Part shown: positions 1 to 64,000 of the stretch, one piece after another
How the letters are laid out: the number at the start of each line of letters is the position of its first letter
Numbering within the stretch: position 1 is the first letter of the stretch
NCBI GenBank assembly: GCA_030403585.1
Contig: JAUEPE010000011.1
Coordinates: 62,001 to 126,000, forward strand
DNA from: Frankia sp. RB7
GTDB lineage: Bacteria > Pseudomonadota > Alphaproteobacteria > Rhizobiales > Xanthobacteraceae
Reading direction: 5' to 3'
DNA length: 64,000 nt
Made by a program: the position numbers and the translations under genes
The notes under the pieces: model-generated
The model's input: only the letters and a program-made list of their open reading frames with translations
Databases searched by the model: none
What the model was told of the DNA's origin: nothing

Positions 1-1397
1 TGCGAGGCAATGTCGAGCCGAAGCTTCATGCCCTCGGGCGCGGCCCAGGCCGCAGCGGTGTCGGGGAAACCGTTCGGTCCGGCCGGTGTCCACAGCGGCT
101 GGCCGAGCAGGTTCAGATTGCCGAGATATCCGCCGGGATCCTCCGGTACGCGCGCAAGCAGCCGGCCGGTCGCGACCAGGAAATCGTAAGGCGAGCGCAT
201 CTTGGTCAACGGCGCCTGCCAGGCCTCATTGGAATCGACCAAAGCCGTGGCAAGCGCCTTGAGATCGCCGTCGGTCTTGATGAAGACATCGCGCAACCGC
301 GCAACCAGCGCCTGAGGCGGATCGTCGGCAACGAAGTGGCGGACGAATTTGGTGGCGATGAAATTCGCGGTCGAGGGATGGCGCGCGATGTCGGCGAGCG
401 CGGCTTCGCCCTGCGCCAGGCCCGTCGCTTCATAGGTCTTGCCGAGCAGCAGCTGCGACCCGGGCTGATGCGCATTGGCGTTGAAGGCGAACGAGCCGGG
501 TGCCCCGAGCTGCCCCTGCCGGCCGGCAAAGGTCCAGCCGGTGATGATGCGCGCGAGCGAAGTGACGTCCTCCTGCGTATAGCCGCCGCCAACGCCAAGC
601 GTATGCAGCTCCATGATCTCGCGCGCGAGATTTTCGTTCAGCCCGCGCTTGCGGTTCTGGCCTGCGCGCGAATCCGGTCCGAGCGATTGCTGGTTGTCGA
701 GGAAGAACAGCATCGCCGGATGCTGCTCGACCGCCTTCAACATGTCGGCGAAGCGGCCGAGCACATGCGGGCGGATCGCCTCGCGCTCGAACGCACCGGC
801 CCACATCCGCGCCAGTTCGCCCTTGCTCGCGGAGATGCAGAAATGATTGGACCAGAACACCACCAGGCGCTCGGCGAAGCCGCAATCGACCATCATCGCG
901 CGCTGCAGCCGCGCCAAGGCCTCGGCACGAAAGGTCTTCTGGATCACGTTGAGCGGCTGGGGCGAGGGTTTTGCAGCGGCCGGCGCGGCGGCATTGGGCT
1001 GCATGTTGTCTGGCTTCGCTGCGTTATCGGCCGACTTCGCCTCGGCCATCTGGCCGGCGATCTCAGTCGCGACGGTGTTCAGCGATAGATTGCGGCGCAG
1101 GCCGGGCTTCTGATCGGCCGGCGCTTGCGGTGGAGGCGCTTCGGCGGGCGCGGCCGCCTTCGCGGCCTCGCGCTCCTGCTTGACCTGGTCCTGGTAGGCA
1201 AACACGGCCAGGCCTAGCTGCGGCGTCGATTGCAGGCCCGGCGCCTCCAGCAGCGCGCCAAAAGGACGCGCCAGTTCCGCCTTCACAAAACCTCGGGGAT
1301 CGGAGGCCGCATTGATGAGATCGCCGGAGGCCCCGCCGCGGGCGCCGAAGCCGAAGCGGTTCAGCGCGACGAGGGCGGCTTGCGAATCGCGGGCCAT
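1..1397 (-). CDS. DUF1800 domain-containing protein (partial, C-terminus beyond window)
   Basis: The reading frame runs leftward off the window start, so about 465 N-terminal residues are seen and the C-terminus is missing. It opens with MARDSQAALVALNRFGFGA and later contains NENLAREIMELHTLGV and a GWTFAGRQ stretch, which are typical of the DUF1800 family. DUF1800 proteins are bacterial proteins of unknown activity, often exported and usually paired with a DUF1501 gene; such a partner would lie outside this window. The ATG follows a GGAGGAGAAA ribosome site. Residues about 50-100 form an Ala/Pro/Lys-rich linker. No obvious signal peptide is seen. The family call is firm and the function is unknown. 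Confidence 0.85.
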   Translation of the reverse strand, partial: MARDSQAALVALNRFGFGARGGASGDLINAASDPRGFVKAELARPFGALLEAPGLQSTPQLGLAVFAYQDQVKQEREAAKAAAPAEAPPPQAPADQKPGLRRNLSLNTVATEIAGQMAEAKSADNAAKPDNMQPNAAAPAAAKPSPQPLNVIQKTFRAEALARLQRAMMVDCGFAERLVVFWSNHFCISASKGELARMWAGAFEREAIRPHVLGRFADMLKAVEQHPAMLFFLDNQQSLGPDSRAGQNRKRGLNENLAREIMELHTLGVGGGYTQEDVTSLARIITGWTFAGRQGQLGAPGSFAFNANAHQPGSQLLLGKTYEATGLAQGEAALADIARHPSTANFIATKFVRHFVADDPPQALVARLRDVFIKTDGDLKALATALVDSNEAWQAPLTKMRSPYDFLVATGRLLARVPEDPGGYLGNLNLLGQPLWTPAGPNGFPDTAAAWAAPEGMKLRLDIAS

Positions 1398-1511
1398 CGA
1401 TTTCTCCTCCGCGCGGTGCCAACCGCTTCCCCAGTCTGTGCGCGGCGCCTAATATACCGCAGCCGGAGATGAACCCGACATGAAAATGACGGCGAAGCTT
1501 TTGCGTAAATC

Positions 1512-1718
1512 ATGACAAATCCGAGAGAAATCACGCTCACGCAACCGTCCCCGCGCCGCCTCGCCTGTTCCCGATGCGGCACCGAATTCGGCTGCGACCT
1601 CTCGGGCAATTGCTGGTGCGCGGAGGAAACCGCAAAGCTGCCGTTGCCGGTGAAGGGCGAGGATTGCCTGTGCCGGGAGTGTTTGCGCAAGGCGGCGGCA
1701 GAGGCAGTGCAAGCCTAG
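1512..1718 (+). CDS. Cysteine-rich CWC family protein
   Basis: This 68-residue protein has the pattern CSRCGTEFGCDLSGNCWC followed by a CLCREC motif. That matches the small cysteine-rich CWC family, which is thought to bind metal but has no assigned function. It is divergent from the DUF1800 gene, with 114 bases between the starts, and its last four bases overlap the 3' end of the convergent glutathione transferase gene. The short length is normal for the family. Confidence 0.75.
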   Translation: MTNPREITLTQPSPRRLACSRCGTEFGCDLSGNCWCAEETAKLPLPVKGEDCLCRECLRKAAAEAVQA

Positions 1719-2413
1719 ACTGGATGCCCCGGCGATTTCCGCGCCAGGCCGTCGAATGCATCGAGCAGCTTTTCGCGCCAGACATAGACCGGATCATCGG
1801 CCTCGAGCAGCTTGAACGGACTTACCACGCGCGCCCATTGAAAACCGCCGAAGACGATGTAGTCGGCATAGTTCGGCGTCTCGCCGCCGATGAAGGGCTG
1901 CTTCTTCAACGTCTGCCGCATCACTTCGATCGACTTGCGGAACGCGACCACGCCATTGTCGCGGCTCGCCATGACCTCTTCCAGAGTCTTGCCACCAAAC
2001 CGCGCCTCGCGCGACTTGCGGAAATAGGCGGCGTCGACCTCAGCGAGATTCTTCGGGATGTCGGCGATGATCAGCGGGAAAATGCCGCCGACGATGGCGA
2101 TGTCGCCCCACGCGTTCAGCATGCGCGCCATGGCACGACCGCCCTCGCCGCCGAACAGCGACGGGCGATCCGGAAAATTGTCTTCGAGATAGTTCGCGAT
2201 CGCCCAGGAATCGACCACCGGCTTGTCGTGATGCAGCAGCACCGGAACCTTCTCCGAGCCGTGCGGTGCGATAGTGCTCTTCTCGGTGAAGCGCCAAGGC
2301 AGCGATTCCGCCGTCAGCCCCTTATGCGCCAGCGCCATCCGCGTGCGCCAGCAATACGGGCTGAAGGGACGCGAGGCATCGGTGCCGACGAGTTCGAAGA
2401 GCTTGAGCGACAT
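1715..2413 (-). CDS. Glutathione S-transferase family protein
   Basis: This 232-residue protein has an N-terminal thioredoxin-like domain (residues about 1-80) with SPYCWRTRMALAHKG at the glutathione-site helix, the KVPVL cis-proline loop and a DSWAIANYLE segment. An all-helical C-terminal domain follows, with a PNYADYIVFGGFQWA helix. The length is usual for soluble GSTs, which conjugate or reduce with glutathione in the cytoplasm. The substrate cannot be read from sequence. The SPYCWR motif keeps a cysteine, so an omega- or zeta-like redox role is possible. A palindromic repeat lies just upstream of the start. Confidence 0.85.
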   Translation of the reverse strand: MSLKLFELVGTDASRPFSPYCWRTRMALAHKGLTAESLPWRFTEKSTIAPHGSEKVPVLLHHDKPVVDSWAIANYLEDNFPDRPSLFGGEGGRAMARMLNAWGDIAIVGGIFPLIIADIPKNLAEVDAAYFRKSREARFGGKTLEEVMASRDNGVVAFRKSIEVMRQTLKKQPFIGGETPNYADYIVFGGFQWARVVSPFKLLEADDPVYVWREKLLDAFDGLARKSPGHPV

Positions 2414-2423
2414 GGTGGGGTTC

Positions 2424-2501
2424 CGTCATTGCGAGCAGCACCGGCGCAGCGAAGCCGCTGCGGAGACATTCTGGATTGCTTCGCTCGCGCTCGCAATGAC
2501 G
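2424..2501. repeat. Palindromic dispersed repeat, type B, copy 1
   Basis: A 78-base element begins with cgtcattgcgag and ends with the reverse complement ctcgcaatgacg, with tggattgcttcgctcg inside. A second, more complete copy with the same ends is at 31627-31712. It sits between the GST start and the next leftward gene, so it may lie in an untranslated region and form a long hairpin. Confidence 0.7.
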
Positions 2502-2522
2502 ATGTGGAGGCAGAAGAGCGTA

Positions 2523-2753
2523 TCACCGCCCGTTGGTTCGCAGCAGCCTTTCGCCGTCTTCCGTCACCGCGATGATCAGCCCGATACCGGGCAGCGTCTC
2601 GCGCGCGACGAAACCGCGGTCGGCGGCGTCCTCCCAGATGGTGAGGCGCGGGCATGAGGTTTTCCAGGTCGAGATCACCTCGGCATAGGCGCGCGGTTCG
2701 CGCGCGATCCATTCCACGAAGTCCAGCACCAGCGGATCGGCCGTCTCGCTCAT
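2523..2753 (-). CDS. Small conserved hypothetical protein
   Basis: This is a 76-residue acidic soluble protein starting MSETADPLVLDFVEWIAREP and ending in ERLLRTNGR. I do not recognise the family. Its ATG overlaps the stop codon of the TauE/SafE permease gene in an ATGA arrangement, so the two are probably translationally coupled in one leftward operon. No catalytic motif, metal site or membrane segment is visible. It may simply accompany the permease. Confidence 0.65.
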   Translation of the reverse strand: MSETADPLVLDFVEWIAREPRAYAEVISTWKTSCPRLTIWEDAADRGFVARETLPGIGLIIAVTEDGERLLRTNGR

Positions 2754-3529
2754 TGCAAAACTCCCTTGTCGAAGGCGGCGAGCACAGGTGTGCGAACCAT
2801 GAGCCAGCCGCCATAGGCGATGTAATAGCAGGCGATGGTGGTGATCAGCTTGTTCGACCAGGCGATGAACTGTTGGTCGGTCATGGCTTCGAGCAGGCGC
2901 CGCGCCAGCGTGGTGCCGAGCATCGAGGCTGCGATCGCGACGCCGGCCAGCACGGGATCGAGCGTGGCGGCCTGGTCGATGACGCCGCCGAAATAGATCA
3001 GTTTGGTGAAATGGCTGACGAGCTGGCACATCGCCTTCGTTGCGACCTTCTCGCGGCGGCCGAAATCGCCGCCGAGGAAGAACGTGTCGAGCAGCGGACC
3101 GGAGACGCCGGTCATCAGCATCAGGCCCATGCAGATCGTGCCATAGACGGTGCCCTGCCAGAGCCGGTCCGGATCCGGCTTGATATTCGTCGGCAGCAGC
3201 CGTGCCATGAACGGCGTGGCGCCGAGCAGCAGCAGCGCCATCGGCTTGTCCGGCACGTAGCGGGTGAGCGACCAGGCCGCGAGCGCAATGGCAGCGCCGA
3301 CCATATAGTTCGCGACCGGCCGCCAACGGATATGCGCGCGCCACAGCAGCGCGCGCCAGCCGTTCGAGGCCATCTGCGTGATCGCATGCAGCACCATCGC
3401 GGTCGGCAGCGGCATCAACGCCAGCAGCACGCCGATCAGGATCAGCCCGCCGGCCATGCCGAACAGCCCCGACAGGAACGCGGTACCGACCATCAGCAAT
3501 CCAAGGGCAGCGATCATGATGGGCGTCAC
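2750..3529 (-). CDS. TauE/SafE-family sulfite/anion exporter-like permease
   Basis: This is about a 259-residue inner-membrane protein with seven or eight hydrophobic segments. The N-terminal repeat GTAFLSGLFGMAGGLILIGVL is the classic TauE/SafE signature, and ITQMASNGWRALLWR follows the first repeat. Members move sulfite, sulfoacetate or other organosulfur anions across the inner membrane; the substrate here is unknown. I chose the GTG at 3529 because a CCGGAG ribosome site lies six bases upstream. The ATG at 3517 is possible but its spacing is poor. The gene is coupled to the downstream 76-residue protein. The next rightward gene, a LysR regulator, is divergent. Confidence 0.85.
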   Translation of the reverse strand: MTPIMIAALGLLMVGTAFLSGLFGMAGGLILIGVLLALMPLPTAMVLHAITQMASNGWRALLWRAHIRWRPVANYMVGAAIALAAWSLTRYVPDKPMALLLLGATPFMARLLPTNIKPDPDRLWQGTVYGTICMGLMLMTGVSGPLLDTFFLGGDFGRREKVATKAMCQLVSHFTKLIYFGGVIDQAATLDPVLAGVAIAASMLGTTLARRLLEAMTDQQFIAWSNKLITTIACYYIAYGGWLMVRTPVLAAFDKGVLQ

Positions 3530-3577
3530 GGGCGTCTCCGGTGGTGGACATCGAGTAAGGAGCGCACGCTGCCTGCA

Positions 3578-3719
3578 CTCCCTCGCCCCGCCTTGCGGGG
3601 AGAGGGTGGGGTGAGGGGCTGCATCCGCAATCAAAGTAACAGCGGGACTCGTGGAGAGTCCCCCTCACCCGGAATTTGCTTGCGCAGATTCCGGCCTCTC
3701 CCCGCACGCGGGGAGAGGT
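3578..3719. repeat. Inverted-terminus repeat element, type A, copy 1
   Basis: An element of about 142 bases has G/C-rich hairpin ends. The left end has ccctcgccccg then ccttgcggggagaggg, and the right end has cctctccccgcacgcgggg. The ends are roughly inverted copies of each other, with gggtgaggggc and ccccctcaccc flanking a variable middle. Four other copies lie in this window. It separates the divergent TauE/SafE and LysR genes. Confidence 0.75.
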
Positions 3720-3840
3720 GAAGAAGCGCGTCCGGCTCAACAAACCAGCATGAATTACGCTGATATTTGTGCCTCGCTTGCCCCTCTCGCGCAAACTGAG
3801 TTATCTTGGCCTGGCATCAACTTTCCTGAGGGTCTTGCAT

Positions 3841-4755
3841 TTGCGGCGGCTGCTCTTCCTCAACGGCATCAAGGCATTCGAGGCGGCGGCGCGGACCGGC
3901 AGCTTTGCGGCCGCCGGCGTCGAGCTGAGCGTGTCGGCGGCCGCCGTCAGCCGCATGGTGCATCTGCTGGAAGAGCGGCTCGGCGTCGCACTGTTCGAGC
4001 GCAAGGCCAACAAGCTGGTACTGACGCCGGCAGGGCGCGCCTATCAGAGCGGGCTGACGCCGATCTTCGACGCGCTCGCCAGCCTCACCGCGCAGGTGAC
4101 GGCGCCGTCCGGCGTGCGCGTGCTCACCATCGGCGTCGGCCACACGTTTGCGATGCGCTGGCTGATCCCGCGGCTGTCGGAGTTTCGCAGCGAAGAGCCC
4201 GACATCGAGGTGCGCTTCACCACCGGCGGCGCCGAGGTGCCGTTCGGCGAGGATTGGAGCTGCGGCATCAAGCTCGGCACCGGCGACTGGCCAGGGCTGG
4301 TGGCCGAGCCGCTGTTTGCCGGCGACCTGATGCCGGTCTGCGTGCCCCGCCTCGCCTCCGGCCTGAAGCGCCCGGCCGATCTCAAGGGCCCAAGCCTGAT
4401 CCGCGTCACGCATTCGCCCGAGGACTGGCCGATCTGGCTGAAGGCCGCGGGCCTCCCCCGCATCAACGCGCGCGGGCCGGAGTTCCAGTTCTACGGCCAG
4501 GCACTCCAGGCCGCCGCCGACGGGCTGGGCATCGCCATGGGGATCCGGCCCTATATCGACGACGATCTCGCCGCCGGACGCCTGATCGCGCCATTCGACC
4601 TCTCGGTGCCCAAGGGCATGCGCTGGTACCTGCTCTACCGCAGTTTCCAAACCGAACAGCGCGACTTTGCCGCGTTCCGCCGCTGGATCATGCGGGCCGC
4701 GGCGGAACCCGCGGCCCGGCCGCGGCGGTCCGGGCGCGCCGCCGGACGGGGCTAG
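3841..4755 (+). CDS. LysR-family transcriptional regulator (GcvA-like)
   Basis: The protein has about 304 residues. An N-terminal winged helix-turn-helix (residues about 5-65) reads NGIKAFEAAARTGSFAAAG and later VSAAAVSRMVHLLEERLGVALF. A substrate-binding domain follows. The FEAAAR start and the late RWIM segment resemble GcvA-type LysR regulators. I chose TTG at 3841 because a gaggg ribosome site lies eight bases before it and the length is then normal. A GTG at 3769 would add 24 residues. The divergent TauE/SafE operon is a natural target, but this is inference. The stop codon lies inside a perfect hairpin, so the Arg/Gly-rich C-terminal tail may come from repeat insertion. Confidence 0.8.
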   Translation: MRRLLFLNGIKAFEAAARTGSFAAAGVELSVSAAAVSRMVHLLEERLGVALFERKANKLVLTPAGRAYQSGLTPIFDALASLTAQVTAPSGVRVLTIGVGHTFAMRWLIPRLSEFRSEEPDIEVRFTTGGAEVPFGEDWSCGIKLGTGDWPGLVAEPLFAGDLMPVCVPRLASGLKRPADLKGPSLIRVTHSPEDWPIWLKAAGLPRINARGPEFQFYGQALQAAADGLGIAMGIRPYIDDDLAAGRLIAPFDLSVPKGMRWYLLYRSFQTEQRDFAAFRRWIMRAAAEPAARPRRSGRAAGRG

Positions 4756-4855
4756 AACCTCGTTCCGATGGAATCGGAACGAGGTTCTAGATTCTTGTTT
4801 TGACGCGTTTTCTTTACGCGAACCGGTATCCACTTCGCTCGAAAACGCTCTGGCC
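4752..4855. repeat. Palindromic repeat overlapping the LysR stop codon
   Basis: A perfect inverted repeat (4752-4790) has 18-base arms, ctagaacctcgttccgat and its complement, around a three-base loop. It is followed by gacgcgttttctttacgc and by cttcgctcgaaaacgctc, which can pair imperfectly. The first arm contains the TAG stop of the LysR gene. I recall similar sequence as a common intergenic repeat in Bradyrhizobium, from general knowledge only. It could act as a terminator, although no long T-run follows directly. Confidence 0.65.
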
Positions 4856-4963
4856 ATCACCCTTTCGAGTGAAAAAGCCGGCCGCTTGTGAACGACTTCA
4901 CATTCCGAAATCCGCAAATGTGGTCCTCTAACCCTCCGACAGGAGAGCATTTGGGGACTACCA

Positions 4964-5191
4964 ATGACGACCCTTTACGACGGCTTTGACATCGAATCCT
5001 TCGAAGCTGGCAAGGGACTGTGGCACGCACGGATCCGGCGCGCCGATTTCAGCCCGGTTGCCATCGACGGCGTGCTGTTTCCGGCCATGGAAGTCGGCTT
5101 CGCCTGGCCCGATCCCGACGCAGCGATCGCCGACGCCAAGCATCACATCGATCGTTTCCGCCGGCGTGCCGACGACATCGACGACGAATAG
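4964..5191 (+). CDS. Small conserved hypothetical protein
   Basis: This 75-residue protein begins MTTLYDGFDIESFEAGKGLW and has an acidic end, RADDIDDE. The fold looks like a short mixed alpha/beta domain, with ARIRRADFSP as a strand and DAAIADAKHHIDRFRRRA as a helix. No membrane segment, signal peptide or metal site is seen. It is followed 42 bases later by a zinc-ribbon protein on the same strand, so they may be co-transcribed. The family is not recognised. Confidence 0.65.
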   Translation: MTTLYDGFDIESFEAGKGLWHARIRRADFSPVAIDGVLFPAMEVGFAWPDPDAAIADAKHHIDRFRRRADDIDDE

Positions 5192-5233
5192 ACGCATCGC
5201 GCGACAGCGTGGCGTAACAGGGAACACCGGTTC

Positions 5234-5464
5234 ATGTCAGTCATCGACTTCGAAGACGCTCCGCAGCCAAGGATTTATTCGCGCAAGGTGCTGGCGATAT
5301 GCCCGGAATGCGACGGCGATCTCACGGTGCTCCGTGTGATCGGCGGCCGCGCTGGCTGCGAGTACTGGACCATGCGCTGCACCGACTGCGGCGGAATCCA
5401 TCTCGACATCCTCGAGCCGCGCCTGACGGTCGTGGACGGCGACGGAACGCTGCCGGCGGCGTGA
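5234..5464 (+). CDS. Small zinc-ribbon-like hypothetical protein
   Basis: This 76-residue protein has two cysteine pairs, CPEC at about residue 23 and CTDC at about residue 49. They could bind one structural zinc in a ribbon fold, with a strand-rich tail (HLDILEPRLTVVDGDG). The role is not known. Such ribbons bind nucleic acid or protein. It lies between another small protein and a HAD hydrolase on the same strand. Confidence 0.65.
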   Translation: MSVIDFEDAPQPRIYSRKVLAICPECDGDLTVLRVIGGRAGCEYWTMRCTDCGGIHLDILEPRLTVVDGDGTLPAA

Positions 5465-5562
5465 GACGCGACCGGCAGTTGTCACGATCGCAATCGCGAT
5501 ATCATCCGGCCCTCGCAACTGCTATGCTGGCGCGGTAACTGCGCGCAGGCGAGGCATGATGG

Positions 5563-6459
5563 ATGATCAAGGCTCTGCTGCTCGATCTCGGCGACACGCT
5601 GATCGACACCGCCACTGAGAAACCGTTTCCCGGGGTCGAGGACGCGCTTGGCGTGATCGAGACTTTCGAGACGGCGGACCATGCGCCGCTCGTCGTGTGC
5701 CTTGTGTCGGACTACACGATGCCCGACTCGCGAACGCCGGAGGCCATCGCTTCGCTCTTTGCCGAATACCTCGAAGTGCTCGACAGGACCGGACTGCGGC
5801 GCTTCTTCGAACCGGTCGAGGAACGCGTGACGCTGTCGACCCATGCCGGTGTGCGCAAGCCCGCCGCCTTGGTGTTCGAGACCGCACTGAAGCGTGCCAA
5901 GGTCGACGGTGGCTTGAACCAGGCGCTCTTCATCACCGAAAATGCCGAGCATATCGCCGCCTGCCGCAAGCTCGGCATGAAGACCCTGCAATATGGCGCC
6001 GACTTCACATCCTGGTCGCAGGCCCCCTTGCTGATCTCGCAGAGCATTGGCGCGGCTAATCTCGCAAACAGCGCAGCGGTTTTCAGGCGCGCTTTGGCCG
6101 ATCGCGGTGTGAAGCTTCAATCCATCGAGGACCTCAGCCCGAACGAGTTCCGCGGCACCGCGCGCAACCTCGTGAAGCTTCAATCACCCGACCTCGGCCA
6201 CTTCAACGACGTCTATGTCGAATTGCCTGTCGAGGTCGAGGCGCGGCTCGATGCGGCGGGCCGGATCGCAGCCGTGCAGTCGACGCCCCGTCCCGACGAC
6301 GTGGCCGAGGCCATTCAGCAGTTGCAGTCGCTCGTGGCCAACAAGCAGATTACCGACGGTCCGCCCGATCCCGCATCGCCCGTGCTGCCGACCCACCGGC
6401 TCGAGACTGATTCAGAGGGGCGGCGCATTCTGCGCCGCCGCCGCTTTACCGCCTTTTGA
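5563..6459 (+). CDS. HAD-superfamily hydrolase-like protein
   Basis: This 298-residue protein has a HAD domain in residues about 1-165. It opens with LLLDLGDTLID, containing the nucleophile Asp. VCLVSDYT supplies motif II, and GVRKPAALVF supplies the motif III lysine. ALFITENAEHIAACRKLGM resembles motif IV. The second motif I acid is replaced by Gly (DLGDT); YihX-type phosphatases share this form, so loss of activity does not follow. The C-terminal 130 residues are outside the HAD core and look helical, ending in a basic RRILRRRRF run. The substrate is unknown. The next gene, a zinc peptidase, is convergent with a 15-base gap. Confidence 0.75.
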   Translation: MIKALLLDLGDTLIDTATEKPFPGVEDALGVIETFETADHAPLVVCLVSDYTMPDSRTPEAIASLFAEYLEVLDRTGLRRFFEPVEERVTLSTHAGVRKPAALVFETALKRAKVDGGLNQALFITENAEHIAACRKLGMKTLQYGADFTSWSQAPLLISQSIGAANLANSAAVFRRALADRGVKLQSIEDLSPNEFRGTARNLVKLQSPDLGHFNDVYVELPVEVEARLDAAGRIAAVQSTPRPDDVAEAIQQLQSLVANKQITDGPPDPASPVLPTHRLETDSEGRRILRRRRFTAF

Positions 6460-6474
6460 GCGCAGAGCCCGTCC

Positions 6475-8118
6475 TCACACGCAGCAGCCGCACAGGAAGC
6501 GGATGCGGGTAAGCACCTTCTTGCCGCCGACGGTGCGGATGGCATGGGTGCTGATGTTGTTCGAGGATGCATCATCGGCCACAGCCCCGGCCACCATCCC
6601 CCTCTTCTTCGCCGTCTTTGCGGCCGCCTTCAACTTGCCGTCGAAGGCGATGCGGCCGTTCCTGAGCAGCGTTTCGACGAAGGCCCCGACCTCGTCCTCG
6701 GTGCGGTTCTGCTCAGGCAACGCGCCCAGCACCGCCGCACGGGCACCGGAGCGGCCGACGAGAACCGTCTCCGCTGCGAAGGCAACCACGCCGCGCAGCC
6801 GGTTATCGACATCGCCGAGCGAGACCTCGCGCCGATGCACCGCTTCCGCCACGCCCTCCCCGAGCATGGCGAGCGAACGGACCGCGAATCTGGCGCCCTT
6901 CGCGCCGATCCGCTCGCGCAGATCCGCGAGCGTGCTCGACGCAATCGTGGCGCTCGTCTTCAGGATCCTGGGCGGCGGTCCCGCCAGCGCCGCCGTCGGC
7001 GCGGTCATGGCGGCGCTGCCCAGCATGATGGCGTGGTCGGAGAACGCCTTGCCGATGATCTCGCGGTTGGCGCCGTTGTTGATCTGGTCGTCGGCCTTGA
7101 CCATGGCCCGACCCACGGCCTGGAAATACCGCGCCGTCTCCGGCGTCTGCCGCACCGCTTCGACCAGCAACCTGCCGCAGGTCTGCGCGGCCGTCAGCAG
7201 CGCCGCCTCGTCATGGGCGTTGCCCGCGGTGAACACGCCGCGGAGCGTGTCGTAGAATGCGCCGGTGAAGACGCGACTGAAATTGTGGCTCTCGCGCGAG
7301 AGCAATTCGGGCGGATCCTCGAACTTGCCGGCCGGCAGGGTGCTCGGCAATTGCCATTTGAACTGGTTCAGCGCCCGCCGCGGCTTCGAGGGATTGACGT
7401 TGCCGAACTGCTTGAGAATGGCAGCCGACAGATATTCGGAGTTCGCCTCGACGAAATTCGGCTCGGACAGGTCGGGCGTGAGCTGAAGCAGCTTGATCCG
7501 CGTCGCCTGATCCGACAGCGCGGTCAGCAGGGCCACCATGTCGCCGAACGATTCGTGGAACGCGCCGGTCTCCGGCAGCGGGCTGTTGAACAGTTCCGGC
7601 CGCTGGGAATCGAGCAAGGCGTGGCCGACCTCGTGGCTGACCGTGTCGGTGCTGATCGCGGAGAAAGTGGTGGTGGTGCCATTGTCGAAATCGAAGAAGC
7701 GGACACCTTGCGTGTCGTAATAGGCATTCAACCGCGACGGGCCGAAGGTTTCGCCGTCATCGTAGGTCAGGCTGATGTCGATTTTGGGCCCGGTCGACCA
7801 TCTGGCGAGATTGCCGGCATAGTTTTCCCAGGCCTCCACCGCGGCGAGTGCCGCTTCCCGGCTCTGCCAGAACAGAAAGTCCCGCGCATTGGGATTGAAC
7901 GGGCCCTCGGCCGCATGAGCCTCATAGTTGAAATTCGCACGCCCCGCCCGGCGGTCGGATCGCGCGTCCTGCTGGCGTTGCGGCATGTCGGTCACGGCAT
8001 TGGGGTCATTCGGGATGAAATTGATGGTCATGGAATCTACCCGCTGTTGAGGCGACTGGCCGCGCCTGCGGCCGAAAGCGCCGCCGAGAAGCATGAAAAT
8101 GGTCAGATCATCGCGCAA
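6475..8118 (-). CDS. M4-like zinc metallopeptidase (gluzincin)
   Basis: This is a 547-residue protein. SHEVGHALL at residues 161-169 gives the zinc-binding HExxH site, and GAFHESFGDM at 185-194 supplies the third ligand Glu189, as in thermolysin-type (M4) enzymes. No secretion signal or propeptide is obvious, which is unusual for M4 relatives. The C-terminal third is a helical region of unknown role, ending in FLCGCCV. The TTG at 8118 follows an AGGTGG site at good spacing. An ATG at 8031 (MTINFIPND) is an alternative that drops a basic leader of 29 residues. The substrate is unknown. Confidence 0.75.
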   Translation of the reverse strand: MRDDLTIFMLLGGAFGRRRGQSPQQRVDSMTINFIPNDPNAVTDMPQRQQDARSDRRAGRANFNYEAHAAEGPFNPNARDFLFWQSREAALAAVEAWENYAGNLARWSTGPKIDISLTYDDGETFGPSRLNAYYDTQGVRFFDFDNGTTTTFSAISTDTVSHEVGHALLDSQRPELFNSPLPETGAFHESFGDMVALLTALSDQATRIKLLQLTPDLSEPNFVEANSEYLSAAILKQFGNVNPSKPRRALNQFKWQLPSTLPAGKFEDPPELLSRESHNFSRVFTGAFYDTLRGVFTAGNAHDEAALLTAAQTCGRLLVEAVRQTPETARYFQAVGRAMVKADDQINNGANREIIGKAFSDHAIMLGSAAMTAPTAALAGPPPRILKTSATIASSTLADLRERIGAKGARFAVRSLAMLGEGVAEAVHRREVSLGDVDNRLRGVVAFAAETVLVGRSGARAAVLGALPEQNRTEDEVGAFVETLLRNGRIAFDGKLKAAAKTAKKRGMVAGAVADDASSNNISTHAIRTVGGKKVLTRIRFLCGCCV

Positions 8119-8275
8119 TAAACACCACCTAAAGTAGCGCCAACACCGTTCGGCGCAACGACCAATTTGTCGCGTCGGGCAATCATGGCCCCTGCTGCCA
8201 ACCTGCTGTCAGCAGCCTGCGCACAGACCGGCTTTCGCTCTTTTCTGGGCGGCGGACTCGCCCCATATTCCGTTC

Positions 8276-11236
8276 ATGGCGAAGAAACCTGCTCCCCCAA
8301 AATCCCCGAAGTCCAAAGCCCCGAACTCGAAGGCACATCGGCCCGACGTGCAGCCGATCGGGCCGGCGCTGGCCGAATTGCTCAATCCCGCGATCAATCG
8401 CGGCGATGCCGGGCTCGGATCCGGCACCGGCCTGCAGCCGCCGCCGGACAATTCGCGTGACCGCCGCTCGGGGGGCGAGGCCGCCGCGCATCGCGCGCGC
8501 GCCTCGACGCCGAAAGAGTTTCCGCAGGATTCGACGCGACCGATGCCGCTGCGACCGAATCCGCAGCCGCCGGGGGCCCGGGAGAGTGCCGGCTTCGACG
8601 AGGCGCCGCAGGCCAATTACGGAACCGCGGCCACGATCCCGACGCTCGATCCGGAACTGGCGCGGCAACTCGGGATGCCGACCGAGGAGGACGACGCCGA
8701 GGCGCTGGCGCGGCCACCGCGGAACAAGATGGAAGCGCTCGGCGTCAAGGCGACCGCGGATGCGCTGGAATCGCTGATCCGCGAGGGCCGGCCCGAGTTC
8801 CGCAGGGATGACGGCTCCACAAAGGTGTGGACCCCGCATCGGCCGCCGCGCCCGGAAAAGTCCGAAGGCGGCGTGCGCTTCGAGCTCAAGTCCCACTATG
8901 AGCCGCGGGGCGATCAGCCGACCGCGATCAAGGAGTTGGTCGAGGGCATCGAGCGAAACGACCGTTCGCAGGTGCTGCTCGGCGTCACCGGCTCCGGCAA
9001 GACCTACACGATGGCGCAGGTGATCGAGAAGACGCAGCGTCCTGCCATCATCCTGGCGCCGAACAAGACGCTCGCCGCCCAGCTCTATGGCGAGTTCAAG
9101 AGCTTCTTCCCAGATAACGCAGTCGAGTATTTCGTCTCTTATTACGACTACTACCAGCCGGAAGCGTATGTCCCGCGCACCGACACCTATATCGAGAAGG
9201 ACTCGTCGATCAACGAGCAGATCGACCGCATGCGCCACTCGGCGACGCGCGCGCTGCTCGAACGCGACGATGTCATCATCGTCGCCTCGGTGTCCTGCAT
9301 CTACGGTATCGGCTCGGTCGAGACCTACACCGCGATGACGTTTGCGCTGAAGAAGGGCGAGCGCATCGACCAGCGCCAGCTCATCGCCGACCTCGTCGCG
9401 CTCCAGTACAAGCGCACGCAAGCTGATTTCACCCGCGGCACGTTCCGGGTGCGCGGCGACGTCATCGACATCTTCCCGGCGCACTATGAGGACCGGGCCT
9501 GGCGCGTGAACCTGTTCGGCGACACCATCGAAAATATCGAGGAATTCGATCCGCTCACCGGCCACAAGCAGGACGAGCTCGAATTCATCAAGATGTACGC
9601 CAATTCGCACTATGTGACGCCGCGCCCGACGCTGGTGCAGGCGATCAAGTCGATCAAATCCGAATTGAAGATGCGGCTCGACCAGCTTCACGACCAGGGC
9701 CGCCTACTCGAAGCGCAGCGGCTGGAGCAGCGCACCACCTTCGACCTCGAGATGATGGAGGCGACGGGAAGCTGCGCCGGCATCGAGAACTATTCGCGCT
9801 ATCTCACCGGGCGCCTGCCCGGCGAGCCGCCGCCGACGCTGTTCGAATACGTCCCCGACAACGCGCTGGTGTTCGCCGACGAAAGCCACGTCACGGTGCC
9901 GCAGATCGGCGGCATGTTCCGCGGCGACTTCCGCCGCAAGGCGACGCTGGCCGAATACGGCTTCCGTCTGCCCTCGTGCATGGACAACCGCCCGCTGCGC
10001 TTCGAGGAATGGGACATGATGCGGCCGCAGACGGTTGCGGTGTCGGCAACGCCGAGTGCCTGGGAGCTGAACGAAAGCGGTGGCGTGTTCGTCGAGCAGG
10101 TCATTCGTCCCACCGGACTTATCGATCCGCCCGTCAACATCCGCCCGGCCCGCACCCAGGTCGACGATCTCGTCGGCGAAGTCCGCGCCACGGCGCAGGC
10201 CGGCTACCGCTCGCTCGTCACCGTGCTGACGAAGCGCATGGCGGAGGATCTCACCGAATATCTGCACGAGCAGGGCATTCGCGTCCGCTACATGCACTCT
10301 GACATCGACACCATCGAGCGCATCGAGATCATCAGGGATCTCCGCCTCGGCGCCTTCGACGCGCTGGTCGGCATCAACCTGCTGCGCGAGGGCCTCGACA
10401 TCCCCGAATGCGCGCTGGTCGCGATCCTCGACGCCGACAAGGAAGGTTTTTTGCGCAGCGAGACCTCGCTGATCCAGACCATCGGCCGCGCCGCGCGCAA
10501 CGTCGACGGCAAGGTGATCCTCTATGCCGACCAGATGACGGGCTCGATGGAGCGCGCCATCGCGGAAACCAACCGCCGCCGCGAAAAGCAGGTCGAGTAC
10601 AACACGGAGCACGGCATCACGCCGGAGAGCGTGAAGAAGTCGATCGGCGACATCATGAACAGCGTTTACGAGCGCGACCATGTGCTGGTCGAAATCGGCG
10701 GTCACGACATGACCGACGACGTCATCTCGATCGGCCACAATTTCGAAGCCGTGCTCGCCGATCTCGAAACGCGTATGCGCGAGGCCGCAGCGGATTTGAA
10801 CTTCGAGGAAGCCGCCCGCCTCCGCGACGAAGTCAAGCGTCTGCGCGCGACGGAGCTTGCCGTGGTGGACGACCCCACCGTCAAGCAGCGCACCGTGCAG
10901 GGCAAGGCCGGCGCTTATACAGGCGCGAAGAAGTACGGCGACGCCGCCAACCTCCCGGTCAGCGCCATGAAAAAAAAGACCGTGAGCTCTGCGCTGAAAG
11001 CGAGCGGTGGAGGCGCTGGAAGCGGCTCGAAGGTGCACAAGCCGCATCTCGACGAGATGCACGGCCCGGAGTCGCTGCCCTACCGTGAGAACCAGAGCCT
11101 GCCCGCAAAGCCGTTCGGCAGCACCAGCCGGATTATCCAGCCGACGGATTCACGGCAGTCAGGGCCGGAGTTTGGGCCGGCGCCGAAGTCGACGGGTGGG
11201 ATGCCGGGGCGACGGGGTGGGTGGAAGAAGAGGTAG
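8276..11236 (+). CDS. uvrB: Excinuclease ABC subunit B, with extended N- and C-termini
   Basis: UvrB is the helicase-like damage verifier of nucleotide excision repair, working with UvrA and UvrC. The Walker A site GVTGSGKT is at residues 236-243. The beta-hairpin [20 protein letters not shown] follows. Helicase motif V/VI stretches [10 protein letters not shown] and QTIGRAARN are present, as is the C-terminal UVR motif ([16 protein letters not shown]) that binds UvrC. The protein has 986 residues against about 670 in E. coli. About 197 extra residues precede the core and are Pro/Arg/Ala-rich and probably disordered. A basic tail of about 110 residues follows the UVR motif. Confidence 0.97.
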
Positions 11237-11276
11237 GGCGCACTCTGCTTCACCAGCGGGTATTTAGACCAAACAG

Positions 11277-11780
11277 CTAACCGTCCTTTGCCTCTCGCTG
11301 CCACTTCCGTAGCGAGATCTTCCTATCCTCTTGCTCCATGATGAGTTCGGCCATACCGGACCCAGTGATCCAGTAGATAAAATCGACGGAGTTCATGTCG
11401 CGATCTTCATCATAGAATCCTCGAAAATCATCGAACAGCCAATCGTACGTATCATCGGGAAATCTATGCCATTCCCTCGAGTACCAGTGATCGGCGAGCC
11501 CGGAATGAAGCTGCCTTTCGAGGGAGCTGATTTCCCAAAACGGTTTGACCCCTACGATTTCCAGATCAGGCAGCCAAGTCTTTGCTTCTTTAAGAAGTCG
11601 TCGCGCGGGATTGACGGTCTTCCCCACTTTGAAGAGTGGGCCATTTCGTACGATGTACAGCCAGCCGGGATCGATAGGACGGACACCGAAAATCGCCAAG
11701 TTAGGACGAAAGGTACTGCATTTCTCGGCCATTTGAACGTTTGCCCTTTGAGAGGCGCGCGACTGAGTCGCGCGCCCCAT
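11277..11780 (-). CDS. T5orf172/Mug113-type GIY-YIG-like protein
   Basis: This is a 167-residue protein. GWLYIVRNGPLFKVGKT at about residues 39-55, followed by ARRLLKEAKTWLPDLEIV, fits the T5orf172/Mug113 branch of the GIY-YIG nuclease superfamily. The HSGLADHWYSREWHRF segment after it carries the later conserved Arg/Trp positions. Some members are nucleases, but activity of this one is not shown. The ATG at 11780 lies four bases after the stop of the upstream AIPR-like gene, suggesting coupling; an internal ATG at 11732 is also possible. Base composition is well below the genome norm, pointing to recent transfer with its partner. The gene is convergent with uvrB. Confidence 0.7.
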   Translation of the reverse strand: MGRATQSRASQRANVQMAEKCSTFRPNLAIFGVRPIDPGWLYIVRNGPLFKVGKTVNPARRLLKEAKTWLPDLEIVGVKPFWEISSLERQLHSGLADHWYSREWHRFPDDTYDWLFDDFRGFYDEDRDMNSVDFIYWITGSGMAELIMEQEDRKISLRKWQREAKDG

Positions 11781-11784
11781 CTTC

Positions 11785-13137
11785 CTACGCGGCTAGTTTG
11801 CTTCTCGACAGAGTCGCCTGGATCGTAGCGTCAGCAAACTCGTAGGCGCTGATATTTTTTCCGACCTTCTGAGGGTCAAACTGCGCCATCTCGACGACCA
11901 GCTTGTAGCTCTTCAAAATATCAGTGAGATGCCTCTTGAAGAAAACGCAAGGATCAACCTTCCAAGAAAGAAGACCGTCCTTTTGCTTAATCAGCGCACG
12001 AGCCCCATAAACCAGCGGCACTAAAAAGCCGTCGGGACAGGTGTAATTTACCGGGGTCCCAAAAAATGGGGTCGAGGGCTGACTCTTCAGATACTTTGGA
12101 TTCTTGTCCTTGGTCTTACTTGCGTCGAACATCTTGACCGCCCCGATACGACCGAAATGCCCGCCCGCCCGATTGTAAGCGTCCGGCAAATCGGCGTAGA
12201 GCTGATCATAAAGCTTCGGTAGTGTTGCCAACAACTCGAACGCGCTGTGAACTTGAGGGTTATGGAGTTGATGCGTGTAACCCTCAGCAGGCTCGGAAAC
12301 CTCATCATGCCCCATCAATTTGTTGAAGGCCTCAACACAAACCGCCTTGTTTCGATAGATCTGGTTTGGATTCACTCTTATTCCATCCGGCAGTTGCAGC
12401 ACTGAGAGGGGAATCCAAGCAAGCGCAATGAGATCTCTGACCTTGATCTCTCCGCCGGCATTCGTTTTCCATTCGATGTTGGCGGCTAGTTCAGACGGCA
12501 GAAGATCCCTGATTTCGTCGTAGTATCCCTTCTTCGCAGCCTTCGTCTCCTCGGTCAGTTGGACGTTATTGTTACGTGCTGCGCAAATATCGAGGAGCGA
12601 CGCGGTGAATTGCTCGACAACGTCAACGTCTCCCATATCGGCCGGCACTAGGAGTTCGACGGGTATGGTAAAGTCCAAGAGCTCCTTCACGGCCTCAATG
12701 CGTTCTCGATGCTCAACCCAGGCAGCCTTGAGGTCCTCCCAAGTCTTAATTGCCTTGAGGTCTTTCGCAGCAAGTCCCGCCTGCGAAAGAATGTAACAGC
12801 CGATGGCAAATGAATTGTGTCCGCCATCAAGAATGCCTTCAACCTCGCTATCCTCGAATTGCAACTCATACCGGTGGCGCTCTAACGCACGACAGCTTGC
12901 CGAGCCGAGCAATACGCCCTTTGTCTTGAACGGAAATAGGTCGGAATTTTCGGCGATGCTTTTCACAATCTCCGATGTGACGGAGCCAGACTTCGCAGAT
13001 CTGGGATTGGCCGAGAGATCGACAGCATCGAGAAGGGGGATGAAAGATTTTGCCGAGACAAATCCGACGACGCGAAGGACTGCCCCGCGACGCTGCTCTG
13101 CACAATCTTCGAATTTAAGGATTAGCTTTTTAGGCAT
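11785..13137 (-). CDS. Large protein resembling AIPR/DGQHR phage-resistance proteins
   Basis: This 450-residue protein has no sure family. Residues about 40-115 follow an AIPR-like layout. There is an SANPR motif, then VTSEIVKSIAENSDLFPFKTKG, then about 35 residues later EGILDGGHNSFAIGCYIL, which resembles the DGQHR or NGxQT motif of AIPR and DndB-like proteins. The rest is mixed alpha/beta without membrane segments. The ATG at 13137 has a GGAG site seven bases upstream. GC content is low: 26 of 60 bases at 12061-12120 and 31 of 60 at 12361-12420. It is co-oriented with the T5orf172-type gene. A defence role is inference. Confidence 0.55.
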   Translation of the reverse strand: MPKKLILKFEDCAEQRRGAVLRVVGFVSAKSFIPLLDAVDLSANPRSAKSGSVTSEIVKSIAENSDLFPFKTKGVLLGSASCRALERHRYELQFEDSEVEGILDGGHNSFAIGCYILSQAGLAAKDLKAIKTWEDLKAAWVEHRERIEAVKELLDFTIPVELLVPADMGDVDVVEQFTASLLDICAARNNNVQLTEETKAAKKGYYDEIRDLLPSELAANIEWKTNAGGEIKVRDLIALAWIPLSVLQLPDGIRVNPNQIYRNKAVCVEAFNKLMGHDEVSEPAEGYTHQLHNPQVHSAFELLATLPKLYDQLYADLPDAYNRAGGHFGRIGAVKMFDASKTKDKNPKYLKSQPSTPFFGTPVNYTCPDGFLVPLVYGARALIKQKDGLLSWKVDPCVFFKRHLTDILKSYKLVVEMAQFDPQKVGKNISAYEFADATIQATLSRSKLAA

Positions 13138-13188
13138 TTCAGTTCTCCATATTTGGAAAACTGACTTCGGACATAAGCCGGCATACCT

Positions 13189-13264
13189 GCGAAAATCTCT
13201 TCGCAAGCGAATGTTAGCTTTCCGAAGCCAGTCCTGGCTTCAAATCCGCCTTCCATCCGGAAGG
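13189..13264 (-). promoter_or_regulatory. Three consecutive inverted repeats upstream of the AIPR-like gene
   Basis: Three perfect short inverted repeats lie within 76 bases. They are tgcgaa-(6)-ttcgca at 13189-13206, gaagccag-tc-ctggcttc at 13224-13241, and ccttcc-atcc-ggaagg at 13249-13264. They sit 50-130 bases upstream of the AIPR-like start. They could be operators or a folded leader RNA. No clear sigma-70 boxes were recognised. The rest of the gap up to 13419 shows no other feature. Confidence 0.45.
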
Positions 13265-13419
13265 CTCCTATAGAGCACCATGAGATGCCGATTCGAGTCA
13301 ACGAGAACGTGAAGGTAATTGGGCTCGATCCTCGATTCAGTTTGCATCACTCAACGCGCGTTTCGGAAGAGGCTGAGGACCTCGTCGTACTCCGGAATGA
13401 CAAGGGGAGTTTTGCCCGC

Positions 13420-13806
13420 TCACCCCACGCTCGCCGTCACCACCGCCATCACCGACAGCAGCAGCACGATGGTCACGAGCTGCAGCGAGGCGACCGGGTG
13501 GGTGCGCCATGCGGTGATCTTGTCGGAGAGCGACAGGGTGCCATCGAAGAATTTGGGTTCGTAGAGCGTATTGCAGACGGCGGGGAAGCTCGGTCCCAGG
13601 GTCACCGCGAGCAACGCGTGGGCGAGCGAGGCCACGGCGACAAAGATGGCGACGCCGGGGTCGCCGACGAGGTCTTGGTTGCCGCACAGTTTGAGCAACA
13701 GCGCGGCTGCGGCGAAGGTCGGGAAACTCTGCAGCGTCGCGGTCAGCGCGATGCCTTCGAGCGCGTTGTGCAGGCGGGACTTTCTTGCGGCGGCGATGGC
13801 GGCCAT
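13420..13806 (-). CDS. Small hydrophobic membrane protein
   Basis: This 128-residue protein has three or four hydrophobic segments, including FPTFAAAALLLKLCG, GVAIFVAVASLAHALLAVTLG and the C-terminal LVTIVLLLSVMAVVTASVG. The family is not recognised. I chose ATG 13806 because GGGAG lies at good spacing. Composition returns to the GC-rich norm here, so this gene marks the right side of the low-GC insert. Confidence 0.65.
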   Translation of the reverse strand: MAAIAAARKSRLHNALEGIALTATLQSFPTFAAAALLLKLCGNQDLVGDPGVAIFVAVASLAHALLAVTLGPSFPAVCNTLYEPKFFDGTLSLSDKITAWRTHPVASLQLVTIVLLLSVMAVVTASVG

Positions 13807-13943
13807 GGCACGTCTCCCAGATGACATGCCGACGACGTTAGGTGTCGCGGGAGGCGCGCGATGTGAGGTGGGTCACGCCTTCAGGGACTGACTCTTGGGC
13901 GCGATAGATTCCGGGCGCGCTGTCGCGCGCCCGGAATGAGGGT

Positions 13944-14189
13944 TTACAGCTTGCCCTGCCCGTTGACTTGGTTCTGCTGCTGCTGGCTCTGCTGCTGCTT
14001 TTCCTGTTCCTTGGCCTCGTGGCGGCCGTAGAGGCATCCGGCGGCAGCGCCGAGCACGCCGTGATGGCCGGCATAATGGCCGGCGACGCCGCCGACGACG
14101 GCGCCCTTGATGCAGCCCTTGGCGTTGGCGGCGGAGGTCGCGCCCAGCATGAGCAGCGCGGCAGTGATGGCGATAAGCGGGGATTTCAT
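13944..14189 (-). CDS. Small exported glycine-rich protein
   Basis: This is an 81-residue protein. Residues 1-23 (MKSPLIAITAALLMLGATSA plus ANA) are a clear signal peptide. The mature part starts KGCIKGAVVGGVAGHYAGHHG, a glycine-zipper-like stretch with two cysteines, and ends in a Gln-rich tail. Glycine-zipper proteins often sit in or near the outer membrane. A GGAG site precedes the ATG by about ten bases. The function is unknown. Confidence 0.7.
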   Translation of the reverse strand: MKSPLIAITAALLMLGATSAANAKGCIKGAVVGGVAGHYAGHHGVLGAAAGCLYGRHEAKEQEKQQQSQQQQNQVNGQGKL

Positions 14190-14276
14190 GATCGATGTCT
14201 CCGGATGCGATGTCGCCGTCTCAACGAGAATGGGCCGGTCCGAGTTCCAGCGGGATGGGCGAGGGGTAATTCCGGT

Positions 14277-14403
14277 GTCGTCCTGGCGAAAGCCAGGACC
14301 CATACCGCGGAAGCTCTCGATTGCGGATGGTCGCAGTACCGGACGACTAATCTTCGCCAAACTCCTCCCTGGGGTAATGGGTCCTGGCTTTCGCCAGGAC
14401 GAC
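14277..14403. repeat. Inverted-terminus repeat element, type C, copy 1
   Basis: This is a 127-base element. Its left end gtcgtcctggcgaaagccag followed by gacccat and its right end atgggtcctggctttcgcca followed by ggacgac are perfect inverted copies. Each arm also holds its own small hairpin (cctggcgaaagccagg). A related element with changed bases is at 39014-39147. It resembles a small non-autonomous transposable element, but no transposase is nearby. Confidence 0.75.
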
Positions 14404-14516
14404 GCCGATGGTGTGGTAACGGCTCGCGCATACCCACCGCCCTCTTGAACCTCCCTCGCCGCTTCCCCGACCCATCCTCGGGGCGTTATGCACGCCGGCT
14501 CTGGTGATGTGTGCCG

Positions 14517-14795
14517 ATGAAAGTCGCGTTGCTTGCAATGTTGGGGCTGTTCCTGGGCGCGTTGGGCGGAGCCGCGATCGGCATCGGCGCCGGGCTGGCC
14601 TGGGTCGAAATCGCGCAAACCACGAGCTTCGAAGGCTATAGCAGCACGCTGGTATTCTTCACCTTCATGCCGCTTGGGGCAGCCATCGGCGGGATCGGCG
14701 GCGCGCTGTTGTTCGGCCTGCTCGCCATGCAGGATGACGCGATTGCGGTCGAGCGGCCCCCCGCAGCGGAACCGGTGCGCAGCCGGGACCGGTAG
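14517..14795 (+). CDS. Small two-helix membrane protein
   Basis: This is a 92-residue protein with two hydrophobic segments, LLAMLGLFLGALGGAAIGIG at the N-terminus and LGAAIGGIGGALLFGLLAM near residue 55, followed by a charged tail. The Gly-rich helices suggest tight packing in the inner membrane. The ATG at 14517 lacks a strong ribosome site, and a GTG at 14511 is in the same frame. The family is not recognised. Confidence 0.55.
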   Translation: MKVALLAMLGLFLGALGGAAIGIGAGLAWVEIAQTTSFEGYSSTLVFFTFMPLGAAIGGIGGALLFGLLAMQDDAIAVERPPAAEPVRSRDR

Positions 14796-14976
14796 AATTA
14801 CGGGGTTCTATTGTAAATCTCACATTTCGCGCTCACTTGTGCATTGCAAAAACGTGAATTGCGTTTTGGCCGAAACGCCCTATTTGTTTGTGTACTAATG
14901 AATTAGCAGCCCGCAGCACCTACTGTGCATGGGGTTGTTTTCCGTTTTTCTGCAAGCCAGCTTCAGGACGCCCAAA

Positions 14977-15417
14977 ATGACAGAGCACAGCCTCTGGCGT
15001 TTCTCGCGTGCGTTGCAACGCGCGATCAACGACCGGCATTTCGAGGACATCGAGGCCCTGATCGACGAGGACGTCGAGTGGGCGATCTATGGCCCGATCG
15101 ACATGTTTCCGTTCCTGGGCGCGCGCCAGGGCAAGGCGGCCGTGCTCCAGGTCATCCGCCAGCTCGCCGACAATTTCCGCGTCCGCCGCTTCGACCGCGA
15201 GAGCATCATGCTGGGCGTCGATTCCGCCTCATCGATGCTGCGCTATTCGCTGACGGCACTGGATTCCGACAAGCCGATCAGCTTGCGCGTCGCGCAGTTC
15301 GCCCAGTTCAAGGCGGACCGCCTCGTCAACATGCGCGTGCTGATCGACACTTTTGATTTGGTCGAGCAGGCACTCGGCCGCGCCATTCATCTGCCAAAGA
15401 TGACCGGCGTCGGCTGA
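14977..15417 (+). CDS. Nuclear transport factor 2 (SnoaL-like) fold protein
   Basis: This is a 146-residue protein. An N-terminal helix pair (FSRALQRAINDRHFEDIEALI) leads into DEDVEWAIYGPIDMFPFLGA. The GKAAVLQVIRQLADNF helix and beta-strands follow, as is typical of the NTF2-like/SnoaL group. Members may be isomerases or ligand binders, and the substrate cannot be predicted. I chose ATG 14977 because AGGA lies nine bases upstream; a GTG-type start further up would add 16 residues. Confidence 0.75.
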   Translation: MTEHSLWRFSRALQRAINDRHFEDIEALIDEDVEWAIYGPIDMFPFLGARQGKAAVLQVIRQLADNFRVRRFDRESIMLGVDSASSMLRYSLTALDSDKPISLRVAQFAQFKADRLVNMRVLIDTFDLVEQALGRAIHLPKMTGVG

Positions 15418-15639
15418 GGGGGACACCAACGGGCTCCGCAATTCGGGACCGATCGATTGATGCTCCCGCGACACGTCCTGGCCTCCAGCCCCGCCGGACA
15501 CCGTCGTGGAGATGCTCGTCATCGGGCGCGTGCGCTTTGCGCGCGGCCCGTTGGTTCGTTATTCTGGGCGAGGCGAACGCCACAATTTCGCAACGATAGT
15601 TCCGCATCTTCTGCGCGAACTGGGCTCGCGGGCAAGGCA

Positions 15640-16557
15640 ATGGAATTCACGACAGGTTTTGGCTGGACCAGGCTGCCGCTGGCGGCTGCGTTCATTTTCA
15701 GCTCGGTGCTGGCGGCTCCAGCGCAGATCATCCCGCCCTTCTCCCCTCCCCCCGGCGCGACCGCGGCTGACGAGGACGCCGACGCCGCTGAGACCGCCGA
15801 CGTCAACGACCCCGACGTGCTCAAAGGTATCGACGTCGACAAGCTCGACTGGAGCCAGCTCGCCATCGACGCCGGCACGCTCAACGACATCATCGCCGCC
15901 AAGAAACGCGCACAGGCCGCCGCCAATAACGGCATGAACTGGTCGACCAACGCTAACGCCAACGGCTCCTCGGCCGTGACCGTGAAGCAGTCGGTGTCGT
16001 CGTTCTGGGACACCCGAATCGGCGCCGACATGACGGTGGCGAAAGAGCCGACCACGATGTCGGAGCTGATGGCGCAGAAGGCCGCCAATGGCGGCAACCT
16101 GCCGCAATCCTCCGGCAGCGCCTGGGCCGCCGCGACCGCGCCGGGCGCAGGCCCCGTCTGGGACAAGACCGCGGTCGAAGCCCGCGTCGATCCCGGCGCC
16201 GAGCAGAGCAAGCTCGGCGCGTCGCTGACCAAATCGGTGCCGCTGTCGACCGATTATTCGCTGACGCTCCAGAACGGCTACAGCGTCAACCAGCAGGGCA
16301 CGATGGCGCTGCCCGGTGTCGGCGGCCGCATCACCCGCAATTACGAGACCGACCAGTCGGCGAAGGTCGAGATCACCGACACCGGTACCAGCATCACCGC
16401 CGGGCAGACGATGTCGACCACCGACGACAAATGGCTGCGCAAGATCGGCGCCGAGCAGAAGCTGTTCGACAACGTCACCGTCTCCGGCTCGGTCGGCGAG
16501 ACCTCGCAAGGCGCGATCAACAAGAGCCTGACCGCGGGCTTCAAGAAGAGCTGGTGA
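15640..16557 (+). CDS. Exported hypothetical protein, strand-rich C-terminus
   Basis: This is a 305-residue protein. Residues 1-28 form a signal peptide (PLAAAFIFSSVLAAPAQ). A Pro/Ala/Asp-rich linker follows. The C-terminal half is rich in alternating Ser/Thr/Val strands (TDYSLTLQNGYSVNQQ, VEITDTGTSITAGQTM, TVSGSVGETSQG) and ends in KKSW. This suggests a periplasmic or outer-membrane beta structure. The family is not recognised, although proteins like this seem common in Bradyrhizobium. It is not obviously co-transcribed with its neighbours. Confidence 0.7.
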   Translation: MEFTTGFGWTRLPLAAAFIFSSVLAAPAQIIPPFSPPPGATAADEDADAAETADVNDPDVLKGIDVDKLDWSQLAIDAGTLNDIIAAKKRAQAAANNGMNWSTNANANGSSAVTVKQSVSSFWDTRIGADMTVAKEPTTMSELMAQKAANGGNLPQSSGSAWAAATAPGAGPVWDKTAVEARVDPGAEQSKLGASLTKSVPLSTDYSLTLQNGYSVNQQGTMALPGVGGRITRNYETDQSAKVEITDTGTSITAGQTMSTTDDKWLRKIGAEQKLFDNVTVSGSVGETSQGAINKSLTAGFKKSW

Positions 16558-16729
16558 GCCTTCTTTAGAGTCCCGTAACCATACGCCACGGCAAAACCCC
16601 CGAATGGTCCGCCCTTGCCGCATCTCGGCCCCGTTGCGGTCAAAATCGGACGCCCTGATACACCGGCCTGACACACATCGTCGTGCGGGGGACACTCGCG
16701 CTGCGCTCAACGCGAACAGGGGAATAACG

Positions 16730-17161
16730 ATGAACGCCATGCGTCCGGAAAAGACCGAGACCACCGCCGAGACCGAGACGGTCGACACCAACCTCGCCGC
16801 CGTGACGGAAGTCGAAGCCGGCATCCGCGATTTCGTCCGCAACGACATCGCCTATCTGCGCCGGCCGGCCGCGACTACCACGACGACCGACGCGCCGCCG
16901 CTCGATCCGAGCGCGGAAGCCACCGTCACCAACGTCAACTCGCTGATCCAGCGCGTCGCCGGCACCTCGCTCGCCGAGATCGAAAATCTGATCTCCGAGC
17001 TCGAGAGCCTGCGCGACCTGCTCCATGCCGAAGGCCAGCGCGTCCAGCGCGAGATCTCCGGCTACGCCCAGCTCAGCCAGGCCGCGATGAAGTCGACCCG
17101 CATGATCGCCGACAACGTGTCGCAGTGGAAGCGCGCTGCCGACGGCCTGCGCAACAGCTGA
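16730..17161 (+). CDS. Hypothetical protein with coiled-coil C-terminus
   Basis: This is a 143-residue soluble protein. The Thr/Glu-rich N-terminus is followed by TNVNSLIQRVAGTSLAEIEN, then a long amphipathic helix (LISELESLRDLLHAEGQRVQ) and a second helix, consistent with a coiled coil. An AGGGGA ribosome site lies seven bases before the ATG. The family is not recognised. It may interact with the envelope or polar complexes, but nothing in the sequence proves it. Confidence 0.7.
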   Translation: MNAMRPEKTETTAETETVDTNLAAVTEVEAGIRDFVRNDIAYLRRPAATTTTTDAPPLDPSAEATVTNVNSLIQRVAGTSLAEIENLISELESLRDLLHAEGQRVQREISGYAQLSQAAMKSTRMIADNVSQWKRAADGLRNS

Positions 17162-17311
17162 TCATCCGTACGAAGCATCACCGGCCGCCGCGTTCCGCAA
17201 GGGGCGCGGCGGTTTTGATTCCTGAGTGCTGCTCTTGAACCCTCCGTCCATCCCCGGCGACCAATGCCAAGCGCCCGTCGGGGTTACGGCCGGGCCTGGG
17301 GATATTTCAAG

Positions 17312-17449
17312 ATGGAAAGCATTCGGCCCGATAACACGGACCCGATACCACTGCGGCCTGCGCCGAACCAGTTCGGCACCATCATGCTGCGCTTTGTGGG
17401 ATTGCTGTCGGTTGCGATCGCGATTTTGGCGTTCGTCTATAGCCGCTGA
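17312..17449 (+). CDS. Small single-pass membrane protein
   Basis: This 45-residue protein starts MESIRPDNTDPIPLRPAPNQ, followed by a C-terminal hydrophobic helix (MLRFVGLLSVAIAILAFVYS) that would place the N-terminus in the cytoplasm. A GGGGA site lies nine bases before the ATG. It is convergent with another tiny membrane protein 65 bases away. The family is not recognised and so short a gene is uncertain. Confidence 0.5.
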   Translation: MESIRPDNTDPIPLRPAPNQFGTIMLRFVGLLSVAIAILAFVYSR

Positions 17450-17514
17450 GGGCAGAGGCCGCGTTGCGGCCCCGCGCGGAGGCCACTTCGTGGCCCCGCG
17501 AAGTTAACGAGCCC

Positions 17515-17661
17515 TTAACGGCTCGCTTCGACCGTAGAGGCTTCCAGGGTGTAGGCGCCGTCGGCGTAACCCTTCACAACCATGCCGGCAACCAGCATCA
17601 CGGCCAGCGTGGCGGTAGCGAAGATGAATCCGACCAGCTTGAGTGCGCCGCGATCTGCCAT
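17515..17661 (-). CDS. Small single-pass membrane protein
   Basis: This 48-residue protein has a hydrophobic helix (LVGFIFATATLAVMLVAGMV) followed by a short polar tail, GYADGAYTLEASTVEASR. AGGGGA lies eight bases upstream of the ATG, supporting translation. It faces the preceding small membrane protein tail to tail. No toxin or antitoxin feature was recognised in either. Confidence 0.6.
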   Translation of the reverse strand: MADRGALKLVGFIFATATLAVMLVAGMVVKGYADGAYTLEASTVEASR

Positions 17662-17861
17662 TGTTCTCGTCCCCTGTACTCTGCCCAGTTGGTTCAAATA
17701 GACAGCGACAGGTTCATAATTGGTTAGCAACTCGATGGTTCCGGCAGTTGCCTCGCAACGACCAGCCATCTTGGGGAGGCTTATGGCAGCAGCCCCGAAT
17801 CGCGTCCATAGCGCGCGGGCAACACTCGCGCGCTGATTTCGCCGTTCATCCTGGAACTGGT

Positions 17862-18341
17862 CTAACCGCCCTGCCGCATCGGCACGAAAGCGCTGGCGGT
17901 GATGGAATAGACTTCTTCGCCGCGCTGGTTGGTGCCGGTGGTGCGGGCGGTCAGGATGCCCCAGCCCGGGCGCGAGGCGGAGGTGCGCTTGTCGATGACG
18001 ACATTGGAATAGCTGATGGTGTCGCCGGCCAACACCGGCTTGATCCAGCGCAAATCGCGAAAACCCGGTGACGGCCCCCACACCGCGATCTCCTCGCCGC
18101 GCGCCGCTGCTTCCCGCGCCAGGCGCTGGCCGTCGGCGACAAGCAGGCTCATGCAGGCCGAGCCGACATGCCAGCCGGACGCTGCGAGGCCGCCGAACAA
18201 CGAGTTCTTGCCCTCCTCCTCGTCGAGATGGAAGCGCTGCGGATCGAACTTTGCGGCAAAGGTCTTGATGGATTCCGCCGTGAAATTGTAGGCGCCGATG
18301 TCGCGGCGATGGCCGATCTCGATCTCTTCGAAGAACCGCAT
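17862..18341 (-). CDS. MaoC-like dehydratase, subunit 2
   Basis: This is a 159-residue hotdog-fold protein with the hydratase motif in FDPQRFHLDEEEGKNSLFGG, including the catalytic Asp and His, and then LAASGWHVG. MaoC enzymes hydrate or dehydrate acyl-CoA double bonds; the substrate here is unknown. The start overlaps the stop of the upstream MaoC gene by one base (TGATG), so the two are translationally coupled. The similar pairing suggests that they form one complex. Confidence 0.85.
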   Translation of the reverse strand: MRFFEEIEIGHRRDIGAYNFTAESIKTFAAKFDPQRFHLDEEEGKNSLFGGLAASGWHVGSACMSLLVADGQRLAREAAARGEEIAVWGPSPGFRDLRWIKPVLAGDTISYSNVVIDKRTSASRPGWGILTARTTGTNQRGEEVYSITASAFVPMRQGG

Positions 18342-18793
18342 CAGACCGCCCCCGCGCGCCGCTCGATCAGGATCGGCGAGGTCATCTCGCACAGCGCTTC
18401 GCCCTTGGCGTTGCGCATGGTGCATTTGAACTTGACGATGCCGAGGTTCGGCCTGCTCTTCGAGGTCCGGGCTTCCACGACGTCGACGTCGAGCATGAGG
18501 TCGTCGCCGGGCCGAAGCGGGGACAACCAGCGCACTTCATCAACGCCAGGAGATCCCAGTGACGCGGCGCGGGTAATGAAACCGTCGGCCATCATCCGCA
18601 TCATCAGCGAGCAGAGGTGCCAGCCCGAGCCCGACAGGCCGCGCAGCATGCTTTTGCTGGCGGCGTCCTCGTCCAGATGCATCGGTTGCGGATCGAACTC
18701 GGCGGCGAAGGCCAGGATCTCGTCGCGGGTGACATGGCGCGGGCCGAACGTGCCGTAGCGGCCGGGTGGGAAATCTTCGAAGGTCAGGGTCAT
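18341..18793 (-). CDS. MaoC-like dehydratase, subunit 1
   Basis: This is a 150-residue hotdog-fold protein with FDPQPMHLDEDAASKSML and GLSGSGWHLCSLMM, nearly parallel to its downstream partner, which suggests an ancient tandem duplication. Both copies keep the Asp-His hydratase pair. RPNLGIVKFKCTMRNAKGE is the central strand region seen in R-specific enoyl-CoA hydratases. Translation probably begins at ATG 18793, although the ribosome site is weak. The real substrate and pathway are not evident from the neighbours. Confidence 0.85.
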   Translation of the reverse strand: MTLTFEDFPPGRYGTFGPRHVTRDEILAFAAEFDPQPMHLDEDAASKSMLRGLSGSGWHLCSLMMRMMADGFITRAASLGSPGVDEVRWLSPLRPGDDLMLDVDVVEARTSKSRPNLGIVKFKCTMRNAKGEALCEMTSPILIERRAGAV

Positions 18794-18951
18794 CTTGCGA
18801 ATGCTTTGTGAATGACAGATTGTGGCCGCACTTTGCGGCAATCTCAACCCGCCGGCCCGCATGGCTCATGCTACATTCGGCGAGTCGGGCCGGACCTGCC
18901 TCATTGTCGGATTGACGCAGTCGGGGGGCGCCATTTGCCCGGGGGAGAGAG

Positions 18952-19248
18952 ATGTTTTCATTCAGCGACCTGTTTCAATGGGACCGCTTCATCACGCCGA
19001 CGATCATCAAGACCTTCTACTGGCTGGTGATCGGCGTGATCTGCCTGTTCGGGCTCTCCGGAATTTTTGCCGGTCTTACCGCGATGGCGATCAGCCCGTT
19101 CGCCGGCTTCCTGGTCGTGCTGGAATCGATCGCGGGCGTCGTCGTCGGTGTGGTGTTCTCGCGCATCGCCGCGGAATTGATCCTGATCGTGTTCCGCATC
19201 AACGAGCATCTCGGCGCGATCCGGGATCAGGGCGGCGGGGTGCGGTGA
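18952..19248 (+). CDS. DUF4282 membrane protein
   Basis: This is a 98-residue protein. A short amphipathic N-terminus (FSFSDLFQWDRFITPTIIKT) precedes two hydrophobic helices, FYWLVIGVICLFGLSGIFAG and FLVVLESIAGVVVGVVFSRI, and a final ELILIVFRINEHL motif. This is the layout of the DUF4282 family, membrane proteins of unknown role. A GGGGGAGAGAG site lies just before the ATG. Confidence 0.8.
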   Translation: MFSFSDLFQWDRFITPTIIKTFYWLVIGVICLFGLSGIFAGLTAMAISPFAGFLVVLESIAGVVVGVVFSRIAAELILIVFRINEHLGAIRDQGGGVR

Positions 19249-19266
19249 GACACCTCGCTCCGCGCC

Positions 19267-20364
19267 CTACGTATTAAACCGGAAATGCATCACGTCGCCG
19301 TCGGCGACGACGTATTCCTTGCCTTCGAGGCGCAGCTTGCCGGCATCGCGGGCGCCGGCTTCGCCGTTCAGCGCGACATAATCCTCATACGCAATCGTTT
19401 CCGCGCGGATGAAGCCTTTTTCGAAATCGGTGTGGATCACGCCCGCCGCGCCCGGCGCCTTGGTGCCGCGATAGATGGTCCAGGCGCGCGCTTCCTTCGG
19501 GCCCACCGTGAAATAGGTTATGAGGTCGAGCAGTGTGTAGCCGGCGCGGATCAGGCGGTCGAGGCCGGCCTCTTCGAGACCCAGCGTTTCCAGGAAGTCG
19601 GCACGCTCGTCACGCGAGATGGTGGCGATCTCGGATTCGATCTTGGCGGAGATGACGACGGCGATGGCGCCTTCCTTGGCGGCCTGGTCCTGCACAGCCT
19701 GCGAGAACGAATTGCCGGTCGCGGCCGAGCCTTCCTCGACGTTGCAGACATAGAGCACGGGCTTCGACGACAGCAGGCCGAGCATGCCGAAGGCACGCTC
19801 TTCCTCCGCCTTGCGCTCGACGAGGCGCGCGGGTTTGCCTTCGCGCAGCAGCACCAGCGTGCGGTTGACGAGGTCGAGCTGCTCCTTGGCGTCCTTGTCG
19901 TTGCCCTTGGCCTTCTTGGTGAGGTTGTCGACGCGCTTCTCGAGGCTGTCGAGGTCGGCGAGCATCAGCTCGGTCTCGATGGTCTCGATGTCGGCGAGCG
20001 GGGCGATTTTGCCCTCGACATGGGTGATGTCGGAATCTTCAAAGCAGCGCACGACATGCGCGATGGCGTCGACCTCGCGGATGTTGGCGAGGAACTGGTT
20101 GCCGAGGCCCTCACCCTTGGAGGCGCCGCGCACCAGGCCGGCGATGTCGACGAAGGTCAGCCGGGTCGGAATGATCTGCGCCGATTTGGCGATCGCCGAC
20201 AGCTTGTCGAGCCGCGGATCGGGCACCGCGACCTCGCCGACATTCGGCTCGATGGTGCAGAACGGATAGTTCGCCGCCTGCGCCGCGGCCGTCTCGGTCA
20301 GCGCATTGAACAAGGTCGACTTGCCGACATTGGGCAATCCGACGATCCCGCATTTGAATCCCAC
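19267..20364 (-). CDS. ychF: Redox-regulated P-loop ATPase YchF (OLA1 type)
   Basis: This is a 365-residue Obg-family protein. [14 protein letters not shown] at residues 8-21 is the P-loop, DIAGLV is the G3 motif, and a helical coiled-coil segment and a C-terminal TGS domain ([14 protein letters not shown]) follow. YchF prefers ATP over GTP, binds ribosomes and acts in stress responses. It ends the leftward rplY-pth-ychF cluster, with a five-base gap from pth, an order often conserved in alphaproteobacteria. Confidence 0.97.
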
Positions 20365-20369
20365 GAGCG

Positions 20370-20975
20370 TTATTCCTTGCCGTTCTCGTCCTTGGTCAAA
20401 AATCCCTTCGCTTGCATCGCGAGATGCACCCTGTTGGCGAAGGTCGCGTCCGTGCCCTTGACGATCAGTGCGGCATGCTCGGCCACCGCGTCGCAGAGCG
20501 TCGTCACCCAGTCGCTGTCGGCCTTGGCGAAGTCCGACAGCACGTGGCCGTGCACCATCTCCTTGACGCCGGGATGACCGATGCCGAGCCGCACCCGGCG
20601 GTAGTCGTTGCCGATATGCGCGGAGATCGACCGCAGGCCGTTATGCCCTGCAATGCCGCCGCCGATCTTCACCCGCACCTTGCCCGGCGGCAGTTCGAGC
20701 TCGTCGTGAAACACCGTGGTGTCGCCCGGCGCGATCTTGAAGAAGCTTGCGGCCTCCTGAACGCTGCGGCCGGAGTCGTTCATGTAGGTTGTCGGCTTGA
20801 GCAGGATCACGCGCTCAGTGCCGAGCGTGCCTTCCGAGGTTTCGCCCTGAAAACGACGGCGCCATGGTGCGAAACCATGACGCCGCGCAATCTCGTCGAC
20901 GGCCATGAAGCCGATATTGTGCCGGTTACGTGCGTATTTCGCGCCGGGATTGCCGAGCCCAACAAAGAGTCGCAT
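20370..20975 (-). CDS. pth: Aminoacyl-tRNA hydrolase
   Basis: This is a 201-residue protein with [20 protein letters not shown] at the N-terminus, containing the catalytic His in the RHNIGF motif, and the [20 protein letters not shown] segment with the active-site Asp. It recycles peptidyl-tRNA released from stalled ribosomes. It lies between rplY and ychF on the same strand and is probably co-transcribed with both. Confidence 0.97.
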
Positions 20976-21033
20976 GACGCGGCACGCCCCTCGCTCGGCG
21001 CGCGATCAGAGACCGCGCGCCAGCTATGAGAGA

Positions 21034-21789
21034 TTACTTCTTCTTGTCGCCGCCGGCCGGAGCCTTGGCAGCAGGAGCCTTGGCCGCAGGAGCCTTGGCA
21101 GCCGCTGCAGGCGCAGCAGCACCCGCAGCCGGAGCAGCACCTGCCGCCGGAGCAGCAGCACCTGCCGCCGGAGCCGCGCCACCAGCAGCAGCCGCAGCCG
21201 CGGCCTTCTGCTCTTCGGCGTAGCCGGACGGCGGCACGATGGTGACGAGGGTCGCGTCCTCGCGGGTCAGCGCCTTGACGCCGGCCGGCAGCTTGATGTC
21301 GGACAGATGCAGCGAGTGACCGATTTCGAGCGAGCCGACATCGGCCTCGATGTATTGCGGGATGCTCTCGACGCCGCATTCGAGCTCGATCGCATGGGCG
21401 ACGATGTTGACGGCGCCGCCGCGCTTCACGCCGGGCGAACCTTCCGCCTTCACCACGTGCAGGGGCACGCTGATGCGGATGGTGGCGCCTTCGCCGAGCC
21501 GCATGAAGTCGACGTGGATCGGGAAGTCCTTGACCGGATCGAGATGGTAGTCGCGCGGAATCACGCGGTGCTTCTGGCCTTCGAGGTCGATGTCGACCAG
21601 CGTGGTCAGGAACCGGCCGGCGAGGATACGCTGGCGCAGTTCGCGATCGTCAACCGAGATCGGGAGCGGGGGCTGCTTGTTACCATAGATCACTCCGGGC
21701 ACTTTCCCGGCGCGACGCTCAGCCCGGGCGGCCCCCTTGCCGCTCTTCGGACGTGCGGTCGCCTTCAATTCCTTGACGGTCGTCGCCAT
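21034..21789 (-). CDS. rplY: 50S ribosomal protein L25/general stress protein Ctc
   Basis: This is a 251-residue CTC-type L25 protein. The N-terminal 5S rRNA-binding domain (residues about 1-95) includes GKGAARAERRAGKVPGVIYG. The TL5-type C-terminal domain (about 100-190) includes KRGGAVNIVAHAIELE. It binds 5S rRNA in the central protuberance. The last 55 residues are an Ala/Pro/Gly repeat tail ending in DKKK, which is longer than in most L25 proteins. The tail is encoded by tandem DNA repeats. It is the first gene of the rplY-pth-ychF cluster. Confidence 0.96.
   Translation of the reverse strand: MATTVKELKATARPKSGKGAARAERRAGKVPGVIYGNKQPPLPISVDDRELRQRILAGRFLTTLVDIDLEGQKHRVIPRDYHLDPVKDFPIHVDFMRLGEGATIRISVPLHVVKAEGSPGVKRGGAVNIVAHAIELECGVESIPQYIEADVGSLEIGHSLHLSDIKLPAGVKALTREDATLVTIVPPSGYAEEQKAAAAAAAGGAAPAAGAAAPAAGAAPAAGAAAPAAAAKAPAAKAPAAKAPAGGDKKK
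21055..21200. repeat. Tandem GC-rich repeats encoding the Ala/Pro/Gly tail of L25
   Basis: Imperfect units of gcagcacctgccgccggagc and ggagccttggcagcagga type repeat through the 3' end of rplY. They encode AAPAAGAAPAAG and AKAPAAKAPA runs. Such sequence is prone to length change by slippage, so the tail may vary between strains. Confidence 0.7.
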
Positions 21790-21820
21790 AGTCTAAGTCC
21801 TTGTTTTTGCAAAAGTTAAT

Positions 21821-21837
21821 GGGCCGCAGCGCGGCCC
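21821..21837 (-). terminator. Hairpin between ubiK and rplY
   Basis: A perfect inverted repeat (gggccgc-agc-gcggccc) lies 160 bases upstream of the rplY start side and downstream of ubiK. On the minus strand it is followed by a weak T-rich run. It could end ubiK transcription or act in the rplY leader. Confidence 0.4.
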
Positions 21838-21948
21838 ATGGCATCGTTCGCAGCAAGCCTCCAGGGGTGCGGGGGCCACGAACTGGCGGGCTTTTACCCG
21901 GAAGACGCGGAAATGACAAGGAGAATGGGGTGGCCGGGCGGAGTTCCG

Positions 21949-22200
21949 TTACCCGCCGAGCTTGGCCTCCAGCGCGGCGATACGGGCCTTCAGGGCCTCA
22001 TTCTCCTCGCGGGCGAGGCGGGCCATGTCCTTGACCACCTCGAACTCCTCGCGCTTGACCAGGTCCATGTCGCGCAGGAATTTTTCGGCCTGGTTGCGCA
22101 GCACCGTGTCGAACTCACGCTTGGCGCCCTGGGCCGCGCCAGCGGCGTCGTTCATCAAGCGGCCAATCTCGTCGAAAAACCGGTTGGTGGTCTGGGTCAT
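21949..22200 (-). CDS. ubiK: Ubiquinone biosynthesis accessory factor UbiK family protein
   Basis: This is an 83-residue protein. An amphipathic N-terminal helix (TNRFFDEIGRLMNDAAGAAQ) is followed by REEFEVVKDMARLAREENEA and a C-terminal coiled coil (LKARIAALEAKLGG). This is the BMFP/UbiK family. UbiK binds UbiJ and supports aerobic ubiquinone synthesis in E. coli; in alphaproteobacteria the role is inferred. The 5' untranslated region holds three 12-base tandem units with ribosome-site-like sequence. Confidence 0.85.
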   Translation of the reverse strand: MTQTTNRFFDEIGRLMNDAAGAAQGAKREFDTVLRNQAEKFLRDMDLVKREEFEVVKDMARLAREENEALKARIAALEAKLGG

Positions 22201-22204
22201 GTCG

Positions 22205-22240
22205 GTCTCCTGATTGGTCTCTTGATTGGTCTCTTGGCGG
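22205..22240 (-). repeat. Three 12-base tandem units at the ubiK ribosome site
   Basis: On the minus strand the units end AAGAGAC, AAGAGAC and AGGAGAC, with CAAT between them, directly before the ubiK ATG. The last unit gives the ribosome site AGGAGACCGAC before the start. The tandem copies may tune initiation. Confidence 0.55.
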
Positions 22241-22396
22241 CCTGCGATAAACTTTGCGCGAACGCGCAAAAAGACAATGGCAATCCGCGGAGGCCGGTTC
22301 AAGGGCCGCGCGGCGGTATCCTTGTCATGCCGCGGTTTCCTTGCAATCGTATTCAACGTCCCTGCATAACAAGAATCACAAGGCGGAACGCAAGAC

Positions 22397-23128
22397 ATGA
22401 TCGAGCAGCAGATCGCAATTCCCACCAAGGACGGCCACACCGCGACCTTCATCGTCCATCCCGAGCGCGGCGGACCGTTCCCGGTCATCCTCTTTTACAT
22501 GGACGCGCCCGCGATCCGCGAAGAGCTGCGCGACATGGCGCGCCGGCTCGCGACATCGGGCTATTACGTGATGCTGCCGAACCTCTATTATCGCTCCGGC
22601 GTGATGGAACTCGGCGCGTTGCCGGCCGATCCGAACGCGCCCGAGCGCAAGCGCATGTTTGCGCTGATGGGCTCGCTCACGATTCCCATGATCATGGACG
22701 ACACGCGCGCGCTGCTCACCTATGCCGAGGGCCAGACGGCCGCGAACACCAAAATCATCGGCACCGTCGGCTACTGCATGAGCGGCCGCTACGCCGTCAA
22801 CGCCGCCACGCATTTCCCCGATCGCGTCAAGGCCGCCGCTTCGGTCTACGGCACGCAGCTTGCGACCGATCAGGACGACAGCCCGCATCTCGCCGCAAGC
22901 AAGACCAAGGCAGAACTCTATTTCGCCTGCGCCGAGACCGACATCTATGCGCCGACCGAGATCATCGAGAAGGTGAAGCATGGCATGAGCGGTGCCAAAG
23001 CCGAGGTCGAGATCTATCCCGGCACCCATCACGGCTTCGCCTTCCCGAAGCGCCCGGTCTATGACCGCGACGCTGCCGAGCGGCACTGGGAGCGCCTGCT
23101 GGCGCTCTATCGCCGCAATCTCGTGTGA
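22397..23128 (+). CDS. Dienelactone hydrolase family protein
   Basis: This is a 243-residue alpha/beta hydrolase. The nucleophile elbow is GYCMSG with catalytic Cys, as in dienelactone hydrolases, at about residue 127. GTHHGFAFP near the C-terminus supplies the His, and the acid lies in the FACAETDIYAP segment. The typical family reaction opens dienelactones in chlorocatechol pathways, but many members act on other esters. No aromatic degradation genes are nearby, so the substrate is unknown. Confidence 0.88.
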   Translation: MIEQQIAIPTKDGHTATFIVHPERGGPFPVILFYMDAPAIREELRDMARRLATSGYYVMLPNLYYRSGVMELGALPADPNAPERKRMFALMGSLTIPMIMDDTRALLTYAEGQTAANTKIIGTVGYCMSGRYAVNAATHFPDRVKAAASVYGTQLATDQDDSPHLAASKTKAELYFACAETDIYAPTEIIEKVKHGMSGAKAEVEIYPGTHHGFAFPKRPVYDRDAAERHWERLLALYRRNLV

Positions 23129-23162
23129 GCGAAATGGAGCAGCCTATCCGCGAAATCGGCGC

Positions 23163-23290
23163 ACCTCTCCCGCTTGCGGGGGAGGTCGGCGCGAAGCGCC
23201 GGGTGGGGGCTCTCTCCTCACGGAGATTGTCTCGATCGCGGATGCACCCTCTCCCCAACCCTCCCCCGCAAGCGGGGGAGGGAGCGCAGC
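23163..23290. repeat. Inverted-terminus repeat element, type A, copy 2
   Basis: This element of about 128 bases has ends cctctcccgcttgcggggga and ccctcccccgcaagcggggg. A gcgcgaagcgccgggtggggg block follows the left end. It fills the gap between the dienelactone hydrolase gene and lgt. Confidence 0.7.
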
Positions 23291-23337
23291 TCCGTCGGAG
23301 CGACTGCTTGCCTTTCACACTCTAGAAACAAGGCGCG

Positions 23338-24183
23338 ATGCCCTTTCTGCTCATCGACTTTCCGTCCTTCAACCCGATCGCGGTGGCGATCGGGCCGTTC
23401 GCGATCCGCTGGTACGCGCTGGCCTATATCGGCGGCATCGTCATCGGCTGGCTGTATGCGCGCTCGCTGCTGAAGAACGAGCGGCTGTGGAGCGGCCCCG
23501 CGCCGATGTCGCTGGTGCAGATCGACGACTTCATTCTCTGGGTCACGCTCGGCATTATCCTGGGTGGCCGCACCGGCTACGTGCTGTTCTACAATCTGCC
23601 CTTTTTCATCGAGCATCCCACCGCGATCTTCCGGCTGTGGGAGGGCGGCATGTCGTTCCATGGCGGCTTCCTCGGCTGTGTCGTCGCGGTGATGTGGTTT
23701 GCCTATCGCAACGGCATCTCGATCCTGTCGCTCGGTGACATCACCACCGCAGTCGCGCCGATCGGGCTTCTGCTCGGGCGCATCGCCAATTTCATCAACG
23801 GCGAATTGTGGGGCCGCGCCACCGATGCGAGCCTGCCCTGGGCCATGATCTTCCCCAACGATCCCTCGCATTTGCCGCGCCATCCGAGCCAGCTCTATGA
23901 AGCCGGCATGGAGGGCATCCTGCTGTTCACCGTGCTCGCGATCATAATCCGCCTCGGTGCGCTGAAGCGCCCCGGCATGATCCTCGGTGCCTTCATCCTG
24001 ATCTATGGCCTGACCCGCATCGCCGGCGAACATTTTCGCGAGCCGGACGTCCAGCTCGGTTTCCTCTGGGGCGGATTAACCATGGGCATGCTGCTGTCGA
24101 TCCCGATGCTTATCGTCGGCGGTATACTTATTGTATTGGCTGTCAGGCGCGGTGCGCCGAAGCCGCTCGATACCATCAGTTAA
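23338..24183 (+). CDS. lgt: Prolipoprotein diacylglyceryl transferase
   Basis: This is a 281-residue inner-membrane protein with seven predicted helices. It carries the [10 protein letters not shown] start, [11 protein letters not shown], and the signature [11 protein letters not shown] followed by [17 protein letters not shown] and HPSQLYEA. Lgt transfers diacylglycerol from phosphatidylglycerol to the lipobox Cys of prelipoproteins, a step needed for all bacterial lipoproteins. It is the first gene of the lgt-midA-pgeF row. Confidence 0.97.
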
Positions 24184-24204
24184 TTCATTTCAAGAAGACA
24201 GATC

Positions 24205-25323
24205 GTGACCGAACAGCCATTGCTCAACGAGATCAAGGCGCTGATCAAATCCTCAGGCCCCATGCCGGTCTGGCGATACATGGAAGCGTGCCTGATGCAT
24301 CCGCGTTACGGATATTACGTCTCGCGCGATCCGTTGGGCCGAGAAGGCGACTTCACCACCGCGCCCGAAGTCAGCCAGATGTTCGGCGAGCTCTTGGGAT
24401 TGTGGACCGCCTCGGTCTGGAAGCAGATGGGCTCGCCGCAATTCCTGCGGCTGATCGAGATCGGCCCCGGCCGCGGCACCATGATGGCGGACGCGCTGCG
24501 CGCACTGCGCGTGCTGCCGCCGCTCTATCAGGGGCTCAGCATTCATCTGGTCGAGGTCAATCCGGTCCTGCGCGAGCGGCAAAGCGCGACATTGTCGGGC
24601 GTACGCAACAACATCGCCTGGCACGACAGCATCGACGACGTGCCGGATGGACCGAGCATCATCCTCGCCAACGAATATTTCGACGTGCTGCCGATCCACC
24701 AGATGGTGAAGCGCGAGAACGGCTGGCACGAGCGTGTGATCGAGGTCGACCCCAACGGCAAGCTTCAGTTCGGCGCGGCCGCCGAGCCGACGCCACGCTT
24801 CGAGGTGCTGCTGCCGCCGTTGGTGCGTGCGGCGCCCGTCGGCGCGGTGTTCGAATGGCGGCCCGATACCGAGATCATGAAGCTCGCCACGCGCGTGCGC
24901 GACCAGGATGGCGCGGCGCTGATCATCGATTACGGCCATCTGCGCAGCGATGCCGGCGACACTTTTCAGGCCATCGCGCGTCATACCTTCACCGATCCTC
25001 TGAAGGCGCCGGGCCAGGCCGACGTCACCGCCCATGTCGACTTCCAGGCGCTGGCGCGCGCGGCCGAGGACGTCGGCGCGCGCGTGCACGGACCGGTGAC
25101 GCAAGGCGATTTCCTCAAGCGCGTCGGCATCGAAACCCGCGCCGCCGCGCTGATGCAGAAAGCGGCGCCGGAGGTGGCGACCGACATTTCCGTGGCGCTG
25201 AAGCGGCTGACCGACACCGGGCGCAGCGGCATGGGCGCGATGTTCAAGGTGCTCGGCATCTCCGAGCCGCGGCTGGCGGGCCTTGCCGGCCTCAGCGATA
25301 TCGAGCAGGCCGGAGGCCATTGA
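24205..25323 (+). CDS. Class I SAM-dependent methyltransferase (MidA/NDUFAF7 family)
   Basis: This is a 372-residue protein with GYYVSRDPLGREGDFTTAPE and the SAM-binding motif IEIGPGRGTMMADALRAL, followed by NEYFDVLPIHQ. The eukaryotic NDUFAF7 protein methylates an Arg of a complex I subunit during assembly. A similar role in the bacterium is likely but unproven. Translation begins at GTG 24205. Its stop TGA overlaps the pgeF ATG. Confidence 0.9.
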   Translation: MTEQPLLNEIKALIKSSGPMPVWRYMEACLMHPRYGYYVSRDPLGREGDFTTAPEVSQMFGELLGLWTASVWKQMGSPQFLRLIEIGPGRGTMMADALRALRVLPPLYQGLSIHLVEVNPVLRERQSATLSGVRNNIAWHDSIDDVPDGPSIILANEYFDVLPIHQMVKRENGWHERVIEVDPNGKLQFGAAAEPTPRFEVLLPPLVRAAPVGAVFEWRPDTEIMKLATRVRDQDGAALIIDYGHLRSDAGDTFQAIARHTFTDPLKAPGQADVTAHVDFQALARAAEDVGARVHGPVTQGDFLKRVGIETRAAALMQKAAPEVATDISVALKRLTDTGRSGMGAMFKVLGISEPRLAGLAGLSDIEQAGGH

Positions 25324-26090
25324 TGACCCTCACTTCGTCGCTGCTCTCGGCGGTGCCGGGCCTGCGCCATTCCTTCTTCACGCGTGACGGCGGTGTTTCC
25401 AACGGCATCTATGCCGCGCTGAACGGCGGGCTCGGCTCCAGCGACGATCAGACCCTCGTTGCAGAGAACCGCCGCCGCATGGCCGAGCATGTCGGCGTCG
25501 CGCCGGAGCGCTTCCTCAGCCTGCATCAGATCCATTCGCCCGACGTCCTCGTCGCCGATGCGTCCTGGCCAAGCGGACCGCGGCCGAAGGGGGATGCGCT
25601 GGTGACCAAGACGCCGGGCATCGCGCTCGGCGTCTCCACCGCCGATTGCGGACCGGTGCTGTTCGTCGATCCCAACGCGGGTGTGATCGGCGGCGCGCAT
25701 GCCGGCTGGAAGGGTGCGCTGACGGGCGTGCTGGAATCGACGATTCTAGCGATGGAGAGACTCGGCGCCACCCGCAGCGGCATCATCGCCGCGATCGGCC
25801 CGCTGATCCGGCAGGACAGCTACGAGGTCGGCAACGAGTTCGTGGCGCGCTTCATCGAGGCGGATGCGGACAACGCTGTGTTCTTCATCCCGTCGGTGCG
25901 CGAGGGCCACGCGATGTTCGACCTCGCCGGCTTCATCCGCAAGCAGCTGGAAGCCGCCGGCATTTTGATGATCGACGATCTTGGCCTGGACACTTACGCC
26001 GACGAACGCTTCTTCAGCTATCGCCGCTCGGTGCATCGCAAGGAGCCGGATTACGGCCGCCACGTTCACGCGATCGCGCTGGAAGGGTAA
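25323..26090 (+). CDS. pgeF: Peptidoglycan editing factor PgeF (multicopper polyphenol oxidase fold)
   Basis: This is a 255-residue protein with HSFFTRDGGVSNGIYAALNG, HQIHSPDVL, the ADCGPVLF motif and GGAHAGWKGALTGVLE, plus SYRRS near the end. PgeF hydrolyses peptidoglycan precursors carrying L-Ser instead of L-Ala in the first position, which corrects mistakes by MurC. The start overlaps the preceding stop (TGATG). Confidence 0.92.
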   Translation: MTLTSSLLSAVPGLRHSFFTRDGGVSNGIYAALNGGLGSSDDQTLVAENRRRMAEHVGVAPERFLSLHQIHSPDVLVADASWPSGPRPKGDALVTKTPGIALGVSTADCGPVLFVDPNAGVIGGAHAGWKGALTGVLESTILAMERLGATRSGIIAAIGPLIRQDSYEVGNEFVARFIEADADNAVFFIPSVREGHAMFDLAGFIRKQLEAAGILMIDDLGLDTYADERFFSYRRSVHRKEPDYGRHVHAIALEG

Positions 26091-26096
26091 GATGTC

Positions 26097-26235
26097 GTGC
26101 CCCGGACGCGGCGCAGCACGCAAGTGATGCGCTGCTGAGCCGGGGCCCAAGTCTCCGCGACTTCAATCTCCTCGGCTTTCCGGGTCCCGGCTCAGCGCAG
26201 CGGCACTGCGCGCCGCAGCGCGTCCGGGACACGAA
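26097..26235. repeat. Palindromic repeat between pgeF and the lipoprotein gene
   Basis: The left part has gtgccccggacgcggcgcag, and the right part has cgccgcagcgcgtccgggac. Internal gctgagccggggccc and gggtcccggctcagcg also pair. It is an imperfect palindrome of about 140 bases, one of several intergenic repeat kinds in this window. No promoter was recognised in the remaining 110 bases before the next start. Confidence 0.6.
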
Positions 26236-26345
26236 ACTGTCCGTGTGAGGTAAACCCACATGACGGCATGCGACTTCCCGTGGTCCCCGTTTTGTGTCGC
26301 CTCTGCCCTAGACCTTAATCGATTTTAACGATATCGCTGCCCTCA

Positions 26346-26963
26346 ATGAGGGAAGCGTCATCCATCTTGCGCCGCGCGGGGTCGCGCGGGCTGGCGGTCA
26401 TGCTGCTGGCGGCGGCAACCGCACTGGCCGGCTGCGCCGGCGGCAACGCGCCCGCCAACTCCTACGCGATGGCGCCGAGCGCCGGCTCCGGGGCGACGGT
26501 CGCCTTCGAATCCATCGACGGACCGCCGCCGCAGGTGTTCGACCGCATGGTCGGTGTGCTCGACAGCGAATCCAAGCTGCGCAGCCTGTCCGTGGTCTCC
26601 CGCGAGGGGACGGCTGCCTATCGCGTGCGCAGCTACCTCTCCGCTCAGGTGGTGCGCGGCAAGACCGTGATCGCCTGGGTCTGGGACGTCTATGACGCCA
26701 ACCAGCAGCGGGCGCTGCGCCTCTCGGGCGAGGAACCGACGGCAGCCAAGGCCGGCCGGGACCCTTGGCAAGCCGCCGACGACCTCGTGCTGCGGAAGAT
26801 CGCCCAGGCCGGATTCAGCGGACTTTCCAATATGATCAACGGAGCGCCAGCGGATGCACCGGGCTCGGTTCCCGGCCCGCGCGGCCCCGCTGTGGCAAGC
26901 GCAACGCCGGAGACTTCAGCGCCGGAGATGCCGGCCTCGGCGCTCGGCTATGCCCAGCAATAA
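26346..26963 (+). CDS. Putative lipoprotein
   Basis: This is a 205-residue protein. After a basic N-terminus the hydrophobic stretch LAVMLLAAATALAGCAGG has a lipobox (LAGC) at about residue 35, so Lgt would lipidate it. The mature domain includes TVAFESIDGPPPQVFDRMVG and VVSREGTAAYRVRSYLSAQ, then an Ala/Pro tail. The family is not recognised but the type is common in Bradyrhizobium. The exact function is unknown. Confidence 0.8.
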   Translation: MREASSILRRAGSRGLAVMLLAAATALAGCAGGNAPANSYAMAPSAGSGATVAFESIDGPPPQVFDRMVGVLDSESKLRSLSVVSREGTAAYRVRSYLSAQVVRGKTVIAWVWDVYDANQQRALRLSGEEPTAAKAGRDPWQAADDLVLRKIAQAGFSGLSNMINGAPADAPGSVPGPRGPAVASATPETSAPEMPASALGYAQQ

Positions 26964-27156
26964 CCACCGCTAAACCACGAGCCAAAGTAGCAGCCAAGCC
27001 GTTGGCCCGACTCAGGATTTCAGAGGGAAAACGTAGCATCCCGGGTTGCCATCGCAGCCCCCGGCCTGATATTTCCTCGCCCGTCGTAACCGTGCTGTCA
27101 GTGGGTATTCTCTGATGTTGAACGTGGTATCCAGCAAAGCGCGGGAGGAAGCGTCT

Positions 27157-28110
27157 ATGTCGGCCAAGAACGGCTCCATCAAGCTCGTCTCCGGCAACTC
27201 CAATCCCGCCCTCGCGCAAGCGATCGCGCAGGGCCTGGACCTGCCGCTGACCAAAGCTGTGGTACGGCGCTTCGCCGACATGGAGATCTTCGTCGAGATC
27301 CAGGAGAACGTCCGCGGCTCGGATGCCTTCATCATCCAGTCGACCTCGTTCCCGGCGAACGACCATCTGATGGAATTGCTGATCATCACTGACGCGCTGC
27401 GCCGCTCCTCGGCGCGCCGCATCACCGCGGTGATCCCCTATTTCGGCTATGCCCGGCAGGATCGCAAGTCCGGTTCGCGCACGCCGATCTCGGCCAAGCT
27501 CGTCGCCAACCTGATCACGCATGCCGGCGTCGACCGCGTCATGACGCTCGACCTGCATGCTACCCAGATCCAGGGCTTCTTCGACATCCCGACCGACAAT
27601 TTGTTCGCTGCTCCCGTGATGGTACGCGACATCCGCGAACGTTTTGATCTCGGCAAGGTGATGGTGGTCTCGCCCGACGTCGGCGGCGTGGCCCGTGCCC
27701 GCGGCCTCGCCAAGCGCATCAACACCCCGCTCGCGATCGTCGACAAGCGGCGTGAACGCGCGGGCGAATCCGAGGTCATGAACGTCATCGGCGACGTCGC
27801 CGGCTACAGCTGTATCCTGGTCGACGACATCGTGGACTCCGGCGGCACGCTGGTGAACGCGGCCGATGCGCTGATCGCCAAGGGTGCCAAGGACGTCTAT
27901 GCCTACATCACCCACGGCGTGCTCTCCGGCGGCGCGGCGGCCCGCATCACCAACTCGAAGCTGAAAGAGCTCGTCATCACCGATTCGATCCTGCCGACGG
28001 ATGCGGTGTCCAAGGCGCCGAACATCCGCACGCTGCCGATCGCAAGCCTGATCTCCGACGCGATCGCGCGCACCGCGGCGGAAGAGTCGGTCTCGAGCCT
28101 GTTCGACTAG
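27157..28110 (+). CDS. prs: Ribose-phosphate pyrophosphokinase
   Basis: This 317-residue enzyme makes PRPP from ribose-5-phosphate and ATP. Diagnostic stretches are [53 protein letters not shown] and the PRPP-binding loop [11 protein letters not shown]. The ATG at 27157 has a strong GGGAGG site and gives the standard length; an upstream frame extends 14 residues more. It stands as a single gene. A repeat-based inverted element follows its stop. Confidence 0.97.
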
Positions 28111-28135
28111 TTTTTCCGATCCCGGAAGGTCTCTC

Positions 28136-28213
28136 GTGGGCAAAGGCGCAAAGCGCCGTACCCACCATTCTTGTTTGCGATGAAGATGGTGGGCACGCTT
28201 GCGCTTTGCCCAC
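28136..28213. repeat. Inverted repeat between convergent prs and coxG, type F
   Basis: A long imperfect inverted repeat has gtgggcaaaggcgcaaagcg and cccaccattctt on the left, and aagatggtgggcacgc and gcgctttgcccac on the right. It may form a bidirectional terminator between the convergent genes. It also has the look of a dispersed repeat. Confidence 0.65.
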
Positions 28214-28222
28214 GGCAGCTAG

Positions 28223-28681
28223 CTAGCCTGCCTCAGCCTTTGCGCTCACCACGTCAGCAAACGATTTAAAGAACTCTCCGGCAAGCTTCGTCGCGGTCGA
28301 GTTGATCAGGCGCGCCCCTAACTGCGCGAGCTTGCCGCCGATCTGGGCGTCGACCTCGTAGTGCAGCACCGTGACGTCGGCGCTTTCCGATTCCAGCCGC
28401 ACCAGCGCGCCGCCTTTCGCAAAACCGGCGACGCCGCCAGAACCCTCGCCCGAAATGCGATAGGAGTTCGGCGGATCGAAATCGGACAGGGTCACCTTGC
28501 CGCTGAATGTCGCCTTCACCGGGCCGACCCTGAAGATCACGGTCGCGGTCATCTCGTTCGGCGCGGTCACATCGAGCGACTGGCAGCCGGGGATGCACTG
28601 CTTCAGCACAGCGGGATCGTTCAGCGCCGCCCACACCTGCTCGCGTGACGCGGGGATACGCTGGCTGTCGTTCATCTGCAT
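28223..28681 (-). CDS. coxG: CO dehydrogenase subunit G (SRPBCC fold)
   Basis: This 152-residue SRPBCC/START-fold protein opens MQMNDSQRIPASREQVWAAL and includes LKQCIPGCQSLDV and EGSGGVAGFAKGGALV. CoxG partners the CO dehydrogenase; in mycobacteria it has been reported to handle quinone as electron acceptor. O. carboxidovorans CoxG has, as I recall, a longer C-terminal extension that anchors it. Here the protein ends after DVVSAKAEAG with no hydrophobic tail. It is the last gene of the leftward cox operon. Confidence 0.85.
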   Translation of the reverse strand: MQMNDSQRIPASREQVWAALNDPAVLKQCIPGCQSLDVTAPNEMTATVIFRVGPVKATFSGKVTLSDFDPPNSYRISGEGSGGVAGFAKGGALVRLESESADVTVLHYEVDAQIGGKLAQLGARLINSTATKLAGEFFKSFADVVSAKAEAG

Positions 28682-28687
28682 GATCGG

Positions 28688-29527
28688 TTACTCTCTGCTT
28701 GCTGGCTGATTGGCGGTGCGCTGGCCGCGCCGTCGTTCCACGGTGATCTCGGCGAGGATCGACATCGCGATCTCCTCCGGCGTGATGGCCCCGAGGTCGA
28801 GCCCGGCCGGTGCCTTGAAATCATCGATCGCCGCCGTGCTGGCGCCTTCCGCGAGAAGCTTTGCGCGCAGCGACGCCATCTTGCGGCGGCTGCCGACGAA
28901 GGCGTGATAACAGGCCTCGGTCGCGGCCGCCGCGCGCAAGGCGGCTTCGTCGCCCTTGCCTTGCGTCGAGACCACGACGAAGCGCTTGGCGTCGTTGAAC
29001 TCGCCGAGCTGGTAGCCGTCGATGATCGTATCAGCATCCGGTTGAGCCGTGAGATCGGCGGCAGGCACGGCGAGCGTGACGTGGTAGCCGAGCACGCGCG
29101 CCTGTGCGGCGAGCGACAGCGCCACCGGGCTCGCACCAAGAATGACCAGCGAGGGATGCGGCAGCACCGGCTCGACGAAAATATCCATGGTGCCCTTGCT
29201 CGGACACATGTTGCTGGCGAAGCGGACGCCGTCGCGGCTCTCGCCCGCGCTGACGCCGAGCTCGGCGAGCAGGTTTTCGGGCTGCACCGAGACCATACGC
29301 GGCTCGCCGTCGGCGAGCGCCTCGCGTGCCGCCTTCAGCACCGCACCCTTGGCGCAGCCGCCGCCGATCCAACCCGCGACGATGGTGCCGTCGGCCGCGA
29401 TGATCGCCTTGGCGCCAGCCTTCGCCGCGGTCACCGACACCGTCCGCACCACCGTCGCGAGCACGAAGGCGCGCTCGGCGGCCTTCATCTGCGCCACGAG
29501 ATCCAGCACTTCGACATGAGCGGTCAT
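28688..29527 (-). CDS. coxF: XdhC/CoxF-family molybdoenzyme maturation factor
   Basis: This is a 279-residue protein. The N-terminal XdhC domain includes AIIAADGTIVAGWIGGGCAK and a Rossmann-like C-terminal domain includes LVILGASPVALSLAAQAR. XdhC proteins bind molybdenum cofactor and support its sulfuration and insertion. Within a cox cluster this is CoxF, which completes the Mo-S-Cu site of CO dehydrogenase. The gene starts 11 bases after coxE and ends six before coxG. Confidence 0.85.
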   Translation of the reverse strand: MTAHVEVLDLVAQMKAAERAFVLATVVRTVSVTAAKAGAKAIIAADGTIVAGWIGGGCAKGAVLKAAREALADGEPRMVSVQPENLLAELGVSAGESRDGVRFASNMCPSKGTMDIFVEPVLPHPSLVILGASPVALSLAAQARVLGYHVTLAVPAADLTAQPDADTIIDGYQLGEFNDAKRFVVVSTQGKGDEAALRAAAATEACYHAFVGSRRKMASLRAKLLAEGASTAAIDDFKAPAGLDLGAITPEEIAMSILAEITVERRRGQRTANQPASRE

Positions 29528-29538
29528 CGCAACATCCC

Positions 29539-30747
29539 TCAGAGCCTGGCCAGATAGGGTTCGAGCGCGCGCAGGCTCTGCAGCGAATTCGCGGGCGCAT
29601 AGAGATCGACATGCGGCAGCGCCGCCTTGATGCCGCGCGCCTCCGGCGTGTAGCCCTCCCAGGCCATCATCGGGTTGAGCCAGACGATGCGGCGGCAGCG
29701 GCGATGCAGCGCCGCCATTTCGCGGCCTAGCAAAGCGGCGTCGCCGGTCTCGTAACCGTCGGACACGATCATCACGCAGCTGCGCGAATGAATCACGCGC
29801 GCGGCATGCCAGCGATTGAAGGTCTGTAAGGACTCGCCAATCTTGGTGCCGCCGCCCGCGCCCTGCGCCATGATCGAGAGCCGGTCGAGCGCACGCCCGG
29901 CGTCCTTCTCCTTCATCGCGTCGGAGACGTAGGCGAGGCGTGTGTGAAACAGGAACGCCTCGGCCTCGCGGAACTGGTCGAGCACGCCGTGGATGAAGCG
30001 CAGGAACACGGCGGTGTATAGGCTCATCGAGCCCGAGGCATCGAGCAGCACTATGAGCCGCAGCGGCTTGTGCTTGCGCTGGCGTTTCACAAGCGCGATC
30101 GGCACGCCGCCATGGCTGATATTTCGATGAATGGTGCGGCGGAGATCGAGCCGGTAGCCGCGCCGGCGCGCCAGATCACGCCGGGTCAGCCGCGTGCGCA
30201 TCGCCTTGGCGAGCTGTGCCGCAGCTTCATGGGCCTGGGCGACCTGATCGGGATCGCTGAGCTTTCGGAAATCGACCTCGGCAAGATTCTCCGCGCGCGA
30301 GGCGCCTTCCATGCGGCCCTCGCCAGGGCGGCCTTCCGGTGCGTCATCGGACGATGGAGTCTGATCGGTGACGGATCGGCTGCTGCCCTGCTCGGCCGCG
30401 GTGTCTTGCAAGCTCTTCAGCGATGGATTACTCGCTCCCGGCGCCGAACCGATGGTGCGAGAGCGCGAACGCACGCGTTTGCCTAGCCAAAATGCATCGA
30501 ACAGCCCGTCGAATTTGTCCCAGTCGGATTTGCGGGCCGAGAACAGATGCTTGAACGCCGCGCGCAGCATGCCCGGTCGCGCCGCATAGCCTGACGACAT
30601 CAGCGTCGCGGCATCCTGCCCTTCGGCGAGCCCGACGCGAAAGCCGGCATCGCGTAGCGTGCGCAGGAAGGCGGCAAGCTTCGCGGAAACGAGGCGCGAG
30701 ACCTCGTTGAGGTCGTCATATCCGGGGCTGGAGCCGCAGCAGCTCAT
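29539..30747 (-). CDS. coxE: VWA-domain maturation protein CoxE
   Basis: This 402-residue protein has a helical N-terminal half (KHLFSARKSDWDKFDGLFDA) and a C-terminal von Willebrand A domain. The MIDAS sequence is LIVLLDASGSMSLYTAVFLR, followed by GGGTKIGESLQTFNRW and SDGYETGD. CoxE works with the AAA+ ATPase CoxD in building the copper-containing active site of CO dehydrogenase. The coxD stop overlaps its ATG by four bases, showing tight coupling. Confidence 0.88.
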   Translation of the reverse strand: MSCCGSSPGYDDLNEVSRLVSAKLAAFLRTLRDAGFRVGLAEGQDAATLMSSGYAARPGMLRAAFKHLFSARKSDWDKFDGLFDAFWLGKRVRSRSRTIGSAPGASNPSLKSLQDTAAEQGSSRSVTDQTPSSDDAPEGRPGEGRMEGASRAENLAEVDFRKLSDPDQVAQAHEAAAQLAKAMRTRLTRRDLARRRGYRLDLRRTIHRNISHGGVPIALVKRQRKHKPLRLIVLLDASGSMSLYTAVFLRFIHGVLDQFREAEAFLFHTRLAYVSDAMKEKDAGRALDRLSIMAQGAGGGTKIGESLQTFNRWHAARVIHSRSCVMIVSDGYETGDAALLGREMAALHRRCRRIVWLNPMMAWEGYTPEARGIKAALPHVDLYAPANSLQSLRALEPYLARL

Positions 30748-31610
30748 GCGACCTTCCCCAGCAGGCGTTGCGTCACCTCGGGCGTGACACGGGCGCGGTC
30801 CTCGTGGGTCTTCAGCAGGCAGACCAGTGTGTCGTGCACGGTTTCCGGCGCGTCGTGGAGATCGCGCACGTCGAGACCGACCAGCGCCGCCGCCCAGTCC
30901 AGCGTCTCCGCCACTCCCGGGACTTTGCGCAGCTCCTCCTTGCGCACGCCTTCGACCATGCGCGCAATCTGGAGTGACAGCGACGGGCTCGCACCCGCGA
31001 CGCGCGCCAGGATGATGCGGGTCTCGCGATCGACGTCGGGATAGTCGACATAATGATAGAGGCAGCGCCGGCGCAGCGCATCGGAGAGCTCGCGCGTGCC
31101 GTTCGAGGTCAGCACCACATGCGGGATGGTAACAGCGGGAATAGTGCCGAGCTCGGGGATCGAGACCTGGAAATCGGACAGCAGCTCCAGCAGGAACGCC
31201 TCGAACTCGTCGTCAGCGCGGTCGATCTCGTCGATCAGCAATACCGGCGCCTTCGGTCGGCGGATCGCCGCGAGCAGCGGACGCTCCAGTAGATATTTTT
31301 CCGAGAAGACCTGGTCCTCGATGCTGTCGCTGCCGCGATGGGCCTGGATTGCCAGCAGCTGGCGCTGGTAGTTCCACTCGTAAAGCGCGGAGGACTGGTC
31401 GAGCCCCTCATAGCATTGCAGCCGGATCAGCTCGGTCGCATGCACCTTTGCGAGCGCTTTCGCCACCTCGGTCTTGCCGACACCCGCCTCGCCTTCGAGC
31501 AGCAGCGGACGCCGCAGCAATTGCATCAGCGAGACCGCGGTCGCGAGGTCCGCATCGGCGATGTAACCCGATGCAGCCAGCGCTTGCGCGATCTCGTCAC
31601 GGCCTTTCAT
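30744..31610 (-). CDS. coxD: MoxR-family AAA+ ATPase CoxD
   Basis: This is a 288-residue protein. LLLEGEAGVGKTEVAKALA at about residues 35-53 is the Walker A region, LLIDEIDRADDEFEAFLLEL is Walker B, and VLTSNGTRELSDALRRRCLYH holds sensor 1 and the Arg finger. CoxD is an ATP-dependent chaperone that helps mature the Mo-Cu centre. Overlap with coxE indicates joint translation. A type B repeat lies between coxL and coxD, so the transcript may carry a hairpin there. Confidence 0.9.
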   Translation of the reverse strand: MKGRDEIAQALAASGYIADADLATAVSLMQLLRRPLLLEGEAGVGKTEVAKALAKVHATELIRLQCYEGLDQSSALYEWNYQRQLLAIQAHRGSDSIEDQVFSEKYLLERPLLAAIRRPKAPVLLIDEIDRADDEFEAFLLELLSDFQVSIPELGTIPAVTIPHVVLTSNGTRELSDALRRRCLYHYVDYPDVDRETRIILARVAGASPSLSLQIARMVEGVRKEELRKVPGVAETLDWAAALVGLDVRDLHDAPETVHDTLVCLLKTHEDRARVTPEVTQRLLGKVA

Positions 31611-31626
31611 GATTCCACTCTCTCCT

Positions 31627-31712
31627 CGTCATTGCGAGGAGCGAAGCGACGAAGCAATCCAGACCGCTTCCGCGGTGGGATACTGGATTGCTTCGCTTCG
31701 CTCGCAATGACG
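31627..31712. repeat. Palindromic dispersed repeat, type B, copy 2
   Basis: This 86-base element begins cgtcattgcgagg and ends with ctcgcaatgacg. gaagcaatccag and ctggattgcttc pair in the middle. It lies within the cox operon between coxL and coxD and could form a hairpin that affects relative mRNA levels. Copy 1 is at 2424-2501. Confidence 0.75.
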
Positions 31713-31718
31713 GTCAAA

Positions 31719-34139
31719 TCACGCCACCGCGCCAAGATCCTTCGCCGCCTTCCAGTTGCGCCAGAAATCGTGCGGCATCTGGATGTGCGTGCTCCCCAGG
31801 AACGAGAACGCGTCGTTGACGGCGTTGGAGAAGGCCGGCACGCCGCCGACATTCGGGCTCTCGCCGACGCCCTTGGCGCCGATCGGGTGATGCGGCGACG
31901 GGGTGACGGTGAAGTCGGTCTCCCAATGCGGCGTCTCCACCGCGGTCGGCATGAAAAAATCCATGAACGAGCCGGTGACGACGTTGCCGACCTCGTCGTA
32001 GCGGATCTCCTGGCCCATCGCGATCGCGAAGGCCTCGGTCAGGCCGCCATGCACCTGGCCCTCGATGATCATCGGGTTGATGCGCGTGCCACAATCGTCG
32101 AGCGCGTAGAAGCGCCGCACCTTGTACACGCCGGTATCGACGTCGATGTCCATCACGCAGAGATAGGCGCCGAACGGATAAGTCATGTTGGGCGGGTCGT
32201 AGTAACTCACCGCCTCAAGCCCCGGCTCCATTCCCGGCGGCACGGAGTTATATGCCGCCCAGCAGATATCCTTCATCGACATGAATTTTTCCGGCAGGCC
32301 TCTGACGCGAAAGCCGTCGATGTCGAATTCGAGATCGTCCTCGTGCACCTCGAGCTTGTAGGCCGCGATCATCTGCGCCTTGGCCTTGATCTTTCGCGCG
32401 GCCATCGCGATTGCGGCGCCCGCCACCGGCGTGGAACGCGAACCGTAGGTGCCGAGCCCGTAAGGCGCGGTGTCGGTGTTGCCCTCTTCCACCATGATGT
32501 TGTCGGCGGGAATGCCAATCTCGGTCGCGATGATCTGGGCCCAGGTGGTTTCATGGCCCTGGCCCTGGCTCTTGGACCCGACCCGCGCGATGCCCGCTCC
32601 CGTCGGGTGCATGCGGATCTCGCAGGAGTCGAACATGGCGATGCCGAGGATGTCGCAATTCTTCGACGGTCCGGCGCCGACGATCTCCGTGAAGAAGGAG
32701 ATGCCGAGGCCCATGATGTCGCGGGTCTCGCCACGGGCGAACGCCGCACGCCTCTCCGCCTGCTCCTTGCGGAGCGCGGCGTAACCCGTCGTCTCCATCA
32801 TCTTGCGCATGGCGGTGTGGTAGTCGCCGGAATCGTATTCCCAACCCAGCGCCGAGTGATACGGGAACTGCTCCGCCTTGATGAAGTTCTTCAGCCGCAG
32901 CTCCGCCGGATCCATGTTGAGCTTCTGCGCCAGAATATCCATGGCGCGCTCGATGCAATAGGCGGCCTCCGTGACGCGGAACGAGCAGCGGTAGGCGACG
33001 CCACCCGGCGCCTTGTTGGTGTAGACGCCGTCCACCGCGAGGTGCGCGGTCGGGAAATCATAAGAGCCGGTGACGATATTGAAGAAGCCGGCCGGCCATT
33101 TCGACGGGTCGGCGCAAGCATCGAACGCGCCGTGATCGGCGAGCACGTGGACACGCAGGCCTGTGACCTTACCTTCTTTCGTCGCGGCGACCTCGGTCGT
33201 CATGTGATAGTCGCGCGCGAACGAGGTCGCAGTCAGATTCTCGATGCGGTCCTCGACCCATTTCACCGGCTTGCCGGTGACGATGGAGGCCACGGCCGCG
33301 CAGATATAGCCGGGATAGGCACCGACCTTGTTGCCGAAACCGCCGCCGATGTCGGGGGCGATGACGTGGATCTTGTGCTCAGGCAGCTTTGCGATCAGCG
33401 ACACTACCGTGCGGATCACGTGCGGCGCCTGGAACGTGCCGTAGATCGTCAGCTCTCCCTTGATCTTGTCGAAGGAGCAGACGCACTGGCAGGTCTCCAG
33501 CGGCGACGGATGGGTGCGGTGATAGGAGATCATCTCCTTGATCGTGACTTCCGCCTTCCTGAAGGCGGCGTCCGTGAGGTCCTTGTCGCCGACGGTCCAC
33601 TCAAAAATGTGGTTGTCGTGCTTGCGCGGACCATGCGCGCCGGACATCTTGCCGACGAGGTCCTCGCGCAACACCGGCGCATCCGCATTCATCGCCTTGA
33701 AGGGATCCACCAGCGGTGGCAGCGGTTCATATTCGACGATGACCGCGTTGATGCCGTCATCGGCCGCATAGCGGTCGGTGGCGACGACGAAGGCAACCTC
33801 CTGGTTCTGGAACAGCACCTTGCCATCGGCCAAAACCATCTGCACGTCGCCGGCCAAGGTCGGCATCCAGGCGAGGTTGACGGTCTTCAGCGTCTCGGCG
33901 GTGATGACCGCGAGCACGCCGGGGACTTTCAGCGCCGCGCTGTCGTCGATCCTCTTGACGCGCGCATGCGGATGCGGCGAGCGGACGAAGTCGCCATGGA
34001 GCATGCCCGGCAGCTTGACGTCGTCGACGTAATTGCCCCTGCCTTGCGTGAAGCGGATGTCCTCGACGCGCTTGCGCTTGCAGCCCATGCCTTCGAGCGC
34101 GGCGGTGCGTTGTTCCCGCGTGGGAGTGAGGTCATTCAT
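31719..34139 (-). CDS. coxL: Aerobic CO dehydrogenase large subunit, form I
   Basis: This is an 806-residue molybdenum protein, near the 809 of O. carboxidovorans. The form I signature AYRCSFR is at residues 382-388, with Cys385 as the expected copper ligand. [28 protein letters not shown] and [11 protein letters not shown], with the active-site Glu, are present. CoxL oxidises CO to CO2 at the Mo-S-Cu centre using water, and passes electrons to CoxS. The start overlaps the coxS stop by four bases. The absence of the AYRGAGR motif argues against a form II enzyme. Confidence 0.96.
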
Positions 34140-34636
34140 TCTGCGGCCTCCTGGAATTCCACGCCGTTGATCTTGGCGCTAGCGTACTGGATTGCCTTGA
34201 CGATGTTCTGGTAGCCGGTGCAGCGGCAGATGTTGCCGGAAATGCCCATGCGGATTTCCGGCTCGCTCGGCGAGGGATTTTCCTTCAGGAGGCGATGCGC
34301 GCGGACAATCATGCCGGGCGTGCAGAAGCCGCATTGCAGGCCGTGCATCATGCGAAAGCCCTCCTGCAGCGCCGACAGCGTGCCGTCGGCGTTGGCGATG
34401 CCTTCGACGGTGATGATGTCGCTGCCGTCGGCTTGAACTGCGAACATCGTGCAGGACTTGACCGACATGCCGTCGATATCGACGGTGCAGGCACCGCAAT
34501 GGGTGGTCTCGCAGCCGATATGGGTGCCGGTCAGCTGCAGATTTTCGCGGATGAAGTGCACCAGCAGCGTGCGCGGCTCGACGAGGCCTTCGACCTCGGC
34601 GCCGTTCACCTTCATGGTTACGTGTGTTTTGGCCAT
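34136..34636 (-). CDS. coxS: CO dehydrogenase small iron-sulfur subunit
   Basis: This is a 166-residue subunit with two [2Fe-2S] clusters. The plant-type ferredoxin domain has [20 protein letters not shown] with four cluster Cys positions, and the helical domain has [11 protein letters not shown] and [13 protein letters not shown]. It relays electrons from the Mo-Cu site of CoxL to the FAD of CoxM. The length equals that of the Oligotropha protein. It is tightly linked to coxL and lies 12 bases after coxM. Confidence 0.96.
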
Positions 34637-34648
34637 CGGTCCCCTCCT

Positions 34649-35512
34649 CTACTTCGCGATAGCGGCAGCGCGCTGGAGCGCGCGCGTCACCATGATGCCG
34701 CCGACATGTTTGCGGTATTCGACCGGACCGCGCGCATCCGCGGCGGGCGACATGATGGCCGAGGCCGCAGCGGCGGCCTTCTTCAAGGTCGCAGCATCGA
34801 GGCTGGTGCCGATCACTGCGTTGGCGGCATCGGTCGCGAGTAGCGGCGTCTCGTGGACATTGGTGAGGCCAATCGAACAGGTCGCAACCTTGCCGCCCGC
34901 CATGGTGAGCACGACGGCGGCGGCGGCGGTGGCATAGTCACCGACCTTGCGCTTGAGCTTTTCGTAGGCGTAGCCGTGACCGGCCGCGGGCACCGGAACC
35001 GTGATGGAGGTGAGGATCTCGCCGGGCTCGAGCGCGGTGAAATAGGCGCCTTGGTAGAAGTCGGCAGCCGCCACGTCGCGGGCGCCGCCTGCGCCTTCGA
35101 GGTGATAGGTCGCCCCCAGCGTCATCATCAGCGCCGGCATGTCATTGCCGGGGTCGCCATTGGCGACATTGCCGCCGATCGTGCCGCGGTAGCGCACCTG
35201 CGGGTCGGCGATCAGCAGCGCCGCCTCATGCAGGATCGGCATCGACTTGGCGACCTCGTCGGAGGCCAGCAGCTCATGCTGGGTGGTCATCGCGCCGATG
35301 ACGAGATTGTTGCCGTTACGGCTGACGCCCTTCAGGGCGGCGATACCGCGCAGATCGATCAGATGGGCGGGGGTCGCAAGCCGAAGCTTCATCATCGGCA
35401 CCAGGCTGTGCCCGCCGGCCAGCGGCCGCGCATCCTCGCCGAGGTCGACCAAGAGCTTGACGGCATCGGCGACACTCGCCGGCCGGTGATAGCTGAATGG
35501 GCCAGGGATCAT
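34649..35512 (-). CDS. coxM: CO dehydrogenase medium FAD subunit
   Basis: This is a 287-residue FAD-binding subunit with DARPLAGGHSLVPMMKLRLA near the N-terminus, the flavin-binding YRGTIGGNVANGDPGNDMPA segment, and a CO_deh_flav_C domain. It takes electrons from CoxS and hands them to the respiratory chain. I chose ATG 35512 (MIPGPFSYH) because Oligotropha CoxM starts MIPG and the GGAGGAG site then sits at better spacing than for ATG 35515. It is the first gene of the coxMSLDEFG run. Confidence 0.95.
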   Translation of the reverse strand: MIPGPFSYHRPASVADAVKLLVDLGEDARPLAGGHSLVPMMKLRLATPAHLIDLRGIAALKGVSRNGNNLVIGAMTTQHELLASDEVAKSMPILHEAALLIADPQVRYRGTIGGNVANGDPGNDMPALMMTLGATYHLEGAGGARDVAAADFYQGAYFTALEPGEILTSITVPVPAAGHGYAYEKLKRKVGDYATAAAAVVLTMAGGKVATCSIGLTNVHETPLLATDAANAVIGTSLDAATLKKAAAAASAIMSPAADARGPVEYRKHVGGIMVTRALQRAAAIAK

Positions 35513-35830
35513 CATCTCCTCCTCGTCGTCCTTTGCGCGTGACGGCGCGGACGTTGGAGGGGACGGTCACTCCGGGCGGGGCGGCCCGCAACACGAGCGG
35601 CACGGATCAGCGGATTTCGCACGAGTTGCGGGCCTGAGCGCACGAATTGCGTCAGGTGTGGCGACCCTTAACCTCGCCCCGCTTGCGGGGAGAGGTCGGA
35701 TTGCATCGCAAGATGCAATCCGGGTGAGGGGGTACAGGTCTCTCGGAGATCTCATACGCGGAGAGAGGCCCCTCACCCCACCCTCTCCCCGCAAGAGCGG
35801 GGCGAGGGAGTGAGACAGCTCGTCTCTGCT
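35513..35830. other. coxC-coxM intergenic region
   Basis: This gap of about 318 bases carries the coxM leader and a type A repeat at 35671-35813. The 157 bases nearest coxM are GC-rich, with cgctcaggcccgcaactcg and cgcacgagttgcgggcc as an inverted pair near 35617-35650, a possible operator. No gene was found. A promoter for coxMSL is expected here, but no clear -35/-10 pair was recognised. Confidence 0.5.
35671..35813. repeat. Inverted-terminus repeat element, type A, copy 3
   Basis: This element of about 143 bases has left end acctcgccccgcttgcgggg and right end tccccgcaagagcggggcga. Inside, ggattgcatc and gatgcaatccgggtgaggggg pair. It stands between the coxC-like regulator and coxM. Confidence 0.75.
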
Positions 35831-37054
35831 CTACGCCTGCCGCCGGTTCACCAGCCCCAATCTCGCCTTCACCTCGGCGATCTTGGCCCGGCTCACCGGC
35901 ACCCGGTGCGGCGACGGGCCGTCGAGCTCGAGCACGGCGCCGTCGCCCTCTTTGCGGACCAGCGCGACATGGGGGATGGCGACGATATGGCTGCGGTGCA
36001 CCCGGAGGAACAGCGAGGGATCGAGCTGGGCCTCGGCCTCGGAGATCGACCAGGGGCACATCCGCTCCCGCGTGCCGTCATGGACGCGGGTGTAATGCGC
36101 GTCGGCGCGAACGCTGCGGACGTTCGCCGTCTCGATGAAGTGCGTCCCGTCGGCGCTTTCGACCGGCAACCGGGGAGCCGGCGCTCGCGGCGGCTGGCCG
36201 AGGCCACCGAGCGGCGCCATCGGCCGCGGAGAAATGGCAGGCGCCGCAACCGGTTCGATGGCGGTCGATGGGGCATTGGCGTCGCCGGCAACAGAGGCCG
36301 AAGCCTGCCGGCGTTGATCGGGCACGAGCGACAGCAGGAAGCCGGCAGCGATGACGAAGCACAGCACGGCTACGATGATCGATAAAATTTGCTGCGACGC
36401 GGCAAGGCCGCCGCCGGCATGGTGATGCGCCGCACCGGTCAGCGGCTTGAAATGCATGCCGAGCATCGCGGTGTAATGCATGCCGGAGACGGCGATGCCG
36501 AAAGCGATCGAGCTGACGATCAGCCGAACGCCTTCCTGCTGCGCCAGAAAGGCGCGCAGGCCGCCATAGGCCGTGACGATGGCCACGACGACCGACAGAA
36601 GAACCATGATCGGGTCGTGCACAATACCGAATGGGCCAGCCAGTCCATGGATCCCGACATAATGCATGCTGGCGATGCCGACACCGAGCAACACCGCCGA
36701 CGACGCCACGCGCTTCAGGCTCGGCTCACCGATCGAGACAAAGAATAGCGAGATGCCGACCACCAGCGCGCAGATCAGGAACGAGATGATGGTGGGCAGA
36801 ACGAGATAGACCGTATCCGGCGGCAGCGGCGCGGCCAGCATGCCGACGAAATGCATGGTCCAGATGCCGACGGCCAGAAACGCCGCCGCGCCCGCGAGCA
36901 GCAGGCGGTTGCTGACGCCGGGCGTGTTGCGGATGCGAGATGCAAGCGCAAAGCCGGTATAGCCACCCAGACTCGCGATCGCCACAGAGAGCGCGACGAG
37001 ATAGGGATCGTGTCCTTCGAACATGATCTTGTCGGCCGCCCGTCTCCACGGCAC
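35831..37054 (-). CDS. coxC: MHYT-LytTR membrane regulator, CoxC-like
   Basis: This is about a 407-residue protein. Residues 1-250 have seven hydrophobic helices with conserved motifs WTMHFVGM, ASMHYVGIHG and SGMHYTAMLGMHF, the MHYT sensor domain predicted to bind copper and sense CO, O2 or NO. A Pro/Ala linker precedes a C-terminal LytTR DNA-binding domain (DAHYTRVHDGTRERMC, FLRVHRSHIVAI, VPVSRAKIAEVK). O. carboxidovorans CoxC and CoxH share this layout. I chose GTG 37054 because GGGAGGAGG precedes it; ATG 37024 (MFEGHDPYL) is also likely. It probably controls coxMSL. Confidence 0.85.
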   Translation of the reverse strand: MPWRRAADKIMFEGHDPYLVALSVAIASLGGYTGFALASRIRNTPGVSNRLLLAGAAAFLAVGIWTMHFVGMLAAPLPPDTVYLVLPTIISFLICALVVGISLFFVSIGEPSLKRVASSAVLLGVGIASMHYVGIHGLAGPFGIVHDPIMVLLSVVVAIVTAYGGLRAFLAQQEGVRLIVSSIAFGIAVSGMHYTAMLGMHFKPLTGAAHHHAGGGLAASQQILSIIVAVLCFVIAAGFLLSLVPDQRRQASASVAGDANAPSTAIEPVAAPAISPRPMAPLGGLGQPPRAPAPRLPVESADGTHFIETANVRSVRADAHYTRVHDGTRERMCPWSISEAEAQLDPSLFLRVHRSHIVAIPHVALVRKEGDGAVLELDGPSPHRVPVSRAKIAEVKARLGLVNRRQA

Positions 37055-37130
37055 GGCCTCCTCCCGCCGCCGACTGTATAGGGACGGCGGCGGGATTGAC
37101 AATCAGCGGCGTGTGACTTGGCACAATGCC

Positions 37131-37242
37131 AGACCCTCATGGTGAGGAGGGGCGCGAGCGCCGTCTCGAAACATGCAGGCCGGGAAGCAACAGCCGGGCC
37201 TTCATCCTTCGAGACGCGCTACGCGCTCCTCAGGATGAGGGG
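37131..37242. repeat. Palindromic repeat, type D
   Basis: Inverted blocks are ccctcatggtgaggaggggc and gcgagcgccgtctcgaaa on the left, and ccttcgagacgcgctacgcg and ctcctcaggatgagggg on the right. The spacing is about 110 bases. It lies between ribH and the coxC-like gene, and I recall this kind of sequence as a common intergenic repeat in Bradyrhizobium. Confidence 0.7.
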
Positions 37243-37259
37243 TTGGAGTCTTTCCTTCC

Positions 37260-37820
37260 TCACACGATCCCCGCCGCGACCTGGCCGCGCAGGCGCTCCA
37301 GGCCGTGCAACGTCTCCGCACAGGCGGCCGCGACCTCGACGCCCTTGATCGCAAAGTGCCTGCGGAAGAAATCGTAGTGCACTTCGGTCTCGTGGAATTG
37401 CTGCGGCGTCAGCACGGCCGAGAACACCGGCACCTCGGTGCGCAGCTGCACGTCCATCAGCGCCTTGATCACGGTGTCGGCGACGAATTCGTGGCGATAG
37501 ATGCCACCGTCAACGACAAGCCCGGCCGCGACGATCGCGGTGTAGCGCCGTGTCTTGGCGAGAACCTGAGCATGCAGCGGGATCTCGAACGAGCCCGGCA
37601 CCTCGAATACGTCGACATGGGTGAGATGGCGCGCTTCGGCTTCCTTGATGAAGGCGATGCGGGCTTCCTCGACCACGTCGCGGTGCCAGCAGGCCTGCAC
37701 GAAAGCCACCCGCTGCGGCTTTGCAAAGCGCGAGTGCTCGGTCGCCGGCGGATCCACTGGAACCGGCGGCGGAGTTGTCTGGGAGGCTTCAGTTTGGGGA
37801 TCTTGCAACATCTGATTCAT
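37260..37820 (-). CDS. ribH: 6,7-dimethyl-8-ribityllumazine synthase (type II)
   Basis: This is a 186-residue enzyme. It joins 5-amino-6-ribitylaminouracil with dihydroxybutanone phosphate, the step before riboflavin. FVQACWHRDVVEEARIAFIK and FEVPGSFEIPLHAQVLA, and the active-site HEFV in GGIYRHEFVADTVIKALM, are present. An extension of about 30 residues precedes the core. The divergent features (ACWH and the longer N-terminus) resemble the RibH2 form of Brucella and Mesorhizobium, which coexists with a type I enzyme in some rhizobia. Translation is under an FMN riboswitch upstream. Confidence 0.92.
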   Translation of the reverse strand: MNQMLQDPQTEASQTTPPPVPVDPPATEHSRFAKPQRVAFVQACWHRDVVEEARIAFIKEAEARHLTHVDVFEVPGSFEIPLHAQVLAKTRRYTAIVAAGLVVDGGIYRHEFVADTVIKALMDVQLRTEVPVFSAVLTPQQFHETEVHYDFFRRHFAIKGVEVAAACAETLHGLERLRGQVAAGIV

Positions 37821-37896
37821 GGCTTTCCTTCAAAGGACCAGAATCAGGGCATACGGAACGACAAACAGCCGCATCCTGCGATGCGTCTGCCACCGA

Positions 37897-38062
37897 CCGT
37901 TCTCTTTCATCCGGACTTTAACCGTCGGCTTCGGAGTTGCACCGAATCTGCTGACCCTTTCCTTTGGAGAAAATCCTTTTCAGGAAATCCCTCGGGGAAG
38001 GCGCTCGCGGGCTTAGGCCTTTCGGCCCTTACCGCCGGTGGGGACTTTCACCCCGCCCTGAG
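37897..38062 (-). promoter_or_regulatory. FMN riboswitch (RFN element)
   Basis: The RNA on the minus strand starts AGGGCGGGGTGAAAGTCCCC, then CCGGCGGTAA, an arm with GGCCGAAAGGCC, then GGGTCAGCAGATTCGGTG, then CCGAAGCCGACGGTTAAAG and TCCGGATGAAAGAGAACGG. These are the conserved joins of the RFN element, which binds FMN and turns off the gene. After it, CGCATC-GCAG-GATGCG at 37867-37885 is a short hairpin that may act as expression platform, close to the ribH start at 37820. Confidence 0.95.
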
Positions 38063-38480
38063 AACATCGGCCGTCCGGAATGAACGGCCTGAGCGGAAAT
38101 ATGACGCCGGTCCGGGGCCGCAGCAAGCGTGTTCCGCAGCAAAAAACTGCATGGTCCCATGCCGCTATGGGGGTGCCGCCCTCGCGGGGCGGAATTAACG
38201 ATTGGCGCGCGGTCCGGGAGTCCCGATTCCGATTTGTTCTTTTCGTTAATGATTGTGGCCGAGATGAGCTGTGGACGAACGAGTCCTGACTTGTGGACGG
38301 ACTCGGCAGCCGGTTGCGCAGATTCCGCAAATCACATCAGTTGATCCGCGACAAGCCCGCGCTGATCCCAGGATCGCAACAGCGACTCCCAAGGGATCGC
38401 CTTAACGACATGAGGGAAGCGCGCGCAGGACCAACCGCGTGCGTATCAAAGACAACAAAAAGGCAAGAGGTCGAGACGGC
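38063..38480. other. Long intergenic region with a GANTC cluster
   Basis: No gene was found in these 418 bases between the riboswitch and the YbjN-like gene. Six GANTC sites lie within 171 bases, at 38218, 38225, 38281, 38300, 38321 and 38384 (each five bases). GANTC is the target of the CcrM methylase in alphaproteobacteria. The ribosome site and promoter for the YbjN-like gene should be here. A gagatgagctgtggacg and cttgtggacgg direct repeat of gtggac is also visible. Confidence 0.5.
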
Positions 38481-38981
38481 ATGTCCCTGCTCGAAGGCAC
38501 TATCGATTCCAAAAGCCATCCGCTCGCGGTGGTCGAGGATATCGCTGCCAGCAACAACTGGCCGTTCGAACGCTCCGGCGAAGACGAACTGACCATTGTC
38601 TCGAAGGGACAATGGACCGACTACCAGATCTCGTTCACCTGGATGGGTGAGATCGAAGCGCTGCATCTCGCTTGCGCTTTCGACATGAAGATTCCGGTCG
38701 CGCGCAGGGGCGAGGTGCAGCGGCTCGTCGCCGCGGTCAACGAGCAATTGTGGATCGGCCATTTCGACCTGTGGACCAACACCGGCATGATCATGCATCG
38801 CCAGGCGCTGGTGCTGCCGGGCGGCCTGACTGCCTCGACCGCGCAATGCGAAGCCATGCTCGCCGGCGCCATCCACGCCTGCGAGCGCTATTTTCCGGCG
38901 TTCCAGTTCGTGGTGTGGGCAGGCAAGAGCACCGCGCAGGCGATGGACGCCGCAATGTTCGATACGGTGGGCGAGGCTTAA
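38481..38981 (+). CDS. YbjN domain-containing protein
   Basis: This is a 166-residue acidic protein starting MSLLEGTIDSKSHPLAVVED, with SNNWPFERSGEDELTIVSKG, WTDYQISFTWMGEIEALHLA and MIMHRQALVLPGG. The layout is that of the YbjN/T3SS chaperone-like family, whose biochemical role is unclear but which has been linked to stress and motility. The ATG at 38481 gives the canonical start. The upstream region holds a cluster of GANTC sites. It lies near proC but is separated by a type C repeat. Confidence 0.85.
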   Translation: MSLLEGTIDSKSHPLAVVEDIAASNNWPFERSGEDELTIVSKGQWTDYQISFTWMGEIEALHLACAFDMKIPVARRGEVQRLVAAVNEQLWIGHFDLWTNTGMIMHRQALVLPGGLTASTAQCEAMLAGAIHACERYFPAFQFVVWAGKSTAQAMDAAMFDTVGEA

Positions 38982-39013
38982 GTCCTGTAAGGGAGCCACC
39001 GCTCCCTCCTCAC

Positions 39014-39147
39014 GTCGTCCCGGACAAGCGAAGCGCAGATCCGGGACCCATGCCGCGTGATGCCTCTTGTGGCACAACGCTTGTTGCTATGCTCTCCATC
39101 CACTAGAACCCCCTGTGGTTATGGGTCCCTGCGTTCGCAGGGACGAC
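39014..39147. repeat. Inverted-terminus repeat element, type C, copy 2
   Basis: This is a 134-base element. The left end gtcgtcccggacaagcgaag, with a cgggacccat inner edge, and the right end atgggtccctgcgttcgcag, with an outer ggacgac, are partly complementary. It overlaps the 5' side of proC but not its proposed GTG start. A shorter relative is the perfect hairpin at 40404-40429. Confidence 0.65.
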
Positions 39148-39168
39148 ACCTTTGCTTGGGTGATCGCA

Positions 39169-39993
39169 GTGGCAAACAACACTCTCCAAAACATCACCGG
39201 CACCATCCTGCTCGCCGGCGCCGGCAAGATGGGCGGCGCGATGCTGACGGGATGGCTGGCGGGCGGGCTCGATCCGCGTCGCGTCGCGGTAGTCGATCCG
39301 TTCATCTCGCCCGAGATCACCGCGCTGGCCGCCAAGGGCGTCGCGCTCAATCCTGATGTGAAGGCGGCAGGCCAGGTCGAGACTATGATCGTCGCGGTGA
39401 AGCCGCAGATGTTCCGCGAGGCCGGCGCCAGGCTGAAATCGTTCGTCACGGAAAAAACCTCGGTGGTCTCGATCATGGCGGGGACCACGATCGCCTCGCT
39501 CGAGGAGGTCTGCGGCGGCGCCGTGGTGCGCGCGATGCCGAACACCCCGGCCGCGATCGGCCGCGGCATCACGGTTGCGGTTGCGGCGAAGAACGTCAGC
39601 GCCGGCCAGCGTGCGGTGGCCGATGCATTGCTGCGCGCTACCGGCTCGGTCGAATGGGTTGATGATGAAGGCCTGATGGATGCGGTGACCGCCGTCTCCG
39701 GCTCGGGCCCTGCCTATGTGTTCCTGCTCGCCGAAGAGCTCGCACGCGCCGGCGTCGAAGCGGGCCTGCCCGAGGCACTGGCCACGAAGCTCGCGCGCGA
39801 AACGGTCGCAGGCTCCGGTGAGTTGCTGCACCAGTCGGATCTTCCCTCCGGCACGCTACGCCAGAACGTCACCTCACCCGGCGGCACCACCGCCGCGGCC
39901 CTCGGCGTGCTGATGGGCGAGCCTGGCCTGCGCGACCTGATGATCCGCGCGATCGCGGCGGCGACAAAGCGGTCAAAGGAGCTCGCGAAGTAA
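39169..39993 (+). CDS. proC: Pyrroline-5-carboxylate reductase
   Basis: This is a 274-residue NADPH enzyme for the last step of proline synthesis. The Rossmann motif ILLAGAGKMGGAMLTGWLAG sits at the N-terminus. The dimer-domain signature includes VSGSGPAYVFLLAEELARAG and LRQNVTSPGGTTAAALGVLM. I chose GTG 39169 because the frame upstream runs through a repeat element and the length then matches the family. It is followed by a convergent thioesterase gene, with four bases between stops. Confidence 0.94.
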   Translation: MANNTLQNITGTILLAGAGKMGGAMLTGWLAGGLDPRRVAVVDPFISPEITALAAKGVALNPDVKAAGQVETMIVAVKPQMFREAGARLKSFVTEKTSVVSIMAGTTIASLEEVCGGAVVRAMPNTPAAIGRGITVAVAAKNVSAGQRAVADALLRATGSVEWVDDEGLMDAVTAVSGSGPAYVFLLAEELARAGVEAGLPEALATKLARETVAGSGELLHQSDLPSGTLRQNVTSPGGTTAAALGVLMGEPGLRDLMIRAIAAATKRSKELAK

Positions 39994-39996
39994 CCG

Positions 39997-40389
39997 CTAG
40001 GCGCCCAACCGCTTGTTGAACATCTCGACATTCACGAGCCCGCGCGCATGGCGGCCTTCGCCGAGCTTGCGGGTGCCCTCGAACGCCTCGACCTCGAAGC
40101 GGATGACGCGGCGCTCGACGGCGATCACTTTCGCGGTGGTTCGCACGGTTGCGCCAACGAGGGCGGCGGCGAGATGGCGGATGTCGACCTCGGTGCCGAC
40201 GGTGACCCAGCCTGGCTGCAACGCTGAGCGGATCGCATCGCCCGACGCCATCTCCATTTCCAGGATCATCATCGGCGTCGCGTAGACAAAAGGCATGCCG
40301 GGCACGAAATGCCCGACCGTGCGCTCGGCCGGTACCACCAGCGTGCGCTGGGCGCTCATGCCGATTGTGATGAAGTCGCGTGCGTCCAT
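39997..40389 (-). CDS. Hotdog-fold thioesterase (FlK-like family)
   Basis: This is a 130-residue protein. MSAQRTLVVPAERTVGHF, PMMILEMEMASGDAIRSAL and GTEVDIRHLAAALVGATV match the thioesterase family related to fluoroacetyl-CoA thioesterase. The Glu and His positions in EMEMA and RHLAAA could form the active site. The real acyl-CoA substrate is unknown, and fluoroacetate specificity should not be assumed. The start is at ATG 40389. Confidence 0.82.
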   Translation of the reverse strand: MDARDFITIGMSAQRTLVVPAERTVGHFVPGMPFVYATPMMILEMEMASGDAIRSALQPGWVTVGTEVDIRHLAAALVGATVRTTAKVIAVERRVIRFEVEAFEGTRKLGEGRHARGLVNVEMFNKRLGA

Positions 40390-40403
40390 GGGGCTTGCTC
40401 AAT

Positions 40404-40429
40404 GTCGTCCCGGCTTTCGCCGGGACGAC
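40404..40429. terminator. Perfect hairpin related to type C repeat
   Basis: gtcgtcccggctttcgccgggacgac is two perfect ten-base arms around a six-base loop. It lies 15 bases upstream of the thioesterase start and beyond the 3' end of the tautomerase gene, so it may end tautomerase transcription. No T-run follows. Confidence 0.45.
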
Positions 40430-40455
40430 AGCTGTGGATGCCGAACGAGCGCTTG

Positions 40456-40659
40456 CTACTTCTTCGCAGCCGCCGCACGCTCCACAAACGTCTTGCCGCC
40501 CTTCATCTTGTGGCGGAGGGGCGCTTCGTTGATCTGGATGACGACGGCATCGGCGTCGACGCCGAGATTCTTCACCAGCGCCTGCGTGATGTCGCGCATC
40601 ATGCCGGCCTTCTGTTCGTCGGTGCGGCCTTCGGCCATGCTGACGGTGATCTCAGGCAT
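40456..40659 (-). CDS. 4-oxalocrotonate tautomerase family protein
   Basis: This is a 67-residue protein beginning MPEITVSMAEGRTDEQKAGM. After Met removal the N-terminal Pro is the catalytic base, as in 4-OT enzymes. VVIQINEAPLRHKMKGGKTF contains the typical second half. The physiological substrate is unknown. GGAGAAATAAT gives the ribosome site. A tight palindromic repeat (40685-40770) lies upstream. Confidence 0.88.
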   Translation of the reverse strand: MPEITVSMAEGRTDEQKAGMMRDITQALVKNLGVDADAVVIQINEAPLRHKMKGGKTFVERAAAAKK

Positions 40660-40684
40660 ATTATTTCTCCCTCTCGCCTCTCCG

Positions 40685-40770
40685 TCATGGCCGGGCTTGT
40701 CCCGGCCATCCACGGACTTCGCTATCAAACAAGACGTGGGTGCCCGGGACAAGCCCGGGCACGACGATCG
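40685..40770. repeat. Palindromic repeat upstream of the tautomerase gene
   Basis: The left hairpin is catggccgggcttgtcccgg followed by ccatccacgg, and the right hairpin is gggtgcccgggacaagcccg followed by ggcacgac. The arms gcccgggacaagcccgggc and gccgggcttgtcccggc are related inverted blocks. It lies between the hisS stop and the tautomerase start, both leftward. Confidence 0.6.
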
Positions 40771-40780
40771 AAACGAATGG

Positions 40781-42280
40781 CTAGCCCCAGCTTACGTCAT
40801 GGCGCGCCAGCACTTCTCGTACTTTCGCAACGAGATCGGCTTCGCTGCACGAGAACTGCGCCGGGCGGCTCTCGCGCCATTCCTGGTTGGAGGCGATGGC
40901 GGCGGCCGCCTTGGCGCCCTCGATCAGATCCTTGATCTGCAGCTCGCCGCGCGCCTTTTCATCCGAGCCCTGGATGATCACGCAGGGTGAGTTGCGGCGG
41001 TCAGCATATTTGAGCTGATTGCCCATGTTCTTGGGATTGCCGAGATAGAGCTCGGCGCGGATGCCGGCGGTCCGCAAGCTCGCCACCATCTTCTGGTAGT
41101 CGGCGACGCGGTCGCGGTCGAACACGGTGACCACGACGGGGCCGACCTCGGGGCGCGTGTCGAGCTTGCCGAGCAGCGTTAACGCTGCTTGCAGCCGCGA
41201 CACACCGATCGAGAAGCCGGTCGCCGGCACCGGCTCGCCACGGAAGCGCGAGACCAGACCGTCGTAACGCCCGCCGCCACCGACGGAGCCGAAGCGTACC
41301 GGGCGGCCCTTCTCGTCTTTCGTTTCGACGAGAAGTTCGGCTTCAAAAACGATACCAGTGTAATATTCCAAGCCTCGCACAACCGACGGATCGATAAGGA
41401 TGCGGTCGCTCTTGTAGCCAGCCTGCTCGCACAGATTTCCAAAAAGAATCAGGTCGCTGTACAGCTTCGCTACAAGATCAGCATCAAGACCAACGCGTTC
41501 TCGCAGCTCCGCATACAAATTGCCTGGTCTAGTTCGAATTGTCAGAAAAGTGAGAAGCCTATCAATTTGCGATGCTTCAAGACCTGCACCCTTTGTAAAA
41601 TCACCGCTCTCATCCTTGCGACCCTCACCAAGCAGAAGGCGAACGCCCTCGTCTCCGAGCCGGTCTTGCTTGTCAATTGCGCGAAGCACAGCCAAACGCT
41701 GCCCTTCGGCAACGCCGATAGCGTCCATTACCCCATCAAGGACACCTCGCGAGTTTACCTTGATTAAATACTGGCCGCGCGCGACGCCGAGCGCTTCCAT
41801 CGTGTCGGCGGCCATCATGCAGATCTCGGCATCCGCCGCCGGCGTGGCCGAGCCGACCGTGTCGGCATCGAACTGCATGAACTGGCGGAAGCGGCCGGGG
41901 CCGGGCTTCTCGTTGCGGAAAACGTAGCCGACGCGGTAGCTGCGATAGGGCAGGACCAGGCCGTCGGTGCCGTAGCGCTCGCCGACATAGCGCGCGAGCG
42001 GCGCGGTCAGATCGTAGCGGAGCGATATCCACTGCTCGTCGTCGTCCTGGAACGAGAACACGCCTTCATTCGGGCGATCCTGGTCGGGCAGGAATTTGCC
42101 GAGCGCGTCGGTGTATTCCATCGCCGGCGTCTCCACCGGCTCGAACCCGTAGAGCTCGTAGACGGCGCGGATCTTCTCGACCATCTCGCGCGTCGCCCGG
42201 ATCGCGGCGGGGTCGCGATCCTCGAGCCCGCGCGGCAGGCGCGCCTTCAGTTTCTGGGGTTTTTTGGGTTTTTCGGCCAT
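40781..42280 (-). CDS. hisS: Histidine-tRNA ligase
   Basis: This is a 499-residue class II synthetase. The N-terminal part has [39 protein letters not shown] and [17 protein letters not shown] as motif 2. [17 protein letters not shown] and [20 protein letters not shown] hold the histidine-A region and motif 3. A typical anticodon-binding C-terminal domain follows. A segment of about 430 bases (41340-41770) in the central region has much lower GC than the rest of the gene, although the translation stays intact. Confidence 0.96.
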
Positions 42281-42515
42281 GCGCGGTTCGTATCAGCGCA
42301 TGCCCCGGGCGGCAAGCGCCGCGGCTTCCTAACCTCTCCCCGCCCTTCTGCGGGGAGAGGTCGAAATTCGCGCCAGCGAATTTCGGGTGAGGGGCATGGC
42401 AGGGTGATCGTCGCGCATTCGGAACTCGCGGACCGAAGAGCCCCTCACCCCACCCTCTCCCCGCAAGAGCGGGGCGAGGGAGTGAGAGAGCATGCGCACC
42501 TCACACGACGGCCGA
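42281..42515. other. hisS-ilvE intergenic region
   Basis: This gap of about 235 bases is mostly a type A repeat (copy 4, 42332-42486) with left end cctctccccgcccttctgcg and right end tccccgcaagagcggggcga. No gene is seen. Both flanking genes point leftward. Confidence 0.6.
42332..42486. repeat. Inverted-terminus repeat element, type A, copy 4
   Basis: This element of about 155 bases begins aacctctccccgcccttctg and ends ggggcgagggagtgagagag. The middle includes gaaattcgcgccagcgaatt, a small inverted repeat that also varies between copies. Confidence 0.75.
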
Positions 42516-43598
42516 TCAAATCACCTTTTTGATCCAGCTGTGCGGATCGTTGGTGCGGCCGTACTGGATGTCGACGAGCTGCTTGCGCAGGCCCATGGCG
42601 ACGGGACCGGCGGCGCCGCCGCTGATCTCGAAATCGCCGCTGACCGAGCGCACCTTGCCGATCGGCGAGATCACCGCCGCGGTGCCGCAGGCGAAGGCTT
42701 CCTTCAGTCGGCCTGAGGCCGCATCCTTGCGCCACTGGTCGAGCGAGTACGGCTCTTCGCGCACGGTCTTTCCGGCGTCCTTGGCCAGCGCGATGATGGA
42801 GTCGCGGGTGATGCCGGGCAGGATGGTGCCGAGTTGCGGCGTCGACAGCGAGCCGTCGTCGAACACGAAGAACACGTTCATGCCGCCGAGTTCCTCGACG
42901 TAGCGGCGCTCGATCGCGTCGAGGAAAACCACCTGATCGCAGCCGTGCTGGATCGCCTCGGCCTGCGCGCGCAGGCTTGCTGCGTAATTGCCGCCGCATT
43001 TGACCGCGCCGGTGCCGCCGACCGCCGCGCGCGTGTAGTTCTCGGAGACCCAGATCGACACCGGGGCAGGTCCGCCCTTGAAGTAAGAGCCGACCGGCGA
43101 AGCGATCACCGCAAAAATGTATTCCGACGACGGCTTGACGCCGAGGAAGGTCTCGCTCGCGATCATGAAGGGTCGCAGATAAAGGCTGCCCTCGCCGCCC
43201 GGCATCCAGGCGCGATCGATGCGCACGACCTGCTCGACCGCCTCGATGAAGACGTCCTCGGGGATCTGCGCCATCGCCATGCGATCCGCGGAGTCTTTGA
43301 AGCGGCGCGCATTGGCGTCGGGGCGGAACAGGTTCACGCCGCCATCGTCGCGCTTGTAGGCCTTAAGTCCTTCAAAGATTTCCTGGGCGTAGTGCAGGAC
43401 GGCGCCGGCCGGATCGATCTGGAAATTGGCGCGCGCCTCGACACGTGCCTCATACCAGCCGCCCTTGGCCTGGTTGTAGCGGACCACCGCCATGTGATCT
43501 GTGAAGACCCGCCCGAAGCCAGGGTCCACCAGCTTGGCCACGCGATCCTTCTCGGACGTCGGATTGGATGCGGGCTGGATGTCGAATTTCATGCTCAT
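42516..43598 (-). CDS. ilvE: Branched-chain amino acid aminotransferase
   Basis: This is a 360-residue PLP enzyme of fold type IV. It makes Val, Leu and Ile from the 2-oxo acids. EIFEGLKAYKRDDGGVNLFR, YLRPFMIASE, AVKCGGNYAASLRAQAEA (Lys within the PLP region) and EELGGMNVFFVFDDG are family hallmarks. I chose ATG 43598 because GGAGGCCTAAGGAC sits in front and the length fits. It is divergent from petP. Confidence 0.95.
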   Translation of the reverse strand: MSMKFDIQPASNPTSEKDRVAKLVDPGFGRVFTDHMAVVRYNQAKGGWYEARVEARANFQIDPAGAVLHYAQEIFEGLKAYKRDDGGVNLFRPDANARRFKDSADRMAMAQIPEDVFIEAVEQVVRIDRAWMPGGEGSLYLRPFMIASETFLGVKPSSEYIFAVIASPVGSYFKGGPAPVSIWVSENYTRAAVGGTGAVKCGGNYAASLRAQAEAIQHGCDQVVFLDAIERRYVEELGGMNVFFVFDDGSLSTPQLGTILPGITRDSIIALAKDAGKTVREEPYSLDQWRKDAASGRLKEAFACGTAAVISPIGKVRSVSGDFEISGGAAGPVAMGLRKQLVDIQYGRTNDPHSWIKKVI

Positions 43599-43938
43599 GT
43601 CCTTAGGCCTCCCGCTGCCGGTGGCGGCGCTGTTCTGGCGCCCCCCTGCCCGTTTCGGGCCCGGCTGGCTTGATGTGGTTTCTGGCCGAACCACCGCCAG
43701 CCTTGTTACGGCCGGTTTCCGTGGCCAGCATGTCCGTCGAGGACATGCTTTTGCGGAAGGCGGAAGTCCAGTATGTTTTGCCGAAATGCCGCTCGACAAT
43801 CGCACGGTAGCTCTGCGTCGGCCGTCGCCGCCTGTTCAGCTCACTCCGGCCGCTCTTAGAAATGCCACCCGACGCGAAACGATCTAAAATTTCGTGCGGG
43901 CTGATCCTTTTGTAACATTGAACCCAAGATACGTCAAT
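43599..43938. other. ilvE-petP divergent intergenic region
   Basis: This is a 340-base gap between divergent starts. A nine-base perfect inverted repeat (agcatgtcc-gtcga-ggacatgct at 43727-43749) lies near its middle and could be an operator. AT-rich DNA with ttgtaacattg near 43912 may be the petP promoter. A short 26-codon frame starts at ATG 43730 and ends at TAG, but nothing supports translation. The minus strand also has an open frame reading RAIVERHFGKTYWTSAFRKS, which I could not link to a gene. Confidence 0.4.
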
Positions 43939-44478
43939 ATGCCTGACATAAATTTCGCGACTCCCCCTCAAAGCGCTGCCGAGCCACGGCCGGCGGCAGG
44001 CGATGGAGGCAATTTGCGCTGGGATATCATCGAGCTGCTGTTCTTCGCCTATCGCGATTTCGTCGGCGATCCCGACCAGGAGCTGGAGGCTTTCGGCTTC
44101 GGCCGGGCCCATCACCGGGTCATGCACTTCGTCTACCGCTATCCCGGGCTTAAGGTCGCCGACCTGCTCGACGTTCTTCGCATCACAAAACAGTCGCTCG
44201 GCCGGGTGCTCAAGCAGCTCCTGGACGAGGACTATATCGTGCAGAAGACCGGCGACAATGACCGCCGCCAGCGCCTGCTCTACGCGACGCCGAAGGGCGA
44301 GGCCTTGGTCCAGAAGCTCGCCGGCCTCCAGACCACGCGGATCACCAAGGCGCTCGCCGAGATGGCGCCGCAGGATGCCGAGACCGTCAAGCGCTTCCTG
44401 CGCGCGATGATCGACCGCGATGATCCGGACAAGGTGCTGGAAACGATCTTCGCCACCAATCAAGACTCAAAGGAGTGA
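43939..44478 (+). CDS. petP: MarR-family regulator PetP
   Basis: This is a 179-residue protein. A MarR winged helix-turn-helix (residues about 45-130) reads GFGRAHHRVMHFVYRYPGLK, VADLLDVLRITKQSLGRVLK and the wing DNDRRQRLLYATPKGEALVQ. In Rhodobacter capsulatus PetP is encoded with the response regulator PetR near the cytochrome bc1 operon. The same pair is seen here two bases apart from the petR start, but no petABC is in the window. I chose ATG 43939; a GTG at 43894 would add 15 residues. Confidence 0.8.
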   Translation: MPDINFATPPQSAAEPRPAAGDGGNLRWDIIELLFFAYRDFVGDPDQELEAFGFGRAHHRVMHFVYRYPGLKVADLLDVLRITKQSLGRVLKQLLDEDYIVQKTGDNDRRQRLLYATPKGEALVQKLAGLQTTRITKALAEMAPQDAETVKRFLRAMIDRDDPDKVLETIFATNQDSKE

Positions 44479-44480
44479 CC

Positions 44481-45206
44481 GTGCCGCTCGCTGTCACGCT
44501 CGCCCGACCGCCGGTGCAACCGGCTGACGACGCCCCGCATCTGCTGCTGGTCGACGACGATCGCCGCATCCGCGATCTGTTGTCGCGCTTTCTCGCGGCT
44601 GAAGGCTATCGCGTCACCACCGCTTCGAGCGCGGGCGATGCGCGCTCAAAGCTTCTGGGCCTGCATTTCGACCTGCTCATCCTCGACGTCATGATGCCCG
44701 GCGAGACCGGCTTCGATCTCGCCCGCTTCATCCGCACGTCCTCCTCGGTGCCGATCGTGATGCTGACGGCGCGCCATGAAGCCGAGGCCCGCATCGAGGG
44801 CCTTCAGATCGGCGCCGACGATTACGTGGCAAAGCCGTTCGAGCCGCGCGAGCTGGCGCTGCGCATCAACAACATCCTCAAGCGCGCGGCGCCGCCGGTC
44901 CAGGCCGCGGCGGTGGAGAAGATCGCCTTCGGTCCCTACGTCTACCATCTGGAGCGCGGCGAATTGCGCCAGGGCGAGGAGGTCATCCATCTCACCGACC
45001 GCGAGCGCGAGATGCTGCGGATTCTCTCGGAGACGCCGGGCGAGACCATTCCGCGCAGTGCGCTGACCGGCAATGGCAGCGTCAACGAGCGCGCCGTCGA
45101 CGTGCAGATCAACCGGCTGCGGCGCAAGATCGAGACCGATCCCGCCAATCCGCTGTTTCTACAAGCGGTGCGCGGCATCGGCTACCGGCTGGTAGCCTCG
45201 CCATAG
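44481..45206 (+). CDS. petR: OmpR-family response regulator PetR
   Basis: This is a 241-residue protein with the receiver domain at residues 13-130 (LLVDDDRRIRD, phospho-Asp in LLILDVMMPGETGFDLAR, MLTARHEAEARIEGLQIGAD, and YVAKPF) and an OmpR-type winged helix C-terminus (LTDREREMLRILSETPGE, NERAVDVQINRLRRKIETDP). I chose GTG 44481 because the AAGGAG site then has proper spacing. Its partner kinase is probably the next gene. Confidence 0.86.
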   Translation: MPLAVTLARPPVQPADDAPHLLLVDDDRRIRDLLSRFLAAEGYRVTTASSAGDARSKLLGLHFDLLILDVMMPGETGFDLARFIRTSSSVPIVMLTARHEAEARIEGLQIGADDYVAKPFEPRELALRINNILKRAAPPVQAAAVEKIAFGPYVYHLERGELRQGEEVIHLTDREREMLRILSETPGETIPRSALTGNGSVNERAVDVQINRLRRKIETDPANPLFLQAVRGIGYRLVASP

Positions 45207-45225
45207 CAGCAGCGAAGCACAATTG

Positions 45226-46611
45226 ATGAGCACGATCGATACCAGCCTGACGCTGCTCAAGAGCGCCGCCGGACGCGTCTCTGCCGCCAATGGCTGGATG
45301 GGCAACGCGTTCAAGGGCTGGATGCCGACCGGCCTCTATGCCCGCGCGTTGCTGATCATGATCGTGCCTATGGTGATCCTGCAGACCGTGGTCGCCTTCG
45401 TGTTCATGGAGCGGCACTGGAACACGGTGACGCGGCGCTTGTCGCAGGCCGTGGTGCAGGACGTCGCCAGCCTCATTGACGTCTACAAGGGCTATCCGCA
45501 GGACAAGGATCGCGCGCAGTTGCGCCGAATCGCCGAGCGCATGCAGCTGGTGGTCGATTTTCTTCCCGTCGGCGACATGCCGCCGCCGGGACCAAAGCCG
45601 TTTTTCTCGCTGCTCGACCAAACGCTGTCGGTACAGCTCGGCCGCCAGATCGGACGCTCGTTCTGGATCGACACGGTCGGCCGCTCCAACCTCGTCGAGA
45701 TCCGCATCCAGCTCGACGATGCCGTGATGCGCGTGTTCGCCCAGCGCAGCGCCGCCTATGCCTCGAATTCGGAAATCTTCCTGTTCTGGATGGTCGGCAC
45801 GTCCTCGATCCTGCTGATCGTGTCGGTGCTGTTCCTGCGCAACCAGATCAAGCCGATCCTGCGGCTTGCGGACGCCGCGGAAAGTTTCGGCAAGGGCCGC
45901 GAAGCGCCGAACTTCAGGCCGCGCGGCGCGCGCGAGGTGCGGCGCGCGGCGGGCGCGTTTCTCGAGATGAAGTCGCGCATCGAGCGCGCGATGGAGCAGC
46001 GCACCGCGATGCTCGCCGGCGTCAGCCACGATCTGCGCACCATCCTGACCCGCTTCAAACTCGAGCTGGAGCTGATCGGCGATAGTCCGGAGCTCGAGGG
46101 CATGCGCAAGGACGTCGACGAGATGTCGATGATGCTGGAGGACTATCTTGCGTTCGCCCGCGGCGATTCCGGCGAGCAGTCGCAACCGACCGACATGGCG
46201 CAGGCGCTCGAGGAGCTGCGCAGCGATGCCGAACGCCACGGCCACACCGCGACCGTGACATTCAGCGGCCTGCCCGTGGTCACGGTGAAGCCAGCCTCGT
46301 TCAAGCGCTGCCTCGCCAACCTCGTCACCAATGCCGCGCGCTACGGCCAGGCCATCGCCATCTCCGGCCAGCGCGATCACCGCTATCTCAACGTCACGGT
46401 CGACGACGATGGTCCCGGCATCCCTGTGCATTTGCGCGAAGAAGTGTTCAAGCCGTTCCTGCGGCTGGATAACGCCCGCAACCAGGACGAAGGTGGCACG
46501 GGCCTGGGGCTTGCGATCGCCCGCGACATCGCCCGCTCGCATGGCGGCGACATCACGCTCGGCGACAGCCCGATGGGCGGATTAAGGGCTAGCGTGCGGA
46601 TTCCGGTTTAG
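45226..46611 (+). CDS. Sensor histidine kinase
   Basis: This is a 461-residue EnvZ-like kinase. Two membrane helices are at residues about 40-65 (ALLIMIVPMVILQTVVAFVF) and 188-210 (IFLFWMVGTSSILLIVSVLF), with about 120 residues of periplasmic domain between them. HAMP, then HisKA with His in AGVSHDLRTILTRFK, then the ATPase domain with NLVTNAARYG, DDDGPGIP and GGTGLGLAIARDIARSHGGD follow. It is probably co-transcribed with petPR and probably acts on PetR. The signal is unknown. Confidence 0.92.
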   Translation: MSTIDTSLTLLKSAAGRVSAANGWMGNAFKGWMPTGLYARALLIMIVPMVILQTVVAFVFMERHWNTVTRRLSQAVVQDVASLIDVYKGYPQDKDRAQLRRIAERMQLVVDFLPVGDMPPPGPKPFFSLLDQTLSVQLGRQIGRSFWIDTVGRSNLVEIRIQLDDAVMRVFAQRSAAYASNSEIFLFWMVGTSSILLIVSVLFLRNQIKPILRLADAAESFGKGREAPNFRPRGAREVRRAAGAFLEMKSRIERAMEQRTAMLAGVSHDLRTILTRFKLELELIGDSPELEGMRKDVDEMSMMLEDYLAFARGDSGEQSQPTDMAQALEELRSDAERHGHTATVTFSGLPVVTVKPASFKRCLANLVTNAARYGQAIAISGQRDHRYLNVTVDDDGPGIPVHLREEVFKPFLRLDNARNQDEGGTGLGLAIARDIARSHGGDITLGDSPMGGLRASVRIPV

Positions 46612-46619
46612 CCGCTCTT

Positions 46620-46757
46620 ACCTCGCCCCGCTTGCGGAGAGAGGTCGAATTCGATCGCGGATCGAATTCGGGTGAGGGGGTACAGGTCCCTCAACGATCT
46701 CGCGTGTGGAGAGAGGCGCCTCCAACCCTCTCCCCGTAAGAACGGGGCGAGGGAGCG
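46620..46757. repeat. Inverted-terminus repeat element, type A, copy 5
   Basis: This element of about 138 bases has left end cctcgccccgcttgcggaga and right end ctctccccgtaagaacgggg. The middle has tcgaattcgatcgcggatcg and aattcgggtgagggggtac. It stands between the convergent histidine kinase and DUF3617 genes. Confidence 0.75.
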
Positions 46758-46782
46758 CGCCGATTTCGCGGCGACCCTCCAA

Positions 46783-47313
46783 TTACTTCGGCAGCAGCGC
46801 CTTCAACTTATCAACGTCGCGGACGTTCATCTTGAAGCCGCCGGGCATCACGATGTCGCCGGGCTTCTGGTCGGGCTTGCAGGCGCCGACCCATTTCGCT
46901 TCGAGCGTCATGGTGGAATCGCGCCCCGCAGCACCGACCGCACCACCTTGCGCATGGGACGAGGTCTTCACCGTGTAGGCCGAATTGAAATCGCCGGTGA
47001 TCTCGGCATGCGACGTCGTTGACATGCCGGCGACGCTGCACTCGGAATCACTGACATAGCCGGTCGCGGTCTTCTTGATGTCCTGCTTGGAGCAGACCTG
47101 CTTGGCCATCGGCGAGATGTTGTTGTTCATCTCCTTGTCGACGGCTTCGTCGGTGCAGTGCTGCATGGTCATTTCCGGCATCGCCGAGCCAGTCCTGACC
47201 ATCTTCAATTCCCAGAGACCGGCCTTGCGCACCGGCAGGTCGTCGGCGAGGGCGCTTCCCGCCGACAACACGAGACAAACGACCGATCCGAGCAAAGCAA
47301 GCTTGCGCGTCAT
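46783..47313 (-). CDS. DUF3617 domain-containing exported protein
   Basis: This is a 176-residue protein. The signal peptide (LLGSVVCLVLSAGSALA) ends at about residue 23. The mature domain has RKAGLWELKMVRTGSAMPEM and then a Cys-rich section (MQHCTDEAVDKE, AKQVCSKQDI, SDSECSVAG and GACKPDQKPGD), a pattern of the DUF3617 family. Two disulfides are likely in the periplasm. The function is unknown. GGGAG lies nine bases upstream of the ATG. Confidence 0.88.
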   Translation of the reverse strand: MTRKLALLGSVVCLVLSAGSALADDLPVRKAGLWELKMVRTGSAMPEMTMQHCTDEAVDKEMNNNISPMAKQVCSKQDIKKTATGYVSDSECSVAGMSTTSHAEITGDFNSAYTVKTSSHAQGGAVGAAGRDSTMTLEAKWVGACKPDQKPGDIVMPGGFKMNVRDVDKLKALLPK

Positions 47314-47381
47314 GCGAGAGACTCCCGGCTGAGATGTCCTGGCTTTTTCTTTGGCGTGACCTTTGTCGTTCCGAAAACGCC

Positions 47382-47687
47382 TCAGTACAGCGTGCGGATC
47401 GGCCGGTCGGCGGCGCCGTAGGGCACCCAGCGGCACGAGAACGAGATGTAGCCGCCCTCATAGGCCTGTACCGCGAGGAATTTCACCACCTTGCCGTAGC
47501 GCGCGCAGTGATCGACCGCGACCTGGCGCGCATCGGTCTGCGTCGCCATGGAATAGGCGATGATGCCGCCGGTGTCGTTGCCCTTGAAGGGCGGCACCGG
47601 AAGGATGTCGGCACGCGCCGACTGGCTCGCCATGATCCCCGAGACAACCAGGCTGGCAAGAAGGCCCGCGGCCGCAATGATTCGCAT
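47382..47687 (-). CDS. Small exported hypothetical protein
   Basis: This is a 101-residue protein. The signal peptide (IIAAAGLLASLVVSGIMASQSARA) is clear. The mature part reads DILPVPPFKGNDTGGIIAYS, then QVAVDHCARYGKVVKFLAVQ and FSCRWVPYG, with two Cys that could pair. The family is not recognised, though the last segment resembles short proteins common in Bradyrhizobium. GGAG lies eight bases before ATG 47687. Confidence 0.7.
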   Translation of the reverse strand: MRIIAAAGLLASLVVSGIMASQSARADILPVPPFKGNDTGGIIAYSMATQTDARQVAVDHCARYGKVVKFLAVQAYEGGYISFSCRWVPYGAADRPIRTLY

Positions 47688-47869
47688 TCCCGTCACTCCG
47701 ATTGATTGGAGGCAGTTTACGGTGCCGGCGCGGCGGTGGAAAGAACGGAAGGCCCGTAGACTGCGACCTTGTGATCAACTCCTGGCCAAGTGTTGCCGCG
47801 CTGCACTTGACCTCCCCCGCCCTTCGCGGCACCGTCCGAGCTTCGCAGATCATGCTGTCTGGATTGCCC

Positions 47870-48334
47870 ATGCGCGCCTCGACCTCCCTGAAATCGCTTC
47901 GTTTTGCCGCCGTTCTGGGCCTCATGTTCGGAGCGCTGTCGCTCGGTGAGGCCAGGGCCGCCAATCCGCTGGAGCTGAATTTCTGGCTGAGCGGACCGCG
48001 TTACGACGGTCGCGTCGCCGATTGCGAGAAGGCACTGCCGACGATCGCCAGCCAGTTCTGGGAGAAGGAAAGCTCATTCTGGAATTCGTCGTTGCAGATA
48101 ACGGGCTTCGCGGCCGTTCACGAGACCGCGTTCCGGCCCTGGGCGTCCGACAATATTCCGCGCCGTTACTGCACAGGCGAGGCCATGCTCAATGACGGCA
48201 AGATGCGCAAGGTGAACTTCGCGATCGTCGAGGACGGCGGCTTTGCAGGCTACGGTCAGGGCGTCGAATGGTGCGTGGTCGGGCTCGATCGCAACTGGGC
48301 GTACAATCCGGCCTGCCGCGCTGCCAAGCAGTAG
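47870..48334 (+). CDS. Exported hypothetical protein
   Basis: This is a 154-residue protein with a signal peptide (SLRFAAVLGLMFGALSLGEA, then RA). The mature chain begins ANPLELNFWLSGPRYDGRVA and carries Cys residues in VADCEKALP, RRYCTGEAML, EWCVVGLDR and NPACRAAKQ. The four Cys may form two disulfides. The family is not recognised. It runs in the same direction as the RNase T2 gene, 102 bases before it. Confidence 0.7.
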   Translation: MRASTSLKSLRFAAVLGLMFGALSLGEARAANPLELNFWLSGPRYDGRVADCEKALPTIASQFWEKESSFWNSSLQITGFAAVHETAFRPWASDNIPRRYCTGEAMLNDGKMRKVNFAIVEDGGFAGYGQGVEWCVVGLDRNWAYNPACRAAKQ

Positions 48335-48436
48335 GGGCACTGATTCGGGTCGATCGACGGTCCGTCCAAAATTTGTTCTTGAAATGTTCTTATTGCCTGC
48401 TAGGCTGAATGCACAGTCTGGTTGAGAGGCGTCGCC

Positions 48437-49138
48437 ATGTTTCATTTTGGATTGCATTCGTTCTCCCGCCTTGTGATCTCACTGACCCTTGCCGCCGGGC
48501 TGATCTCGCTGGCCGGTGGCGCAAAGGCGCAGGACAAACGGCAGAATGCGCCCGGCGAATTCGATTTCTATGTGCTGTCGCTGTCGTGGTCGCCGTCGTT
48601 CTGCGAGGAGGCGGCCGAGCGCGGCCGCGGCGGCGGGCGCTCGAACATCCAGTGCGAGGGACGCCCCTATTCCTTCGTGGTGCACGGGCTGTGGCCGCAA
48701 TATGAGAACGGCTTCCCGGAATATTGCCAGCGGCCGTCGCCGCGGCTGAACCGCAACATCGTCTCCTCGATGCTCGATCTGATGCCGGCGCCGGGGCTGA
48801 TCTTCAACGAGTGGGACAAGCACGGCACCTGCTCGGGGCTCGACGGCCGCAATTATTTCGAGACGATCCGCAAGGCGCGCGCCGTGATCAAGATTCCGGC
48901 CGAATATCTCGACCTGTCGCAGGCCAAGACCGTGGCACCGGGCGAAGTGGAAGAAGCCTTCATCAAGGCCAATCCGGGCCTGAGCAACGCAGCCGTCTCG
49001 GTCACCTGCAATCGGACCCGGCTCTCCGAGGTCCGCATCTGCCTCAGCAAGGATCTGCAATTCCGCGCCTGCGAGGAAATCGAACGCCGCGCCTGCCGCC
49101 GCGACCAACTGACGATGCCGCCGGTCAGGGGTGGGTAG
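48437..49138 (+). CDS. Ribonuclease T2 family protein
   Basis: This is a 233-residue exported RNase. The signal peptide (LVISLTLAAGLISLAGGAKA) ends near residue 31. The two catalytic segments are SFVVHGLWPQYENG (CAS I with His) and FNEWDKHGTCSGLDG (CAS II with Glu and His). Six or more Cys suggest disulfides in the periplasm or outside. T2 enzymes cleave RNA with little base preference through a 2',3'-cyclic product. In bacteria they are scattered and usually serve in nutrient scavenging. Confidence 0.93.
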   Translation: MFHFGLHSFSRLVISLTLAAGLISLAGGAKAQDKRQNAPGEFDFYVLSLSWSPSFCEEAAERGRGGGRSNIQCEGRPYSFVVHGLWPQYENGFPEYCQRPSPRLNRNIVSSMLDLMPAPGLIFNEWDKHGTCSGLDGRNYFETIRKARAVIKIPAEYLDLSQAKTVAPGEVEEAFIKANPGLSNAAVSVTCNRTRLSEVRICLSKDLQFRACEEIERRACRRDQLTMPPVRGG

Positions 49139-49208
49139 CCAAGGCTGTCGTATCTCTTTGGCTCTCGTACCTCTTTGCTCAGGCCGTCACGTGGCGTAGT
49201 GCTCTTGC

Positions 49209-50069
49209 ATGAATTATCGCCATGCCTTTCACGCCGGCAACTTCGCCGATGTCATCAAGCACATCGTGCTGGCGCGCATCCTGACCTATTTGCAGGACAA
49301 GCCGGCCGCCTTCCGCGTCATCGACACCCATGCGGGCGCCGGCCTCTATGATCTCGACAGTGACGAGGCGCGCCGCAGCGGCGAGTGGCTGACGGGGATC
49401 GCGCGGCTGATGCAGGCGCGCTTCACGAATGAAACGATCGCACTGACAAAACCCTATCTCGACATCGTCCGCGCCTTCAATCCGAAGGGCGAACTCAAGG
49501 CCTATCCGGGTTCGCCGCTGATCGCGCGCGGCCTGATGCGGCCGCAGGACCGCCTCGTAGCGTGCGAGCTCGAGCCGAAGGCGCGCAAGGCGTTGATCGA
49601 AATGTTGCGGCGCGACGAACAGGCACGCGTGGTCGATCTCGACGGCTGGATAGCGCTGCCGGCGTTCGTGCCGCCCAAGGAGCGGCGCGGGCTCGTGCTG
49701 ATCGACCCGCCGTTCGAGGCGAAGGACGAGTTCGAAAGACTGGGCGAGGCCTTCGCAACCGCGTTCGCAAAATGGCCGACCGGTATCTATGTAATCTGGT
49801 ACCCCGTCAAAAGCCGGCGCGCCACCGACACACTCGCGCAACTGGTGGCGCAGACCGCGGCCGCAGCAAAGACTCCGGGAAAATGTCTGCGGCTCGAATT
49901 CAGCGCCGCACCACAACTCGACGGCGCGGCCCTCACCTCGGCCGGTCTGCTGATCGTCAATCCGCCCTACACGCTGCAGAGCGAGCTCAAGACGATCTTG
50001 CCCGAGCTTGAAATGCCGCTCGGTCAGGGTGGAGCTGCCAGATTCCGATTGGAGGTGCCGAAGCCCTAA
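49209..50069 (+). CDS. rlmJ: 23S rRNA (adenine(2030)-N6)-methyltransferase
   Basis: This is a 286-residue protein beginning MNYRHAFHAGNFADVIKHIV, a very conserved start of RlmJ. IDTHAGAGLYDL is the SAM motif and LVLIDPPFEAKDEF is the DPPF catalytic motif for N6-adenine methylation. SGEW and YVIWYPVKSR are further conserved parts. The enzyme modifies A2030 in 23S rRNA. It is a single gene, not clearly in an operon with the RNase T2 gene. Confidence 0.95.
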   Translation: MNYRHAFHAGNFADVIKHIVLARILTYLQDKPAAFRVIDTHAGAGLYDLDSDEARRSGEWLTGIARLMQARFTNETIALTKPYLDIVRAFNPKGELKAYPGSPLIARGLMRPQDRLVACELEPKARKALIEMLRRDEQARVVDLDGWIALPAFVPPKERRGLVLIDPPFEAKDEFERLGEAFATAFAKWPTGIYVIWYPVKSRRATDTLAQLVAQTAAAAKTPGKCLRLEFSAAPQLDGAALTSAGLLIVNPPYTLQSELKTILPELEMPLGQGGAARFRLEVPKP

Positions 50070-50321
50070 GCCGCCGCCATTCTTGGGAAAAAGATGCAGT
50101 AGCGGTAGTCAATCTGCAAAGAACCGTATTATGCTGTTTGCGTGACTGGCTTTACGTTCCGCTTCCGCGAATGGTTGCGGCGGAGTGAAGGCCTAAGAAA
50201 GATCCAGTCGGACCGAAGGGTCTGCCCAAGGATGGCCAGCTCTCCCGGGCTTCGTAAGGCCCGGTCATGTCGCGACGCGCGTCTGCGTTGCGACGGAGGA
50301 GCAATGAGGGGGAGTTTCCCG

Positions 50322-50537
50322 ATGGCCAATACGGGAACGGTTAAGTTCTTCAACGGCGAGCGCGGCTATGGCTTTATCAAGCCGGACGATGGCGGTCGCG
50401 ATGTCTTCGTTCACATCACCGCTGTTGAGCGAGCGGGACTGAAGGACCTTGCCGAAGGACAGCGTATCACATTCGAAGTCGAACCGGACAAGAAGGGGAA
50501 GGGGCCGAAGGCGGTCAATCTCGTGATCCTTTCGTAG
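50322..50537 (+). CDS. Cold-shock protein (CspA family)
   Basis: This is a 71-residue single OB-fold domain with the RNP1 motif GYGFIKPDDG and the RNP2 motif DVFVHITAV. It binds single-stranded RNA and DNA and is often induced by cold or stress. GGGGGAG lies before ATG 50322. The leader of about 190 bases upstream could fold, as in other csp genes, and holds no other gene. The next gene is convergent. Confidence 0.93.
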   Translation: MANTGTVKFFNGERGYGFIKPDDGGRDVFVHITAVERAGLKDLAEGQRITFEVEPDKKGKGPKAVNLVILS

Positions 50538-50560
50538 CGGACCTGACCCAAGAAACCTGA

Positions 50561-50592
50561 CGCAAAAAAAGTCCCGGCCGCAAGCGGCCGGG
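50561..50592 (-). terminator. Rho-independent terminator for the outer-membrane protein gene
   Basis: On the minus strand CCCGGCCGC-TT-GCGGCCGGG forms a perfect nine-base stem followed by ACTTTTTTTGCG. It lies 33 bases beyond the stop of the leftward outer-membrane gene. It can also help end the convergent cold-shock transcript. Confidence 0.85.
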
Positions 50593-50624
50593 AGGTTGTA
50601 GTCCGGTATTTTCTTATTTGGCTA

Positions 50625-51248
50625 TCAGAAGTGATAGTTCACGCCTGCACGAACAATGCTGGCGCTATAGCCGTTTGACACGCCTGTAATTGCGAACTGG
50701 CTCGACGACAGATCGACGTAGAGATATTCGAGCTTCGCACTCCAGTTCGGCGCGAAACCGACTTCCGCGCCGACGCCGGCGGTCCAGCCGGCGGTGGTGT
50801 GCGATTCCGTCCAGCCGAATGTCTGCGCGCGCAGCTCGCCGAAGGCGAGGCCAGCGGTGCCGTAGAACAGGATGTTGTTGAGGGCATAGCCAGCGCGGCC
50901 GCGCAGCGTGCCGAACCAGGGATTGGAGAACTTCCACGGCGCGAAAGTATCGTCGGCGCCGGCTGCCTGGATATCGCCCTCGACACCGAACACCCATGGG
51001 CCGTTCTGGAAATTGTAGCCGGCCTGCACGCCGCCGACGAAGCCGGAGGGCTTTGCGGGATTGTTGCTCACCGAGCCCCATTCATAGCCGAGATTGGCGC
51101 CGAGATACGGGCCGGCCCAGCTATAGCCATTGAGTGGCTGATTGACCGTATAGGGCGCACGCTGCCCGTAACTGAGATCGGCGGCCTCTGCCGAAGCCGC
51201 CCAGCCGGCTGCAACCAACGCGGCAGCACCCACAACGAGCCCCTTCAT
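50625..51248 (-). CDS. Outer membrane beta-barrel protein (Omp25/31 type)
   Basis: This is a 207-residue protein. The signal peptide (LVVGAAALVAAGWAASAEAA) is followed by DLSYGQRAPYTVNQPLNGYS, then alternating strands: WAGPYLGANLGYEWG, GFVGGVQAGYNFQNG, WFGTLRGRAGYALN, WTAGVGAEVGFAPNWSAKLE and ASIVRAGVNYHF. The last residue is Phe, as BAM-dependent proteins need. It resembles the small eight-strand porin-like family of rhizobia and Brucella. A terminator follows the stop. Confidence 0.92.
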   Translation of the reverse strand: MKGLVVGAAALVAAGWAASAEAADLSYGQRAPYTVNQPLNGYSWAGPYLGANLGYEWGSVSNNPAKPSGFVGGVQAGYNFQNGPWVFGVEGDIQAAGADDTFAPWKFSNPWFGTLRGRAGYALNNILFYGTAGLAFGELRAQTFGWTESHTTAGWTAGVGAEVGFAPNWSAKLEYLYVDLSSSQFAITGVSNGYSASIVRAGVNYHF

Positions 51249-51499
51249 CACACACTCCAACGCAACTGCCGCAACCGGGTGCGAGGCCTGCGTCGCCGCG
51301 CAAGGCCAAAACGCATGGTTACGGAACCACAACTTTTTCGCGTAAGATTTATCGAGAGTTTTAAGTTAAAGGGCTGTTAAGACCCGTTACCGCGCTGTTA
51401 ACAGACTTAAGGAAGCGTTACCGGGAACTGCGCCGCCATCCTGTGCGTGCGGCTCGGCCGGAACTTCAAATCGGCTCTCCCAGCGCTTAAATTCGCACC

Positions 51500-53599
51500 A
51501 TGGTTCACGATTCCACCGACAATCCGGACGACGCACGCGCGCGCAAATCGCCGCGAGCCGCGACCGCCGATGCCCCGCCCCAAGAGACGTTGGGCGAGGC
51601 GTTGGGCGAGACATCGCGCGAGACGGCGCCACCCGACCTCGACGCCGCCACCACGGGCGCCGATGACGAGGACGATGCGCGGCTGCCGGATATTCTGGAA
51701 GAGAGCGGCGCGATCGGCGAAGAGCCGCTGGCGACCGGCCACGAGGCGATCGAGCGCGCGGTCCGGCTCGCGCCGACCTCGCCCGGCGTCTATCGCATGC
51801 TCGGTGCCAATGCCGACGTGCTCTATGTCGGCAAGGCCAAGAACGTCAAAAAGCGCCTGTCCAACTACGCGCGCCAGAGCGCGCCGCTGCCGGCGCGCAT
51901 CCTGCGCATGATCGCGGCCACGGTGACCGTGGAGATCGTCTCGACCACGACCGAGACCGAAGCGCTGCTGCTGGAAGCCAACCTCATCAAGCAGCTGCGG
52001 CCGCGCTTCAACGTGCAGCTGCGCGACGACAAATCGTTTCCCTACATCCTGATCACCGGTGACCATTGGGCGCCGCAGATCCTGAAGCACCGCGGCGCGC
52101 AGACCCGCCCCGGGCGCTATTTCGGTCCGTTCGCCTCCGCCGGCGCGGTCAATCGTACCATCACGGCCCTGCAGCGCGCGTTCCTGATCCGCTCCTGCAC
52201 GGACTCCTTCTTCGAGAGCCGATCGCGGCCCTGCCTGCTGTACCAGATCCGCCGCTGCGCCGGCCCCTGCACCCGCGAGATCGACTTCCCCGGCTATACG
52301 ACGCTGGTGCGCGAGGCGACCGACTTCCTGTCCGGCAAGAGCCAGGCGGTGAAGCAGGAGCTCGCAGGCGAGATGGAGAAGGCCTCCGGCGAGCTCGAAT
52401 TCGAGAGTGCGGCGCTCTATCGTGATCGCCTCGCCGCACTGTCGGCGATCCAGTCGCAGCAGGGCATCAACCCGCGCACGGTGGAGGAAGCCGACGTGTT
52501 CGCCATCCACCAGGAGGGCGGCTTCTCCTGCGTCGAAGTGTTCTTTTTCCGCACCGGGCAGAACTGGGGCAACCGCGCCTATTTTCCGCGCGCGGAGAAG
52601 ACCTATACGCCGGAGGAAGTGCTGGGGTCCTTCCTTGCCCAGTTCTACGACGACAAGCCGCCGCCGAAAACCATCCTGCTCTCGCACGAGATCGAGGAGA
52701 GCGAGCTGCTTGCCAACGCGCTCTCGATCAAGGCCGGCCACAAGGTCGAGGTCATCACGCCCAAGCGCGGCGAGAAAAAGGAGCTCGTCACCCACGCGCT
52801 GACCAATGCGCGCGAAGCGCTCGGCCGCAAGCTCGCCGATACCGCGACCCAAAGCCGCCTGCTCGACGCCATGGCCACCACGCTGAGCCTGCCGCACGTG
52901 CCCAAGCGCATCGAGGTCTACGACAACAGCCACATCCAGGGCACCAATGCGGTCGGCGCCATGATCGTCGCAGGTCCGGATGGTTTCGTGAAAAACCAGT
53001 ACCGCAAGTTCAACATCAAGTCGGAAGGGCTCACACCAGGCGACGATTACGGCATGATGCGCGAGGTGCTGGAGCGCCGCTTCAAGCGTCTCATCAATCC
53101 GCCGGAAGAGAGCGCCACCAAGGCCAAGGACGACGACTTCCCGCAATGGCCGGACCTCGTCATCATCGACGGCGGCCGCGGCCAGCTCAACGCCGTCCGG
53201 GAGATCTTTACAAATCTCGGCCTGACCCAGGTGTCGCTGATGTCGGTCGCCAAGGGACCGGACCGGGATGCCGGCCGCGAGACCCTGTTCATGCCGGAGC
53301 GCGAGGCGATCAAGCTGGAGCCGCGCGACCCCGTGCTCTATTTCATCCAGCGCCTGCGGGACGAGGCCCACCGCTTCGTCATCGGCTCGCACCGCAAGCT
53401 GCGCAAAAAGGACATCCGCGAGGCCGGTTTGCAGGAGATTCCGGGCATCGGCCCGTCACGCAAACGTGCCTTGCTGCACCATTTCGGAACCTTGAAGGAG
53501 ATTGAACGCGCCTCGATCGTCGATCTCGGCAAGGTTCCTGGGGTGAGCGCCGAGAGCGCCCGCAGGATATTCGACTATTTCCATCCCCAGCCGGGGTGA
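51500..53599 (+). CDS. uvrC: Excinuclease ABC subunit C with N-terminal extension
   Basis: This 699-residue dual-incision nuclease acts after UvrB loading. The GIY-YIG domain starts near [20 protein letters not shown] (residues 94-113), the UVR segment is at residue 300, the RNase H-like domain contains [10 protein letters not shown], and the C-terminal helix-hairpin-helix has [17 protein letters not shown] and [16 protein letters not shown]. About 75-80 residues beyond E. coli length precede the core and are acidic and low-complexity. It is the first gene of the uvrC-pgsA-moaD-moaE row. Confidence 0.97.
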
Positions 53600-53693
53600 A
53601 CTAAAGGGGCTGTAGTCATATGGTCGTCGTATCCCACACCCCAATTGGGGACGGACGGTTGACCTAAGGGCTTGAGCGGTATTGGTAGGACGA

Positions 53694-54311
53694 ATGAACA
53701 TCGCCACGACACGAGGGACGACCAGCCGCGCGATGTCCCTCCCGAACCTCCTGACCTATGGCCGGATCGCCGCGATCCCGGTCGTGGTCGGGTGCATCTA
53801 TGCGCAGTCGATCATGGACTACCCGCTGTGGCTGCGCTGGGTCGCGGTCGCGATCTTCATTGGCGCGGCGGTAACGGACTATCTCGACGGCTATTACGCG
53901 CGGATCTGGAATCAGCAATCGGCGTTCGGCCGGATGCTCGACCCGATCGCCGACAAGCTGCTGGTCGCATCCTGCCTCCTGATGCTGGCCGCCGACGGCA
54001 TCATCCATGGCTGGTCGCTGTGGGCCGCCATCGTGATCCTGTGCCGCGAGATCCTGGTCTCGGGCCTGCGCGAATACCTCGCCGCGCTCCGTGTCAGCGT
54101 GCCCGTCACCAAGCTCGCCAAGTGGAAGACCACGGTTCAGCTCGTCGCGATCGGCTTCCTGCTCGCAGGTCCGGCCGGCGACGAGGTCATTCCCATGGTC
54201 TCGCTGATCGGCCTCGTGCTGCTGTGGGCCTCGGCGATCCTGACCATGTACACCGGCTACGACTATTTCCGCGCCGGCATCCATCACCTCATCAAGGAGG
54301 ATGAGGGATGA
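53694..54311 (+). CDS. pgsA: CDP-diacylglycerol-glycerol-3-phosphate phosphatidyltransferase
   Basis: This is a 205-residue inner-membrane enzyme with five or six helices. The CDP-alcohol phosphotransferase motif DYLDGYYARIWNQQSAFGRM plus LDPIADK is intact, with all its Asp residues. It makes phosphatidylglycerophosphate, the precursor of phosphatidylglycerol and cardiolipin. The moaD start overlaps the pgsA stop by four bases. Confidence 0.95.
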   Translation: MNIATTRGTTSRAMSLPNLLTYGRIAAIPVVVGCIYAQSIMDYPLWLRWVAVAIFIGAAVTDYLDGYYARIWNQQSAFGRMLDPIADKLLVASCLLMLAADGIIHGWSLWAAIVILCREILVSGLREYLAALRVSVPVTKLAKWKTTVQLVAIGFLLAGPAGDEVIPMVSLIGLVLLWASAILTMYTGYDYFRAGIHHLIKEDEG

Positions 54312-54559
54312 AGGTGAAGTACTTCGCCTGGGTGCGCGAGCGCGTCGGCAAGGCCGAAGAGACCATCGAGCCGCCCGCGACGGTGCGCACCGTCGAGGAG
54401 CTGATCGCCTGGCTGTCCGGTCAAAGCGAGGCCTATGCCTATGCCTTCGAGAAGCCGAAGGTGATCCGCACTGCAATCGATCACGCTCATGTCAAGGCCG
54501 ACGCCGCGATCGCGGGCGCCCGCGAGATAGCGTTCTTTCCGCCGATGACCGGCGGCTAG
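54308..54559 (+). CDS. moaD: Molybdopterin synthase sulfur carrier subunit
   Basis: This is an 83-residue ubiquitin-like protein. It starts MKVKYFAWVRERVGKAEETI and ends in AFFPPMTGG, whose Gly-Gly C-terminus is thiocarboxylated. With MoaE it converts cPMP to molybdopterin, the ligand of the molybdenum in CO dehydrogenase and other enzymes. Translation is probably coupled to pgsA by the ATGA overlap. Confidence 0.96.
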   Translation: MKVKYFAWVRERVGKAEETIEPPATVRTVEELIAWLSGQSEAYAYAFEKPKVIRTAIDHAHVKADAAIAGAREIAFFPPMTGG

Positions 54560-54562
54560 GCC

Positions 54563-55060
54563 ATGACCTCCACTGTGACGACTTCCCCTGTCACCGGCTG
54601 CCCCGTCGCCATCCGCATCCAGGAAGACGATTTCGACATTGCGCGCGAGATCGCGCTCCTGACCAAGAGCCGTACCGACATCGGCGCGGTCGTGAGCTTC
54701 TCCGGCATCTGTCGCGCCGGCGAGGACAGTTCCAAGATCGCCGCGCTCACGCTCGAGCATTACCCCGATATGGCGGAGGAAGAGATCAAGCGCCATGTTC
54801 ACGAGGCCATCTCGCGCTGGCCGCTCAACGGCGTCACGGTCATCCACCGCGTCGGGCGGTTCATGCCTGGCCAGAACATCGTGCTGGTGCTCACGGCGTC
54901 GCAACACCGCAAGGCGGCGTTCGAGGCGGCCGAGTTCCTGATGGATTATCTCAAGACCAGCGCCCCGTTCTGGAAAAAGGAAGAGAGCGCCACCGGCACC
55001 GGCTGGGTCGAGGCCCGCGCCCGCGACGACGAGGCCGCCGCACGCTGGACCCGATCCTGA
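54563..55060 (+). CDS. moaE: Molybdopterin synthase catalytic subunit
   Basis: This is a 165-residue protein with SFSGICRAGEDSSKIAALTL, HYPDMAEEEIKRHVHEAI, VIHRVGRFMPGQNIVLVLTA and LKTSAPFWKKEES, where the first Lys of FWKKE is the conserved active residue. With MoaD it makes molybdopterin. The gene is three bases after moaD. A 14-base tandem duplication spans its stop codon and the following prmB start. Confidence 0.96.
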   Translation: MTSTVTTSPVTGCPVAIRIQEDDFDIAREIALLTKSRTDIGAVVSFSGICRAGEDSSKIAALTLEHYPDMAEEEIKRHVHEAISRWPLNGVTVIHRVGRFMPGQNIVLVLTASQHRKAAFEAAEFLMDYLKTSAPFWKKEESATGTGWVEARARDDEAAARWTRS

Positions 55061-55080
55061 TGGCAAGATCCTGATGGCAA
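55053..55080 (+). repeat. 14-base tandem duplication at the moaE-prmB junction
   Basis: gatcctgatggcaa occurs twice in a row. The first copy contains the moaE stop TGA and an ATG in TGATG form. The second copy contains the apparent prmB start. The upstream ATG is out of frame and reaches a TGA after four codons. This looks like a recent small duplication. Confidence 0.9.
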
Positions 55081-56033
55081 GAACTGTGAGAAAGACTGCG
55101 CGCGGCCGCGCCGCGCCAAAGCTCGCGAAAATCGGCCGCGGTGAGCTGCTCACGCTGATCGATTTCGTCCGCTATGCGGTCAGCCGTTTCGTCGAGGCAA
55201 AACTTGCCTTTGCCCACGGCACGACCGATCCGGTGGCGGAAGCCGTCTTCCTGGTCTGCGAGGCCCTGCATCTGCACCCCGACCAGTTCGAGACCTTTGC
55301 CCACGCGCGCGTCACCGCCGCGGAAAGCAAGACCCTGCTCGACCTCATCCATAAGCGCGTGACGACGCGCAAACCGACGGCCTATCTCGTCAACAAGATC
55401 TACATGCGCGGCCTGCCATTCTATGTCGATGAGCGCGTCATCGTTCCGCGCTCCTTCATCGGCGAGCTCCTGGAGTCGCATTTCGGCGGCGCCGGCGAAG
55501 CGGGTTCGCTGATCGACGATCCCACGGCCGTCGAGCGCGTGCTCGATCTCTGCACGGGATCCGGATGTCTTGCGATCCTCGCCGCGTATCATTTCCCGAA
55601 TGCCATGGTTGATGCCGTCGACATCTCCAAGGGCGCGCTCGAAGTCGCTGCGCGCAATGTTGGGGAACATGGGCTGGAAGAGCGGATCACGCTCCATCGG
55701 GGCGATCTGTTCGCGCCGCTCGGCGGCACCAAATACGACCTGATCATCACCAACCCGCCTTACGTCGACGCGGACGGCATGGCGGCGCTGCCGCCGGAAT
55801 GCCGGGCCGAGCCGAAGCTTGCCTTCGACGGCGGCGCCGACGGTCTCGACGTCGTCCGCCGCATCCTGCGCGATGCGCCCGATCACCTCACGCCGGATGG
55901 CGGGCTGCTCTGCGAGATCGGCCGCGGCCGCGAGCTGGTCGACGAGGCCTTTCCGGAACTGCCGCTGCTCTGGCTCGACACCGAAGAGTCCGAGGGCGAG
56001 GTGTTCTGGATCGCGGCCGCCGATCTCGGCTGA
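55074..56033 (+). CDS. prmB: 50S ribosomal protein L3 glutamine methyltransferase
   Basis: This is a 319-residue protein with VLDLCTGSGCLAILAAYHFP (SAM site) and LIITNPPYVDADGM, the NPPY motif that places the Gln amide. The N-terminal helical domain (DFVRYAVSRFVEAKLAFAHG) is typical of PrmB rather than PrmC. It methylates Gln150 of L3 in E. coli. The start is at ATG 55074 in the second copy of the 14-base duplication, so its distance from the moaE stop is 13 bases. Confidence 0.92.
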   Translation: MARTVRKTARGRAAPKLAKIGRGELLTLIDFVRYAVSRFVEAKLAFAHGTTDPVAEAVFLVCEALHLHPDQFETFAHARVTAAESKTLLDLIHKRVTTRKPTAYLVNKIYMRGLPFYVDERVIVPRSFIGELLESHFGGAGEAGSLIDDPTAVERVLDLCTGSGCLAILAAYHFPNAMVDAVDISKGALEVAARNVGEHGLEERITLHRGDLFAPLGGTKYDLIITNPPYVDADGMAALPPECRAEPKLAFDGGADGLDVVRRILRDAPDHLTPDGGLLCEIGRGRELVDEAFPELPLLWLDTEESEGEVFWIAAADLG

Positions 56034-56119
56034 TCGAGCACGGCTACGCTCCGGCGGAACAAGTCAAATTCCGCCACGTTCATCCCCTGACGAATTTCTC
56101 GTTCTCGGAGGATGTCCGC

Positions 56120-56719
56120 ATGCTTGCGCCGTCGGGCGAATTGCTGCGCGCCGGCATGGCGCTGAAACTCAACCATCTCAAGCGCGCCGCACAGTCTTAT
56201 CTGCGTGACCGCACCGGCCGGACGACGGGTCGCCTGACGTCCTATGTGGTTGCAGCGGGATTGTTCGCGGTAGCCGGGCTGTTCCTGATCGCGACCTTCT
56301 TTGTCGGCCTGATCGCGCTCTACCGCTGGATCGCCATCACCTACGGACAATTCTGGGGCTTTGGTGCCGTAGCAGCCGTGCTGCTGGTCCTCGCCGCAGC
56401 CTGCGCCGGGATGGCCATGGCCCAAATGAACCGTCGCACAAGGCCGATCGTGCCGCTCGCCAGTCGCCTGCGCGTGGCGATCGTCACCCCGCGCATTCCG
56501 CGCGGAACGGTCAAGCAGGCGGTTAGAGAAGTCGCGACGACCATTCCCTTGGTGCCGCTCGGGCCAGACGAAAAACCGGGCGCAAGAGGTAGTGGCAGCA
56601 CGCCGAAGCCACTTCGCAACAATCGCTCGCTTCAGCTCGGCTTGATGGTCGCTGCCGCCGGACTGTTGGGTGTGACCGTGGTGCGGCGGAAGCACCGTAA
56701 CCATCGATTGGACCCATGA
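56120..56719 (+). CDS. Two-helix membrane protein (phage-holin-like family)
   Basis: This is a 199-residue protein. Two hydrophobic helices (YVVAAGLFAVAGLFLIATFF and FGAVAAVLLVLAAACAGMAM) are followed by a basic cytoplasmic region and a short third hydrophobic patch near the end (LGLMVAAAGLLGVTVV). The N-terminal amphipathic part resembles the phage holin family (DUF1469-type) membrane proteins, but no firm call is possible. GGAGG lies eight bases before ATG 56120. It is translated in step with the next gene (ATGATG overlap). Confidence 0.65.
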   Translation: MLAPSGELLRAGMALKLNHLKRAAQSYLRDRTGRTTGRLTSYVVAAGLFAVAGLFLIATFFVGLIALYRWIAITYGQFWGFGAVAAVLLVLAAACAGMAMAQMNRRTRPIVPLASRLRVAIVTPRIPRGTVKQAVREVATTIPLVPLGPDEKPGARGSGSTPKPLRNNRSLQLGLMVAAAGLLGVTVVRRKHRNHRLDP

Positions 56720-57843
56720 TGTCCACGCCGCGATCAGGACAAGTCGACAGCTGGCTCCTGGTCGCCGCCACGACCGTGTTCGTGCTCACCGCGGAGCGGT
56801 TTGTTCAGAGCTTCGAGCCGCCGAAGCCTGATCCGGACCAGCGCAACGCGGAGGCCAGTTCCCCGGAGACAAATCCGGCGCATGCAGCCGCGCAGCCCGG
56901 CCGTGGCCGTCGTTCGAAGAACCCGTTCACGATTCCTTGGGCCGGCTGGAAGGACATCCTCTGGCGGACTTATCCCCGTATCGATGACGATCGCCTGCTC
57001 GCCACGGCGGCCGGTGTCGTCTTCTTCGGCCTGCTCGCGATCTTTCCGGCCGTCACCGCGCTGGTCTCGTTTTACGGCTTGTTCGCCGATCCCAAAACCA
57101 TTGGCGACAATCTCCAGACGCTCGCCGTGATGCTGCCGGAGGGCACCTACCAGATTATCGGCGACCAGGTCGCGCGCGTCGTCTCCAAGGGCAATGCCGA
57201 GCTGGGCACGACCTTCCTGTTTGGCCTTGTGCTCGCAATCTGGAGCGCGAACGCCGGCGTCAAGGCCATCATCGACGCCCTTAACGTGGCCTACGAGGAA
57301 CGCGAGAAGCGCGGCTTCATCCGGCTCAACATGGTGTCGCTGGCGTTCACGGTCGGCGGCATCGCGGCGCTGCTCTTGATGGTTGGCGCCGTGGTCGCCT
57401 TCCCGCTCGCTCTCGATCACCTTCGGCTCGCGCCGGAAAGCAAGCTGATCATTGCCATTGCGCGTTGGCCCCTCATGCTCTTCTTCCTGCTTGTTGCGCT
57501 CGCACTGCTCTACCGGCTCGGGCCGAGCCGCGACGCCCCGCGCTGGCAGTGGCTGAGCGTGGGCGCCGTGACCGCTGCCGTCCTCTGGATCGCCGGCTCG
57601 GCGCTGTTATCCCTGTATCTCTCGAAGTTTGCCAATTACAACGCGACCTACGGCTCGCTTGGCGCGGCGATCGGCCTGATGATGTGGATGTGGATGTCGG
57701 CCATCGTCATCATGTTCGGCGCCGAGCTGAACTCGGAGGTCGAACGGCAAACCCTGCGGGATACGACCACCGGGCGGCCGAAGCCGCTCGGCAGCCGCGA
57801 CGCAGTTTCGGCCGACACGGTCGGCGCCGCCGCACCTTCCTGA
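56716..57843 (+). CDS. YihY/BrkB-family inner membrane protein
   Basis: This is a 375-residue protein. An N-terminal hydrophobic stretch and a Pro/Ser-rich linker precede the YihY domain with about six helices: RLLATAAGVVFFGLLAIFPA, FGLVLAIWSANAGVKAIIDA, FTVGGIAALLLMVGAVVAF and AAIGLMMWMWMSAIVIMFGA. The family was once thought to be RNase BN, which is wrong. The N-terminal extension of about 85 residues is longer than usual. The function is unknown. It overlaps its upstream neighbour by four bases. Confidence 0.88.
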   Translation: MMSTPRSGQVDSWLLVAATTVFVLTAERFVQSFEPPKPDPDQRNAEASSPETNPAHAAAQPGRGRRSKNPFTIPWAGWKDILWRTYPRIDDDRLLATAAGVVFFGLLAIFPAVTALVSFYGLFADPKTIGDNLQTLAVMLPEGTYQIIGDQVARVVSKGNAELGTTFLFGLVLAIWSANAGVKAIIDALNVAYEEREKRGFIRLNMVSLAFTVGGIAALLLMVGAVVAFPLALDHLRLAPESKLIIAIARWPLMLFFLLVALALLYRLGPSRDAPRWQWLSVGAVTAAVLWIAGSALLSLYLSKFANYNATYGSLGAAIGLMMWMWMSAIVIMFGAELNSEVERQTLRDTTTGRPKPLGSRDAVSADTVGAAAPS

Positions 57844-58064
57844 CGCGCCGCCCCTGCCTGGAAGCGTCTGACCGTCCCCTGATGGCGAGCGGCGGTTACA
57901 AAGCTTGCATCGAGCTTACGTCCGCACGCTGCGGCCGCTATCCCCTCGAATCAACAATGATGTTAGGGTCATGCATGCTAGGGAAGCATGAGGCACGGCG
58001 GGTGCGAATTGCGGCCCGTGTTTTCCCGGGTGAGGCAGTCAGCTCTTGAGGCGTAACGCGCGGC

Positions 58065-59543
58065 ATGATTCGCATTTCGACGATCTTCATCGCCATCTGC
58101 ATGGTTCTGGTCGCGGCCTCGCTCGGGCTCGTGCTCTACGCGGTCGCCGGCATCAGCGGAACCGAATCCGCGATCGTGGCGCTGACCGCGCTGACCTTCC
58201 TGATCCTCTACAACGCGGTCTCGATGCGGCTGCGCGACCGCAGCGACGTCGGCGGCCAGATCGCCGACCTGTCGCGCGGCACCGCCGACCTCGCCCGCCA
58301 GGTGGCCGAGTTCGGCCGCCGGCTCGCCGCGATCGAGGGCCGCGTCGCCTCGTCCAATTCCACCAATTCCGATCGGGTCCAGTCGGTGGTCGGCGAGATC
58401 AACGAACTCGGCGGGCTGGTCAGGCAGCTTGCCGCCACGGTATCGACCCATGAGGACCTGCTGGCTGGTCACGCGCCGGCCGCCGCTCCGGTCGCCAGGC
58501 TGGAGGAAGCGCCGATCGACCTGATTTCGCCCTTCGAGGAACGGCTGGCCGCTCCTCCCCCACTTCCCGCGCCGCCGCTGCGGCCGACGCCTCCGGTCGT
58601 CCAGACCCAGACCGGCAATGCCGTTTCGACGGTCAACGGCCGCAACCAGACCCAGATGCTGACGACGCTGCGCAACGCCATCGACGAGAACCGCATCGAC
58701 ATCTTCCTGCAGCCGATGGTGACGCTGCCGCAGCGCAAGGTCCGCTTCTACGAAGCCGTGACGCGGCTGCGCGACGAGCGCGAGCAGCTGATCGCCGCGG
58801 AAGAGTTCATCAGCATCGCCGAGGCCTCCGGGCTGATCGGACGCATCGACAACATGGTGTTGCTGCGCTGTGTCCAGGTGTTGCGCCGGCTGATGGTGCG
58901 CAACAAGGATGTCGGCGTGTTCTGCAACGTCGCGGCCTCGACGCTTGGCAATTCCACCACCTTCGCGCAATGCCTCGACTTCCTCGAGGCCAACCGGGCG
59001 CTGGCGCCGTCGCTGGTGCTGGAGTTCAAGCAATCGACCTTCCGCGGCCTCGGCCCGGCCGAGACCGAGAATCTCGCGGCACTCGCGCAGCGCGGCTTCC
59101 GCTTCTCGATCGACCATGTCACCGACTTGCGGATCGAGCCGCGCGAGCTCGCCGACCGCGGCGTGCGCTTCATCAAGGTGCCCGCGTCCCTGCTGCTCGA
59201 CCCGAAGCAGGCGTCGACCTCGGACATTCATCCCTCCGACCTGTCCGATCTGCTCGGCCGCTTCGGCATCGATTTGATCGCAGAGCGGATCGAGGGCGAG
59301 CGTGCAGTGGTCGATCTGCTCGACTATGACGTGCGGTTCGGCCAGGGCTTTCTGTTCGCACCGCCCCGGCCATTGCGGCCCGAAGGGGCATCTGCTACCG
59401 GCGGGGCCGCGCCGAACCCGGCGCAGGACACTCAGGGATCCAATGGCTCCGGAACACCCAGCCCAAGCGCAACATCGGCTGCGACGCCTGCCACCGCGTC
59501 ATCGCGCGTCACCGGCAACGCGGCGCTGGCGCGCCGCATCTGA
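58065..59543 (+). CDS. Degenerate EAL-domain membrane protein
   Basis: This is a 492-residue protein. Residues 1-55 have two hydrophobic helices, 56-130 a coiled-coil region, 130-195 a Pro-rich linker, and 200-435 an EAL domain. Catalytic positions are partly lost. EAL reads EAV (230-232), the ITE motif reads EFKQ (320-323), and the DD pair reads DH (350-351). Asn288, Lys371, Glu407 and Gln427 remain. Such proteins usually act by binding, not by hydrolysing c-di-GMP. An Ala/Ser/Thr tail follows. The start at ATG 58065 is the only candidate. Confidence 0.85.
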   Translation: MIRISTIFIAICMVLVAASLGLVLYAVAGISGTESAIVALTALTFLILYNAVSMRLRDRSDVGGQIADLSRGTADLARQVAEFGRRLAAIEGRVASSNSTNSDRVQSVVGEINELGGLVRQLAATVSTHEDLLAGHAPAAAPVARLEEAPIDLISPFEERLAAPPPLPAPPLRPTPPVVQTQTGNAVSTVNGRNQTQMLTTLRNAIDENRIDIFLQPMVTLPQRKVRFYEAVTRLRDEREQLIAAEEFISIAEASGLIGRIDNMVLLRCVQVLRRLMVRNKDVGVFCNVAASTLGNSTTFAQCLDFLEANRALAPSLVLEFKQSTFRGLGPAETENLAALAQRGFRFSIDHVTDLRIEPRELADRGVRFIKVPASLLLDPKQASTSDIHPSDLSDLLGRFGIDLIAERIEGERAVVDLLDYDVRFGQGFLFAPPRPLRPEGASATGGAAPNPAQDTQGSNGSGTPSPSATSAATPATASSRVTGNAALARRI

Positions 59544-59558
59544 TCGGCCGCACGCATC

Positions 59559-60413
59559 ATGACCACGCTGCATTTCGCCCAAAGCCTGCGCGATGTCGTG
59601 GGCGGGGTCGACGTCGTGCTCAGCGACATCTGGGGCGTTGTCCATAACGGACTGGAATCCTTCCCCGAAGCCTGCGAGGCGCTGCACACTTATCGCAGCC
59701 GCGGCGGTACGGTGATCCTGATCACCAACGCGCCGCGTCCGGCCGACTCCGTGCAGCGGCAATTGCGCAAGCTCGGCGTCGCCGACGAGACCTATGACGC
59801 GATCGTCTCCTCGGGCGATCTGACGCGACTCTATGTCGCCGAGCACCCCGGACGAAAAATGTTCTGGCTCGGCCCCGAGCGCGACAACTCGATCTATCGC
59901 GGCCTCGACGCGAAGACCGCGCCGCTGGAAGAGGCCGATTACATCGTCTGCACCGGCCTCTATGACGACGAGACCGAGACCGCGGAAGACTATCGCGGCA
60001 TGATGCTGAAAGCGCGCGAGCGCAAGCTGACGCTGGTTTGCGCCAACCCCGACATCGTGGTCGAGCGCGGCGACCGGCTGATCTATTGTGCCGGTGCGAT
60101 TGCCGAGCTGTACCGCGAGCTCGGCGGCGAGGTGATCTTCTACGGCAAGCCGCACCGGCCGATCTACGAGCGCGCGATGCGGCTCGCCGGCGAACGCCAA
60201 GGCCACCCGATCGACCGGAAAAAGGTGTTGGCGATCGGCGATTCCGTCCGCACCGACCTGACCGGCGCGCGTGAATTCGGCATCGACTGCCTGTTCGTCA
60301 CCCGCGGCATCCATGCCGAGGAGTTCGAGGGCCTCGACCAGCTCGATCCCAAGTCGGTGACGGAATTGTTCGGCCACCCGCCGAAGGCGCTGATGCGCGA
60401 ATTGAAGTGGTGA
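59559..60413 (+). CDS. HAD-type hydrolase, TIGR01459 family
   Basis: This is a 284-residue protein of the class IIA HAD group (NagD-like). Motif I is VVLSDIWGVVHNGLESFPEA, where the first Asp is followed by I and W instead of the usual DxD. ILITNAPRPADSVQRQL is motif II, FYGKPHRPIYERAM is motif III, and LAIGDSVRTDLTGAREFGID is motif IV. The substrate is unknown. The fused position just after the EAL gene (16 bases) suggests co-transcription. Confidence 0.88.
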   Translation: MTTLHFAQSLRDVVGGVDVVLSDIWGVVHNGLESFPEACEALHTYRSRGGTVILITNAPRPADSVQRQLRKLGVADETYDAIVSSGDLTRLYVAEHPGRKMFWLGPERDNSIYRGLDAKTAPLEEADYIVCTGLYDDETETAEDYRGMMLKARERKLTLVCANPDIVVERGDRLIYCAGAIAELYRELGGEVIFYGKPHRPIYERAMRLAGERQGHPIDRKKVLAIGDSVRTDLTGAREFGIDCLFVTRGIHAEEFEGLDQLDPKSVTELFGHPPKALMRELKW

Positions 60414-60421
60414 GCAACGCA

Positions 60422-60448
60422 GAAAGCCCGGGACACACGCCCGGGCTT
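60422..60448. terminator. Bidirectional terminator hairpin
   Basis: aaagcccggg and cccgggcttt form a ten-base perfect stem around a seven-base loop. The hairpin stands between the convergent HAD hydrolase and CheY-like genes, with A- and T-rich edges on both sides. It fits rho-independent termination in either direction. Confidence 0.8.
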
Positions 60449-60477
60449 TCCAAATTCAGGATGGCTTGATCGCGCGC

Positions 60478-60873
60478 TTACGCGCTTGCCATGTCCGGGA
60501 AGACCGCCTCGATCTTGGTCTTCAGCGTCGCCGCATTGAACGGCTTGACGATGTAGTTGTTCACGCCGGCCTTCTTGGCCGCGATCACGTTCTCGGTCTT
60601 CGATTCCGCCGTGATCATGATGAAGGGCGTGGTCGCCAGGTTGGGATCTGCCCGCACTTCGCGCAGCAGATCGTAGCCCGTCATCGGCTCCATGTTCCAA
60701 TCGGAAATCACGAGCCCGTACTTCTTGCCGCGCATCTTGTTCAGCGCTGCCGAACCGTCGCTGGCATCATCGATATTCTCGAAGCCAAGCTGCTTCAGGA
60801 GGTTCCTGATGATACGGATCATGGTGCTGTAGTCGTCCACCACCAGAACCGACATCGACAAATCAACCGCCAT
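60478..60873 (-). CDS. CheY-like response regulator
   Basis: This 131-residue protein is a single receiver domain. VLVVDDYSTMIRIIRNLLKQ, the phospho-Asp in GLVISDWNMEPMTGYDLLRE, IMITAESKTENVIAAKKAGV and the Lys in YIVKPF are intact and very close to CheY. It probably acts with a chemotaxis kinase encoded elsewhere. GGGGGAG lies five bases before the ATG. Confidence 0.92.
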   Translation of the reverse strand: MAVDLSMSVLVVDDYSTMIRIIRNLLKQLGFENIDDASDGSAALNKMRGKKYGLVISDWNMEPMTGYDLLREVRADPNLATTPFIMITAESKTENVIAAKKAGVNNYIVKPFNAATLKTKIEAVFPDMASA

Positions 60874-61101
60874 CTCGACTCCCCCAACGCAAACCCAGGA
60901 AATATTACAATCGGACCTGCCGGGCCGTAGCCCGCGGTTCCACGTTTCAAGGACTAGCACCAAGGCGTTAAACAGCGCGTTAACTGGGCCGGCCTTCGAA
61001 AGATTGAATCATGTTCAGCGCGGCCGCACCCTCCCGCTTGACTTCATCGGGTGGGTCAAGCCACCGTCCAGGCCGGTCCCGCCGGTTCGAGAATTCCCCT
61101 G

Positions 61102-62073
61102 ATGGCCCCGCAATTTACCGTTATCCGCGATACCACGCCGGATTCTGCGATCCTGAAGGGGGCGGTGGTCGCCATGGGCAATTTCGACGGGGTCCATCTC
61201 GGCCACCGGGCCGTCATTGCCGCGGCCCTGGAAATGGGCCGGCAGCATGGCCGCCCTGCGCTGGCGCTGACCTTCGAGCCGCATCCGCGCCGGTTTTTCA
61301 GCCCCAACACGCCGCAATTTCGCCTGACGGACGAACGCGCCAAGCTGCGGCTTCTGGCCGGGACCGGGCTCGCCGGCGCCGTGGTCATGACCTTCGACAA
61401 GGCCCGCGCCGGGACGACCGCGCAAGATTTCATTCACCATGACCTGATCGGACGCCTCGGCATCGGCGGAATCGCGGTCGGCTACGACTTCCATTTCGGC
61501 AAAGGACGCGTCGGCTCACCCAGCCTTTTGGTCAACGAGGCCCCTCGGCTGGGCATCGAGGTCGACGTGCAGCCGCATGTCGATATCGACGAGCGGCCGG
61601 TCTCCTCCAGTGCGATCCGGATCGCACTGGCTGAGGGGCAGCTCGACGAGGCCACCACCATGCTCGGCGCGCCCTGGTTCATCACCGGCGAGGTCATTCA
61701 TGGCGAGAAGCGCGGCCGCGACCTCGGCTATCCCACCGCCAACATCCGGCTCGACGCCAATTGCGGCCTGAAGCACGGCATCTATGCCGTGCGGGTCGGA
61801 CGCGGGCCTGAGCGTCTGAACGGGGTGGCGAGCTTCGGCCGCCGCCCGACCTTTGATAACGGCGCGCCACTGCTTGAAATCTTCCTGTTCGACTTCAAGG
61901 GCGACCTTTACGGGCAGGCGCTGGACTGCGCCTTTGTCGGCTTCATCCGCGAGGAGCTGAAATTCAACGATATCGACGCCCTGATCCGCCAGATGGACGA
62001 CGATTCCGCCCGCGCCCGCGCCATGCTGGCCGCCGCCCCGGACGCGTTTCCGCGGCTTGGGACCGTCGATTGA
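61102..62073 (+). CDS. ribF: Bifunctional riboflavin kinase/FAD synthetase
   Basis: This is a 323-residue protein. The adenylyltransferase domain (residues 1-185) has VAMGNFDGVHLGHRAVIAAA, LTFEPHPRRFFSP and GIAVGYDFHFGKGRVGS. The kinase domain has GEVIHGEKRGRDLGYPTANI and FGRRPTFDNGAPLLEIFLFD. It makes FMN, which is the ligand of the riboswitch above ribH, and FAD, which CoxM needs. I chose ATG 61102; a GTG at 61051 is in frame but unlikely. Confidence 0.96.
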   Translation: MAPQFTVIRDTTPDSAILKGAVVAMGNFDGVHLGHRAVIAAALEMGRQHGRPALALTFEPHPRRFFSPNTPQFRLTDERAKLRLLAGTGLAGAVVMTFDKARAGTTAQDFIHHDLIGRLGIGGIAVGYDFHFGKGRVGSPSLLVNEAPRLGIEVDVQPHVDIDERPVSSSAIRIALAEGQLDEATTMLGAPWFITGEVIHGEKRGRDLGYPTANIRLDANCGLKHGIYAVRVGRGPERLNGVASFGRRPTFDNGAPLLEIFLFDFKGDLYGQALDCAFVGFIREELKFNDIDALIRQMDDDSARARAMLAAAPDAFPRLGTVD

Positions 62074-62306
62074 CGGCCCATGGGCCGCCCGCCGGACCTT
62101 TGCGCTTCTACCTTTTGCGCTCCAACCTTTTGCGCTTCCCTTGGCCCCCTGCTATGGAGAGCCCATGTTTGCGCGGCGCATCATAGGGATTAGCAGCCCG
62201 GCTTCCGCCTGAGCCTTCGGCTCGGCGCAAGACCGGGATTTTGTCGTTTCACCCCGCGATTCCGCATCGCCATCCGTTCCCGCGCCATTCCGAGCCAGTC
62301 AGCCTC

Positions 62307-64000
62307 ATGTCCGAAAAGCCGCAAAAGTCCCAAAAGTCAGAAGCCAAAGACTATTCGAAAACCCTGTTCCTGCCGCAGACCGAATTCCCGATGCGCGCCG
62401 GCCTGCCGCAGCGCGAGCCGGAGATCCTCAAGCGCTGGTACGAGATCGGCCTCTACGAGAAGCTGCGCGAGAGCGCGAAGGGCCGCGACAAGTTCGTGCT
62501 GCATGACGGTCCGCCCTACGCCAACGGCAACATCCACATCGGCACGGCGCTGAACAAGATCCTCAAGGATCTCGTCACCAAGAGCCAGCAGATGCTGGGC
62601 TTCGATTCCAACTACGTGCCCGGCTGGGACTGCCACGGCCTGCCGATCGAGTGGAAGGTCGAGGAGGAGCACTATCGCAAGAAGGGCAAGCAAAAGCCCG
62701 ACTTCCGCGACTCAACCGCGATGATCGATTTCCGCAAGGAGTGCCGCGCCTACGCCACGCACTGGCTCAACGTGCAGCGCGAGGAGTTCAAGCGTCTCGG
62801 CGTGATCGGCGACTGGGCTCATCCCTACGCCACCATGAACTATCCGGCCGAAGCCCAGATCGCGCGCGAGCTGATGAAGTTCGCCGCCAACGGCACGCTG
62901 TATCGCGGCTCCAAGCCAGTGATGTGGAGCGTGGTCGAGAAGACCGCGCTCGCCGAAGCCGAGGTCGAGTACGAGGACTACACGTCCGACATGGTCTGGG
63001 TGAAATTCCCGGTCACCTCGCCCGCGCACGGCGTGCTGGCCTCGGCCAGTGTCGTGATCTGGACCACCACGCCGTGGACGCTGCCTGGTAACCGCGCGAT
63101 CTCGTTCTCGCCGAAGATCGCCTACGGTCTCTACAAGGTGACGGACGCCCCGGCCGATAATTGGGCCAAGACCGGCGATCTCCTGATCCTGGCTGATGCG
63201 CTCGCCGCAGAGGTCTTCAAGCAGGCGCGCGTCACGGCTTACGAGAAGGTGCGCGACATCCCAGGCGACACCATGGATGCGATCGAATGCGCCCATCCGT
63301 TAAAGGGGCTCGTCGGCGGCTACGAATTCACAGTGCCGCTGCTGTCCGGGGACCACGTCACCGACGACACCGGCACCGGATTCGTGCACACCGCCCCTAG
63401 CCATGGCCGCGAGGATTTCGACGTATGGACGGCAAGCACCCGCGAACTCGATGCGCGCGGTATCAACAGCGCAATCCCCTACACGGTCGATGAGAATGGC
63501 GCCTATACCGACCACGCGCCGGGCCTTGCCGGCAAGCGCGTCATCAACGACAAGGGCGAAAAGGGCGATGCCAACGAGGCAGTGATCAAGGCGCTCGTCG
63601 AAAGAGGCATGCTGCTCGCGCGCGGCCGGCTCAAGCATCAATATCCACATTCCTGGCGCTCGAAGAAGCCGGTGATCTTCCGCAACACGCCGCAATGGTT
63701 CATCGCGATGGACAAGCCTATTGTGGACGCCCCGGGCAAGTCCGGGGCTATGGACATCGCGACCGACGGCAAGACCAAATCCGGCGACACGCTGCGCGCC
63801 CGCGCGCTGCACGCGATCTCGGTGACGCAATGGGTGCCGCCGTCGGGCGAGAACCGCATCAACGGCATGATCGAGTCGCGCCCCGACTGGGTGATCTCGC
63901 GTCAGCGCGCCTGGGGCGTGCCGATCGCCGTGTTCGTCCGCGAGAAGGGCGACGGCTCGGCGGAAATCCTCCAGGACGAGGCCGTCAACACCCGCATCGG
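62307..64000 (+). CDS. ileS: Isoleucine-tRNA ligase (partial)
   Basis: About 564 residues of this class I synthetase are visible before the window ends. [20 protein letters not shown] contains the HIGH signature (as HIG near residue 70), [17 protein letters not shown] is next, and the editing domain has [40 protein letters not shown] and DFDVWTAS. The KMSKS motif and anticodon domain lie beyond. The 233-base gap from ribF includes cggcttccgcctgagccttc and related repeats but no gene. Confidence 0.97.

Follow-up and report, generated by a model that had tools for sequence, protein, structure and literature searches.

Two co-oriented genes of unusual base composition lie between uvrB and a small membrane gene in the window, by which we mean the whole stretch of 64,000 nucleotides analysed here, part of contig C7 of a 7.4-Mb genome (G000) whose genus we took as Bradyrhizobium. 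The question that this locus raises is whether the two genes form a single anti-phage system or were stacked there separately. A first-pass annotation made from the sequence had favoured the former, describing an AIPR- and DndB-like protein (here P1) paired with a T5orf172-type GIY-YIG nuclease (P2) in an unknown anti-phage or DNA-modification system.

The insert (11237-13391) runs from the uvrB stop codon to the remnant of a host intergenic element, CCGGAATGAC. Its borders are those originally proposed, namely uvrB on the left (8276-11236, plus strand), identified by its Pfam UvrB domains, and on the right a small host-type membrane gene (13420-13827, minus strand) that has no Pfam match and is kept beside uvrB in relatives. 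The GC content is 0.519 at 11237-13383, compared with 0.641 for the whole window, and the local count of 26 of 60 bases at 12061-12120, on which the claim of low GC had been based, is exact. Among all stretches of 2147 bp in the window, the one with the lowest GC begins at 11222, and outside it no value falls below 0.610; the insert is the only markedly low-GC stretch within the window. The third-position GC content of its genes is 0.59, against about 0.85 in the neighbouring genes, and relatives have empty sites at the same position, all of which indicates a horizontal origin. We found no direct repeat at the insert flanks, saw no integrase and detected no tRNA anywhere in the window, and a prophage, a tRNA-linked island or a transposon was therefore rejected. 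P1 (450 residues from its ATG) occupies 11785-13137 and P2 lies downstream of it, both on the minus strand. The region upstream of P1 (13138-13391, minus strand) contains two 18-bp hairpins, GCCTTCCGGATGGAAGGC and GAAGCCAGGACTGGCTTC; it presumably also contains the P1 promoter, and a search for a sigma-70 consensus there found none. Elsewhere in the window, an FMN riboswitch (RF00050) at 37895-38069 on the minus strand was the sole Rfam match.

Searched as a single sequence, P1 returned nothing useful from Pfam, PADLOC, NCBIfam or PHROGs, with all scores below the library thresholds and no Pfam match to the AIPR family (PF10592) at an E value of 1. Its relatives were more informative. Those at 44–54% identity scored 15–17 bits against PF10592 (gathering cut-off 25), and nine of ten aligned members of the P1 family matched PF10592 at an E value of 1 or better. 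In tblastn searches against plasmids, P1 recovered four Roseomonas plasmid copies (53% identity) and one from Subdoligranulum (43%), together with annotated AIPR proteins on Firmicutes plasmids at 21–25% identity over 82–92% of P1, with E values down to 6e-16. An alignment of ten sequences, including four AIPR proteins, kept the NPR and DGGH motifs in all ten, and a search of BFVD with the P1 model identified an AIPR protein (E value 3.3e-6, TM scores 0.50/0.59). From this homology over the family core, P1 is classified as a divergent AIPR-family protein that scores below the curated Pfam cut-off, in agreement with the family named in the first-pass annotation. P1 shares with the AIPR/AbiU1 family, which includes MzaE of mzaABCDE, both motifs, a similar length and alignment over the full length, but differs from annotated AIPR proteins in its identity of only about 20–25%, its position below the Pfam cut-off, its lack of a conserved RX4-6H motif and its often solitary occurrence.

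The P1 sequence is laid out as an N-terminal domain (residues ~15-194), containing NPR at 44-46 and DGGHN at 104-108, followed by a helical C-terminal part. The ANPR...DGGHN arrangement recognized at first inspection is real: R46, D104, G105, G106, H107 and N108 are invariant across 71 sequences, as are an RN-N motif and several further residues. Whereas a HEPN toxin domain has been reported for other AIPR proteins (PMC3506569), in the alignment of the 71 sequences no frequently occurring Arg is followed 5–7 residues later by a frequently occurring His, as the HEPN RX4-6H motif would require. The AlphaFold model of P1 is confident (pLDDT 95). The structural neighbours of residues 15-194 found with VIA include PadC (Z 6.2), Noc (5.3), SspE (5.2), pNOB8 ParB (5.1), Srx (4.8) and BrxU (3.8); the top 13 rows are all ParB, Srx or DUF262 proteins, at modest Z scores of 3.8–6.2 and with alignments of ~92–139 residues at 3.2–4.8 Å. 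A Foldseek search of P1 against the PDB gave nothing below an E value of 0.001, and PDB sequence searches with the P1 and P2 alignments gave chance matches only. The N-terminal domain of P1 is thus predicted, from its model, to adopt a ParB/sulfiredoxin-like fold, as in ParB, SspE and BrxU.

The proposed link to DndB and DGQHR proteins holds at the level of this fold only. P1 has in common with DndB/DGQHR proteins and with DUF262 proteins (SspE, DndI, BrxU) the predicted N-domain fold and a DG-rich motif, and SspE, DndI and DndB have been placed in a ParB-like superfamily (PMC11662687). Unlike them, however, P1 carries DGGHN rather than DGQHR or DGQQR, has no Pfam match to DndB/DGQHR (PF14072) or GmrSD_N, and lacks a fused nuclease.

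When genome contigs were scanned, P1 alone detected no relatives, whereas the P1 alignment detected 107, of which we kept 80, from public genomes of Pseudomonadota, Actinomycetota, Bacillota and other hosts. Many of these relatives are solitary low-GC genes amid unrelated core genes, and others reside in restriction-type operons in several phyla. In two genomes of the same genus (G041 and G072), P1 overlaps a gene for a 1048-residue PLD-helicase by 4 bases and is followed by a Type ISP methylase; PLD-helicase genes recur at 16 P1 loci and the methylase at 10, some of these loci being duplicates of one genome. Eco57I methylases lie beside P1 relatives at other loci, dndB adjoins one at L099 and an AlbA_2 gene adjoins one at L025. 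Frequent proximity to restriction-type genes is a trait that P1 shares with the AIPR family (PMC3506569, PMC2292703, PMC9523054). In two Bifidobacterium genomes (L083:3231-9392 and L094:3165-9392) a P1 relative shares one open frame with an upstream UvrD/PD-(D/E)XK helicase of AddA type, itself about 1600 residues long, and judged from the reading frame the two are possibly fused. The copies in Bradyrhizobium (that of the window, that of G008, and those of G041 and G072) branch at three distinct positions in the P1 tree, and repeated acquisition of the gene is therefore probable.

P2 had been drawn as its longest open reading frame, of 167 residues (11277-11780, minus strand), four bases from P1. 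An internal ATG at 11732 is preceded by AAAGGG, and conservation among P2 relatives begins near it; because the relatives align from there, this is probably the true start, giving a protein of 151 residues (11277-11732, minus strand). The co-orientation thus stands, but the gap to P1 is likely 52 bases rather than four. P2 matches the Pfam family MUG113 above its cut-off (27.7 bits against 22.3, E value 4.3e-6) and T5orf172 just below it (19.4 bits against 20, E value 0.0015), and its PHROG profile match is an endonuclease; PADLOC gave no match. Residues Y42, K51, G53, R61 and E88 (numbered on the 167-residue version) are invariant in the first P2 alignment and present in ten relatives. By analogy, these would be the catalytic Tyr, K-x-G, Arg and Glu of GIY-YIG enzymes, intact in P2. 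The evidence supports P2 as a predicted GIY-YIG nuclease of the MUG113/T5orf172 kind. A structural model built from its single sequence reached a pLDDT of only 36. The core Tyr, Arg and Glu are shared with the single-gene GIY-YIG defence nucleases CMoRE (PD-T4-3) and SNIPE (PMC12923530, PMC13190303), from which P2 differs in its length of only 151–167 residues, in having no recognised sensing domain and in its lack of a PADLOC match.

P2 is rare, occurring in 3 of 266 genomes of the genus and in 3 of 199 of the family. PtuA-like ATPase and HNH genes adjoin its relatives on three Rhizobiaceae plasmids. A homologous gene of 227–231 codons, with a weak PADLOC match to PDC-S64, lies near P2 relatives in G260 and G1022, overlapping the P2 start (L020, L218). 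ParB-like proteins with the motif VYDGNRR or VFDGNRR are encoded beside, and convergent with, P2 relatives in G1022, G891 and G360 (L218:6625-7962, L219:4708-6078 and L220:5803-7107). In G086 (L224) a P2 relative stands alone directly 3' of uvrA, and in G260 (L020) one lies a single gene away from uvrA; the ends of excision-repair genes (uvrA, and uvrB for the P2 of the window) may be favoured landing places.

Do P1 and P2 act together? One view is that they form a two-component system in which P1, through its ParB fold, senses foreign DNA and recruits or licenses the nuclease P2, much as DUF262 and HNH domains are combined within SspE and DndI. The two are co-oriented neighbours in one insert, fusions of ParB-fold sensors to nucleases are known, as in DndI (PMC11662687), and ParB-like DGNRR proteins are convergent with P2 relatives in three genomes. 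Against this, a P2-like gene is absent from all of ~84 other P1 loci, P1 is absent from all five P2 genomes examined, P2 is absent from all eleven genomes with a P1 relative, and in G086 P2 and a distant AIPR gene lie on different contigs; we found P1 and P2 together nowhere else. Nor are they a stable core pair, an explanation that we rejected because P1 is present in only 5 of 150 relatives' genomes (one of the five being a distant AIPR gene) and P2 in only 3 of 266. Furthermore, a perfect inverted repeat (11754-11776, minus strand; 23 bp, with 11-nt arms and a 1-nt centre), a terminator-like hairpin without a T run, directly follows the P1 stop codon and precedes the likely P2 start. An inverted repeat of the hairpin type follows P1 relatives at 31 of 84 loci, compared with 38 of 2,670 random sites; such an end is common for P1, as for many genes, and is not specific to it. 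The lack of shared loci or genomes elsewhere and the hairpin after the P1 stop lead us to favour two stacked genes and to regard a dedicated two-component system as unlikely. Some cooperation may nonetheless occur: ParB-like genes adjoin P2 relatives at three loci, a recurrence that suggests something beyond stacking by chance. An extension of this idea, which we put forward as a speculation and think quite unlikely, is that a small GIY-YIG nuclease and a ParB/sulfiredoxin-fold sensor, with either DGGHN or DGNRR, make up a modular defence of two parts that has gone unrecognised; the nuclease would be retained as one sensor replaces another, and the pair in the window would be one combination.

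The setting of the insert proved more telling than the pair. We searched 81 genomes for the anchors of the slot, the end of uvrB and the membrane gene, and found both on one contig in 37. The slot is empty in 18 of these (14–115 bp) and filled in 19 (0.9–5.3 kb), with no intermediate sizes, and its fillers are mostly low in GC. As a control we measured the gap beside ychF, and 3 of 67 genomes have more than 600 bp there; among the 31 genomes in which both could be compared, 14 uvrB slots and 2 ychF gaps exceed this width (Fisher p 0.001, with genome kinship ignored). A second control gap, beside prs, was dropped because gene order differs there.

Defence-type genes are present in 14 of the 19 filled slots. 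They encode DRT9 with an exonuclease (G069; profile E value 2e-156), an HD-CE protein with an ATPase (G077, with a fragment in G043), two DndB-type proteins with Dam and a HEPN match (G016), a NACHT protein with a poly(A)-polymerase-type protein (G029), nSTAND1 (G059), a DpnI-type mREase_II (G037; profile E value 2.7e-98) and, by close sequence similarity, further DpnI-type enzymes (G062, G065, G050 and G004), BglII with MT-A70-like and HNH proteins (G063), AIPR with MT-A70 (G056) and a DndB protein just below the cut-off (G018). No membrane gene was located in G003; the equivalent place there is occupied by DndB and an MT-A70-like protein. Given AIPR and DndB proteins in several slots, ParB-fold proteins are a recurrent cargo. 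The other five filled slots have no recognised defence gene, two being of unknown kind (G021, G079) and three GC-rich (G017, G078, G070). Conserved borders, empty and filled alleles and varied defence cargo make the slot 3' of uvrB a defence hotspot. The slot resembles cDHS1 and cDHS2 of Pseudomonas aeruginosa in its fixed core borders and varied defence cargo (PMC10250203), but differs in its borders (uvrB and the small membrane gene), in its cargo of 0.9–5.3 kb and in being empty in half of the genomes. We found no published uvrB or Bradyrhizobium hotspot in the open-access literature, which does not prove it unreported.

Because the same gap elsewhere holds varied defence genes, or nothing, P1 and P2 are very probably anti-phage genes. 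Of the original proposal, the acquired low-GC cargo and its defence setting are strongly supported, and both families had been named correctly from motifs, but the evidence does not bear out a fixed unit of two genes. In the reading that we consider probable, a chromosomal defence hotspot immediately 3' of uvrB in Bradyrhizobium carries the insert as cargo, and P1 and P2 are two separately mobile anti-phage genes stacked there, with no obligate partnership between them. The ParB/sulfiredoxin-fold domain of P1 would probably use its NPR and DGGHN motifs to bind NTP, as we infer from its fold kinship and from the reported binding of ATP and GTP by a DndB-like protein (PMC12704722). On meeting foreign or modified DNA, P1 would switch state and then either block phage growth or control a partner, while P2, to judge from its homology and setting, would cut invading DNA. 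DndI and SspE are precedents for a ParB-type switch (PMC11662687), and CMoRE and SNIPE for a GIY-YIG defence nuclease, P1 and P2 falling outside the full definition of each. Weighing against this reading are the modest VIA Z scores (4–6), the sub-threshold family scores of P1, the three loci at which P2 lies beside ParB-like genes and the five filled slots, three of them GC-rich, in which a defence gene was not recognised.

Alternatively, neither gene may be anti-phage: P1 could be an orphan regulator or anti-restriction protein on mobile DNA, akin to a DndB-like repressor, while P2 could be a GIY-YIG endonuclease of the selfish, homing type. DndB has been described as an ATP-dependent repressor (PMC12704722), P1 is often solitary, T5orf172 domains figure in homing-endonuclease studies (PMC10448857), and the P2 relative downstream of uvrA in G086 stands alone. 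Yet P2 relatives were absent from the phage records and viral contigs searched and several sit with defence genes, P1 occurs in restriction-type operons of several phyla, and the slot itself is dominated by defence genes; we judge this explanation very improbable.

The slot itself is the stronger finding. P1 represents a widespread AIPR subfamily of more than 100 relatives whose member in the window was missed by four family libraries. No defence function is assigned here to several slot fillers: a 906-residue protein that combines an HD-CE domain with an HSP90-like ATPase domain (L188:276-2993), itself a candidate defence gene, and proteins of 408 and 347 residues in the uvrB slots of G021 and G079 (L193:251-1474 and L198:413-1453). 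The uvrB slot is thus a simple and testable place in which to seek more immune genes of nitrogen-fixing Bradyrhizobium.
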